Shown here piece after piece: positions 1 to 39,496 of a stretch of DNA of 39,496 nucleotides. Below the pieces are notes generated by a model. The model saw only the letters and a program-made list of their open reading frames with translations. It ran no database searches and was not told the DNA's origin. The stretch comes from a virus: positions 1-39,496 of the IMG/VR virus record IMGVR_UViG_3300025030_000250, one strand, 5' to 3'. Every line of letters begins with the position of its first letter. The stretch's first letter is position 1. The position numbers and the translations under genes were made by a program.

Positions 1-12
1 GCTCCGAATCGG
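1..12. repeat. 12-nt terminal direct repeat, left copy
   Basis: The first twelve bases (GCTCCGAATCGG) are identical to the last twelve of the window. This is the length of a lambda-type cohesive end, and it lies a few hundred bases upstream of the small terminase, where cos is normally found. It could instead be a short overlap left from a circular assembly. The sequence has an imperfect dyad (CCGA-A-TCGG), as cos nicking sites often do. Confidence 0.5.
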
Positions 13-64
13 CGCGATCTAGCGCTAGGGTGCGGCGTCGCAACATAGGCAATTCGGACTGACC

Positions 65-697
65 ATGCTAGCAATTAAAGTCGATATCCGCGGCCTGGAC
101 GCTGTGCAAAAGAACCTGGCGCGGATCTCGGACGAGCTAAAACGCGGGCAGGCGATTGGCGCGGCGCTCAACAAGACGGCGCAACAGGCGAAGGCCGAGG
201 TCAATCGGGCGATCGTCGAGCGCTACGCAATCAAAGCTAGCGAGGTGCGCAATTCGGTGTACCTGCGCAGCGCCCGAGCGAAGACAAACCAGCTCGAGGC
301 GGTGATCGAGATTTTCGGCAGCCCGACGAAGCGCGGCCGGTCGATGAACGTGGTCCGCTTTCTCGCCGCGGTCCAAGCCGCCGGCCGCGCCGTAAAGACC
401 CGGGGCGCGAGGGTAAACAAAAAGGCGCTCGCTGCCCTAGGTGGGCAACTCGGGTTCCGGTTTTTGCGGTCTGGTGGTATGAAAAAGATCGCAGGCGCGT
501 TCCTGGGCAACAAGGGTCGCACCGTGTTTCAACGCATCGGACCTGGCCGGCTGCCGATCGAGCCGGTGCAGATGATTGGCGTGTCGCAGATGTTCAGTTC
601 GCGCGCGATCCGCAGCCGGGTGATGGCGAAAATTCATGCCGACCTGCCGGTGCAGGTGCGCCGCGCCGTCAACATGGTTCTGGCGAGATCGAGGTGA
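65..697 (+). CDS. prophage minor tail protein Z (GpZ)-like
   Basis: A 210-residue basic protein beginning at an ATG with no strong ribosome binding site. Its opening (VDIRGLDAVQKNLARI) followed by an Ala/Lys-rich helix and an alternating basic C-terminal half resembles the GPZ minor tail family, whose members sit near the head-tail junction of lambdoid and Mu-like phages. The stop overlaps the GTG start of the small terminase (GTGA), so the two are translationally coupled. Finding this gene in front of the terminase rather than after the portal and capsid genes is unusual. Exact role is inferred from family resemblance only. Confidence 0.6.
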   Translation: MLAIKVDIRGLDAVQKNLARISDELKRGQAIGAALNKTAQQAKAEVNRAIVERYAIKASEVRNSVYLRSARAKTNQLEAVIEIFGSPTKRGRSMNVVRFLAAVQAAGRAVKTRGARVNKKALAALGGQLGFRFLRSGGMKKIAGAFLGNKGRTVFQRIGPGRLPIEPVQMIGVSQMFSSRAIRSRVMAKIHADLPVQVRRAVNMVLARSR

Positions 698-1323
698 TCG
701 AGACCCGGACCGCCTTCGCCCGGCGAATTGGCGTACACAAATCGCAGATCACCCGAGCGGCGCAAGCTGGCCGGCTGGTGCTGACCGCGGATGGGCGGGT
801 GAACGTCGAGGCCTCGATCGAGCGCTGGCATGCTACGAAGGGCGGCAGGGACGACGTAGCGGCCCGCCACGCCGCGAACCGGGGCGGGGCGGTACTCGGG
901 CAGGTGTTGGTTGGAAACGCGCCCAGCGGCCCGGATATCGCAACGTCGCAACCGCTGCAACCGGGGGCGCAACCGGACGACGGCGAATCTGGCGGGCGCA
1001 TCCGCTTAAAAGCGATGGCGATCCACTTCGCGAACCAGTCGATCAAACTGGAAATGGCGCTCCAGCGCGGCCTGCGCTACCCGCTGGCCGCGGTCGGGCG
1101 CGAGGCGCAGGCTCTCGGTTCGACATTCCGCGCAGCCATGGAGCGGATCATCGACCAGACTGCGCCGCGGCTGGCCATCATGGCGACTGATCTGGAGCGC
1201 CGGCGCCTGCTCGATGCCGAACTTGCCCGCCTGCGCTGGATGCTGAAATCCGAACTGCCGCTGGCGCTGCGCCGCATGCGCGCCGCCGGCGCAGCCAAAC
1301 CCAAGGAACAGCATGAAAATTGA
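694..1323 (+). CDS. terminase small subunit (Nu1-like)
   Basis: A 209-residue protein with a GTG start overlapping the preceding stop. Residues 5-45 form a winged helix-turn-helix (AFARRIGVHKSQITRAAQAG, then a wing and GRVNVEASIERW) typical of Nu1-type small terminases that recognise the packaging site. A proline/glycine-rich linker (about 75-105) leads to a helical C-terminal region (about 105-195) expected to mediate oligomerisation and contact with the large subunit. Its position just before the large terminase supports the call. The next gene remnant starts inside its last codons (ATG at 1313). Confidence 0.8.
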   Translation: MIETRTAFARRIGVHKSQITRAAQAGRLVLTADGRVNVEASIERWHATKGGRDDVAARHAANRGGAVLGQVLVGNAPSGPDIATSQPLQPGAQPDDGESGGRIRLKAMAIHFANQSIKLEMALQRGLRYPLAAVGREAQALGSTFRAAMERIIDQTAPRLAIMATDLERRRLLDAELARLRWMLKSELPLALRRMRAAGAAKPKEQHEN

Positions 1324-1438
1324 AACCCTCGCCATCGAGCGCCTGATTCCCTACGCGCGCAACAGCCGGTTTCAATCCGCGCCCGACGAATTCGTCGGGC
1401 GATACCGGATGGTGCGTATATATGCGCACAGCCTTTGA
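1313..1438 (+). pseudogene. ParB-like domain gene, truncated at the CRISPR-like repeat
   Basis: An ATG overlapping the end of the small terminase opens a 41-codon frame. Its first 18 residues (MKIETLAIERLIPYARNS) match the characteristic start of phage ParB/Spo0J-nuclease domain proteins, often N-terminal to DNA methyltransferases. After the next codon the frame runs into the first CRISPR-like repeat and the spacer and ends at TGA inside the spacer. Everything that should follow (the rest of the ParB domain) is missing. I read this as a gene stub left by a deletion or insertion, not a functional protein. Confidence 0.6.
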
Positions 1439-1478
1439 TGGTTTCAATCCGCGCCCGACGAATTCGTCGGGCGATACC
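1368..1478 (-). CRISPR. repeat-spacer-repeat mini-CRISPR unit
   Basis: Two identical 39-bp copies (1368-1406 and 1440-1478; period 72) flank a 33-bp unique segment. The natural core is 37 bp (1369-1405, 1441-1477), giving a 35-bp spacer. Read on the minus strand the core ends in GCGGATTGAAAC, the classic 3' end of many type I and III CRISPR repeats, and contains a perfect 22-bp palindrome (1380-1401) able to form the repeat hairpin. Repeat and spacer lengths are in the normal CRISPR range. No cas genes occur anywhere in the window. The spacer itself has a near-palindrome (about 1413-1430). On the minus strand a TTGAAA in the second repeat and TATATA in the spacer lie 19 bp apart and could be a weak promoter. 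Alternatives are a duplicated dyad used in packaging, or a chimeric assembly. Confidence 0.75.
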
Positions 1479-3623
1479 ATGCCAACCCTCGCCGACCTCC
1501 AGACCGAACGCGAGACGCTGCGTGCCGCCCAGGCAAAGCAGGATTTCGAGGCGGCGCACGCGGCCACGTGTAGACAGACCGACCTGGTAGCGGCGGGAGC
1601 GGCAGTGCGCGCGGTGCTGCTCGATGCGATCGACGGCGCGGCGCAGCGCCTGCTCGATGCGATCGCGGGCGAACACGACGAGACGCGCGTGCACTACCTG
1701 ATGAGCGAGACAGTGCATGAGATGCTCGCCAGCGTGGGCGAGGCGGCGGTGGCGGCGGCGGGCGCGCTGCCGCTGGTGGGGGAGCGCGTCAAGCGCGGGG
1801 TAAAACCGCGCGATCTGTTGACCGTATCGCAGTGGGCTGACCGGCACCGCGAGCTAAAAAGCGGCACCAACGCGCCCGGGCGCTGGCATACCACGCTCAC
1901 GCCATACCTCGCGGAGATCATGGATGCACTGAGCGAGCATTCGCCGGTGCGCCAGGTGACTTTTATGAAATCCTCCGGCGTGGGCGGCACCGAGGCGGGC
2001 TACAACTGGATCGGCTACGTTATGTACCACCTGCAGAAGGACCTCCTGGTGGTGGTGCCGACGCTCGAATTGCGCGACCGGTCATTCAATCCGCGCCTGA
2101 ACAAGATGATCGATGAATCCGCGGACCTCGCCGGGCTGGTCACGACATCGATGCGCAATCGATCCAACCGCGGCGACCTACTCGAATACGGCGCACGGGC
2201 TCGAATCATCAAGGCAGGCGCGAATTCGCCCGACAGTTTGCGCTCAGACCACCTGCCGTATGTAATGTGTGACGAGGTCGACGCCTTTCCTTGGGATGTG
2301 GGCGGCGAAGGCGACCCGATGACGCTGATCGAAAACCGCCAGCGCACCTACTCGCGCGCGAAAACCTACCTCGTCTCGACGCCCACCATCGCGGGCCTGT
2401 CGCGCATCGACATGCAATACAACCGCTCCGACCGGCGCCGCTACCATGTGCCCTGCCCGCACTGCGGCGAGTTCCAGCCGCTCGAATTCGGCGGGCGCGA
2501 CAAGTCCTACGGCCTGAAATTCCGCACCGCGCCGAAAACCGACGTCGACACCGGCGACGGCGCGATCGACCAGGTCACCGCCGCCTGGTATCTGTGCCGC
2601 GCGTGCGCCGCCGAGATCGACGAGGGCAACAAGACCGATATGCTTGCGCGCGGGCGCTGGCTCGCCGAACGCCCGCACATCCGCCACCACCGCGGGTACC
2701 ATTTGAATGCATTGTATGCGCCCGTCGGCCTGGGTCTGAATTGGCGCGCGGTGGCGCAGAAGTGGTTGAACAGCCAGGGCGACACCGCCGAGCTCAAGGG
2801 CTTCATCAACACTTACCTCGGCCAGGTGTGGAAAGAGCAGGGCGAGTCGATCGAGGGCCTGTCGCTGATCTCGCGCCTGGAGGACTACGCGGCGGACCTC
2901 GCCGGCCTCGCGGTGCTCCTGGTCACCGCCGGCGCCGACGTGCAGAAAGACCGCATTGAGGTGTCCATCGTCGGCTGGGGCGTGGGCGAGGAGGCCTGGC
3001 TCGCCGACCACATCATCCTCGATGGGGATACCGCGCAGCCCGATGTGTGGGACGACCTGCACGATGCCCTCACGGCCGCGGCTGTGCACATCGCCGCGAT
3101 CGATGCCGGATTTAACACGAGCATGGTCTATGCGTTTTGCGAATCACGCCGCTGGGCCATCGCTGTCAAGGGCGTCGAAGGCCTGCACCGACCACTGATC
3201 GAGGACGACCGCAAGCGCAAGCAGCGCCTGCGCACGCGGCGCAAAAAAGGCCAGCCGATCGAGCCGCTCGGCGTCGACCAGGGCAAGGCGCTCATTTACT
3301 CGCGCGCCAAGCTCACTACGCCGGGGCCGGGCTATATCCATTTCCGCCGCGACCCGGCATTCGACGACGAGTATTTCGCTCAGCTCGCCGCCGAAAAGCT
3401 GGTGACCAAGTTTCGCGGGACGCGCCCATTCCAACAATGGGTACAGACGCGTGCGCGCAACGAGGCCCTGGATTGTCTGGTGTACGCGCTCGCCGCGCGG
3501 CGGCTCATCAAGCCCGGCGGGGGCGGCATTTCGCTCGCCGCGCGCACCATAACGCAGTCGAGCAAAAACGCGGGCATATCGCTCGCGGGATGGAAACGCG
3601 GTCCCACGATAGGGCCAGGATGA
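1479..3623 (+). CDS. terminase large subunit with extra small-terminase-like N-terminus
   Basis: A 714-residue gpA-family large terminase: ATPase that drives DNA into the head plus the nuclease that cuts it. Walker A-like loop at 163-171 (MKSSGVGGTE), Walker B around 261-270 (YVMCDEVDAFP), coupling segment VSTPTIAG, a CPHC...CRAC zinc pair, then the nuclease region (GADVQKDRIEV, IDAGFNTS, DCLVYALA). The usual gpA start corresponds to residue 112 (LLTVSQWADRHRELK). Residues 1-95 are extra and resemble the C-terminal half of a small terminase (coiled ERETLRAAQAK, then TDLVAAGAAVRAVLLDAI and a helical tail). ATG 1479 directly abuts the second CRISPR-like repeat and has no evident Shine-Dalgarno; an in-frame ATG at 1422, inside the spacer, is the alternative start. 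Confidence 0.9.
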   Translation: MPTLADLQTERETLRAAQAKQDFEAAHAATCRQTDLVAAGAAVRAVLLDAIDGAAQRLLDAIAGEHDETRVHYLMSETVHEMLASVGEAAVAAAGALPLVGERVKRGVKPRDLLTVSQWADRHRELKSGTNAPGRWHTTLTPYLAEIMDALSEHSPVRQVTFMKSSGVGGTEAGYNWIGYVMYHLQKDLLVVVPTLELRDRSFNPRLNKMIDESADLAGLVTTSMRNRSNRGDLLEYGARARIIKAGANSPDSLRSDHLPYVMCDEVDAFPWDVGGEGDPMTLIENRQRTYSRAKTYLVSTPTIAGLSRIDMQYNRSDRRRYHVPCPHCGEFQPLEFGGRDKSYGLKFRTAPKTDVDTGDGAIDQVTAAWYLCRACAAEIDEGNKTDMLARGRWLAERPHIRHHRGYHLNALYAPVGLGLNWRAVAQKWLNSQGDTAELKGFINTYLGQVWKEQGESIEGLSLISRLEDYAADLAGLAVLLVTAGADVQKDRIEVSIVGWGVGEEAWLADHIILDGDTAQPDVWDDLHDALTAAAVHIAAIDAGFNTSMVYAFCESRRWAIAVKGVEGLHRPLIEDDRKRKQRLRTRRKKGQPIEPLGVDQGKALIYSRAKLTTPGPGYIHFRRDPAFDDEYFAQLAAEKLVTKFRGTRPFQQWVQTRARNEALDCLVYALAARRLIKPGGGGISLAARTITQSSKNAGISLAGWKRGPTIGPG

Positions 3624-3904
3624 GAGACGATTTAATCCGCGATATTCTTGCGCGGGTGATGGCGCTCGACGAACGTTTCACGCAGGCGCAGGCGCTGCAG
3701 ATAGAACAGCAAATCCGCCACGACTGGGGTGGAGAGCGCGTGTTCATCGCTAAACGAAAGCCCGACCCGAAAAAAGGCGCGCGCCACGACGACGAGGTCA
3801 AGCACGCCGCGATCGAGGCGGTGGAAAACGGCGTCTCAGTACACGACGCGGCGCGTGAGCACGGGATTTCGCGTCGTCGAATATATCAGTTGCTTAAGCA
3901 TTAG
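3620..3904 (+). CDS. Mor/C-family transcription activator-like HTH protein
   Basis: A 94-residue protein starting at an ATG that overlaps the terminase stop (ATGA). The segment QQIRHDWGGERVFIAKR matches the signature of the Mu Mor/C activator family, and the C-terminus holds a helix-turn-helix (VSVHDAAREHGISRRRIYQL). Mor-type proteins bind promoter DNA as dimers and activate middle or late transcription. Its place between terminase and gpW, inside the late operon, suggests it could reinforce late transcription; that role is inference. Confidence 0.75.
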   Translation: MRDDLIRDILARVMALDERFTQAQALQIEQQIRHDWGGERVFIAKRKPDPKKGARHDDEVKHAAIEAVENGVSVHDAAREHGISRRRIYQLLKH

Positions 3905-3920
3905 CGAGGAAAATCGCGCT

Positions 3921-3935
3921 GTGCAACTGCCTTAA
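3921..3935. repeat. 15-bp direct repeat, copy 1
   Basis: The sequence GTGCAACTGCCTTAA here is repeated exactly at 5799-5813, where it forms the last codons (VQLP-stop) of the portal gene. Here it lies in the 88-bp gap between the Mor-like gene and gpW. It may be a scar of recombination that once placed a portal-gene end here. Confidence 0.6.
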
Positions 3936-3992
3936 TTTGGTGCGGCGAACGCGTTAACGTGTCGGCGCATCGCTACCACAGGAGTCCAGCAG

Positions 3993-4220
3993 ATGGCCGG
4001 CATTACCCTCGCGCAAGCCGAAACCCAGCTTGCTGCATACCTCGCCGCCGAAACCGCCGTTCTATCAGGGCAGTCATACGAAATCGCAGGGCGCAGCCTG
4101 CGCCGCGCAGACCTGGACGCGATCCGCCTCGGTATCGCGATCTGGGACGCGCGCGTGAAAACGCTCACGCGCGCCGCCGAAGGCCGCACCCGTGCCCGCA
4201 TCATGGTCCCGGGCGGCTAG
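3993..4220 (+). CDS. gpW-like head-tail joining protein
   Basis: A 75-residue protein preceded by an AGGAG-like site (acaggagtccagcag). The core (SYEIAGRSLRRADLDAIRLGIAIWDARVKTL) matches the gpW / DUF6148 head-completion family, short helical proteins that plug the portal after packaging and provide the tail docking surface. It sits directly in front of the portal gene, as is normal in lambdoid phages. Length fits the family. Confidence 0.8.
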   Translation: MAGITLAQAETQLAAYLAAETAVLSGQSYEIAGRSLRRADLDAIRLGIAIWDARVKTLTRAAEGRTRARIMVPGG

Positions 4221-4223
4221 ACC

Positions 4224-5813
4224 GTGAAGCGCCTGCCCGTCATCACCCCGACCCTGCTCGACCGTGCAATCGCCGCGGTGGCGCCGCGCATGGCCGTCAA
4301 GCGCCTGCAGGCGCGCACCATGCTCGCGCTCGCCGGAGGTTACACCGGCGCGCGCATGGACCGGGCGAGCCTGTCTGGTTTCCGTCCGTGGGCGGGTGGC
4401 CCAGAATCGGATATTATCGGCGACCTGCCAGCGCTGCGCGCGCGCTCGCGCGATTTGGTGCGCAACGTGGCCATCGCCGCGGGGGCGATCGGCACGCAGG
4501 TGTCACACGTGGTCGGCACAGGCCTATCAGCCTCGCCTTGCCCGGATGCTGCGTTCCTTGGTATGGACGAAACTGCCTCGGAGGCTTGGCGGATTGCCAC
4601 GCAGCGCGAGTGGAAATTGTGGGCGGAGTCGCCCGATTGCGACGCGGCGCGGCAGGTAAATTTCTACGGGCTGCAGCGGCTTGCATTTCGCAGCGCGCTC
4701 GAATCGGGCGACGTGTTTGTGCTCACGCCGAATCTGCGCAGACCGAACCGCCCCTATCAGCTCACGCTGCAGGTGATCGAGGCAGATCGCGTGTGCAATC
4801 CGAATAACAAATCAGATTCCGATACGATCGTCGCTGGAGTCGAACGCGCCAGTGTGGGCGGCGAGGCGATAGCGTGTCATATCGTCGATCGGCATCCGGG
4901 CGAGTTACGGAAACGCGGATTGATCTGGACGCGCTACGCCTATACCGGCAACGCGAGTGGGCGGCGCAACGTGTTGCATCTATTCGAGCCGACACGGCCC
5001 GGCCAGGTGCGCGGCGTGCCATCGCTCGCACCAATCATCGAACCGCTGAAACAACTCGGGCGCTACACCGACGCCGAGTTGCAGGCAGCGGTAACCTCGG
5101 GGTTGTTTTCCGTGTTCATAAAAATGGACCCCGAAGCGTTCACCGAGCTGTTCAGCGCCGATGCGCAAGAAACGATCGTCAATCAGGCCAAGGATTGGAC
5201 CAAAATTATGGAATCAGGCAAGGCGATCAACTTGCTGCCGGGCGAATCGATCGAATCGGCCAACCCCGGACGACCCAACGCCGCGTTCGACCCGTTCATG
5301 CAATCGATCCTGCAGCAGATCGGCATGGCGCTCGAAATCCCATATGAAGTGCTAACCATGCACTTTTCATCCAGCTACAGCGCCGCGCGCGCGGCGCTCT
5401 TGTCGGCGTGGCGGTTCTTCCGATCGCGACGCGATTGGCTAGCGACCTACCTGTGCCAGCCGGTATATGAGCTGTGGCTGGAAGAGGCGGTATCGATCGG
5501 CCGCATCGCGGCGCCCGGCTTTTTCGCAGACCCCGCGGTGCGCGCCGCCTGGTGCGCGGTACAGTGGACTGGCGACGGCCCGGGCTCGATCGATCCGGTG
5601 AAAGAAATCGCCGCGGCAAAGCAGCGCATCGACGAAGGAATTTCAACACGCGAGGTCGAGTCCATCCTCTACGACGGCGTGGACTGGGCGACTAAACACC
5701 GTCAGCGCGTAAAGGAAGAAGCCGCCCGCAAGGCGGGCGGGCTCGATGTGGCGGTATCTGGTCCTGCGTCCGCCGACAGCGCGAATCCGGATGCAGGGGT
5801 GCAACTGCCTTAA
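4224..5813 (+). CDS. portal protein (lambda gpB family)
   Basis: A 529-residue portal protein with a GTG start 3 bp after the gpW stop. Diagnostic stretches are the N-terminal NVAIAAGAIGTQVSHVVGTG, the central AELQAAVTSGLFSVFIK, and FDPFMQSILQQIGMALEIPY followed by SSSYSAARAALLSAWRFF, all typical of lambda-type portals. Twelve copies are expected at one capsid vertex, forming the DNA channel and the terminase and tail docking point. The C-terminal tail (about 495-529) is low complexity. The last 15 bp are repeated at 3921-3935. Confidence 0.92.
   Translation: MKRLPVITPTLLDRAIAAVAPRMAVKRLQARTMLALAGGYTGARMDRASLSGFRPWAGGPESDIIGDLPALRARSRDLVRNVAIAAGAIGTQVSHVVGTGLSASPCPDAAFLGMDETASEAWRIATQREWKLWAESPDCDAARQVNFYGLQRLAFRSALESGDVFVLTPNLRRPNRPYQLTLQVIEADRVCNPNNKSDSDTIVAGVERASVGGEAIACHIVDRHPGELRKRGLIWTRYAYTGNASGRRNVLHLFEPTRPGQVRGVPSLAPIIEPLKQLGRYTDAELQAAVTSGLFSVFIKMDPEAFTELFSADAQETIVNQAKDWTKIMESGKAINLLPGESIESANPGRPNAAFDPFMQSILQQIGMALEIPYEVLTMHFSSSYSAARAALLSAWRFFRSRRDWLATYLCQPVYELWLEEAVSIGRIAAPGFFADPAVRAAWCAVQWTGDGPGSIDPVKEIAAAKQRIDEGISTREVESILYDGVDWATKHRQRVKEEAARKAGGLDVAVSGPASADSANPDAGVQLP
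5799..5813. repeat. 15-bp direct repeat, copy 2
   Basis: Exact copy of 3921-3935, here encoding the end of the portal protein including its stop codon. Confidence 0.6.
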
Positions 5814-5846
5814 CTTCGCCGAAACATCCCGTTACTCTACCCCCCC

Positions 5847-7250
5847 ATGAAAATTCTCGACATTCTCAACTCACCCTGGGCGATCCAGCCCGAAAAGTTG
5901 CTGGAGATCCAGGCGCTCTACGCGACGCATCTGCGCGGCGAGAAAATCGATATCAAGGCGATCGAGGCCCAGCTCGGCCAGCCGCTCGCGAACGAACGCA
6001 ACAGTTACACGGTGATAGACGGTGTGGCCGTGCTGCCTATTTTAGGCGTGATTGCACGGCGCATGAATATATTCATGCAGATCTCTGGTGGGACATCGAT
6101 CGAGCTGATGAAGCGCGACTTCAATGCGGCATTGAACGATCCATCCGCGCACGCGATCGTGCAACACATCAGTTCGCCCGGTGGATCGATCGAGGGCATC
6201 CAGCAATACGCCGCAATGGTGTACGCGGCACGCGGGAAGAAACGCATCGTCACGCTCGGTGACGATAACATGGGCAGCGCCGCGATGTGGATCGGCGCCG
6301 CGGCGCAGGAGCGTTATGTCGCGGACGAAACCACTATTATCGGCTCGCTCGGCATCATCATGAATCATACGGATGTGAGCAAGCAGGAGGAAAAACTCGG
6401 CATCAAAACGACGCCGATCTACTCGGGAAAATACAAAGGCGTCGCCTCCGAATACGGCCCGCTGACTGCGGAAGGGGAAGCGCACATGAAAGCGCTGACC
6501 GATCATGTCTATTCGGTTATGATCAATGATCTCGCCATGTTTTACGGGATCAAACCCGAGACCGTTTTGAAGAACATGGCGGAGGCGCAATTATTCCTCG
6601 GCCAGAATGCAGTCGATTCCGGGCTGGTGAGCGGTGTTTTCACACTCGATGAACTGATTGCAAAACTCAATGCGGGCACCAAGCCCGCGCAACGCTTCAG
6701 TCTCGCGGCCGGTGTCGCCGCGCAGGCGGATGCTCTTGTTCAATCCGATTCTAAAGGAACCCAAAAAATGATCACTCGAGAATTTCTGAACGCCAACCAT
6801 GCGGACCTGGTCGAAGCGATTCGTCTTGAAGGCTATCAGCGCGGCAACGCGGAGGGCCGGCTCGCCGGCGCCGACGCCGAACGCGCGCGAATCCTGGCGG
6901 TCGAAGGCCAGCTCATCACCGGCCACGAAGCGCTGATCGCAGGACTCAAGTTCGACGGCAAGACCACCGGCCCGGAGGCCGCGGTCGCAGTGCTCGCCGC
7001 CGAGAAAACCCTGCGCGGCACCGCGCTCGCGAAGCTGCGCGCCGATGCGCCAGACCCGGCCACCGCGCCGGCGGCGCCTGCCGGCGCACAGGTGAAAAAA
7101 GAACCGAAAGCTGATTCGGCCGAGGCGTTCGATGCCGCGATCGAGAAAAGTGTTTCAGTCGGCCTGTCGCGCGGCAAGGCGATTGTCAAGGCGGCACGGG
7201 ATTTTCCTGCCGCGCATGCGGCCTGGATCGACCTGCGCAACGCGGCCTAA
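5847..7250 (+). CDS. S49-family head maturation protease with C-terminal scaffold
   Basis: A 467-residue protein. Residues 1-270 form a SppA/S49 serine protease (lambda gpC type): substrate-binding SSPGGSIEG (109-117), nucleophile Ser144 in DNMGSAAMWIGAAA, and general-base Lys195 in YSGKYKG. From about residue 300 it turns into an Ala/Glu-rich scaffold part, with a flexible Pro/Ala linker (about 390-415) and a helical end. It processes the prohead, including its own scaffold. It lies between portal and decoration genes, the normal location. Start ATG 5847 lacks a clear Shine-Dalgarno. Confidence 0.9.
   Translation: MKILDILNSPWAIQPEKLLEIQALYATHLRGEKIDIKAIEAQLGQPLANERNSYTVIDGVAVLPILGVIARRMNIFMQISGGTSIELMKRDFNAALNDPSAHAIVQHISSPGGSIEGIQQYAAMVYAARGKKRIVTLGDDNMGSAAMWIGAAAQERYVADETTIIGSLGIIMNHTDVSKQEEKLGIKTTPIYSGKYKGVASEYGPLTAEGEAHMKALTDHVYSVMINDLAMFYGIKPETVLKNMAEAQLFLGQNAVDSGLVSGVFTLDELIAKLNAGTKPAQRFSLAAGVAAQADALVQSDSKGTQKMITREFLNANHADLVEAIRLEGYQRGNAEGRLAGADAERARILAVEGQLITGHEALIAGLKFDGKTTGPEAAVAVLAAEKTLRGTALAKLRADAPDPATAPAAPAGAQVKKEPKADSAEAFDAAIEKSVSVGLSRGKAIVKAARDFPAAHAAWIDLRNAA
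6768..7250 (+). CDS. internal in-frame scaffold protein (Nu3-like)
   Basis: Within the protease gene an in-frame ATG at 6768 follows a good ribosome site (CTAAAGGAACCC, spacing about 8). The product would be the last 160 residues (MITREFLNANHADLV onward), the scaffold domain alone. This is the same nested arrangement as lambda C/Nu3, in which the scaffold is made in excess from an internal start. Inferred from the ribosome site and the precedent. Confidence 0.65.
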   Translation: MITREFLNANHADLVEAIRLEGYQRGNAEGRLAGADAERARILAVEGQLITGHEALIAGLKFDGKTTGPEAAVAVLAAEKTLRGTALAKLRADAPDPATAPAAPAGAQVKKEPKADSAEAFDAAIEKSVSVGLSRGKAIVKAARDFPAAHAAWIDLRNAA

Positions 7251-7298
7251 CGTAGCGCGATCACCCCTCAACCATATCGACGATAAAGGAATCCTACC

Positions 7299-8750
7299 AT
7301 GATGAACAATGGCAGCCGCGCGTTCACCGCCGGCGAAGCATTGCTGGAAAAACGCCGGGTCAAAATCAAGTCCGGCACCACCACCACGCCGCCGGAGGTC
7401 GAATACGCCGACGCGGGTGAGCAGCATATCGGCATCACCGCGGCCGACGCCGCGATCGCCACCATCGTGACGATCAACTTGCGCACCCTGCCGGGCAGCG
7501 CGGAGGGTGTCGCGTCCGAAGCGCTGTCAAAGGGCGCCACATTGTACGGCGCCGCAGACGGCAAGATCGCCGACACCAGTTCCGGTAGCGCAATCGGCGT
7601 CGCGCTGGAAGCGGCCACCGCGGACGGGGACGTGATCGAATGGGTGCAGTTCGCGGTGCTTTCCACCACCGCGGCGACGGTTTCAATCGCGGATACCGGC
7701 GCCTTCACCGCGCAGACCGACGTCGAAGCGGCGGTTGCCGAACTCTATCAGCATCTGTTCACGACGCAGGCGTTCCTTCCGATCCCGCTATTCGGTCTGC
7801 GACGCATGTCATCCGGCGCGTTGCCGAGCTACGTGCAGGAAATCGATGTACCGCTGGCCTCACTTCGCGAAGTTACGACCAACGATATACCGAGCGGCGG
7901 CGGCATTCTGGCCACCGACACGACCCCGGCGCTCGAATTCGCCAACGCCGACACCGACTCGCAGATTCGTCTGCTCTGGGCAGCGAGCAATAGCGATGCC
8001 GTAACGTTTCAACTCAAGTTGCCCGACGGCATCGACGAGGCCGCGGCAATCACGCTCAAGATTCGGGGCGAGATGGGTGGCGCGACCGATACGCCGACCG
8101 TCGCGGTGGAATCGTTCTTCAACGAGGGCGACACCAAGGTCGCGGACGCGAGCGCCGCATTCACCAATGCGGTGGGCACTTTCTCCACCACCATCGCCGC
8201 GGCGGACATTCCGTCTGGCGCAAAAACGCTGAGCGTGGAACTCACCCCCGGCGCGCACACGACCGACACGCTGATCATCTACGCGATCTCGCTCGATGTC
8301 ACGCTGATCAATTCCGGCCAGGGAGCCGGCTTGCTCGGCGCGGACTCCACGCCTGCGCTCAACACCGCCAACGGCGACACAGACGGCTCGTTCGAGCTGA
8401 CCTGGGCGGCCTCCGATACGACCGCGGTCGGTTTCCAGCTTCCGCTGCCGCCGGATCTCGATGACACGGCGGACGTGGTGATCCATCTGCGGGCCAAGAT
8501 GAGCGGCGCCACCGACACCCCGGTGATCTCTGCGGACTCCTACTTCAACGAAGCCGACACGAAGGTCGAGGACGATAGCACCGCATGCGGGTCGGCGTTT
8601 GCCGAGGAGACCATCACCATCGGCGCTGCGGATGTGCCCTCTGGTGCGCAAACGCTGAGCGTAGAACTGACCCCGGGTGCTCACACCACGGACACGCTCA
8701 AGGTCTCGGCGATCTGGCTGGAATACACGCGGGCGCTGCTGACGGCCTAA
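7299..8750 (+). CDS. capsid decoration protein with two C-terminal repeat domains
   Basis: A 483-residue protein with a good ribosome site (ATAAAGGAATCCTACC). Residues 1-115 resemble capsid cement/decoration proteins of the gpD/DUF2190 kind (beta-rich, ALSKGATLYGAADGKIAD, AIGVALEAATADGDVIEW). A linker (about 116-200) leads to two tandem domains of about 135 residues, each opening with TPAL..AN.DTD.....WAAS, then ATDTP, FNE.DTKV and SGA.TLSVELTPGAHTTDTL. The duplicated domains are probably beta-sandwiches displayed on the capsid surface. It lies just before the major capsid gene, as expected. The long extension is unlike a normal 110-residue decoration protein. Confidence 0.75.
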   Translation: MMNNGSRAFTAGEALLEKRRVKIKSGTTTTPPEVEYADAGEQHIGITAADAAIATIVTINLRTLPGSAEGVASEALSKGATLYGAADGKIADTSSGSAIGVALEAATADGDVIEWVQFAVLSTTAATVSIADTGAFTAQTDVEAAVAELYQHLFTTQAFLPIPLFGLRRMSSGALPSYVQEIDVPLASLREVTTNDIPSGGGILATDTTPALEFANADTDSQIRLLWAASNSDAVTFQLKLPDGIDEAAAITLKIRGEMGGATDTPTVAVESFFNEGDTKVADASAAFTNAVGTFSTTIAAADIPSGAKTLSVELTPGAHTTDTLIIYAISLDVTLINSGQGAGLLGADSTPALNTANGDTDGSFELTWAASDTTAVGFQLPLPPDLDDTADVVIHLRAKMSGATDTPVISADSYFNEADTKVEDDSTACGSAFAEETITIGAADVPSGAQTLSVELTPGAHTTDTLKVSAIWLEYTRALLTA

Positions 8751-8783
8751 TCATTTAATCGACTAATTATCTAAGGAGTCATC

Positions 8784-9740
8784 ATGCCCCGTCCGACTAG
8801 TGCCACAACCGTCCAGCGCCCCGACCTCGGCGCGCTGGCTTACGAGTATATGATCGATGCGCCGAACCGCGGGTTCATCGGCATGGCCATTTTGCCGGTG
8901 TTTGAAGTGCCGGACAAAACCGCCGACTATCCGTTGATCCCGATCGAATCGCTGATCAAAGATCAGGACACGCGCCGCGGCGCCAACGGCGATTACCAGC
9001 GCGGCGACTGGAAATTCGAGACCGGAACCTACAACTGCGAGGAGTTCGGCTGGGAGGAACCGGTCGACGACGTCGAAGCGGCATTGTACAGGCGCTTTTT
9101 TGATGCGGAGGAGGTCTCCACCGAGATCGCCGTCGATCGCATCATGCGCGGCCACGAGCGGCGCACCGCTGCTTTGGTGTTCGCTTCCGCGGATGCGAAC
9201 ATCTCGATCGAATGGTCCACGGCGGCCACCGCGGTGCCGCGCACCAATATCGAGGCGGGGAAGGCCGCGATGCGCGCCGCCTCGGGACTGCTGCCCAATG
9301 CGCTCGTGATGGGCTACACCGCGTTTCGCAACGCCCTGAACACCGCGGAGGTGAAGGACGCGCTCAAGTACACCAACCCGATCGAACTGGGCGGGGACGA
9401 GGTGCAGCGGCGCGTCCTGGCGCAGTATTTCGGCGTCGGCGAAATCCTGGTCGGCGGCTCGCAGTACGATAGCGCGAAGAAAGGGCAGAGCTTCACCCTG
9501 GCTGACATCTGGGACGACGAGTACGTCGCGCTGATTCGCAAGTCCGACGGCGGCATGCGGCTGAAAGAGCCAGTGTACGGGCGCACTTTCTTGTGGATGA
9601 ACGATGCGCCGCAGGAAGTCGTGGTCGAGACCTACCGCGAAGAAGCGCGGCGCGCGACCATCGTGCGCGCCCGTCAGCACGTGGACGAGGCGGTGATCTT
9701 CGCCGGCGCGAAATACGTGCTGGGCAACATCACCGCATAA
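8784..9740 (+). CDS. major capsid protein (HK97 fold, lambda gpE-like)
   Basis: A 318-residue protein with a strong ribosome site (TAAGGAGTCATC). It has the N-arm and E-loop region (GFIGMAILPVFEVPDKTADYPLI, QRGDWKFETG), a helical spine (EIAVDRIMRGHERRTAALVF), and A-domain segments (NALVMGYTAFRNALNTAEVKD, VGEILVGGSQYDSA) found in gpE-like capsid proteins of this portal/S49/decoration type. Position after the decoration gene and size fit. No separate delta domain beyond the scaffold in the protease gene. Confidence 0.9.
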   Translation: MPRPTSATTVQRPDLGALAYEYMIDAPNRGFIGMAILPVFEVPDKTADYPLIPIESLIKDQDTRRGANGDYQRGDWKFETGTYNCEEFGWEEPVDDVEAALYRRFFDAEEVSTEIAVDRIMRGHERRTAALVFASADANISIEWSTAATAVPRTNIEAGKAAMRAASGLLPNALVMGYTAFRNALNTAEVKDALKYTNPIELGGDEVQRRVLAQYFGVGEILVGGSQYDSAKKGQSFTLADIWDDEYVALIRKSDGGMRLKEPVYGRTFLWMNDAPQEVVVETYREEARRATIVRARQHVDEAVIFAGAKYVLGNITA

Positions 9741-9760
9741 CCGCGGCGATTCACGGCGCC

Positions 9761-10051
9761 ATGGCCTTCACCGAAACCGCCACCGACTTCATAAACGACG
9801 ATACGCCCGGCTACGTCCTGGCCACGGTCGGCGGGGTCGAGGTCGGTGCGCTCTTCGATAACGACGCGCAGGCGCTCGGGATCGGGTTTTCCGGGATGGA
9901 GGCGCGCAAGCCCAGCATCATGTGCGCGTCCGCGGATGTATCCACGGCCGTGCATGGCACCACTGTCGTGATCGACGGCGACAACTACACCGTTGGCAAC
10001 GTCTATCCCGACGGCCAGGGTATGACCACGCTGGAGCTGAAAACCGCATGA
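9761..10051 (+). CDS. head-tail joining protein (gpFII / phage attachment family)
   Basis: A 96-residue protein. The start at ATG 9761 is chosen because it follows the capsid stop closely and gives the family length. The pattern ALFDNDAQAL, then MCASADVSTAVHGTTVVIDGDNYTVGNVYPDG with a Leu-rich strand end, matches small head-tail stoppers (lambda gpFII/ATP-binding sugar transporter-like family). It should occupy the connector between portal and tail. The stop overlaps the next start (ATGA). Confidence 0.7.
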   Translation: MAFTETATDFINDDTPGYVLATVGGVEVGALFDNDAQALGIGFSGMEARKPSIMCASADVSTAVHGTTVVIDGDNYTVGNVYPDGQGMTTLELKTA

Positions 10052-10464
10052 GCAAATTTGACGACATCGTCGACGATGTGATTGCGCTATTGGAGGTAGT
10101 GCCCGCAGTTGCATCAGGAAATATCTTCGCCGAAAAGCCGCGACTGATTGCAGAATCGATTGATTTGTCCGTAGTGGTGCGCATCCGGTCGAGCGCACCG
10201 GAGCGCGGCCCCATGGGCGCGGTGACCTGGAGCAGCACGCTCGCCATCGACATCAACTCGCGCGGGGACCGGCCAGCAAAGCTCGCGAGCGCGACGGTGC
10301 TCGCGATCTACAATCGCATCATGGATGATCCGACGCTCGCCGGCACTGTGATCGATTGCGAGCCCGGGCCGATCGATTGGGATTTCGACAACGCCGACAC
10401 CGATCTGTGCGCGATGACCCTGCTGTGGAATGTGCAGCATCGCACGACCGAGACCCTGACATAG
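10048..10464 (+). CDS. tail terminator protein (gpU-like)
   Basis: A 138-residue protein starting at ATG 10048, overlapping the previous stop by 4 nt. It has an N-terminal helix (FDDIVDDVIALLEVVPAVA), a mixed strand core (TWSSTLAIDINSRGD) and a C-terminal segment with DNADTDLCAMTLLWNVQHRT. Length, fold pattern and location between connector and tail tube suit the lambda gpU/minor tail U family that caps the tail tube and joins it to the head. Function assigned mainly by position. Confidence 0.6.
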   Translation: MSKFDDIVDDVIALLEVVPAVASGNIFAEKPRLIAESIDLSVVVRIRSSAPERGPMGAVTWSSTLAIDINSRGDRPAKLASATVLAIYNRIMDDPTLAGTVIDCEPGPIDWDFDNADTDLCAMTLLWNVQHRTTETLT

Positions 10465-10474
10465 GAACGCGAGC

Positions 10475-11209
10475 ATGGCCAACCAGATCATCAAGGATGC
10501 GCGCCTGTGGATTGGCGGCTACAACCTCTCCGGCGACGTTAACCGGCTGGCGATGGACCTCTCCGCGGAGCTGCTCGACAACACTACGCTCGAAGACAGC
10601 GCGCGCTCGCGCCTGTCCGGTTTGCTGGTCTCTGCGGTGCAGTGCGATGGTTTCTGGGACGCCGGCGCCGGCGAGCCGGATGACGTGGTGGATGGATATT
10701 TTGCGCTCGCTGACGTGCCGGTGTCGGTGTGTCCGATCGCAGCGGCAGCCGCCGGCAGTCGCGCGTTCACGTTTCGCGCCGCGATCGGAGACTACCAGCG
10801 CGGTGCGTCGGTCGGGGACATGTTCAAATTCACCGCCGGCGCCGAGGGCTCTGGCGGCGTCCCCCTGGTGCGCGGCCTCGTGCTCAATAACGCGGCGCAG
10901 ACCGCAACCGGAGCCGGGACGGCATACCAGCTCGGCGCGCTGTCGGCGGCGCAGAGCTTGTACGCAAGCCTGCATGTGCTCGCGGTCTCTGGCACTGTCA
11001 CCCCAACGCTGACCTGCAAAATCCAGTCCGACGACAACGAGGCGATGACATCGGCGACTGACCGCATTACGTTCGCCGCCGCAACCGCGATCGGCTATGA
11101 GTGGGCCTCCGTCGCTGGCGCGGTCACCGACGACTGGTGGCGCGCGTACTTTACCATCTCGGGCACCGACCCGAGTTTTCTGTTCGCGCTGGTCGCGGGC
11201 ATCCGCTAG
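10475..11209 (+). CDS. tail tube protein, paralogue 1
   Basis: A 244-residue protein preceded by AGGAACGCGAGC. The N-terminal 50 residues (NQIIKDARLWIGGYNLSGDV, AELLDNTTLEDSARSRLSGL) align with the start of the next gene product, so the two are paralogues. This member carries an extra C-terminal domain with a beta-rich pattern (LYASLHVLAVSGTVTPTLTC, WWRAYFTISGTDPSFLFALV). Position after the tail terminator identifies it as a tail tube or tube-decorating protein. Which of the two forms the tube wall is not clear from sequence. Confidence 0.65.
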   Translation: MANQIIKDARLWIGGYNLSGDVNRLAMDLSAELLDNTTLEDSARSRLSGLLVSAVQCDGFWDAGAGEPDDVVDGYFALADVPVSVCPIAAAAAGSRAFTFRAAIGDYQRGASVGDMFKFTAGAEGSGGVPLVRGLVLNNAAQTATGAGTAYQLGALSAAQSLYASLHVLAVSGTVTPTLTCKIQSDDNEAMTSATDRITFAAATAIGYEWASVAGAVTDDWWRAYFTISGTDPSFLFALVAGIR

Positions 11210-11218
11210 GAGATAGAA

Positions 11219-11638
11219 ATGGCAAACATCGTGCTCAAAGACGCCTACGTCATGATCAACGCGGTCGATCTCTCGGACCACGTCAAATCGGTCACGCTCA
11301 ACTACAAGGCCGAGTTGCTCGACGACACCGCGATGGGCGACAGCGGGCGTTCGCGCATCGCTGGCCTGCTCGATTGGGACGCGGACATCGAGTTTTATCA
11401 GGATTACGCGGCCAGCAATGTGGATGCAACATTGTTTCCGCTGGTCGGCGCGGCAGCGTTCGCGGTGAAAATTCAGGGTGTGTCCGGTACCATCAGCGCG
11501 ACCAATCCGCAATACCAGGGCAACGGCGTGCTGGAGAGCTACCAGCCGGTGGGCGGCAGCGTTGGCGATAATGCGATGACGCCGTGCAAGATTATGGGCG
11601 GCGACGGTTCGGTGCTCGTGCGGGATGTGACGCCGTAA
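11219..11638 (+). CDS. tail tube protein, paralogue 2
   Basis: A 139-residue protein with a ribosome site (AGGAGATAGAA). Its opening (ANIVLKDAYVMINAVDLSDH, AELLDDTAMGDSGRSRIAGL) parallels the upstream gene. The short, compact, beta-rich form is the usual size for a siphovirus major tail protein. The stop overlaps the tail-chaperone start (TAATG). Together with its neighbour it represents a gene duplication. Confidence 0.7.
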   Translation: MANIVLKDAYVMINAVDLSDHVKSVTLNYKAELLDDTAMGDSGRSRIAGLLDWDADIEFYQDYAASNVDATLFPLVGAAAFAVKIQGVSGTISATNPQYQGNGVLESYQPVGGSVGDNAMTPCKIMGGDGSVLVRDVTP

Positions 11639-12027
11639 TGTTGACACGCGAGCAAATCCTAAGCGCACCCGACCTGCGCACCGAAACGGTCAACGTCCCC
11701 GAGTGGGACGGAGCCGTTGTCGTCCGCACAATGACCGCGGCAGAGCGCGACGAGTACGAGCAAAGCATGGTCGCCTCGCGCGGGCCCGACGAAAGCGCAA
11801 ACCTGCGCAACGTGCGCGCGCGCCTCGTGGCCATGACTGCGGTGGACGAGGCCGGCAAGCGGCTGTTTATGGATGCCGATATCGCGGCGCTCGGCGCGAA
11901 ATCAGCGAGCGCGGTAAACCGCGTGTTCCAGGTCGCCTCCCGTCTCAACGCGCTCACCGAGTCCGACGTCGAGGGCCTCGCAAAAAACTCCGCAGCCGGC
12001 CCCAGCGCAGATTCGCCTTCCAATTAG
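11638..12027 (+). CDS. tail assembly chaperone, short form (gpG-like)
   Basis: A 129-residue acidic protein starting at ATG 11638. It lies between the tail tube and tape measure genes, the canonical site of the lambda G gene. The N-terminal part (MLTREQILSAPDLRTETVNV, EWDGAVVVRTMTAAERDEYE) matches phage tail assembly chaperones. It ends shortly after a slippery heptamer at 11982-11988 and is expected to be made in excess over the frameshifted long form; both bind the tape measure during tail assembly. Confidence 0.75.
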   Translation: MLTREQILSAPDLRTETVNVPEWDGAVVVRTMTAAERDEYEQSMVASRGPDESANLRNVRARLVAMTAVDEAGKRLFMDADIAALGAKSASAVNRVFQVASRLNALTESDVEGLAKNSAAGPSADSPSN

Positions 12028-12215
12028 CGCGCGAGCTGAGGGTCGGCAGCGTAGCGCAAATGCTCGGCAGCATGTCGAGCGTGGAATTGTCCGAATGGAT
12101 GGCATTTTTTATGCTCGAACGCGAAGACCACGAAGCCGCGCGCACTGACGCCGAGTTGAGCCGCGGCGCCGCTGAGGGCCTGAAAAAGCGCATCGCGCGC
12201 CAGCGGGGCCGATAA
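11638..12215 (+). CDS. tail assembly chaperone, -1 frameshift long form (gpGT-like)
   Basis: Reading A-AAA-AAC at 11982-11988 with a -1 slip joins the short chaperone to the overlapping frame that continues to 12215 (join 11638-11988 and 11988-12215). The added T-like part has about 76 residues, including FAFQLARELRVGSVAQMLGS and SVELSEWMAFFMLEREDHEA, the typical chaperone T domain. The extension ends exactly at the tape measure start (TAATG). The second frame has no good start of its own near the switch, which supports frameshifting. Confidence 0.75.
11982..11988 (+). other. -1 programmed ribosomal frameshift site
   Basis: The heptamer A AAA AAC is in the correct phase (GCA AAA AAC in the zero frame) and is a classic tandem-slippage sequence. 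It lies 39 bases before the zero-frame stop, and the -1 frame is open for 227 bases afterwards, coding a conserved-looking chaperone T domain. Confidence 0.8.
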
Positions 12216-13951
12216 TGCCTAACGCGAACGAAGTGCGTATTCGCATATCGGCCGATGCCGAACGGCTGAAACGCGACATGAGCCAGGCGCGCCGCGTATT
12301 CGATACCGGCGTGAACGGGATGCAGAGCGCCCTGGGCGCCCTCGGCGTGGGCTTCGGCGCCGTCCAGACGGTGCGCTTTTTCAAGGGGATTATCGACGGC
12401 GCGGACGAGATGCGCAAGCTCGCGCAGAAAACCAACATGGCGGTCGAACAGGTCGCGGGCTGGACACACGCGCTCGATCTCGCGGGCGTGAGCCAGGAGG
12501 CATTGCAGAAAGCGGCGAAGACCCTTGGCACGCAGATGCTCGATGCCTCGACGGGATTAGCCGAGGCGAAACGCAATTTTGCCGCGCTCGACATCGACAT
12601 CAAGAAAAATGACGGGTCGCTCAAATCCGTGAATGACGTGCTGCTCGAAGTTGCGGATCGGTACGCCAATGCGACCGACAAGACCGCGGCTGCAGCGCTG
12701 ATGAACAAGGTGCTGGGCAGGTCCGCGCTCAATCTGATACCCGCGTTCAAGGACGGACGCACGGCGCTGGAGGCGATGATCGCCGAAGGCCAGGCGCTCA
12801 ATCCGATCACGGAAGAATCCGCGCGCCAGGCCGAACAGTTCAACGACAATTTGCAGCGCCTGTCGAAAACGATAAAAAAGGAATTCATCGTCGCCATGAA
12901 TACGGCGCTGCCGGCGATGTCGGCCATCAGCGAGAACCTGGTGCGCTCCACCCGCGAGGGCAGTACGTTTTGGGGCGTCATGAACGAAGGCGCGAAATTG
13001 TACCTCGCGACGATGGGGACGCTCTTCCCGATCCTCGAAGGCGTGACGCAGAAAGGGTTCAACGCCCTCGCCGCGAAGAGCGGGACGATTCTGCGTCCGG
13101 GCGAAGTTGCCGGCAAGATCGGTGGCCTGCCTGCTGCTGGTGGAAAGCCGTTCACGCCGAAGATCACCGATGCGACCGATGCCGCTGCCGCTGCCGCGAA
13201 GCTAGCGGCCGAAATGAAGAAGCTGCGTGCTGACGATATTCAAGGCTGGATCAAGCACGCAGATGCAGTGTTTGCAAACGCCGACGAAGAAAATCTCGCT
13301 CTTGCAGAAATCTCAGCGGCGTATTGGGCGAACGAGGAACGACTGCGGCAGGCGGATGTGGCCGGCTGGATCGCCAGCATCGATGCGCAAAAAACAGCAT
13401 ATGAGGATGAGTTACGCGCAATTGCTGAAATCAACGCGAGCGCGACCGACGAAATGACAGAGTTCTGGAAAGCGGCCGCGCAAAGCATGCAGCACTCGAT
13501 GAGCGGGCTGTTCTTCGACGTGATGCAGGGGAATCTTTCCGATCTTAGCAGCAGCTTCAAGCGCACGATTGATCGCATGGTCGCTGATGTGCTGGCCGCA
13601 AAAGCCGCTACGGCGCTGTTCGGTCCCGAGTTCGGCAAGGGCGGCGACATCGGCGGGTTGATAGGAAAGGGCATTGGTTGGTTAAGCGGATCATTCGGTG
13701 GAGGAGGGCTAGCTGGTATCGACGCGATGGCGATGCCTGCGCTGGCTACTGGGACGCCATTCGTTCCGCGCGACATGCCCGCTTTTCTGCATCGAGGGGA
13801 GGCAGTGATCCCGGCGGCGGAAAACAAAGTGCGCGGCATGAGCGTCACCAATGTTTTCCACGTCACTGGACCCACTGACACGCGCAGTCAGGCACAGATC
13901 GCCGCAGCGGCCGGGCTGGGCGTGCAAAGAGCGCTCGCGAGAAATACGTAA
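12215..13951 (+). CDS. tail tape measure protein
   Basis: A 578-residue protein overlapping the chaperone stop. The N-terminal region (VRIRISADAERLKRDMSQAR, then a Gly/Ala-rich hydrophobic stretch) begins the long helical part; residues up to about 470 are largely helical, and the C-terminus (SMSGLFFDVMQGNLSDLSSS, FKRTIDRMVADVLAAKAATA, PAFLHRGEAVIPAAENKVRG) matches lambda-family tape measure C-terminal domains. It sets tail length; 578 residues would give a short tail, under about 90 nm at the usual 1.5 angstrom per residue. A hydrophobic Gly-rich patch (about 485-515) may help channel formation. Confidence 0.85.
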   Translation: MPNANEVRIRISADAERLKRDMSQARRVFDTGVNGMQSALGALGVGFGAVQTVRFFKGIIDGADEMRKLAQKTNMAVEQVAGWTHALDLAGVSQEALQKAAKTLGTQMLDASTGLAEAKRNFAALDIDIKKNDGSLKSVNDVLLEVADRYANATDKTAAAALMNKVLGRSALNLIPAFKDGRTALEAMIAEGQALNPITEESARQAEQFNDNLQRLSKTIKKEFIVAMNTALPAMSAISENLVRSTREGSTFWGVMNEGAKLYLATMGTLFPILEGVTQKGFNALAAKSGTILRPGEVAGKIGGLPAAGGKPFTPKITDATDAAAAAAKLAAEMKKLRADDIQGWIKHADAVFANADEENLALAEISAAYWANEERLRQADVAGWIASIDAQKTAYEDELRAIAEINASATDEMTEFWKAAAQSMQHSMSGLFFDVMQGNLSDLSSSFKRTIDRMVADVLAAKAATALFGPEFGKGGDIGGLIGKGIGWLSGSFGGGGLAGIDAMAMPALATGTPFVPRDMPAFLHRGEAVIPAAENKVRGMSVTNVFHVTGPTDTRSQAQIAAAAGLGVQRALARNT

Positions 13952-14529
13952 TGCCATTCGTCGAGACGCCGCGCTTTCCAGACGCAATCGCAAGAGGTAC
14001 CCAATTTGGGCCGGCATACTCGACCGCACTTGCCCGCAATATCGGCGGGCATGAGGTCAGAAATAAAAACTGGTCGATGCCGCTATATCGCGGCGACGTA
14101 TCGCACGGCGCGAAGACGCAGGCACTTATCGATGATCTGCTCGCGTTCTTTCACCACACCGCCGGGATGTACAACGGATTCCGGTTTAAGGATTTCGCCG
14201 ATTTCGAGGCGGCCGGTGCGGAAGGGACGCTGACGGTGATCGTCGCCGACACGACGTGGCAACTCTACAAAACCTACACCTATGGCGCGATCACCGCGAC
14301 GCGCAAGATCCAGAAGCCGGTAACCGGAGTGGCGTTCGCCGGCGGCGGCACCTACGAGCTCGACACCGCGACGGGCATCGTCACGCGCACCGCGGGCGCG
14401 AATCCTACGAGTTGGACCGGAGAATTCGATACGCCAGTCCGGTTCAATCTGGATGAATTTTTGCCGATTGGCATGACGGCAGCGGTGTATAACCTGCCTG
14501 CAATTCCCATCATTGAAATCAGAATCTAG
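13951..14529 (+). CDS. DUF2460 distal tail protein
   Basis: A 192-residue protein whose ATG overlaps the tape measure stop. FPDAIARGTQFGPAYSTALA, HGAKTQALIDDLLAFFHHTA, FRFKDFADFEA, and the end PVRFNLDEF are hallmarks of the DUF2460 family (gene transfer agent gp12-like), a distal tail component at the tube-to-tip transition. It starts the four-gene tail tip cassette DUF2460-DUF2163-NlpC-hub known from gene transfer agents and many siphophages. Confidence 0.85.
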   Translation: MPFVETPRFPDAIARGTQFGPAYSTALARNIGGHEVRNKNWSMPLYRGDVSHGAKTQALIDDLLAFFHHTAGMYNGFRFKDFADFEAAGAEGTLTVIVADTTWQLYKTYTYGAITATRKIQKPVTGVAFAGGGTYELDTATGIVTRTAGANPTSWTGEFDTPVRFNLDEFLPIGMTAAVYNLPAIPIIEIRI

Positions 14530-14531
14530 CC

Positions 14532-15377
14532 GTGAAAACGCTACCAACTAATCTAGCTGCGCATGTCGCGACTAAGCTCACAACACTGGCGACCGCGCTG
14601 AAAGTCACGCGCGAGGATGGCACTGTATTTGGTTTCACGACGCATGACGTTGATGATGTTGTTTCGAGCGTGACCTACTCGGCCAATCCAGGTCTCGACG
14701 TGACCGACATTGTGATCGCCGCGAACGCCGCGGTGGGTAACATGGAATTGACTACCCTGCACGACGGCTCGGTATTTACGACCGCGGACCTGCTCAACGG
14801 TCTTTGGGATAACGCGGCGTTCAGCATTTTCCGCTACAACTGGGCGAGCCTCGCCGACGGTATCGATACGCTGCTCGTCGGCACGTTTGGCGAGGCGACG
14901 CTGCAACGGAACAGCGTCGTAATTGAGCTGCGCGACCTTCGGCAGTATTTGCAGCAGCCTGTCGGCGCCGCCTCGTCGAAGACCTGCCGAGCGCGTCTGG
15001 GTGACGCAAAGTGCGGCAAAAGTCTCGCCGCATTCACCTATACCGGCGCCGTGACCGAGGTGACAGATAACCAAGTCTTCAAAGATGTTTACCGCTCCGA
15101 CGCGGGTGAACCGGCGACATGGTTCGACGAGGGCGTGCTCACCTGGACCAGCGGCGCAAATAACGGCGTGTCGGTCAAGATCAAATCCTACGTCGTAGAT
15201 TGGTTCACGCTCGCGCTGCCGATGCGCGGCACAATCACCGTAGGTGATACGTACTCCGCGATCGCGGGATGCCGAAAACGCCTGGCGGAGGATTGCGATG
15301 CGAAATTCGACAACGTGCTCAATTTCCAGGGTGAGCCGCATCGCCAGGGCATCAACGACGTGATGAAGGAGGCGTAG
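14532..15377 (+). CDS. DUF2163 tail tip protein
   Basis: A 281-residue protein with GTG start 2 bp after the previous stop. The N-terminal LTTLATALKVTREDGTVFGF, TTHD and YSANPGLDVTDIV belong to DUF2163; the C-terminal part with CRARLGDAKCGKSL and GCRKRLAEDCDAKFDNVLNF is the conserved cysteine-containing BR0599-type domain, where Cys pairs may hold an iron-sulfur cluster as in related tail hubs. It forms part of the baseplate ring near the NlpC and hub proteins. Confidence 0.85.
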   Translation: MKTLPTNLAAHVATKLTTLATALKVTREDGTVFGFTTHDVDDVVSSVTYSANPGLDVTDIVIAANAAVGNMELTTLHDGSVFTTADLLNGLWDNAAFSIFRYNWASLADGIDTLLVGTFGEATLQRNSVVIELRDLRQYLQQPVGAASSKTCRARLGDAKCGKSLAAFTYTGAVTEVTDNQVFKDVYRSDAGEPATWFDEGVLTWTSGANNGVSVKIKSYVVDWFTLALPMRGTITVGDTYSAIAGCRKRLAEDCDAKFDNVLNFQGEPHRQGINDVMKEA

Positions 15378-15839
15378 GTGCGTAATGCGATGCGCATCAG
15401 TCATCTCACCCGAGCGGATGTCGTGGCCGCCGCGAGGGGATGGATCGGCACTCCGTTCCATCACCTTGAGCGCCGCAAAGGCATCGGCGTGGACTGCGCG
15501 GGACTGATCGTCGGCGTATGCCGCGAGTTGGGCCTGGTGCCGGCGGAATTTGATGTGCCTGCGTACACGCCGACACCGGACGGCTACACCATGCGCGCGA
15601 GTTGTGCGCAGTATATGGTGCCGATTGCGCGAGCCGCGATGCAACCAGGCGACGCGATTTTGCTCGTGACTGATTTGCACCCGCAGCATTTGGGGATTCT
15701 CGCGGACTATGCACACGGTGGTCTGTCGATCATTCACGCGGCAAACAGCGCACATCCGCCGCGGGTGATCGAGACGCGGCTGATGTTCTCGCGTGCGCTG
15801 CGGTTTGTTGCCGCCTATTCGCTGCTGGAGATTAACTGA
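15378..15839 (+). CDS. NlpC/P60 family tail tip peptidase
   Basis: A 153-residue cysteine peptidase with a near-perfect ribosome site (GAAGGAGGCGTAG) before GTG 15378. Catalytic Cys40 is in GIGVDCAGLI and His104 in PQHLGILADY. Such tail-associated peptidases (gene transfer agent gp14-like) cleave peptidoglycan peptides so the tail can cross the wall during DNA entry. The stop overlaps the next ATG. Alternative starts at 15387 and 15393 are possible. Confidence 0.85.
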   Translation: MRNAMRISHLTRADVVAAARGWIGTPFHHLERRKGIGVDCAGLIVGVCRELGLVPAEFDVPAYTPTPDGYTMRASCAQYMVPIARAAMQPGDAILLVTDLHPQHLGILADYAHGGLSIIHAANSAHPPRVIETRLMFSRALRFVAAYSLLEIN

Positions 15840-18800
15840 TGGCCGTCCTAGCGCTTGCGGTCGCCGGTGCTTGGCTTGCACCCGCAGGCTACGCCGCGGT
15901 CGGCTGGGCGGTCGGCTCGGCGATCGGCTCCATGCTCCAAGACCCGACCAAGGTCCAAGGCGCACAGCAGTCGCTGATGGACTTGCGTGTCAGCGGCAGC
16001 GAATACGGCCAGCCTATTCCCTACGTGCGCGGCGCCGCCGCGATCGCGGGACAAATGTGGTGGAATACCGATCGGCGTCCGACGACCACGACGACTACCA
16101 CATCGAGCGGTGGCAAGGGTGGCGGCGGCGTGGAAACGAGCACATCCACGACCACCTACGACATGGATTGTCTGATTGGGCTGACCGACAACGAGATCAT
16201 CGGCATCCGCCGCATCTGGTGGGGCGGTGATCTGATTTATACCGCTGCAGATGATGCTGATGCGGAGAGTCTGGCCGCGAGCGTGGATAGCGAACGCTGG
16301 ACCCGGCTCACGATCTATACCGGCGCATCGGATCAGTTGCCCGATCCGACCTACGAGGCAGCGGTAGGCACCGCAAACGCGCCAGCTTATCGCGGGCGCA
16401 GTTACGTGTTCATCGAATCGCTGAAGCTCGGCCAAAGCGGGCAGGTGCCGAATCTGGTGTTCGAGGTGGTCGTCGACGGTGATTTTGTGCTTCGCCCCAT
16501 ATGGTTGATCGGCGATACCACCGCATCCTACGAACCGCGTGATCCAGCGTACAGCAATCCGTTGGGTTCGTTGGCTGCGGGGCCGACGGAATTTATCGCG
16601 GCAACGCAAGAGATACAGCAGGAAACCCCGTCGTTTCGCCTGCTCGTTTCGCCTGACGGCATCGCGTGGACAGCCCGCGATATCGGCAGCGCGCACATCC
16701 GCATCTATTCGCTGTGCTACGGCGGTGGCCAGTACGTCGCGATGGCCTACAATTGGTCAGCAGGCATCGTCGGCGCATTGCGCTCTTCTGATGGCCTCAC
16801 GTGGAATTGGTCATCCACCGGGATCGTGCAGGCCGCTGGCTGGACGATTGTCATTTACGGCGGCGGTCAGTACGTCGCAATGTTGGGTTTCTCCGGTTCA
16901 GGCGGTTACCGGGCGATGACATCACCCGACGGCATCACATGGACCAAGCGCGCGACACCGGCGCCGGATTCGTGGAACTGGTTGGGCATCGCCTACGGGG
17001 CTGGGATATATGTGGCCGTCTCCATCAACGGGATGATGACCTCCCCTGATGGAATCACGTGGACCACACAGGGACCGTTGGCAAATGCTGTTACGTATGC
17101 CGCGGGACTGTTTGTGGCTGTCAGAAATGCGACGTGCTATTCGTCGGCCGATGGGATCAATTGGACGCAGAGAACCACACCGGACAAACAGTGGACCGCG
17201 ATCACCTACGGCGGCGGATTATTCGTGGCGGTCGCGAACGGCGGCACTGCGGCGGGCAGTCGATCGATGTCGTCGCCCGACGGTATTACGTGGACCGCGG
17301 TCGAAACGCCTGCGGATAACGAATGGCATGAAATCGTATATGCCAACGATTTATTCGTCGCGACCGCGCTGACTGGTTCGGGGAACCGCGCGATGGCCGC
17401 AACGATTGATGCGACGACGATGTCGATTGCGCCGCCAGCCGTCTCCACTGTCGTCTCCGATTTGTGCGTGCGCGCCGGTCTCACTACAGGACAGATCGAC
17501 GTAACCGATCTCGCGAGCATCACGCGCACGGTTGCTTGCTTGCCAATTTCGCAGATCGCGCCCGCACGGCAAGCGCTTGAGCTGCTCATGAGTGCGTACT
17601 TTTTTGAAATAACGATCTCGGACAAACTGTATTTTCGCCCGCGCGGTGCAGCCTCAGTCGCATCAATTCCGTATCTCGACCTGGGCGCAACAATGGGGGA
17701 TGAGCAGCCTGAGCCGCTCGCGCTGCATCGTGCGAACAACCTGGAGTTACCCGCGCAGATCGCGCTGACGTATATCAACGTCGATGAGGACTACCAGACA
17801 GACACGCAGTATTCGGACCGGATGGTTTCCGCGATGGCTGGCACTGTTGAGGCGTTACAGATGGCGCTGGGGCTCACGCCGTCGGAGGCGAAGGCGATTG
17901 CGGACACGATGATGCTCGATCAAGTGGCGGGAGCAACGTCAACCACGATTGCGTTGCTCGGAGATTATTGTCGCCTGGAACCGACCGATACCGTAACGGT
18001 CACCGATGCCGACGGCGTCGAGATTAGTCTGCGCCTGGTGAAAAAAACCGATAGCTATCCGCTGCTCACGTTCGATGCGGTTCTAGACGATGTGTCGGTA
18101 CTTACATCAACAGGAGTCACGAGCACGGATTACACACCTAGCACCGCAGTCGCGCCGGCCGTGAATACGGAAATGGAATTGATGGATATTCCGATCCTGC
18201 AAGATGCGGACAACAATGCGGGTTTCTACGTCGCGACGAAGGGCGATGGCACGACGTACCCAGGCTCGGCCGTTTTCAGCAGCGCAGACGATATCGAGTA
18301 CACGCGCAAAGCGACGATCGAGGAAAGCGCGGTCTTCGGAACATGCACTTCTACGCTAGGCAATTGGACTGGTACCAGAGTGGTCGACGAGACGAATACC
18401 GTGACCGTGAACGTAGGCGATGGCACGCTAGAGAGCAGCACGCGCGCGGCGATCTTGAATAGCCTCAGTACAAACGCGATGCTGATAGGCAGTGAGTTGA
18501 TCCAGTTCATAACCGCGACGCTGGTATCAACTGGCATCTACACGCTCTCCGGACTGCTGCGCGGATGTCGCGGTACGGAATGGGCGATGACCGGGCACGC
18601 GGCGTCCGAGCGCTGCGTGCTGCTACGCGCGGCGGGCTTGCGCCGCGTCGCGATGGCGAATAACGAGCTGGGGCTCGCCCGCTATTACAAGGGCGTGACG
18701 ATCGGGCGGGCGGTGAGCACCGCGACGGCGGAACAATTCACCGACAACGCCGTCGGCCTCAAACCGTTTGCGCCAATCGATTTGCGCGCCGCGCGCGACA

Positions 18801-19099
18801 CATCGAACAACATCACATTCACCTGGCAGCGGCGCACGCGGCTCAGTACGCGCATGATTGGCACGCTCGGAATAAGCGTTCCGCTGGGCGAGGACTCGGA
18901 AGCCTACGAAATCGATATCTACTCCGATGGGACTTATACAACCGTGCTGCGCACGATCACGGCGACGAGCGAGACCGCAAGCTACACCGCCGCTGAACAG
19001 ACGACGGACGGGCTCACACCGGGTGACACCGTGTACTGCCACGCCTATCAACTAAGCGCCCAAATCGGGCGCGGCTACTCATTGGAGCAGGCGGCATGA
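15839..19099 (+). CDS. tail tip hub / host-specificity protein with inserted beta-propeller
   Basis: A 1086-residue J/gp15-type hub. The N-terminus is hydrophobic (AVLALAVAGAWLAPAGYAAV) as in related hubs, followed by SGSEYGQPIPYVRG, WWNTDRRP, a Thr/Ser/Gly-rich loop, and VFIESLKLGQSGQVPNLVFE. Residues about 250-520 are an insert with six copies of a motif S-x-DG-I-x-WT followed by YGGGxFVAV, i.e. beta-propeller (BNR-like) blades. The hub then resumes (VVSDLCVRAGLTTGQIDVTD; Phage-tail_3-type domain; LSGLLRGCRGTEWAMTGH), ending in a fibronectin-like domain (about 985-1086). The propeller is a good candidate for receptor or glycan binding. Confidence 0.8.
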   Translation: MAVLALAVAGAWLAPAGYAAVGWAVGSAIGSMLQDPTKVQGAQQSLMDLRVSGSEYGQPIPYVRGAAAIAGQMWWNTDRRPTTTTTTTSSGGKGGGGVETSTSTTTYDMDCLIGLTDNEIIGIRRIWWGGDLIYTAADDADAESLAASVDSERWTRLTIYTGASDQLPDPTYEAAVGTANAPAYRGRSYVFIESLKLGQSGQVPNLVFEVVVDGDFVLRPIWLIGDTTASYEPRDPAYSNPLGSLAAGPTEFIAATQEIQQETPSFRLLVSPDGIAWTARDIGSAHIRIYSLCYGGGQYVAMAYNWSAGIVGALRSSDGLTWNWSSTGIVQAAGWTIVIYGGGQYVAMLGFSGSGGYRAMTSPDGITWTKRATPAPDSWNWLGIAYGAGIYVAVSINGMMTSPDGITWTTQGPLANAVTYAAGLFVAVRNATCYSSADGINWTQRTTPDKQWTAITYGGGLFVAVANGGTAAGSRSMSSPDGITWTAVETPADNEWHEIVYANDLFVATALTGSGNRAMAATIDATTMSIAPPAVSTVVSDLCVRAGLTTGQIDVTDLASITRTVACLPISQIAPARQALELLMSAYFFEITISDKLYFRPRGAASVASIPYLDLGATMGDEQPEPLALHRANNLELPAQIALTYINVDEDYQTDTQYSDRMVSAMAGTVEALQMALGLTPSEAKAIADTMMLDQVAGATSTTIALLGDYCRLEPTDTVTVTDADGVEISLRLVKKTDSYPLLTFDAVLDDVSVLTSTGVTSTDYTPSTAVAPAVNTEMELMDIPILQDADNNAGFYVATKGDGTTYPGSAVFSSADDIEYTRKATIEESAVFGTCTSTLGNWTGTRVVDETNTVTVNVGDGTLESSTRAAILNSLSTNAMLIGSELIQFITATLVSTGIYTLSGLLRGCRGTEWAMTGHAASERCVLLRAAGLRRVAMANNELGLARYYKGVTIGRAVSTATAEQFTDNAVGLKPFAPIDLRAARDTSNNITFTWQRRTRLSTRMIGTLGISVPLGEDSEAYEIDIYSDGTYTTVLRTITATSETASYTAAEQTTDGLTPGDTVYCHAYQLSAQIGRGYSLEQAA

Positions 19100-20673
19100 A
19101 CCTACAGACTATCAATGCTTCGGCCTCGCCCGAGGTGCAGATCAATGAAAATTTCGAGACGCTCGATTTCGCGAGCGTCTATGGCAAACGCCCAGCGGCG
19201 ACAAGCGGCCTCACCTGGGGCTATTACGGCGGCCGCTGGAGCGGTTTTGCGATCACCGCGGACGTGCTGACGCTCACTGGCGCGAGCACGAATTACCTCT
19301 CCGTATTGCGCTCCTCGGGAGTAATCAGCACCAGCACGGCGACAACGAACTGGGATAACACGACGCTCTATGCCCGCGTGTATAAGCTCACCACGGCGGG
19401 CGGTGCCGTGACCGCGGTGGAAGATCATCGCGCTGGTGCATATGGCGTATTTACGAGCGGTGATGGCGACGTTGTTGGCCCAGCGTCAGCGACTGCTGAT
19501 GATTTGGCGCGCTTCGACGGTACGACCGGAAAATTAATCAAAGCCGGCATCGCGCTGAGCACGAGCACGACGCTCGCCGAAGATAGCGACGCTGTCGTCG
19601 CTACCCAAAAAGCAGTCAAAGCCTACGCCGATGCGCTGATCTCGACCGCGGATGCGATGGTGTACAAAGGTGCGACAGACTGCTCGACAAATCCCAATTA
19701 CCCTGCGGCGGATGCCGGGCACACGTATCGCGTGAGCGTGGCGGGCAAGATCGGCGGCGCGAGCGGCAAGGTTGTCGAAGTCGGCGATTGGTTTATTTGT
19801 AATACCGATTCGACCGCGGGCGGGGCTGAGGCCGCTGTCGGGACGTACTGGAATGTGATCCAGACGAACCTGGATGGCGCGGTGATCGGTCCCGCGAGTG
19901 CGACGGGAGATGCGGTCGTGTTGTTCGACGGCACGACCGGCAAATTGATCAAGGGTGGGGGTGCGCTAGGCACCGCCGCATTCGCCGCCACCGGCGATTT
20001 TGCGACCGCCGCACAGGGTGCGCTTGCCGATACCGCGTTACAGGCAGCGGCCATTGGTGTTTCTGTGCAGGCGTGGGATGCGCAGCTCGACAGTTTGTCG
20101 GCGGCAACGGCCAACGGCGTATCGCTCATTACGGCCGCTAATTACGCCGCGATGCGAGCGCTGCTCGATCTTGAGGCAGGGACTGATTTTTATTCGATCG
20201 CTGCTGCTGACTCGGCATTTGCCACTGCCGCGCAGGGGGCACTAGCGGACACGGCATTACAGACTGCTGTGGACGGCACGCCTGCATCAGATCATACAGC
20301 GAGCGGGCCGCAGACCAATACATTCGCGGCGGGCGCATCGATCACCGTGATGGACCTGGTGTATCTCGGGGCGGCCGGGAAATGGTTAGCCACTGATGCG
20401 AGTGCAGCGGCAACCGGATCGGGGCTGCTCGCGATCTCACTGGAAACGAAGGCCGATACCGAGGCAATGAATGTTGCGCTGCCAGGTACGTTTGTGCGCG
20501 ATGATACCTGGGCATGGACCGTTGGCGCGCCGCTGTATATGTCTGAGACCGCAGCGGCGATCACCGAGACGCAGCCGACAACCACGGACGCGGTGATTCG
20601 CGTGGTTGGTTTTGCGGTGACAGCGGACGTGATGTATTTCAATCCGTCACCGGATTACATCACTCATGTGTAG
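19096..20673 (+). CDS. tail fibre protein 1
   Basis: A 525-residue protein overlapping the hub stop by 4 nt. The first 110 residues (NLQTINASASPEVQINENFE, WGYYGGRW) look like the hub-attachment domain of siphophage fibres. The rest is repetitive: VxGPASAT followed by FDGTTGKLIK twice, and FATAAQGALADTALQ twice, typical of fibrous trimeric shafts. The C-terminal part resembles a small capping domain. Likely binds the cell surface. Confidence 0.75.
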   Translation: MNLQTINASASPEVQINENFETLDFASVYGKRPAATSGLTWGYYGGRWSGFAITADVLTLTGASTNYLSVLRSSGVISTSTATTNWDNTTLYARVYKLTTAGGAVTAVEDHRAGAYGVFTSGDGDVVGPASATADDLARFDGTTGKLIKAGIALSTSTTLAEDSDAVVATQKAVKAYADALISTADAMVYKGATDCSTNPNYPAADAGHTYRVSVAGKIGGASGKVVEVGDWFICNTDSTAGGAEAAVGTYWNVIQTNLDGAVIGPASATGDAVVLFDGTTGKLIKGGGALGTAAFAATGDFATAAQGALADTALQAAAIGVSVQAWDAQLDSLSAATANGVSLITAANYAAMRALLDLEAGTDFYSIAAADSAFATAAQGALADTALQTAVDGTPASDHTASGPQTNTFAAGASITVMDLVYLGAAGKWLATDASAAATGSGLLAISLETKADTEAMNVALPGTFVRDDTWAWTVGAPLYMSETAAAITETQPTTTDAVIRVVGFAVTADVMYFNPSPDYITHV

Positions 20674-20953
20674 TAGACAGATAGCGGCGCTGGCGGCGCT
20701 CCTGTTGCTGTTCGCTTGCTCGCGCACCGACGAGGGCGCGATCAAGGTGCAGTGGGTGGAGTTAGACGATGTGTCGGTCGAGTGCAAGGACGGTCCGTGG
20801 GTGGTCGCCGGGTGCTATAGGTGGAATGGGGATACGTGCTACGTGTTCACGGGTAAGCCAAAGTCGGAGACCGACAAGGCGGTGCACATGGCGCTGGGGC
20901 ACGAGGTCCGTCATTGCTTTCGGGGCGAGTTTCACGCGAGGCTGAGTTACTGA
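20666..20953 (+). CDS. small lipoprotein with HExxH motif
   Basis: A 95-residue protein whose ATG lies 8 nt inside the upstream gene. It has a short basic start, a hydrophobic helix (about 6-17) and a lipobox (LLFAC, Cys18), so it is probably a lipoprotein. Near the end stands LGHEVRHCF (His79-Glu80-Val-Arg-His83), the zinc-binding HExxH motif of metalloproteases, with a further His90. Four other cysteines could form disulfides. Lying between two fibre genes, it may be a late-expressed envelope protein or a tail component; substrate unknown. Confidence 0.6.
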   Translation: MCSRQIAALAALLLLFACSRTDEGAIKVQWVELDDVSVECKDGPWVVAGCYRWNGDTCYVFTGKPKSETDKAVHMALGHEVRHCFRGEFHARLSY

Positions 20954-20954
20954 G

Positions 20955-23045
20955 ATGGCAAATAAATATTGGGTCGGCGGAGCGGGCACGCTAGACGGCG
21001 CTACGACTACACACATTTCAGACTCGGATGGTGGTGCTGGAGGGGCAGCATATCCGGCTACCACGGATGATTTTTATGTGACCGCTTCATCGGGTACATT
21101 CCCGTTTACTTTGACGTTAAGCGTAAGTCCGACGTTTGCTTCATTCAACGCTGCTGCGAGTAGCGCTATCGCCCGCCTTTTGCTCGCATCTTCTGTTGTA
21201 GGTACACAGCGCACTATCACCGCAGCCGCAGTCAGCCTGACCGATGTGGACTTCACCGACATCACGGGCGCGGGGGCTGCCGCGCCGTTCACCGGCACGC
21301 GCCTCGGTAACGCAGCAGGGAACTCGGGCATCACCTTTACCACTGCGGCTGACAAGTTCTACGTCGGCAACACCGCGAACTGGAACGGCACGGTCTGGGC
21401 GTTGACGAGTGGCGGGGCAGCCGGGGCTGATAATTTCCCGCTGCCGCAGGATACGGCATATCTCGACGCCAATTCATTTTCGGCCAACGGACAGACGCTT
21501 ACCATCAACGGCGCGTTTCGGCTTCCGTCTATCGTTGCCTCGGGCACAGACCAGACGTACACGATAGCGACGGGCACCAATGCGCCGACGCTGTACGGCT
21601 CGGCCTACACCCTCGACTCCAACGCGACGGTTTCAGGCACCGGAGCGCTCACCTTCAGCGGTCGCAACACGCAGACGATTACGAGCGCAGGGAAGTCGTG
21701 GACGCAGCCGTTCACGATTAATTCCATTGGCGGGACGGTAATGCTTGGAGATGCGCTAACGCTGCCGAGTACGCTGACATTTACCCAGACGAATGGAACA
21801 TTGAACCTCAATGGGCAGATACTAAGTATTGGCTATATGGTGCGTAACAGCGCAGCAGATGTTGCGCCGATGGTTGGCAATGGCGGGGCGATTACCATTA
21901 CCGGCATGAATGCAACTGTCTGGAGTGGGGGGAGAAATCCATCTGATGAGATTAATGTAACCTTGACAGGAAACGGATCAAACGTGGCGACGTTCGGCGG
22001 TTTAATTAATTCGAATATTAACATGGCGTTTACTGCGGGGGCAATCACTTTTTCTAATGGGGGTGTCGGAAATCTTGACTTCACTGGTGCAATAAGTTGG
22101 GCAAATCCGAATTTCGGCTTGACGATATATGGCAGTCTTATCTTTCCTGCTGGGTTTACTCTGACGGCGGGCACTGGACTTGTGACAATGGCCGCGACGA
22201 GTGGGACACAAGTACTCACTACCAACGGGGTGATTTATGATCGGCCTTTCACCATCAACGCCCCCGGCGCGACAGTACAACTCGCGGATAATCTCACACT
22301 CGGCAGCACGAGGACGCTCACTCACACGGCAGGAACGATTGACCTAGCGGGGCAGACTCTAAGCACTGGCCGACTGGCAACATCAGGTAGTACAGCGAGA
22401 ACGCTTACCGACTCCGTTGGCGCAGGCAAGATCGCCACGACAGACACGACAGCGGCAACAGTGTTTGATGCGACGACGGTAACGAATCTGACTATTGACC
22501 GCACGAACCCTTGGAGCATAGAGATAGGCGGGGACACGACGAATATTCGCACGATGAACCTCGGTGCCGGAAAAACGTGGCCCGCTATCAGTTTCACGAA
22601 CACGACGGCTAGTGGTGAGCTTGACCTGGTTTCCAGCGGCGTGGCGACAGTAATCAAGAGCCTCACCGTGAGTACACCGCCGCAGACAATCAAACGGACT
22701 GCTGGGACAACGATTACAGTTGAGGATGAGAATGGATTCCCGAGCGGGACGGCAGGCAATCTCGTTACCGTCGGCAGTATCACTGCGGCGACGCATACCT
22801 GGACGAAATCCGGTGGTGGGCTGGTATCGCGAGACTATTTGTCGATCAGTAGATCAACTGCGACACCTGCTGATACGTGGTACGCCGGTGCGAATTCAAC
22901 GGACGGGCTAAACAATTCTGGGTGGACGTTCGCAGCGCCGCCGACAACGGATGTGAAAACATTCAACGGAGTTATCTACGCTTCGGTGAAAACAGTTAAT
23001 GGTCTGGCAATCGCAAGCGTGAAAACGCGAAACGGATTGGCGTAA
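20955..23045 (+). CDS. tail fibre-like beta-helix protein 2
   Basis: A 696-residue protein one base after the lipoprotein. It opens with ANKYWVGGAGTLDGATTTH, seen in phage fibre-like proteins, and most of the body is Thr/Ser/Gly/Asn-rich with repeated short beta strands (LTLNGAF, TINSIGGTV, LGDALTLPSTLT), the pattern of a right-handed beta-helix. The end has WYAGANSTDGLNNSGWTF and then three 11-residue repeats VKTxNGxxxAS. Likely surface adhesin or fibre, possibly carbohydrate binding. The sequence is less GC-rich than neighbours, suggesting exchange. Confidence 0.6.
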   Translation: MANKYWVGGAGTLDGATTTHISDSDGGAGGAAYPATTDDFYVTASSGTFPFTLTLSVSPTFASFNAAASSAIARLLLASSVVGTQRTITAAAVSLTDVDFTDITGAGAAAPFTGTRLGNAAGNSGITFTTAADKFYVGNTANWNGTVWALTSGGAAGADNFPLPQDTAYLDANSFSANGQTLTINGAFRLPSIVASGTDQTYTIATGTNAPTLYGSAYTLDSNATVSGTGALTFSGRNTQTITSAGKSWTQPFTINSIGGTVMLGDALTLPSTLTFTQTNGTLNLNGQILSIGYMVRNSAADVAPMVGNGGAITITGMNATVWSGGRNPSDEINVTLTGNGSNVATFGGLINSNINMAFTAGAITFSNGGVGNLDFTGAISWANPNFGLTIYGSLIFPAGFTLTAGTGLVTMAATSGTQVLTTNGVIYDRPFTINAPGATVQLADNLTLGSTRTLTHTAGTIDLAGQTLSTGRLATSGSTARTLTDSVGAGKIATTDTTAATVFDATTVTNLTIDRTNPWSIEIGGDTTNIRTMNLGAGKTWPAISFTNTTASGELDLVSSGVATVIKSLTVSTPPQTIKRTAGTTITVEDENGFPSGTAGNLVTVGSITAATHTWTKSGGGLVSRDYLSISRSTATPADTWYAGANSTDGLNNSGWTFAAPPTTDVKTFNGVIYASVKTVNGLAIASVKTRNGLA

Positions 23046-23062
23046 CGCGAAAGGAACGCGAC

Positions 23063-23305
23063 ATGGAACTACAAGAGCTATTCAACGCAGCCATCGCAAT
23101 AATTCTCCTGTTGAGCGGGATTCTTCTAAAGTCGATCTACGACGCCATCAAGGACCTCCGGCGCTCGGACGGCGAAATCCACGAGAGGATTAACGCGATA
23201 CCCAATATCTATAGGCGGCGGGAAGATTCAATCTCATTCGAGAGCAGAATTGAAGCAGCCCTAGTTCGGATCGAGGCGAAACTCGATAGCAAGGCGGACA
23301 AGTGA
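23063..23305 (+). CDS. single-TM coiled-coil protein (holin or i-spanin-like)
   Basis: An 80-residue protein with a strong ribosome site (AAAGGAACGCGAC). One membrane helix at about 8-24 (NAAIAIILLLSGILLKS) is followed by a charged helical tail (ESRIEAALVRIEAKLDSKAD). It precedes an overlapping tiny lipoprotein, the lysozyme and a holin. A TM plus coil followed by an overlapping lipoprotein resembles an i-spanin/o-spanin pair, but the positive charges after the helix argue for a cytoplasmic C-terminus, so this remains open. Confidence 0.55.
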   Translation: MELQELFNAAIAIILLLSGILLKSIYDAIKDLRRSDGEIHERINAIPNIYRRREDSISFESRIEAALVRIEAKLDSKADK

Positions 23306-23478
23306 AAATCGCCTTGATCATCCTATTGCTCACCGGCTGCGTTAATGCGCCCGAGCGCGCGCTGTCTCCGGAGCAGGATGCCGCAATCGGAAAGTATTGC
23401 GCAGCGGTCGAGTGCGTAGTCGTGCCGGCGCCTATCATGCGGCAGATGCTCGAAGCGTTGAAAGGACGCGCGCTATGA
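23302..23478 (+). CDS. tiny lipoprotein, possible o-spanin (Rz1-like)
   Basis: A 58-residue frame with GTG start overlapping the previous stop (GTGA) and ending on the lysozyme start (ATGA). The product begins KIALIILLLTGC, a lipoprotein signal with lipobox LTGC (Cys13), and has two further Cys (KYCAAVEC). A short lipoprotein inside a lysis cassette suggests an outer-membrane spanin. Overlaps on both sides make it a real gene despite its size. Confidence 0.65.
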   Translation: MKIALIILLLTGCVNAPERALSPEQDAAIGKYCAAVECVVVPAPIMRQMLEALKGRAL

Positions 23479-23885
23479 CTTACATCGAGATAGTAACGGC
23501 GCAGTTGCGCGTTGATGAGGGTGTGCGCGCAAAGCCATACCGCGACACCGTGGGAAAGTTGACCATCGGCGTAGGGCGCAACCTCGACGACGTCGGACTG
23601 CGCCCGGATGAAATCGACTACCTGCTGGCAAATGATGTGCGCGTAGCAAAGGATACCGCTGAGACCCTATTCGCCAATTTCCACGCATTGTCCGACGAGC
23701 GCAAAGCCGTATTGATCAATATGGCTCTCAACCTCGGGCAGACGCGCCTGGCCAAGTTTGCCCGATTCCGTGCCGCCGTCACCACGGGAAACTTCGCGCT
23801 TGCCGCGATCGAAATGCTAGACTCGGCGTGGGCGGTGCAGGTCGGCGATCGCGCCAATCGGCTTGCTGAAAAAATGAAGGGGTGA
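23475..23885 (+). CDS. endolysin, T4-type lysozyme (GH24)
   Basis: A 136-residue muramidase. The catalytic triad is visible with exact T4 lysozyme spacing: Glu15, Asp24, Thr30 in DEGVRAKPYRDTVGKLTIGV. ALSDERKAVLINMALNLGQ and AWAVQVGDRANRLAEKM are the conserved C-terminal helices. It lacks a signal peptide, so release to the wall should depend on the adjacent holin. The start at 23475 overlaps the preceding stop and gives the normal N-terminus. Confidence 0.92.
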   Translation: MTYIEIVTAQLRVDEGVRAKPYRDTVGKLTIGVGRNLDDVGLRPDEIDYLLANDVRVAKDTAETLFANFHALSDERKAVLINMALNLGQTRLAKFARFRAAVTTGNFALAAIEMLDSAWAVQVGDRANRLAEKMKG

Positions 23886-23888
23886 GAT

Positions 23889-24320
23889 ATGAATCCACTA
23901 TTGCTAGGCCCATTATTTGATTTGGGCAAATCCCTGATCGAGCGCATTTTTCCGGACAAGATCGCCCAGGCCGCTGAGCGCGCGCAGGCTGAAATGGCCT
24001 TGGCTACTCTCGCTCAGGATGGAAAACTCAGAGAGTTGGGTATCCAAATGTCCGCTATCGTGGCTGAGGCGCAATCTGCCGACCCGTGGACATCGAGGGC
24101 AAGGCCTTCGTTTTTGTACGTCATCTACATCATGATTTTGCTGGGCGTGCCTATGGGCGTCCTTAGCGCGTTCCGGCCCGAGTTGGCTACCCTGATAGCT
24201 TCTGGCTTGCAACAGTGGCTTGCTGCCATCCCGGATAGCCTCTGGGCGCTGTTCGGCGCGGGGTATCTCGGCTACAGCGGCGCCAGAATGTGGGAAAAGG
24301 GTAAAGGCGTAGCAAAGTGA
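23889..24320 (+). CDS. 3TM holin (GTA-type)
   Basis: A 143-residue protein just after the lysozyme. It has an amphipathic N-terminal part, a helical charged segment (KIAQAAERAQAEMALATLAQ), then SADPWTSRARPSFLYVIYIM and two further hydrophobic helices (LASGLQQWLAAIPDSLWALF, GAGYLGYSGARMWEK). This is the layout of the holin of 3TMs family used for release of gene transfer agents and by siphophages. It should form inner-membrane lesions that let the lysozyme out. Last gene of the late operon. Confidence 0.85.
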   Translation: MNPLLLGPLFDLGKSLIERIFPDKIAQAAERAQAEMALATLAQDGKLRELGIQMSAIVAEAQSADPWTSRARPSFLYVIYIMILLGVPMGVLSAFRPELATLIASGLQQWLAAIPDSLWALFGAGYLGYSGARMWEKGKGVAK

Positions 24321-24346
24321 TACATTCACGAGCGGCAGAAGCGGCG

Positions 24347-24550
24347 CTAATCGTTTCCGCCTAGCCGTGCGCACTTCTTACATTGCGTTGACCCCGGCCT
24401 GGGCGCTACCGCGAACCCTGGATTAATCTCCAGTCCGCAGGGAGTCGTGAACAGCGCTGACGTGTCCGTCGTGCGCGGCATCAGATGCGACACCCATTTG
24501 ATGCTTGGGTGTTGCGTGCTTATCGGGACACGCCATGCCAGTTTTTTCAT
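24347..24550 (-). CDS. small Cys-containing early protein
   Basis: A 67-residue minus-strand protein, the last gene of the early operon. SHLMPRTTDTSALFTTPCGL and CKKCARLGG give a Cys38...Cys57-x2-Cys60 arrangement with nearby His, the shape of the short zinc-ribbon proteins common in phage early regions. Its ATG overlaps the stop of the upstream gene. It converges with the holin gene across a 26-bp gap. Confidence 0.6.
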   Translation of the reverse strand: MKKLAWRVPISTQHPSIKWVSHLMPRTTDTSALFTTPCGLEINPGFAVAPRPGSTQCKKCARLGGND

Positions 24551-24855
24551 AGGTCCCCCGCCTCTTGGTGAGCCTGTTCCTGATACATTTCTTCCTCTTG
24601 CTGGCGCTCGTACTCGCGGTTGCGCTGTCTCTGTTCCTCGCGCCGCTGTTCGACCATTTCTTCCTCGCGCCGTTCTTCCTCGCGCCGTTCTTCCTGCCTA
24701 CGTTCGTTCTCTCGTTGCAAGCGGTCGAACTCATTTGCGTAAGCGCGTTGATCGTCGCGTCCATAACGGTCGTACATATCTCTGTCTTTTCTGCCTCGCC
24801 ACGCGAAGTCGTGTTCAGCCTGCTTTTTGGCGTCAACTTCACTAAAATAACTCAT
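24547..24855 (-). CDS. Glu/Arg-rich coiled-coil protein
   Basis: A 102-residue protein with a strong ribosome site (AAAGGAGGAGAA). After MSYFSEVDAKKQAEHDFAWRG it is an almost uninterrupted highly charged helix (EERREEERREEEMVEQRREE), a long single alpha-helix or coiled coil. No enzymatic motif. The opposite strand is also open here only because of the biased codons. Confidence 0.65.
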   Translation of the reverse strand: MSYFSEVDAKKQAEHDFAWRGRKDRDMYDRYGRDDQRAYANEFDRLQRENERRQEERREEERREEEMVEQRREEQRQRNREYERQQEEEMYQEQAHQEAGDL

Positions 24856-24870
24856 TTCTCCTCCTTTCCG

Positions 24871-25095
24871 TCAGTCGGCGGTGCCGGTAGGTCCCGCAGA
24901 TGTGGCCACCAGTGCGAGCCTGGCTTCAAGTTGCAAAATCTTTCCAACCGCCTTGATCTGCCAGGCTTCGAGTTCCTTCACTCTGGATTCTGCAGCTTCT
25001 GCGCGGAGCCGTTCCCGATCCCGCTGGGCTACAGTAGTTTCCACATCATATTTTGCCTCGCGACGACCTAATATCCTATCGCTCTTGTCAGTCAT
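24871..25095 (-). CDS. small coiled-coil protein
   Basis: A 74-residue protein overlapping the upstream gene by 4 nt (ATGA). Heptad-like helices (REAKYDVETTVAQRDRERLR, AESRVKELEAWQIKAVGKIL) followed by a short Gly/Pro tail. Not recognised beyond being a phage early coiled-coil protein; it may partner with the neighbouring helical protein. Confidence 0.6.
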   Translation of the reverse strand: MTDKSDRILGRREAKYDVETTVAQRDRERLRAEAAESRVKELEAWQIKAVGKILQLEARLALVATSAGPTGTAD

Positions 25096-25415
25096 GACAG
25101 TTCCTGCGATCGCGCCTGCACGACTTTTCCCTGAGTGGACTTCATCGTCACTTCCGGATCTCGCAGTGCTTTTCCGATTTCTTCTACGGCCCCAGAATTA
25201 AATCGACGCAGCACAGACACGGGCCACGCATCCGGTCCGTCGGGCTCGGAGTCCGCACAGAGTTCGGCCACTCTCCGTCCGCAACAATCCAGTCGGCCAT
25301 TGGTGTATCCGGTCCACTGCACCCGGAAAACCTCTCCGAGATTATCTATGTCTCCGCAGTGCGGACACGGACGGGCTACCCAAACCAAATCCCCTACGGA
25401 GATGGGAATGTTCAT
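25092..25415 (-). CDS. hypothetical protein with Cys pairs
   Basis: A 107-residue protein. ATG 25415 is preferred because it overlaps the upstream stop (ATGA); a GTG at 25433 would add six residues. NIPISVGDLVWVARPCPHCG and DCCGRRVAELC supply a CPHC plus CC knuckle, probably zinc-binding, around an SH3/KOW-like strand pattern (GEVFRVQWTGYTNGRL). The second half is helical. Function unknown. Confidence 0.6.
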   Translation of the reverse strand: MNIPISVGDLVWVARPCPHCGDIDNLGEVFRVQWTGYTNGRLDCCGRRVAELCADSEPDGPDAWPVSVLRRFNSGAVEEIGKALRDPEVTMKSTQGKVVQARSQELS

Positions 25416-25657
25416 AATGCCGCCATCACCCACCAGCCCAAATCCTCGGCGCTCGCCTCATCTGGACCGTCGTAGCACATCAGCAGCATGGCATCATCTG
25501 CAATACGTTCTGCGCGCGCAGAATCCTCGTCCGGCACGTTCGGCAACCAAAACGCCAGGGCGCGTTGCAGGGCAGTGATGTACTCATTCTTACATCCTTC
25601 GTCAATTGCGCGACCTTCCTGCGCAAGAAGTATTCTTGGAATTGGTGTTTTGCTCAT
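25412..25657 (-). CDS. hypothetical early protein
   Basis: An 81-residue acidic, mostly helical protein with a good ribosome site (AAAGGAGTCTGATC). No motif recognised. It sits between the ATPase gene and the Cys protein and overlaps the latter's start. Confidence 0.55.
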   Translation of the reverse strand: MSKTPIPRILLAQEGRAIDEGCKNEYITALQRALAFWLPNVPDEDSARAERIADDAMLLMCYDGPDEASAEDLGWWVMAAL

Positions 25658-25682
25658 GATCAGACTCCTTTAGCAAACTACC

Positions 25683-26687
25683 TCACTTTTTTTTGACACT
25701 CGCAGTTGCCTCCTCATACGCTTCCTGTATCCGCGCCACGGCCGCATCCCGCAGCGCATCGTCCACGATCATGCTCGCGCAGTCGCCGGCCGCTTTGAAT
25801 TTCCGCAGGCCGATGAATTTGTCCACGTCCGCTATGATCTCCGCATCGTTGGGTCCAGCGTCGCCACCCGCGCCGGGTTCCGCAGAGAGGACGGAAGATG
25901 CCGGGGCGGGCGACGGGCTGGACTTCGGGGCGCCGGATGCCCATGCAGATAGGCGCTTTCCGGTTTCGACTGTGATAGGTTCGCCGTCCTTGAAAACTTG
26001 GCGCAGAACGTCGCGGGTGTATTTCGTTCCGTGGAATGCGTGTTCGCGGTCAATCCAGCCGTGGACAAACATTTCGTACAGAATATCCTCAGACTGTTTC
26101 GGGGACAGGTCGGTTGACCGTACCCACTCACCGACCTTCGGCGGCTTTCCTTGCGCGCCGGCCGCTTTCCATCGTTCAACGTGCGCCGGCTTGATTTCCT
26201 CCATCGTGTACTTTGCCCTCATGCACACGATCACCAGCGGGATAGGTGTCTGCGTCAAGCGTAGCATGAATTCGCGGGCATGTTGCATTTTCGGCTGTTG
26301 CCAAACGAGCGGCCCTTTCTTGCCATCGGCCTGATTCTGCGCAGCCATACCGAGTACGCCATTGACGCCTTCCCATTCGTGGCTGGCGCTGTCCACGATC
26401 AGTACTTTAGCGCCGGACTTTTCAGCCGCAGCAATCGCATCGCCGTATTCTTTCGGGGAAAAGCTGGCGCGCATAGAAATTACGGAATACCCGCCAACGA
26501 CAGGATCATCTGCCCAGGCTTCGCCTCGCCCTGATTCCGTTTCGATCATGCACACGTCGGCCATACTCCCGGCGTACCCTTTGGCAAGCAACAGGCTGGA
26601 ATGCGTCTTGCCGCAGCCTGATTCGGAGTACAGGCCGATAAGCGGTTTTGCCTCGGACGTGATGGCCTTGCGCAGCGTGTAGGTCAT
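25683..26687 (-). CDS. AAA ATPase, Sak4-like recombinase
   Basis: A 334-residue protein. Walker A is GLYSESGCGKTHSSL (about 18-32), Walker B KVLIVDSASHEW (about 95-106), with a sensor-like segment IPLVIVCMRAK. This is the RecA-like AAA_24 core found in phage Sak4 proteins, which anneal or exchange single strands. A flexible Ser/Pro/Ala linker (about 255-275) separates a helical C-terminal part. Its operon also contains a RecE-type nuclease, supporting a recombination role. It could alternatively be a more general phage ATP-binding protein of the same fold. Confidence 0.7.
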   Translation of the reverse strand: MTYTLRKAITSEAKPLIGLYSESGCGKTHSSLLLAKGYAGSMADVCMIETESGRGEAWADDPVVGGYSVISMRASFSPKEYGDAIAAAEKSGAKVLIVDSASHEWEGVNGVLGMAAQNQADGKKGPLVWQQPKMQHAREFMLRLTQTPIPLVIVCMRAKYTMEEIKPAHVERWKAAGAQGKPPKVGEWVRSTDLSPKQSEDILYEMFVHGWIDREHAFHGTKYTRDVLRQVFKDGEPITVETGKRLSAWASGAPKSSPSPAPASSVLSAEPGAGGDAGPNDAEIIADVDKFIGLRKFKAAGDCASMIVDDALRDAAVARIQEAYEEATASVKKK

Positions 26688-27154
26688 ACGTTCCTCCAGT
26701 TTTTTCCTGTAGTAATATTGCAGATCATTTGCCTTGTCACGCCGAAATCTGGTGCAATTTGTTTCAGTTGCTCGCCAGCCTTTCTGCGCTCTCGAATGAT
26801 TGCAATATCAGCCTCGGATAGTTTCGCCATTGGATGCTTTGACCCTGATAAATCTGCGCGCCGCCCTTTGTCCATGCAGTCATGAACATTGTCCGCATCT
26901 GTTCCAAGGAAAAGGTGTAGCGGATTTACGCAAGCGCGCACGTCGCACCTATGGCACGCGCACATTCCGTCTGGTATAGGGCCGTTGGCAAATTCCCATG
27001 ACAAACGATGCGCTACTACCGTGCGATTTCGTTCAATGCGCACGCGCCCATATCCATTGCTGAAAGTGCATCCGGTCCACAACCAACAACCGTCAGTCTT
27101 TTCGACGTGGCGGAAAAAGTTTTCGCGGACGGCGGGCCTGAATGTGAAGCTCAT
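26684..27154 (-). CDS. HNH homing-type endonuclease
   Basis: A 156-residue HNH_3-type protein: DGCWLWTGCTFSNGYGRVRI, then AHRLSWEFANGPIPDGMCAC, HRCDVRACVNPLHLFLGTD carry the His/Asn/His core and zinc Cys. The C-terminus (LKQIAPDFGVTRQMICNITT) is a DNA-binding HTH as in NUMOD-type homing enzymes. It is slotted between the coiled-coil and ATPase genes with 4-nt overlaps on both sides, a tidy insertion that keeps translation coupled. Confidence 0.85.
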   Translation of the reverse strand: MSFTFRPAVRENFFRHVEKTDGCWLWTGCTFSNGYGRVRIERNRTVVAHRLSWEFANGPIPDGMCACHRCDVRACVNPLHLFLGTDADNVHDCMDKGRRADLSGSKHPMAKLSEADIAIIRERRKAGEQLKQIAPDFGVTRQMICNITTGKNWRNV

Positions 27155-28188
27155 GCCGGCGCCTTGAGGTAAGGTCCAATCGCCTTGCAGACTGCCTTGA
27201 ATTCATCCCGTTTGCCATAGACGCGGACGAACACTGCCAGCATTTCATAGCCGTCATTCAGTTCGTTGGCGAGCCTGCGCTTCTCGCGCTCGGCCGCTTC
27301 CGCCGCATCGCGCTTGGCACGTTCCTCGGTTTCCTTCACGCGCGCCGCGGCCAGTTCGCGGGCTTCGGCTTCCATGCGTTCCTTGCGCGCGGCTTCCTCC
27401 ACCACCCGGCGCTCTGCGTCCACCTTTTCCTGCGCCTCGCGCACGCGCTGCGCTTCGGCTGCCTGCTCGGCGCGAATCTTGGCGGCTTGCTCGTCGAGCA
27501 GGCGCTGCGCTTCCCGGCGCTCGGCCTGGATGCGCGCCTCTTCCGCGTCGCGCCGGGCCTTCGCCTCGGCTTCGATCCGGTCGCGCTCTGCCTGCGCCTT
27601 GCGGTCGGCTTCCTCGCGTGCAATCCTGGCGGCGTGTTCCTCGGCCTCGATCTTCTCGCGCGCCGCGCGCTGCTCCGCTTCGATCTTGCGGCGGGCTTCG
27701 GCGTCGGCCGCTTCCTGCGCGCGCTGGCGGGCGAGCAGTTCCTGCTGCTGGCGCTCGATTTCCGCGCGCTGCGCCGCCATCACTTTCGCCTCGGCATCCT
27801 TGCGAGTCTGTTCCTCGGCGGCGATGCGCGCGACTTCTGCTTCCGCTGCGGCTTTCGCCTCGGCAATCTTCCGGCGCTCATCCGCCTTGATCTGGTCGTC
27901 AATCGGGATTTCCAGCGCCTCGATTGCCTCCCGGATACGCTTCGCCTCGCTGTCGATTTCCTGCGTGCGCTTGAGGGCAGGCGCTTTGATTTCGACGCGC
28001 ACCTTTTCCAGGTCCAGCCTGTACTTGCGAAGTTCGGCGCGGCCCTTGATCGCCGTGGCCATCCCTTCCTTGGTTGTTACGTCGAACAGAACGCCTTCAT
28101 AGCGTTGGCGCAGTTCGGCAAGCGCCGCAGCGAAAGGGCTGTATTCCTCGATAGCGGTAAGCGGTTTTTCAGCTACTTGCGTGTTCAT
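27151..28188 (-). CDS. DUF1351-like long coiled-coil protein
   Basis: A 345-residue protein. ATG 28188 is chosen because it overlaps the upstream stop (ATGA). The N-terminal 100 residues (AELRQRYEGVLFDVTTKEGM, AELRKYRLDLEKVRVEIKAP) match DUF1351, a domain found next to phage recombination genes. The middle (about 100-300) is a continuous Ala/Glu/Arg coiled coil, TolA-like in composition. The C-terminal 40 residues (MLAVFVRVYGKRDEFKAVCK) form a small globular end. It may be a structural partner of the nuclease or annealing protein. Its biased codons make long false frames on the opposite strand. Confidence 0.65.
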   Translation of the reverse strand: MNTQVAEKPLTAIEEYSPFAAALAELRQRYEGVLFDVTTKEGMATAIKGRAELRKYRLDLEKVRVEIKAPALKRTQEIDSEAKRIREAIEALEIPIDDQIKADERRKIAEAKAAAEAEVARIAAEEQTRKDAEAKVMAAQRAEIERQQQELLARQRAQEAADAEARRKIEAEQRAAREKIEAEEHAARIAREEADRKAQAERDRIEAEAKARRDAEEARIQAERREAQRLLDEQAAKIRAEQAAEAQRVREAQEKVDAERRVVEEAARKERMEAEARELAAARVKETEERAKRDAAEAAEREKRRLANELNDGYEMLAVFVRVYGKRDEFKAVCKAIGPYLKAPA

Positions 28189-28346
28189 TCTGGTTCCTTT
28201 TTTACATAGTCGTTTGCTTCCGCCCATGCGGAAAGTTGTGTGTCGTCAAACACATCTTGCGGTTCCATTTCCTCTTGAATCCACGCAACGATTTGATCAA
28301 GCATTGCTCTCCCGAAACTGTTGTCTTGCGTAGAAGTGGTGCTCAT
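28185..28346 (-). CDS. small acidic protein
   Basis: A 53-residue protein, overlapped at both ends by neighbours (ATGA at each junction), which sets the start at 28346. It is acidic and probably helical (DQIVAWIQEEMEPQDVFDDT). Not recognised. Confidence 0.55.
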   Translation of the reverse strand: MSTTSTQDNSFGRAMLDQIVAWIQEEMEPQDVFDDTQLSAWAEANDYVKKEPE

Positions 28347-29311
28347 TCTTTGTTCTCCTTTGACCATCCAATGCGTTCAATGTCGTACTCGTTTCCGAGT
28401 GCCTGTTCCTCGCGTTCCTGCCAAGCGGCATCTTCCCAGGGAGGAATCTCCGGGTAGCAGACGCGCGTTGGGTAAGCGGGCCAACGTCCCGTATCCATGC
28501 ACTGCCGCCATAGCGCCAGGCCGTGCTCGATCTTGCGCGCGCCCAGATCCGCAGCGTGCGGGTCAAGCCCGACGAGCGAGCACAGGAACGGTGCTTCCTG
28601 CTCCTGCACAAGCCAAATGTACGCAGGGACCTCGCCGCACAGCGCCTTGACGCCGCGCAGGTAGAAAGCGGCTGACGTGTAGTACCCCATTCTGATCATC
28701 TGCGTGCGGCCCCACAGATCAGGCTCCGCGCTCGTTCCGCCGGTCTTATAGTCCACGATCAGCTTGCGGTCCGCGGTGATGCGGTCAGGCCGTATTCGGC
28801 ACTTTGTCGGCCCATCCTGCCAGATCATCGTTACCTCGGACTCGCCGCCTTCCGGCTGGAACGCCTGCCAGATAGCAGGCTCGGTCGCTTTCAGCGATTC
28901 GATAAATTCCCAGGCCATGCTCACCATGTCCTTGATCGTGCCGTAGTCGTCCAGCAGGATTGGAATTTTCCCTTGCTCGCGCGCCAGGTCACGCGCATCC
29001 TTGATGCTCTTATTCGTCCATCCTTTCGGGATGGCGCCGGTTCTCTCTGCCGGGTGATCGTTCGGGTCGATGACCTCGATACCGTCCTCGCTGCCTTCCA
29101 ACAGGATGCCGTGCGCAATCGTTCCGGCGTCCATCGCCTTCGACGTGTCGCGCTCGCGCTCGATGTTCATCCAGCTTTCGTACCACGCCGCTTTCGGGCA
29201 GCGCGTGATAATCGTTTTCAGCAGGGACGCGCTCACCGCAGGCAGGGCGAGATACGCTTCCATTGGCAATGCGGAAATGATGCCGGGTGCAGGCTCTTTC
29301 AGGTCGATCAT
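28343..29311 (-). CDS. RecE/ExoVIII-like PD-(D/E)XK nuclease (DUF3799)
   Basis: A 322-residue exonuclease-like protein. Family marks are the N-terminal VSASLLKTIITRCPKAAWYE, the AMDAGTIAHGILLEG motif, and the catalytic strands CRIRPDRI and LIVDYKTGGT, i.e. the Asp and D-x-K of the PD-(D/E)XK fold, followed by MIRMGYYTSAAFYL. Such enzymes resect DNA ends to give single strands for annealing. Together with the Sak4-like ATPase it forms a two-component phage recombination system. Confidence 0.85.
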   Translation of the reverse strand: MIDLKEPAPGIISALPMEAYLALPAVSASLLKTIITRCPKAAWYESWMNIERERDTSKAMDAGTIAHGILLEGSEDGIEVIDPNDHPAERTGAIPKGWTNKSIKDARDLAREQGKIPILLDDYGTIKDMVSMAWEFIESLKATEPAIWQAFQPEGGESEVTMIWQDGPTKCRIRPDRITADRKLIVDYKTGGTSAEPDLWGRTQMIRMGYYTSAAFYLRGVKALCGEVPAYIWLVQEQEAPFLCSLVGLDPHAADLGARKIEHGLALWRQCMDTGRWPAYPTRVCYPEIPPWEDAAWQEREEQALGNEYDIERIGWSKENKE

Positions 29312-29314
29312 GTT

Positions 29315-29491
29315 TTATCCCTCGTAGTTATCGGCAGGCGGTTTATTCAGCAACACGTTGAGAATGGGTGCAGGGGAAGAGTTCATAATAGGTAGTGGAT
29401 GAACGTAGCGCACGCCACGATATACGGTGAATTGGCGCGGTATGCCAAACTCCAGGAAGTACCCTCGATAATCGGTATCTTTGAAGCGCAT
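29315..29491 (-). CDS. hypothetical early protein
   Basis: A 58-residue protein whose ATG shares one base with the previous stop (TGATG). RFKDTDYRGYFLEFGIPRQF and TVYRGVRYVHPLPI give a compact beta pattern. No function recognised; placed by coupling and composition. Confidence 0.5.
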   Translation of the reverse strand: MRFKDTDYRGYFLEFGIPRQFTVYRGVRYVHPLPIMNSSPAPILNVLLNKPPADNYEG

Positions 29492-29643
29492 CACGCGGCC
29501 CCAAGCAGCCAAAGCCAATGCGCGCCCCAGCCGAGGCAGAATCCGGCCAGCGCCATCAGCGCGTAGCCTATCCTTGCGTTGTCTCGATCGCGCTCCTTGT
29601 GCCTGGCGAGCAGGGCCAGCACGTCGGCCTGAGAGTAGTTCAT
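29491..29643 (-). CDS. small single-TM protein
   Basis: A 50-residue frame: a charged N-terminal half (NYSQADVLALLARHKERDRD) then one membrane helix (about 27-47, YALMALAGFCLGWGAHWLWL). Start overlaps the preceding stop (ATGA) and its own stop overlaps the next start, so it is a genuine coupled gene. Role unknown. Confidence 0.6.
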   Translation of the reverse strand: MNYSQADVLALLARHKERDRDNARIGYALMALAGFCLGWGAHWLWLLGAA

Positions 29644-29813
29644 GTCGCCGCCTTGATCTTCCTGACTTTCGCGTCACGTTCGGCCTCTGCCGCGTTATCG
29701 GCGGCGAGCTTGAGATCGGCCACGCGTTTGCGCTCGCGTGCCCATGTTTTGCGCACATCGGTGGAGTGGTAAGACACGTGCCGGAATTGCTCATCGTTCA
29801 GCAGCTTTCCCAT
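29640..29813 (-). CDS. small basic helical protein, first early gene
   Basis: A 57-residue protein with a purine-rich ribosome site (CCAGGGGATGTG). GKLLNDEQFRHVSYHSTDVR then KTWARERKRVADLKLAADNA, a basic helix that could bind nucleic acid. It is the promoter-proximal gene of the minus-strand early operon, about 55 bases downstream of the predicted transcription start. Confidence 0.55.
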   Translation of the reverse strand: MGKLLNDEQFRHVSYHSTDVRKTWARERKRVADLKLAADNAAEAERDAKVRKIKAAT

Positions 29814-29870
29814 CACATCCCCTGGATAGCGTTTGGTTTGTATTCGGCATTCTGCACCAGCGATGCCGGG

Positions 29871-29899
29871 ATACTATGTACATTATTTGCGCCTGTCTA
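29871..29899 (-). promoter_or_regulatory. candidate promoter of the early minus-strand operon
   Basis: On the minus strand TAGACA and TAGTAT are separated by 17 bp, five and four matches to the sigma-70 consensus, in an AT-rich gap between divergent operons. It is correctly placed to transcribe the genes from 29813 down to 24347. Confidence 0.45.
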
Positions 29900-29956
29900 T
29901 TCAGAAAAATTAATCAAACCATTAACACAAGGAATGACCGAGCGCCAAAAATTGTG

Positions 29957-29990
29957 CTTTACTTCGCGCCATATGATGATTGAAGTAAAG
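29957..29990. promoter_or_regulatory. 9-bp perfect inverted repeat around a start codon
   Basis: CTTTACTTC (29957-29965) and GAAGTAAAG (29982-29990) are perfect complements around a 16-nt loop that contains the two possible ATG starts of the next gene. It could be a repressor operator in the divergent control region or an RNA hairpin that controls translation. Confidence 0.5.
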
Positions 29991-30128
29991 ATCGGGCGAA
30001 ACGCATGGCGGCGCGCAGAGGCTACAATAGATGAACACGGCTGGGCGCGCGTGTGGCTGACGTGGCCATTCGGGATGAGACTGTTCAAGACGTGGCGACC
30101 AATCACAACCTTGAAGGGGGCGAAGTGA
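29976..30128 (+). CDS. small basic hypothetical protein
   Basis: A 50-residue protein beginning IEVKIGRNAWRRAEATIDEH and continuing GWARVWLTWPF, with a strand-rich pattern. ATG 29976 or 29973 can be used; an upstream ATG at 29934 gives 14 extra residues but AAGGA directly touches it. The stop overlaps the GTG of the methyltransferase, so this is the first gene of the rightward replication operon. Confidence 0.55.
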   Translation: MIEVKIGRNAWRRAEATIDEHGWARVWLTWPFGMRLFKTWRPITTLKGAK

Positions 30129-30793
30129 ATCCGGTTGTCATCGGCAACGCGACTTTATACTGCGCTGATTGCATGGACGTGCTACCTACGCTGCAGAAGG
30201 TGGATGCGGTGATTACTGACCCGCCGTATGGGATTCTTGCTGATACCGGCTCTGCGGCAACGCGACGTAGCGGTAGAAACCAGGACGATGGGCGCATGGC
30301 TTGGGATATTACTCCTAGCGGTGACGCTATCACGCTTATGCGCTCTAAAGCGGATAGGCAGATGATTTGGGGCGGCGTGCATCTTGAATTGCCACCAACA
30401 TTTGGCTACCTGATTTGGGATAAACAGATTGACGGCCTTAACTTCGGGGAGTGTGAATTTTGCTGGACGAATTGGCGTTTCGCGCCCCGCATTTTCCGCT
30501 ATCGTGCCGTTGGCGTTGACGGCGGCAAGATCCACCCAACACAAAAGCCTGAGGCACTAATGCGGTGGTGCATCAAGCACGCCGATATGCCGGAGTCGAT
30601 CCTCGACCCCTTCATGGGCAGCGGCACCACTGGCGTTGCGTGCATGAACCTTGGGCGCAAGTTTATCGGCATTGAAATTTGCGAGAAATACTTTAATATA
30701 GCGGTAGAACGAATTACCAATCCACAACGACAAAGGCCGCTGTTCCCAGACGAGCCGCAGCCCAAGCCGGAGCAGGCAAGGATGGACTTGTGA
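30125..30793 (+). CDS. DNA methyltransferase (beta-class, DPPY)
   Basis: A 222-residue amino-methyltransferase. GTG 30125 overlaps the upstream stop and follows a GGGGG purine tract. Motif IV DPPY is at 32-35, HPTQKP at 137-142 and the AdoMet-binding DPFMGSG at 161-167; the order places it in the beta class, and DPPY favours N6-adenine over N4-cytosine. A compact solitary enzyme with no partner nuclease in the window, so it most likely protects phage DNA from host restriction. Target site not deducible. Confidence 0.88.
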   Translation: MNPVVIGNATLYCADCMDVLPTLQKVDAVITDPPYGILADTGSAATRRSGRNQDDGRMAWDITPSGDAITLMRSKADRQMIWGGVHLELPPTFGYLIWDKQIDGLNFGECEFCWTNWRFAPRIFRYRAVGVDGGKIHPTQKPEALMRWCIKHADMPESILDPFMGSGTTGVACMNLGRKFIGIEICEKYFNIAVERITNPQRQRPLFPDEPQPKPEQARMDL

Positions 30794-30963
30794 ACGCGCC
30801 AAAGCTCCACCACCGCGCCAAGCTCCCCGTCGAGGTCGTGAAGGCGATGCGGGCCGAGTATCTAGCCTATGTCCGCGGATATGGCTGGCTGGCGAAAAAG
30901 TACGACTGCGGCGTCTCGACAGCGCGCGACATTTGCACGTACCGGACGAGGATGGCGGCATGA
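30790..30963 (+). CDS. small HTH protein
   Basis: A 57-residue basic protein with a GTG overlapping the methyltransferase stop (GTGA) and ending on the next ATG. VVKAMRAEYLAYVRGYGWLA and KKYDCGVSTARDICTYRTR form a plausible helix-turn-helix. Probably a small DNA-binding regulator. Confidence 0.6.
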   Translation: MNAPKLHHRAKLPVEVVKAMRAEYLAYVRGYGWLAKKYDCGVSTARDICTYRTRMAA

Positions 30964-31142
30964 TCACGCCCTATCACTCCACCTACAATCAATCCCGCCG
31001 CCGGCCGGATCAGCCCATGCGCGTCTGCCCGATGTGCCGGCGCCAGTTCATCCCGCGCTGGAACCAGCACCTAGTGCATTGCAGCCAGGCGTGCGCTGGG
31101 CTTGCAAAACAGCGCGGAAAGGCGCTTGACAACGGGCGCTAG
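30960..31142 (+). CDS. small zinc-finger protein
   Basis: A 60-residue protein (ATGA overlap with the gene before). Cys23-x2-Cys26 and Cys41-x3-Cys45 in RVCPMCRRQFIPRWNQHLVH and CSQAC form a classic zinc-binding fold seen in phage and host DNA-associated proteins. Function not known. Confidence 0.65.
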   Translation: MITPYHSTYNQSRRRPDQPMRVCPMCRRQFIPRWNQHLVHCSQACAGLAKQRGKALDNGR

Positions 31143-31194
31143 CGGGCGCATTGTGTAGTTTCTGGCCGTGATGGGCCAACGGAGGTTTTTTAGC

Positions 31195-31296
31195 TTGAAT
31201 CCTTCCACCACCACCGCACCGCAAAGCCTCCCGGCGCTAACTTCGGCCGTCCATCACCTTTGCGTGAATAGCGGTGGTGCTGCAAGGATTCATTGA
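31195..31296 (+). CDS. possible 33-residue peptide (TTG start)
   Basis: A TTG at 31195 stands 9 bp after a strong GGAGG, and the frame ends at TGA sharing a base with the ATG of the next gene (TGATG). The peptide begins NPSTTTAPQSLPALTSAVHH and ends GGAARIH. Coding potential is hard to judge because the same bases form a long hairpin. It may be a leader peptide coupling translation to the next gene. Confidence 0.45.
   Translation: MNPSTTTAPQSLPALTSAVHHLCVNSGGAARIH
31197..31291 (+). ncRNA. long hairpin, candidate structured RNA or cis-regulator
   Basis: Bases 31197-31217 and 31271-31291 pair over 21 positions with two mismatches; inside the loop CGCAAAG (31220-31226) pairs with CTTTGCG (31258-31264), giving a nested stem. 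The structure spans the interval between a zinc-finger gene and the replication genes and includes the 33-codon frame. It may be a translational switch or a small RNA. Confidence 0.4.
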
Positions 31297-31457
31297 TGGA
31301 TACCGAACAACGTCGCAAGGCCATGCTGAAACGCTCAAAACAGGCGTGGGAGCGATACGAGCAACTCAAGGCTGCCTGGGTATTGGACCACCCGGAGGCG
31401 ACGCCAGACGCCTATTCTGAGGCCATGCGAGCGATTGCCGAAAGGCTGGGGATGTAG
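31296..31457 (+). CDS. small helical protein
   Basis: A 53-residue protein (DTEQRRKAMLKRSKQAWERY then AYSEAMRAIAERLGM). Start shares a base with the preceding stop. Helical and basic at the front; typical of small phage proteins before the replication initiator. Function unknown. Confidence 0.6.
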   Translation: MDTEQRRKAMLKRSKQAWERYEQLKAAWVLDHPEATPDAYSEAMRAIAERLGM

Positions 31458-31459
31458 CC

Positions 31460-32143
31460 TTGAATTTCTACAAACACCACCTCGGGGACTACGACGGCGC
31501 CACGGCGCACCTAAGTTGGACCGAAGATATCGCGTACACGCGATTACTCCGTTCATACTACCGAAGGGAGAAGGGATTTTCAGATACAGCAGAAGCTTGC
31601 CGACTTATCCGCGCCAATTCGAAAAATGAACGCGACGCGACAAAGGCCGTTCTTGCGGAGTTTTTCCACGAAGAAACAGACGGTTGGCATAATAAGCGAG
31701 CCGACCAGGAAATAGCGGCATACCAAGCGCAGGCGAGCACGAACAAGCGCATAGCCCGTGAACGCTACCAGCACGAATCGTGTACGAATCGTGAACGAAT
31801 CGTGAACGAACCGACCACGCTCACAGTAGAAAAGCGTGCACCTAACCAGAACCAGAACCAAGAACCAAGTAAACCAAAGTCAAAAGCGTTTGCGCCGCAG
31901 GCGGCGCTGCTCGATGTTGATCCTCAGATTGTTTCCGATTGGCTTAAGGTGCGAAAAGAGAAAAAAGCCGCGCCCACAGAAACCGGGATCAAGGCGATGC
32001 GGATGGAGGCAGCAAAGGCGGGGTTATCAATGCAGGAGGTCTTGACGCTCTGCTGTAAAAACGGCTGGGCCGGATTTAAGGCTTCCTGGGATTGGAAAGA
32101 CGCGGCGCCGATAAAATTGACATCCTCGGAGTTCGGCGCATGA
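31460..32143 (+). CDS. DUF1376 replication initiator-like protein
   Basis: A 227-residue protein with TTG start 2 bp after the previous stop. FYKHHLGDYDGATAHLSWTE, then DIAYTRLLRSYYRREKGFSD is the DUF1376 winged-helix domain of YdaU-type replication proteins. A central Asn/Gln-rich linker (about 105-145) overlaps 11-bp iterons, and the C-terminal domain (WLKVRKEKKAAPTETGIKAM onward) likely recruits helicase, as lambda O and P functions do. The next gene is the helicase. Confidence 0.75.
   Translation: MNFYKHHLGDYDGATAHLSWTEDIAYTRLLRSYYRREKGFSDTAEACRLIRANSKNERDATKAVLAEFFHEETDGWHNKRADQEIAAYQAQASTNKRIARERYQHESCTNRERIVNEPTTLTVEKRAPNQNQNQEPSKPKSKAFAPQAALLDVDPQIVSDWLKVRKEKKAAPTETGIKAMRMEAAKAGLSMQEVLTLCCKNGWAGFKASWDWKDAAPIKLTSSEFGA
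31772..31815 (+). repeat. 11-bp iterons, candidate replication origin
   Basis: Three exact repeats of xACGAATCGTG with 11-bp period (31772-31782, 31783-31793, 31794-31804) and a degenerate fourth (31805-31815, AACGAACCGAC). Each unit contains the partial dyad CACGA-CGTG. They lie inside the replication initiator gene, as the lambda origin lies within O. A short direct-repeat tract (CCAGAA, CCAAGAA at about 31855-31868) and A-rich sequence follow. Confidence 0.6.
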
Positions 32144-33015
32144 TCATTCCTCACAGCCAAATCCGCGCCCAGACCCGCGAGATTTACGATGCCGGCGGAC
32201 TACCGAAAGGCCAAAAAACCGGCTGGCCTTCCGTGGACGCGCTCTACACCGTCGGCATGCACCAATTCACCATGATCACCGGGACGCCCTCGAGCGGAAA
32301 ATCAGAATGGCTCGACGCGCTCATGGTGAACCTCGCCAAGGCGGAGGAATGGCGATTTTTCATTTACTCACCGGAGAATCAGCCGCTCGCGCTGCATCAC
32401 TCAAAGATCATCGAAAAGTATTCTGGCAGGCCGTTTAATCCTGGGCCGACGCCCCGCATAGAACCGGACGAATTTGAAGAGGCCGAGGATTGGATGGAAG
32501 GAAAATTCCACTTCTGCAAACCTGATCGCCCGGAAATGGAATCGATATTGGTTGAGGCGATCAACCGCATTTGCCGCCCAGGGGCAGGCTATAAAACCGG
32601 CGTTGTCATCGATCCGTGGAATTACCTCGAACATCACCGGCCAGCGTTTCAGTCTGAAACCGAATACGTGAGCGATTGCCTGAGCCGTGTTATTGAGCGT
32701 GTGCGGGAGTATCCTGTACACCTGTGGCTTGTGGCGCATCCCAACAAACAGATCCAGCGCAAGGACGGCACCTATGCCGTGCCGACCCCGAGAGACATTT
32801 CCGGAAGCGCGCATTTTTGGAACAAATCAGACAACTGCATTACCGTGTGGCGCAGCAAGGAGGAACACGACCGAGAGGTCCAAATTCACGTGCAAAAAAT
32901 CAGATGGAAACACATGGGAAAAATGGGTATCGCGAAACTGGATTACGATTTGGTCACCGGGCGTTACCGCGAGCAATTGAAAGCAGCGAATTATTACGAA
33001 AAGAGGGAAGCATGA
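32140..33015 (+). CDS. DnaB/Twinkle-like replicative helicase
   Basis: A 291-residue RecA-fold helicase without a primase domain; ATG overlaps the initiator's end. Walker A is GTPSSGKS (48-55) and the Walker B-like strand is GVVIDPWNYLEH; LVAHPNKQIQ and TPRDISGSAHFWNKSDNCIT are the sensor and family-defining helicase segments. It should load at the origin through the initiator just upstream and unwind DNA. Confidence 0.85.
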   Translation: MIIPHSQIRAQTREIYDAGGLPKGQKTGWPSVDALYTVGMHQFTMITGTPSSGKSEWLDALMVNLAKAEEWRFFIYSPENQPLALHHSKIIEKYSGRPFNPGPTPRIEPDEFEEAEDWMEGKFHFCKPDRPEMESILVEAINRICRPGAGYKTGVVIDPWNYLEHHRPAFQSETEYVSDCLSRVIERVREYPVHLWLVAHPNKQIQRKDGTYAVPTPRDISGSAHFWNKSDNCITVWRSKEEHDREVQIHVQKIRWKHMGKMGIAKLDYDLVTGRYREQLKAANYYEKREA

Positions 33016-33182
33016 TCTGCGAAACCTGCGCGCTATCTCGCCCGAGCGGCGAAACGCGCTTTGATCTACCTGCGCCGTGGCTGTATTGTGCGCTACTGAA
33101 ATCGTGGGAGTATCGCTCGCCGTTTATGCCGTGCAAATTTTCGCCGTCGCGATACGAGGAAAAAAAGGAGGTGAAGAAGTGA
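33012..33182 (+). CDS. small Cys protein
   Basis: A 56-residue protein overlapping the helicase stop (ATGA). Cys3-x2-Cys6 (ICETCALSR) and two later cysteines suggest a zinc site; basic tail EEKKEVKK. A long AAAAAAAGGAGG tract in its end is the ribosome site of the next gene. Confidence 0.6.
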   Translation: MICETCALSRPSGETRFDLPAPWLYCALLKSWEYRSPFMPCKFSPSRYEEKKEVKK

Positions 33183-33358
33183 AACTCACCCCCCTCGAGC
33201 GCGCGGCAATGCGAGTCTGGCGTGCGCGCAATGCGTCCGGAATCAGCGAGCGATTTTTTGCCGTTGACGCTACGTGCAACTGCGCTAGGTGCAGTTCGGT
33301 GCGCGCGCTCAAGCGGGCGTGCGAGGATCATGCTGCGATGAAGAGGAGGGCGAAATGA
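33179..33358 (+). CDS. small Cys-rich basic protein
   Basis: A 59-residue protein with GTG start placed 6 bp after AAGGAGG. DATCNCARCSSVRALKRACE gives a CxCxxC cluster. Overlaps its neighbours by 4 nt on each side. Possibly DNA-binding; not recognised. Confidence 0.55.
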   Translation: MKLTPLERAAMRVWRARNASGISERFFAVDATCNCARCSSVRALKRACEDHAAMKRRAK

Positions 33359-33624
33359 TGGAAACTGAACCGCTGTTTCCAGAGATTGCAATTCAGAATG
33401 TCTCCGGCGAAATTCTTCCGCCGCGACCGAATGCGTGTGGCGAACCATTTTCGTTACTCGCGTACTGGCCGCGTGGCGGGTATTGGAAAATACACTACCC
33501 ACTAGGTTTTTTTTCAGCGACGGACGCTAGGATTCGCAAATATGCAGAGGATTTGCAGGCGAAAGGATGGACACATATTCACATCATGCGCCTGCCATCA
33601 CTCGGGCCGTGGGCGGAAAAATGA
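33355..33624 (+). CDS. hypothetical protein
   Basis: An 89-residue protein starting at tandem ATG codons. ACGEPFSLLAYWPRGGYWKI and ATDARIRKYAEDLQAKGWTH look like a small alpha/beta domain. The stop overlaps the next start. No function recognised. Confidence 0.55.
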   Translation: MMETEPLFPEIAIQNVSGEILPPRPNACGEPFSLLAYWPRGGYWKIHYPLGFFSATDARIRKYAEDLQAKGWTHIHIMRLPSLGPWAEK

Positions 33625-33938
33625 CCTACGCCCGCCGCCGCGACGCGAACCAAGGCGAGATCGAGTCCGCATTTCGCCAGTTGCTTGGCGATCACGTTAC
33701 CGATTCGAGCGCATGGGCTGGGGGCGCCGGCGATTTATTTCTAAGTTTCGGCGGCGAATTCAGGGACGCATTCTGCTGTTTCGCGGAGATCAAGATCGAC
33801 GACAAGGCGACGTACACCGCGCACCAGATCAGATTCCGCAATCGACATCCGGGCACGACGCGAAGGATTGAGACCGTGGATGAGGCGATAGAATACGCGA
33901 GGTGGATCAGGGCGAAGGTGAAGAAGTTGGCAGTTTAA
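33621..33938 (+). CDS. VRR-NUC-like nuclease
   Basis: A 105-residue protein, start ATG 33621 set by the 4-nt overlap. GEIESAFRQLLGD, GGAGDLFLSF, CFAEIKIDDKATYTAHQIRF show the E...GD...E-x-K...Q pattern of PD-(D/E)XK nucleases of the VRR-NUC kind, often junction-resolving in phage replication modules. The motif spacing is tighter than usual, so the call is moderate. Confidence 0.6.
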   Translation: MTYARRRDANQGEIESAFRQLLGDHVTDSSAWAGGAGDLFLSFGGEFRDAFCCFAEIKIDDKATYTAHQIRFRNRHPGTTRRIETVDEAIEYARWIRAKVKKLAV

Positions 33939-33953
33939 CCATAGGAGACAATC

Positions 33954-34301
33954 ATGCAAAAAGCGACAGTCGAAAATATCGTTGAAAGGGTTGGAGAACA
34001 GTTGGGGCGTGACGGTGGGCAGACAGTCATCAACATATCGAGCGAAGGCATTTCCGCAATCGGAAAAGGTATGCACTTGACCGAGATTCGCAACGCGATA
34101 CCGCAGCTCGAGGCCGCGTGCAATCGCGCGATCGAAGTGAACGACGAATTTACCCATCTGTGCAAGCTGATCGCGCTAAAAGGCGGAACCGATCCGGGCG
34201 TGTTGAAAACGTTCATCACCGCGCGATGCAATGATCGTGTGATGAAAACCGAGGCAAAGGCCGAGCAGCTTCAAATTCTATTTTCTGAAATCAGCGACTA
34301 G
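33954..34301 (+). CDS. hypothetical replication-region protein
   Basis: A 115-residue protein preceded by ATAGGAGACAATC. The helical pattern with RAIEVNDEFTHLCKLIALKG and DPGVLKTFITARCND resembles small phage proteins with a 'GxDPxVLK' helix. Role not known. Confidence 0.5.
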   Translation: MQKATVENIVERVGEQLGRDGGQTVINISSEGISAIGKGMHLTEIRNAIPQLEAACNRAIEVNDEFTHLCKLIALKGGTDPGVLKTFITARCNDRVMKTEAKAEQLQILFSEISD

Positions 34302-34302
34302 G

Positions 34303-34497
34303 GTGACGATGTTGCAGCGCGGAGATCGGGTTCGGCTATTGCCAGCCGGGCAGCGGACTGTGACGAAACGACTCCGTGATCGCACCGGAACGGTGGAAGG
34401 ATTTGCTCGTAATCGCCAATGCGTGTGGGTGAGGTGGGACGGGCGGCGGACCGCGGAATCGTGGCACATGGATTTTATCGCGAGGATGAGAAAATGA
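34303..34497 (+). CDS. small KOW/SH3-like protein
   Basis: A 64-residue protein with GTG 34303 or ATG 34309 as start. GDRVRLLPAGQ, RTGTVEGFARNRQCVWVRWD, AESWHMDFI form the compact barrel pattern seen repeatedly in phage accessory proteins. Start of the last gene overlaps its stop. Confidence 0.6.
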   Translation: MTMLQRGDRVRLLPAGQRTVTKRLRDRTGTVEGFARNRQCVWVRWDGRRTAESWHMDFIARMRK

Positions 34498-34697
34498 AGA
34501 ACCACGGCAAAGGCCGGAGCATCAACATTACCAGCGAATTCGCCACGCACGTGAATCGCTGGAAAACGGAACTATCGGCTACCCCGACCAAGGTGCCGAA
34601 CACGTTCGAGCCGCTCAAATCTTGGCCGGCTGTGCCACATCCCAGGCAGGCCGAGCTTGATCAGTTTCGCCAGACGCCGAGCAGGCCGGTAGACTGA
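34494..34697 (+). CDS. hypothetical protein, last of replication operon
   Basis: A 67-residue polar protein (ATGA overlap). No motif seen. A transcription terminator follows 60 bp downstream. Confidence 0.5.
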   Translation: MKNHGKGRSINITSEFATHVNRWKTELSATPTKVPNTFEPLKSWPAVPHPRQAELDQFRQTPSRPVD

Positions 34698-34703
34698 CCA
34701 CCC

Positions 34704-34793
34704 CTACCCTGCCGAGCCGGTCCCCTCCTCCTCCTCCGGTGTTGACGCAGGGTAGTTTGCCCCGAACCGTTTAGTCGCTCGGGGCTTTTTTAT
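34704..34793 (+). terminator. intrinsic terminator of replication operon
   Basis: GCCCCGA (34759-34765) and TCGGGGC (34779-34785) form a 7-bp GC stem followed directly by TTTTTTATT. Just before it CTACCCTG (34704-34711) pairs with CAGGGTAG (34748-34755) around a C-rich tract. The T-run is only on the plus side, so it serves the rightward operon. Confidence 0.88.
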
Positions 34794-34899
34794 TGACAGG
34801 CTTTGTTGGCGGGTAGTAATGCAGGGGGGAGCCGGCAAGCGCGGCAAAATCGTCTGCTAATTCGCGCGCCACCCTGCCGCCTAGGTGCCATACGAGGAT

Positions 34900-35091
34900 T
34901 CATGGTTTCCTCCCCCACGTTGGATTACCCACGGGTTTTCCTGGCGCCACGACAAATGCCTCTGGGAGCAGCCAAATACCGCCCAGAAGCTGTGCGCCTG
35001 GGATCCTGCCAGTAGCGCACAGGGTCCGCAGGCGGCGCGCTCCTAGGCCTGGTTTCGCGGCCTGGGTGGTGGTGATTAGGTCGGTGGTCAT
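34900..35091 (-). CDS. Xis/MerR-like HTH protein
   Basis: A 63-residue minus-strand protein. DLITTTQAAKPGLGARRLRT then LCATGRIPGAQLLGGIWLLP is the winged-helix pattern of excisionase and MerR-like small DNA-binding proteins. It ends the accessory operon and overlaps the coiled-coil gene before it. With no integrase in the window, it is more likely a regulator than an excisionase. Confidence 0.65.
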   Translation of the reverse strand: MTTDLITTTQAAKPGLGARRLRTLCATGRIPGAQLLGGIWLLPEAFVVAPGKPVGNPTWGRKP

Positions 35092-35393
35092 GATTGCCCC
35101 TTGGCGAGTGCGGCGCGGGCTTGCGCCATCATTGGCGAGTCGCTAGGATTTGCTTGCTGATCCCGGATGCGCTCGAAATGCGACAAGCATCGCCGCAGAG
35201 CTGCCACCAGTTCCGCATTGCTGGCGCGCAGACGGTCAATCTCGCGCCCGTTCGATGTCGCCTGCGCCATGAGCGCGCTATTCAGGTCTGCAACCGTTTT
35301 GCGCAGTCTGTCGATCTCAACTGCGAGCAGCGGCAATCGCTGAATGGCGTACTCGCCGATGGCCGGCGATATGCGGCGGTCTATTGTGGTCAT
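35088..35393 (-). CDS. coiled-coil protein
   Basis: A 101-residue protein; ATG 35393 is preferred because CAGGAG lies 6 bp before it, unlike longer frames upstream. Helical throughout (LPLLAVEIDRLRKTVADLNS, EIDRLRASNAELVAALRRCL), a classic leucine-heptad coil. Partner unknown. Confidence 0.6.
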   Translation of the reverse strand: MTTIDRRISPAIGEYAIQRLPLLAVEIDRLRKTVADLNSALMAQATSNGREIDRLRASNAELVAALRRCLSHFERIRDQQANPSDSPMMAQARAALAKGQS

Positions 35394-35767
35394 GATGTAC
35401 TCCTGTTGCGCCCGTCGGCGCGTTGATTGCGATATCCGGCAGCGCGTCCGCTGCCTGCCGTCCCCGCCTGAGTGTCCACGTCGCCAGGCGGTCACGGTCA
35501 GCCCTGGCCTACCACGTCTGGGGATTGCGATCCTCCCCACTCGGCGCACTCTCGCCCGGGTGGACTACCTGCCACCGATCAGGTGCCCGATACACGCCTC
35601 GGAGCCGGGCGACCCGGATTAACGGGCGTGTTTCGGCGCCGGCTGGCGCGCGGGATACCCGCCGCCAGCCCGACTACGCGCAGGGGCCGGCGGCGTGTTG
35701 CGTGCTACCGCAAGCGCTGCTGCACGCTGTGCCCTGGGTAGTGTCCAGAGTGGTGACCACTGAGCCA
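35394..35767. other. 374-bp intergenic region with strong hairpin
   Basis: No convincing gene on either strand. On the accessory-operon transcript it separates the Csx16-like gene from the coiled-coil gene. The clearest element is a GC-rich hairpin at 35641-35670 (outer arms GGCTGGCG and CGCCAGCC, inner CGGG/CCCG). It could be a processing or termination element or a remnant of a deleted gene; no T-run follows. Confidence 0.4.
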
Positions 35768-36079
35768 TTATTCGGCCTCCTGGTTATCACCAGTCGGCCC
35801 GACTGGCAGGGACTGCACGCAATACCGGCGCAGGATCGCGCCGGCGGAATCCATTTCAGCGGGCGTCAGATCGCGCCCGCGCTGCTCGGGCTGTAGCCCC
35901 GGCAGGTCGATGCTCGTAACAGTGCCCGCCTCCGCGGCTAGCGCCAGAGGCAGCACGCCGATCACGTCGCGCCCGCGGACTAGATCGGGCGTAGCGTGCG
36001 CCACGACCTCGCCCGTGATGCCGCGCGCGGCGAGCCAGGCCACGACGCCTGGATGCCGGCTGATGATCAGCCAGGTCAT
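35768..36079 (-). CDS. csx16: Csx16-family protein (VVA1548), candidate anti-type III CRISPR ring nuclease
   Basis: A 103-residue protein; ATG 36079 overlaps the stop of the gene before it. It carries the family signature: TWLIISRHPGVVAWLAARGI at the start (SRHPG 7-11), a His in EVVAHATPDLV (about 28), VIGVLPLALAAE (39-50) and PEQRGRDLTPAEM (64-76). Csx16 proteins occur beside type III CRISPR-Cas genes and have been linked to removal of cyclic oligoadenylate second messengers. In a phage such an activity would switch off the host alarm, as the AcrIII-1 ring nuclease does. The gene sits among small accessory genes and not with any cas gene. Function inferred from family. Confidence 0.75.
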   Translation of the reverse strand: MTWLIISRHPGVVAWLAARGITGEVVAHATPDLVRGRDVIGVLPLALAAEAGTVTSIDLPGLQPEQRGRDLTPAEMDSAGAILRRYCVQSLPVGPTGDNQEAE

Positions 36080-36291
36080 CGCGATTCCCGGGTGGCTCGC
36101 CGCGTCTCGTTGTCCAGCACCCCGAAAAAGCGCTCGACGGCGTCGGTCGCGATGGCGCGCTGGCGATTGACTATCGCCATGTGGGCGACGCAGTCGATCA
36201 ACGCATCCGGGGGCAGCCCACGGTACGATACGGCAATCGCCGCGTGGCATCCGCGCAGGGTGCGTAGCAGTTGTTGCTCACCGACTCTCAT
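36076..36291 (-). CDS. hypothetical accessory protein
   Basis: A 71-residue helical protein with a strong ribosome site (CAGGAGGGGTCGAA). RVGEQQLLRTLRGCHAAIAV and MAIVNRQRAIATDAVERFFG. It is the gene immediately before the Csx16-like gene and overlaps it, so the two are co-translated and may act together. No known family recognised. Confidence 0.55.
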   Translation of the reverse strand: MRVGEQQLLRTLRGCHAAIAVSYRGLPPDALIDCVAHMAIVNRQRAIATDAVERFFGVLDNETRRATRESR

Positions 36292-36590
36292 TTCGACCCC
36301 TCCTGTATCAGCCGGCGCAGTTCGGCGCGCTCGGCAGTGTTGAGCGGCTGGACGCCGCTGGTTCCGAGCCGCACGATTTCCTCGCGCGACTCGTCGAAAT
36401 CTCCTGCGCATACGTACTCGGCGCAGGCAGACAGGGTGTCGCCTGCGCTGGTGGCCTGGCACTGGTCGTCCCAGACCACGAACGGGCCCGACCGGATGTT
36501 GACCGATCTGGGCGTCGGCCGGGCGAGGCCGACGGCGACCAGTTGACCGGTCGAGTCCGGCCGGAAAACGGTGCATGGAGCGGCTTTCAT
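36288..36590 (-). CDS. hypothetical accessory protein
   Basis: A 100-residue acidic protein after a G-rich ribosome site (GAGGGGGGTTAAA). The first half is strand-rich (SGPFVVWDDQCQATSAGDTL), the second helical (SREEIVRLGTSGVQPLNTAE). The stop overlaps the next gene. A diverged copy of the operon's repeated leader lies upstream. Confidence 0.55.
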   Translation of the reverse strand: MKAAPCTVFRPDSTGQLVAVGLARPTPRSVNIRSGPFVVWDDQCQATSAGDTLSACAEYVCAGDFDESREEIVRLGTSGVQPLNTAERAELRRLIQEGSK

Positions 36591-36635
36591 TTTAACCCCC
36601 CTCAGGCTTTCAGTTGCGAGTGGCCGACTCGCTGC

Positions 36636-36674
36636 GGTATTCCGAGGCCCACCCGCTAGGATGGGCAGGGGAAT
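36636..36674 (-). repeat. repeated leader, diverged copy E
   Basis: Matches the second half of the leader found between the neighbouring genes (GGTATTCCGAGGCCC and GGGCAGGGGAAT kept, the middle changed but still able to pair as CCCACCCGC / ATGGG). It begins at the stop of the gene upstream, as the other copies do. Confidence 0.6.
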
Positions 36675-36874
36675 CAGAGATCGAAATCCTCTACTATTCT
36701 TACCCCCTGAGCATTCAGAGGTTTAGACGCGAATCTAGCGTGATCCGCGCTAAAAATCTGAATGGATGTCACGCCTGCGCCATGGCGTGACACCTGCCCC
36801 GTACACCCTGAGTACTCCCTGCGGTGCAGGGCGGCCGCCAGGATCTGGCGCGGGCTGCGATTCGGATTGCTCAT
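36674..36874 (-). CDS. small accessory protein, leader-linked
   Basis: A 66-residue protein with ribosome site GAGGAGTAAAAC. The last leader bases and first codons (22 bp, 36865-36886) are identical to those of the gene starting at 37789, so both proteins begin MSN. Sequence SPRQILAAALHRREYSGCTG, then GVTSIQIFSADHARFASKPL; no known family. Confidence 0.5.
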   Translation of the reverse strand: MSNPNRSPRQILAAALHRREYSGCTGQVSRHGAGVTSIQIFSADHARFASKPLNAQGVRIVEDFDL

Positions 36875-36891
36875 GTTTTACTCCTCAGTTT

Positions 36892-36953
36892 GCCGGTCAT
36901 CCCGCCGGCGGTCGGGTATTCCGAGGCCCCCGCGCGAGCAGGGGCAGGGGAAT
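36892..36953 (-). repeat. repeated leader, short copy C
   Basis: A 62-bp form of the leader, without the 68-nt inner element of copies A and B. On the transcript strand it gives a GC hairpin (GCCCC ... GGGGC) followed by a second stem (GCCGG ... CCGGC) just upstream of the ribosome site of the 36874 gene. Confidence 0.75.
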
Positions 36954-37136
36954 CTACTCCTCGACGTCGGCGAATGTTACTCTGGCATATTCCTGCCACA
37001 CGCCGTCAACGAGGTGTGACAAAATGGCCGTGCCTGAGATGCACGGCGCCATGAAGGCCGCGCGTGCAGCCTCATCCGCCGTGCGATACTCGCGGATCAT
37101 TCCATCCGCGATGTTGTCAGTAATCCTGTACTCCAT
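36954..37136 (-). CDS. small acidic accessory protein
   Basis: A 60-residue protein after AGGAGAACTCC. EYRITDNIADGMIREYRTAD then AARAAFMAPC, ILSHLVDGVWQEYARVTFAD resembles short phage proteins with a repeated strand-helix pattern. Ends exactly where leader C begins. Confidence 0.55.
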   Translation of the reverse strand: MEYRITDNIADGMIREYRTADEAARAAFMAPCISGTAILSHLVDGVWQEYARVTFADVEE

Positions 37137-37160
37137 GGAGTTCTCCTATTCTAGCTAGGC

Positions 37161-37294
37161 GCCGGTCGGCCCGCCGGCAGTCGGGTAACTCTGGCGGCTC
37201 GCCCTGAGTCTGTCAGGGCAGCGCTCCGATCGCTCGGACGGCTCTCGCCTGAGCCGCCATTCCGAGGCCCCCGCGCGAGCAGGGGCAGGGGAAT
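37161..37294 (-). repeat. repeated leader, long copy A (134 bp)
   Basis: Identical over 134 bp to copy B at 37426-37559. It consists of the short leader with a 68-nt insert (37192-37259) bounded by TGGCGGCTC and GAGCCGCCA, which pair, and containing hairpin GCCCTGA-5-TCAGGGC and a small CCGA/TCGG stem: a three-way-junction-like fold. It lies directly upstream of the 37136 gene on the transcript. Confidence 0.85.
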
Positions 37295-37407
37295 TAAAAT
37301 CTCCGAATTTTTTTGCCGGAAATCCTAACAAACTCCCCCCTCGCGTCGCGATAGACGGCGCGAATTAATCCGTCTAAGCACATCCGCATTCCAATGTACA
37401 TTTCCAT
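37294..37407 (-). CDS. 37-residue accessory protein
   Basis: A very short gene with a good ribosome site (GAGGAGATGAAATC): EMYIGMRMCLDGLIRAVYRD then GEFVRISGKKIRRF, a compact strand-rich basic peptide. It is bracketed by leader copies A and B, which supports it as real. Confidence 0.55.
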   Translation of the reverse strand: MEMYIGMRMCLDGLIRAVYRDARGEFVRISGKKIRRF

Positions 37408-37425
37408 GATTTCATCTCCTCGTTC

Positions 37426-37559
37426 GCCGGTCGGCCCGCCGGCAGTCGGGTAACTCTGGCGGCTCGCCCTGAGTCTGTCAGGGCAGCGCTCCGATCGCTC
37501 GGACGGCTCTCGCCTGAGCCGCCATTCCGAGGCCCCCGCGCGAGCAGGGGCAGGGGAAT
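37426..37559 (-). repeat. repeated leader, long copy B (134 bp)
   Basis: Exact copy of 37161-37294, 265 bp away, in the same orientation. Ends next to the ribosome site (AACGAGGAG) of the 37407 gene and begins at the stop of the 37789 gene. Confidence 0.85.
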
Positions 37560-37789
37560 CAATCCCACAGGGGCGAGTTTCCCTGCGGGGCTTTGATGCC
37601 CCGCGCAAACCGATAATTGTCCAGTAGATTGTCCAGTAGATACTGGACATTCGGTTCGTGCCCGTGCCCGTGCCGGACTAACGCCGCCGTCAGCGCGGCG
37701 TGGATGTCGTTCTCCCGATAGTGGCTGACCATCGGGTCGCGCTGCGCTACGTCCAGCGCGGTGATTAGGTCCATGATTTGATTGCTCAT
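37559..37789 (-). CDS. small accessory protein, leader-linked
   Basis: A 76-residue protein preceded by AACGAGGAGTAAAAC, shared with the 36874 gene. SNQIMDLITALDVAQRDPMV, HALTAALVRHGHGHEPNVQY-like pattern, with QYLLDNLLDNYRFARGIKAP; mostly helical. Unknown function. Confidence 0.55.
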   Translation of the reverse strand: MSNQIMDLITALDVAQRDPMVSHYRENDIHAALTAALVRHGHGHEPNVQYLLDNLLDNYRFARGIKAPQGNSPLWD

Positions 37790-37805
37790 GTTTTACTCCT
37801 CGTTC

Positions 37806-37833
37806 GCCGGTCAGCCCGCCGGCGGTCGGGTAT
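37806..37833 (-). repeat. repeated leader, partial copy D
   Basis: The promoter-distal 28 bp of the leader (GCCGGTCAGCCCGCCGGC and GGTCGGGTAT) between the HNH gene and the 37789 gene; the CCGAGG-to-GGGGAAT half is absent. Confidence 0.7.
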
Positions 37834-38238
37834 CTACCTAAGCGCCGCGGCGACTGAGCCACGGCGGGAAATCAGTTCGCGCGCTTCGGCGCGCGGCAGA
37901 ACCCGACGCGCGGTCGTGCGCACATGCGCAGCGATCGCTACCGGATCGGCATCGTGGTTGAGATACTCGGCCACCGCGCGGGCGAATGCCGGGACTGACC
38001 GGGCACCGCGCGCGCTGTTGCAGCGGTGACACGCGCAGACCAGATTGGTCGGCGCGTTCATTCCGCCGCTGACATGCGGCGTCAGGTGGTCCAGCGTGAG
38101 CTTGGCGCCATCCTCCACGGTCGCGCCGCACCATACGCACGCGAGTCCGTCGCGGAGGTAAATTGCCAGGCGGGTTGACTGGCGGCACCAGTTCATCCCG
38201 GTCCAAGCGGCTTGGCGGAGGTTTTTTTTCGTGTTCAT
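37834..38238 (-). CDS. HNH endonuclease
   Basis: A 134-residue HNH protein: LACVWCGATVEDGAKLTLDH (first CxxC and the catalytic His), LTPHVSGGMNAPTNLVCACH, RCNSARGARS (Asn and second Cys pair). First gene of the accessory operon. Predicted transcription starts at or next to its ATG, so the mRNA may be leaderless. May be a homing enzyme or a packaging-associated HNH, though it is far from the terminase. Confidence 0.8.
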   Translation of the reverse strand: MNTKKNLRQAAWTGMNWCRQSTRLAIYLRDGLACVWCGATVEDGAKLTLDHLTPHVSGGMNAPTNLVCACHRCNSARGARSVPAFARAVAEYLNHDADPVAIAAHVRTTARRVLPRAEARELISRRGSVAAALR

Positions 38239-38244
38239 GAGTAC

Positions 38245-38273
38245 AATATAGTCCGATGGCGGAGCAAATACAA
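38245..38273 (-). promoter_or_regulatory. promoter of the accessory operon
   Basis: Minus strand TTGTAT (38273-38268), 17-bp spacer, TATATT (38250-38245). Transcription would start near 38238, the first base of the HNH ATG. Confidence 0.65.
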
Positions 38274-38316
38274 AATGAACGTTTCTATGCCGGTATAAGA
38301 ATAGTTTATGATGCGC

Positions 38317-38346
38317 TTGACAACGAGGAATCGAGGGGCGCAGAAT
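38317..38346 (+). promoter_or_regulatory. candidate promoter for the rightmost HNH gene
   Basis: TTGACA (38317-38322), 18-bp spacer, CAGAAT (38341-38346). The surrounding GCGCTTGACAACG (38313-38325) recurs at 31122-31134. A 16-codon frame (38365-38415) and a weak hairpin lie in the leader. Confidence 0.5.
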
Positions 38347-38425
38347 CTCGGCCGTAGTTCCGCGATGTACCCAGAGTGCCAGGCCGTGCTGCTACACGGT
38401 CCGGCCTCCCCTTAGCAGAGGGCAC

Positions 38426-39016
38426 GTGAATAAAATAACTGCGATGAATATTAACTCCCCATCAGAATTGGCGGGGCAGTCGCGCGAGCGTCAACTGGGG
38501 CGGAAAAAGAAGATTCTGAATCGGGCAGAGCGCAGAAAGCTATTCGACGCAAGGCTTGCGATAGCAAGGGCAAACCCGGCGAGCAACTTGCTGGTTAAAC
38601 AGCTTCCACCTGGTCCAGAGTGGACGGCGAAAAAGAAGAAGCAAAAAGCTTATCAAAAGCGGATTCAAAAAGCGCAGCTTGATCAGGCTAATCACCGTAT
38701 CAAGTACCTCGAAAGCCAAGTTGCCAATATCCTCAAGACCCGCGACAAGGCGGACTTCTACAATTCCCCAGGATGGCAGAAAACTCGCTACGAGGCGCTT
38801 AAACGCCATAACGGTCGCTGTGAATTGTGCGGCGCATCTAAGGCCACCGGGGCCGTTATACAAGTTGACCACATCAAGCCGCGTTCTATTTTCCCGGAGA
38901 TTGAGCTTGATCCGAATAACCTACAGGTGCTGTGCCGACCGTGCAACATGGGCAAGAGCAACAGGGATTCAATCGACTGGCGAAAGCCAGAGTTACAAGT
39001 CGTTCGCGGGGTTTGA
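38426..39016 (+). CDS. HNH endonuclease with basic N-terminus
   Basis: A 196-residue protein, GTG start 3 bp after GAGGG. Residues 1-105 are basic and helical (LGRKKKILNRAERRKLFDAR, TAKKKKQKAYQKRIQKAQLD); the C-terminal HNH has GRCELCGASKATGAVIQVDH, IKPRSIFPEIELDPNNLQVL, CRPCNMGKSN with zinc Cys pairs, HIKPR and the Asn. Located beside the genome end and upstream of the terminase across the ends, where packaging-linked HNH proteins are often found. Confidence 0.85.
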   Translation: MNKITAMNINSPSELAGQSRERQLGRKKKILNRAERRKLFDARLAIARANPASNLLVKQLPPGPEWTAKKKKQKAYQKRIQKAQLDQANHRIKYLESQVANILKTRDKADFYNSPGWQKTRYEALKRHNGRCELCGASKATGAVIQVDHIKPRSIFPEIELDPNNLQVLCRPCNMGKSNRDSIDWRKPELQVVRGV

Positions 39017-39111
39017 CATACCGCGCCGAACTCCAGCTTGTGGAGTGGCCGCATCGAAGTCTTTGAAGCGCTAAATACGGACGACGTTGGGAGTTAGCCA
39101 AAGCGCAACGG

Positions 39112-39142
39112 CCCATCAAGCTAATCTCTCTAAGTTGATGGG
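39112..39142 (+). terminator. hairpin after the HNH gene, possible terminator
   Basis: CCCATCAA (39112-39119) pairs with TTGATGGG (39135-39142), 15-nt loop. No T-run follows, so termination is uncertain. Confidence 0.35.
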
Positions 39143-39203
39143 GGTAAGGGGGACCATGTTCCAACTAAGATTCTGCCGCCCCTACGCTACGCGGCCCTTC
39201 TGC

Positions 39204-39233
39204 TTGACACACATGCGCATACACGGATATGCT
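39204..39233 (+). promoter_or_regulatory. candidate late promoter across the genome ends
   Basis: TTGACA (39204-39209), 18-bp spacer, TATGCT (39228-39233). It points toward the ends and, once the ends are joined, into the 24-kb late region starting at 65, which has no other obvious promoter nearby. Confidence 0.5.
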
Positions 39234-39264
39234 CAACCACACCAATGAGCATAGCCACCCATGC

Positions 39265-39320
39265 GCATACTCGCATACTCGCATACTCGCATACTCGCAT
39301 ACTCGCATACTCGCATACGC
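39265..39320. repeat. GCATACTC octamer tandem repeat
   Basis: Six exact copies of GCATACTC (39265-39312) then a variant GCATACGC. No coding sense. Its place near the putative cos site suggests protein binding, or simple replication slippage. Confidence 0.9.
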
Positions 39321-39484
39321 TCAGCGCGCCTACCAGACAATGCACGACGCATGCGTGGCGACGCATATGTGTCTATGCGCACTCATACACATGCGTCTAT
39401 GCGCAGATGAGCGATCAACGTGAACGAGATAAACTACTCGACAGACCGCCGGCCGCGGGTCCTCCCACGGGACTTTTGCCTGAG

Positions 39485-39496
39485 GCTCCGAATCGG
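39485..39496. repeat. 12-nt terminal direct repeat, right copy
   Basis: Identical to bases 1-12. See left copy: candidate cos overhang or circular-contig overlap. Confidence 0.5.

Follow-up and report, generated by a model that had tools for sequence, protein, structure and literature searches.

Organization of the terminase locus

The analyzed window is a whole virus record of 39,496 bp. Between the open reading frame of the terminase small subunit (terS) and the gene of the large subunit (terL), it carries a 109-bp unit comprised of two repeats and a spacer and antisense to the late genes. The features of this locus and two distant genes relevant to recombination are listed here.

694-1323, plus strand: terminase small subunit, the upstream flank (phrog_57, E 4.6e-14; a homologous ORF lies upstream of terL in relatives)
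1313-1368, plus strand: remnant of a ParB-methyltransferase gene, 18 codons, MKIETLAIERLIPYARNS (tblastn 83% to L011 and L003, 78% to L042; DNA homology ends at 1368)
1369-1405, minus strand: CRISPR repeat, very likely of type I-C, distal copy in the minus-strand reading (RF01322 CRISPR-DR9, 46.8 bits, positions 1-37/37; exact copy of 1441-1477)
1406-1440, minus strand: spacer, 35 bp, CATCAAAGGCTGTGCGCATATATACGCACCATCCG (the commonest length among 140 sister-array spacers; no target match)
1441-1477, minus strand: CRISPR repeat, very likely of type I-C, proximal copy in the minus-strand reading (RF01322 CRISPR-DR9, 46.8 bits, positions 1-37/37)
1479-3623, plus strand: terminase large subunit (terL), the downstream flank (GpA_ATPase and GpA_nuclease; ATG at 1479; alignments to relatives)
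25683-26687, minus strand: AAA_24 ATPase near the exonuclease (PF13479, E 7.9e-7; phrog_1366 of unknown function)
28343-29311, minus strand: exonuclease VIII, RecE-like (phrog_412, E 3.4e-58; PF12684 and PF12705)

Two exact 39-bp copies are located at 1368-1406 and 1440-1478, with a start-to-start distance of 72 bp, and they share a 37-bp core, identical at 1369-1405 and 1441-1477, with the 35-bp spacer in between. The core occurs twice in the window and in none of 100 dinucleotide shuffles. Read on the minus strand it is GTATCGCCCGACGAATTCGTCGGGCGCGGATTGAAAC; it contains a perfect 22-bp palindrome, CGCCCGACGAATTCGTCGGGCG, and on this strand the repeat is predicted to form a 9-bp stem closed by the four-base loop AAUU (-18.2 kcal/mol, z -3.2). 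The copies, the core, the palindrome and the 35-bp segment had been listed in a preliminary description of the sequence and were confirmed here. The ORF scans likewise bear out its placement of the unit in the terminase region, antisense to late transcription, of a phage lacking recognizable cas genes, as none were recognized among the window ORFs scanned.

The spacer contains an ATG at 1422 in frame with terL, which could thus start 19 residues early, through the repeat. This start would overlap the last part of the truncated ParB frame (stop codon at 1438-1440).

As for the ends of the record, its first and last 12 bases are identical (GCTCCGAATCGG; 1-12 and 39485-39496) and are found nowhere else in the window, possibly representing a 12-nt cohesive end. 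A gene for an HNH endonuclease immediately precedes the right end, and the left end is closely followed by the terminase genes. Near the right end there is also a perfect tandem array of CGCATACT (6.9 copies, 39264-39318), possibly a terminase-binding or replication element.

Repeat class and sister arrays

On the minus strand, both repeat copies match the CRISPR-DR9 covariance model from end to end, with a score just above the curated Rfam cut-off (46.8 and 45 bits, respectively), as a CRISPR direct repeat should. Moreover, two identical repeats enclosing a non-repeated spacer of a length typical of the system constitute a CRISPR array. In a scan of one genome per species (84,980 species), the same repeat frame with a variable loop was found in three stretches, all of them from Burkholderiales and all of them arrays with spacers of 33-38 bp. 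The arrays of sister repeats in this order reach 33 copies, and 35 bp is the most frequent length among their 140 spacers (range 33-38 bp). One sister array, in L083, adjoins cas8c/Csd1, cas7/Csd2, cas4 and cas1c, which places this class of repeats beside type I-C cas genes. Since the sister repeats are found in arrays, one of them next to type I-C cas genes, the unit is very likely a genuine type I-C CRISPR repeat-spacer-repeat. The full-length CRISPR-DR9 match and the sister arrays of Burkholderiales are thus consistent with the preliminary description, where the unit was called a mini-CRISPR.

The repeat search proposed there succeeded in part: it yielded the CRISPR-DR9 class and the sister arrays, the two nearest host repeats having 4 and 5 mismatches to the window repeat, but the exact 37-bp repeat is absent from the genomes of all 84,980 species. 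In the family of the Herminiimonas metagenome-assembled genome (MAG), repeats of the same kind are present in 7 of the 145 genomes, some with perfectly palindromic stems; perfect 22-bp palindromes (CGCCCGGCCAATTGGCCGGGCG) were observed in the arrays of G458 and G496. The identical repeat was not found in these 145 genomes, which contributed further sister arrays only. Judging from the distribution of the sister repeats, the host would belong to Burkholderiales, and, as no genome searched has the exact repeat, it is taken to be unsampled.

Comparison with TerL relatives

The repeat is absent, at up to 11 mismatches, from all 80 loci of TerL relatives, and 14 related records, scanned in their entirety with up to 3 mismatches allowed, lack it as well. 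In three near relatives (L003, L011 and L042), a gene encoding a ParB-methyltransferase of 406-408 amino acids is situated between terS and terL, and the remnant in the window corresponds to the first 18 codons of this gene. DNA homology to these three stops at 1368 and resumes at 1479, that is, at the start codon of terL, base 1478 being also common to some relatives. Hence the 109-bp unit stands in place of approximately 1.17 kb; its left edge has no extra bases, and its right edge has one at most. The rest of the ParB-methyltransferase gene was not found elsewhere in the window; the gene at 30053-30793 encodes a different DNA methyltransferase. By calculation, about 0.2% of random array fragments would have both edges flush.

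The gap between terS and terL varies among TerL relatives (L003, L011, L042, L053 and others) from 0 to more than 2 kb, and is thus a cargo slot; several relatives have ParB-methyltransferases there. In two related phages a C4 antisense RNA (RF01695) is found upstream of terL (L019, 1395-1477; L014, 536-618).

Perfect palindromes adjoining terminase genes might suggest a packaging or regulatory dyad that merely resembles a CRISPR repeat. This explanation, to which we assign a negligible probability, was rejected, as the TerL relatives lack the element and the Rfam CRISPR match is full-length; no dyad of this sort occupies the same place in related phages. The preliminary description had treated a dyad shared by related phages as an objection to the CRISPR reading, and with the repeat absent from the 80 loci and 14 records this objection does not apply in full. 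It had overlooked the replacement of the ParB-methyltransferase gene with flush edges, which points to a recent capture rather than to a long-standing element. The identity of the two repeat copies and their absence from the 80 loci of TerL relatives also indicate that the event is recent.

Spacer target, expression and possible functions

If the unit were transcribed from the minus strand, the transcript would be cut by the Cas5d of the host at both repeat hairpins, yielding one crRNA with the spacer 1406-1440. This crRNA would then be loaded into the type I-C Cascade of the host, either directing it to a rival or filling it with a guide of no use. No promoter-like site was detected on either strand at 1200-1900, and no recognizable leader adjoins the unit. 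The spacer has no target in the window itself, none in the records of 36 related phages or the viral contig L087 (see below) when up to 3 mismatches are allowed, and none in the phage and plasmid records searched. The viral_contigs set, searched with exact 25- and 19-mers only, contains no match either; all these collections are incomplete. The lack of a spacer match lowers the functional claim, not the structural one. Accordingly, the suggestion of the preliminary description that the unit hijacks the Cas machinery of the host, with its spacer as a weapon or with its repeats as a decoy, has so far gained no support from the spacer searches in phage, plasmid and viral sets or from the promoter search.

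The two functional readings can be considered together. As an RNA anti-CRISPR, the unit would present Racr-like decoys binding Cas5/Cas7 of the host type I-C system, and inhibition of CRISPR by a type I-C Racr has been demonstrated (PMC10651486). Consistent with this, the perfectly palindromic stem would give the same hairpin in transcripts of either strand, and the viral contigs L087 and L086 each have a solitary type I-C-like repeat. However, the published criterion (PMC10651486) classes two repeats that lie 72 bp apart and enclose a spacer as an array, not as a solitary unit. Moreover, no acr gene was recognized nearby, no promoter-like site was detected, and the unit runs antisense to the late genes; we regard the decoy function as improbable. 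As an interviral weapon, the spacer would guide the host Cascade against a competing phage, in line with the observation that spacers of known mini-arrays target closely related viruses (PMC6858448, PMC7099407), and a repeat-spacer-repeat is the minimal unit for one crRNA. Still, the spacer failed to match any of the collections listed above, and this role appears slightly less probable than that of a decoy. The present-day function of the unit is uncertain, and it may currently be a passive scar, as no sign of expression has been found.

Solitary repeats in other viruses

Similar repeats were observed in two other viral contigs. In L087, unrelated to the window phage, a solitary CRISPR-DR9 repeat (4704-4740) has its 3' end (ATTGAAAC) directly before the ATG of a structural-type gene of 205 amino acids; lying in the sense orientation, it is a candidate type I-C RNA anti-CRISPR. 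In L086, a solitary type I-C-like repeat (4317-4353), scoring below the Rfam threshold, lies upstream of a capsid-like gene. These two cases show that such repeats recur in viruses, without showing that the unit in the window works.

Comparison with known systems

Mini-arrays are defined by one or two spacers in a virus without cas genes and by a repeat the same, or almost the same, as that of a known host; a spacer matching a related virus or another mobile element is usual but not strictly required. The unit has one spacer, and no cas family is represented among the ORFs scanned. Its repeat differs by 4-5 bases from the nearest host repeats and has no exact counterpart in the genomes of 84,980 species. 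The closest likeness is to the leaderless phage mini-CRISPR arrays of Faure et al. 2019, as these are described in PMC6858448 and PMC8616872: a single spacer between two full repeats of a host type, no cas genes, no leader found, and presumed capture by recombination. Compared with those descriptions, the unit differs in that it has no target found and no known host with an identical repeat, sits, with flush edges, where relatives have a methyltransferase gene, and lies antisense in a packaging operon. The mini-CRISPR arrays of the Sulfolobales viruses SPV1 and SPV2 (PMC6858448) are also cas-less and virus-borne, with one or two spacers, but they possess promoter-bearing host-like leaders and spacers against related viruses, neither of which was found here.

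With solitary repeat units and Racr, including RacrIC1 (PMC10651486), the unit has in common that a virus lacking cas genes carries a type I-C repeat. A solitary unit is characterized by the absence of a second repeat within about 100 bp (PMC10651486), whereas the window has a second identical repeat 72 bp away, so that two repeats flank a spacer, and neither an acr neighbor nor a promoter was recognized. Finally, the type I-C arrays of Burkholderiales (L083 and relatives) have the same 37-nt repeat length, the same ends and stem, and spacers of 33-38 bp, but they are long, chromosomal and adjacent to cas genes, and their repeats are 4-5 bases off the one in the window.

Origin of the unit

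Recombination with host arrays is the presumed source of leaderless mini-arrays in phages (PMC6858448, PMC7099407). For the unit described here, the best explanation, which we hold with somewhat better than even confidence, is a leaderless phage mini-array of host origin, recently captured by recombination with a type I-C array of a host and now occupying the position of a cargo gene. The parts of this reading differ in strength. The unit is likely to be physically present in the phage, and, if it is, the capture was likely recent and in place of the methyltransferase gene. The flush edges raise the suspicion that neighboring spacers of the array matched the phage, in which case the joining could have occurred in the cell, by exchange, or on the computer, as a chimera.

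Exchange guided by spacers is a possible route of capture, and spacer-phage recombination is reported in PMC8616872 with reference to Varble 2019. In its full form, which we propose tentatively and consider less probable than the capture as such, the unit would have been left behind in nature by a double exchange between phage and host array, two spacers of this array having matched the phage on either side of the methyltransferase gene. The immune memory would have served as the repair template, and the phage would have lost the targeted stretch and gained a mini-array. Host spacers matching the phage on both sides would guide the exchange, with help from the phage exonuclease and recombinase, and the last ~35 bp of the remnant (1334-1368) would be a former host spacer. 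Exonuclease VIII is recombination machinery of the phage that could drive exchange at short homology, and the AAA_24 ATPase is possibly a Sak4-like recombinase, judging by its family. The spacers of the sister arrays showed no match to the window phage above reversed controls. PAMs of type I-C systems are mostly TTC/TTN. The PAM at the left edge, read from the ParB relatives, would be of the GT type, mostly GTG, and the one at the right edge would be CTC, only if the former spacer had 34 bp; with the left one taken from relatives, these putative PAMs do not support former spacers at the unit edges.

The main rival of the capture is an assembly or library chimera: the methyltransferase gene of the phage would be intact, and the contig would have passed through a host array in which the two outer spacers match the phage. 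It would account for the flush edges without any biology, and agrees with the fact that only one sequence record carries the unit. Moreover, the unit would part terL from its usual translational coupling, the stop and start codons being overlapping or adjacent in near relatives. On the other hand, such a chimera requires two wrong joins, and in a de Bruijn graph a 33-37-bp spacer merges with the phage only at k not exceeding its own length, while a 37-bp repeat is resolved only at k of at least 38, so that no single k gives the path. This k-mer logic disfavors a chimera of the simplest sort; it does not apply to library chimeras or scaffolding. The non-canonical PAMs inferred for both edges speak against a chimera as well, and the solitary DR9 repeat in the unrelated contig L087 indicates that such repeats do occur in viruses. 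On balance, we consider a chimera rather unlikely, less so than a decoy or weapon function.

Implications

Phage-borne mini-arrays are already known, and the notable feature here is the junction. The standing guess for the way in which leaderless mini-arrays enter phages is recombination with host arrays. If the unit is physically real, its junction is clean enough to tell what was replaced and where the edges lie. The guess thereby becomes testable: either array spacers can serve as homology for exchange, or the record cautions against assemblies that run through arrays. A further addition is the solitary type I-C repeat of L087, an unrelated virus.
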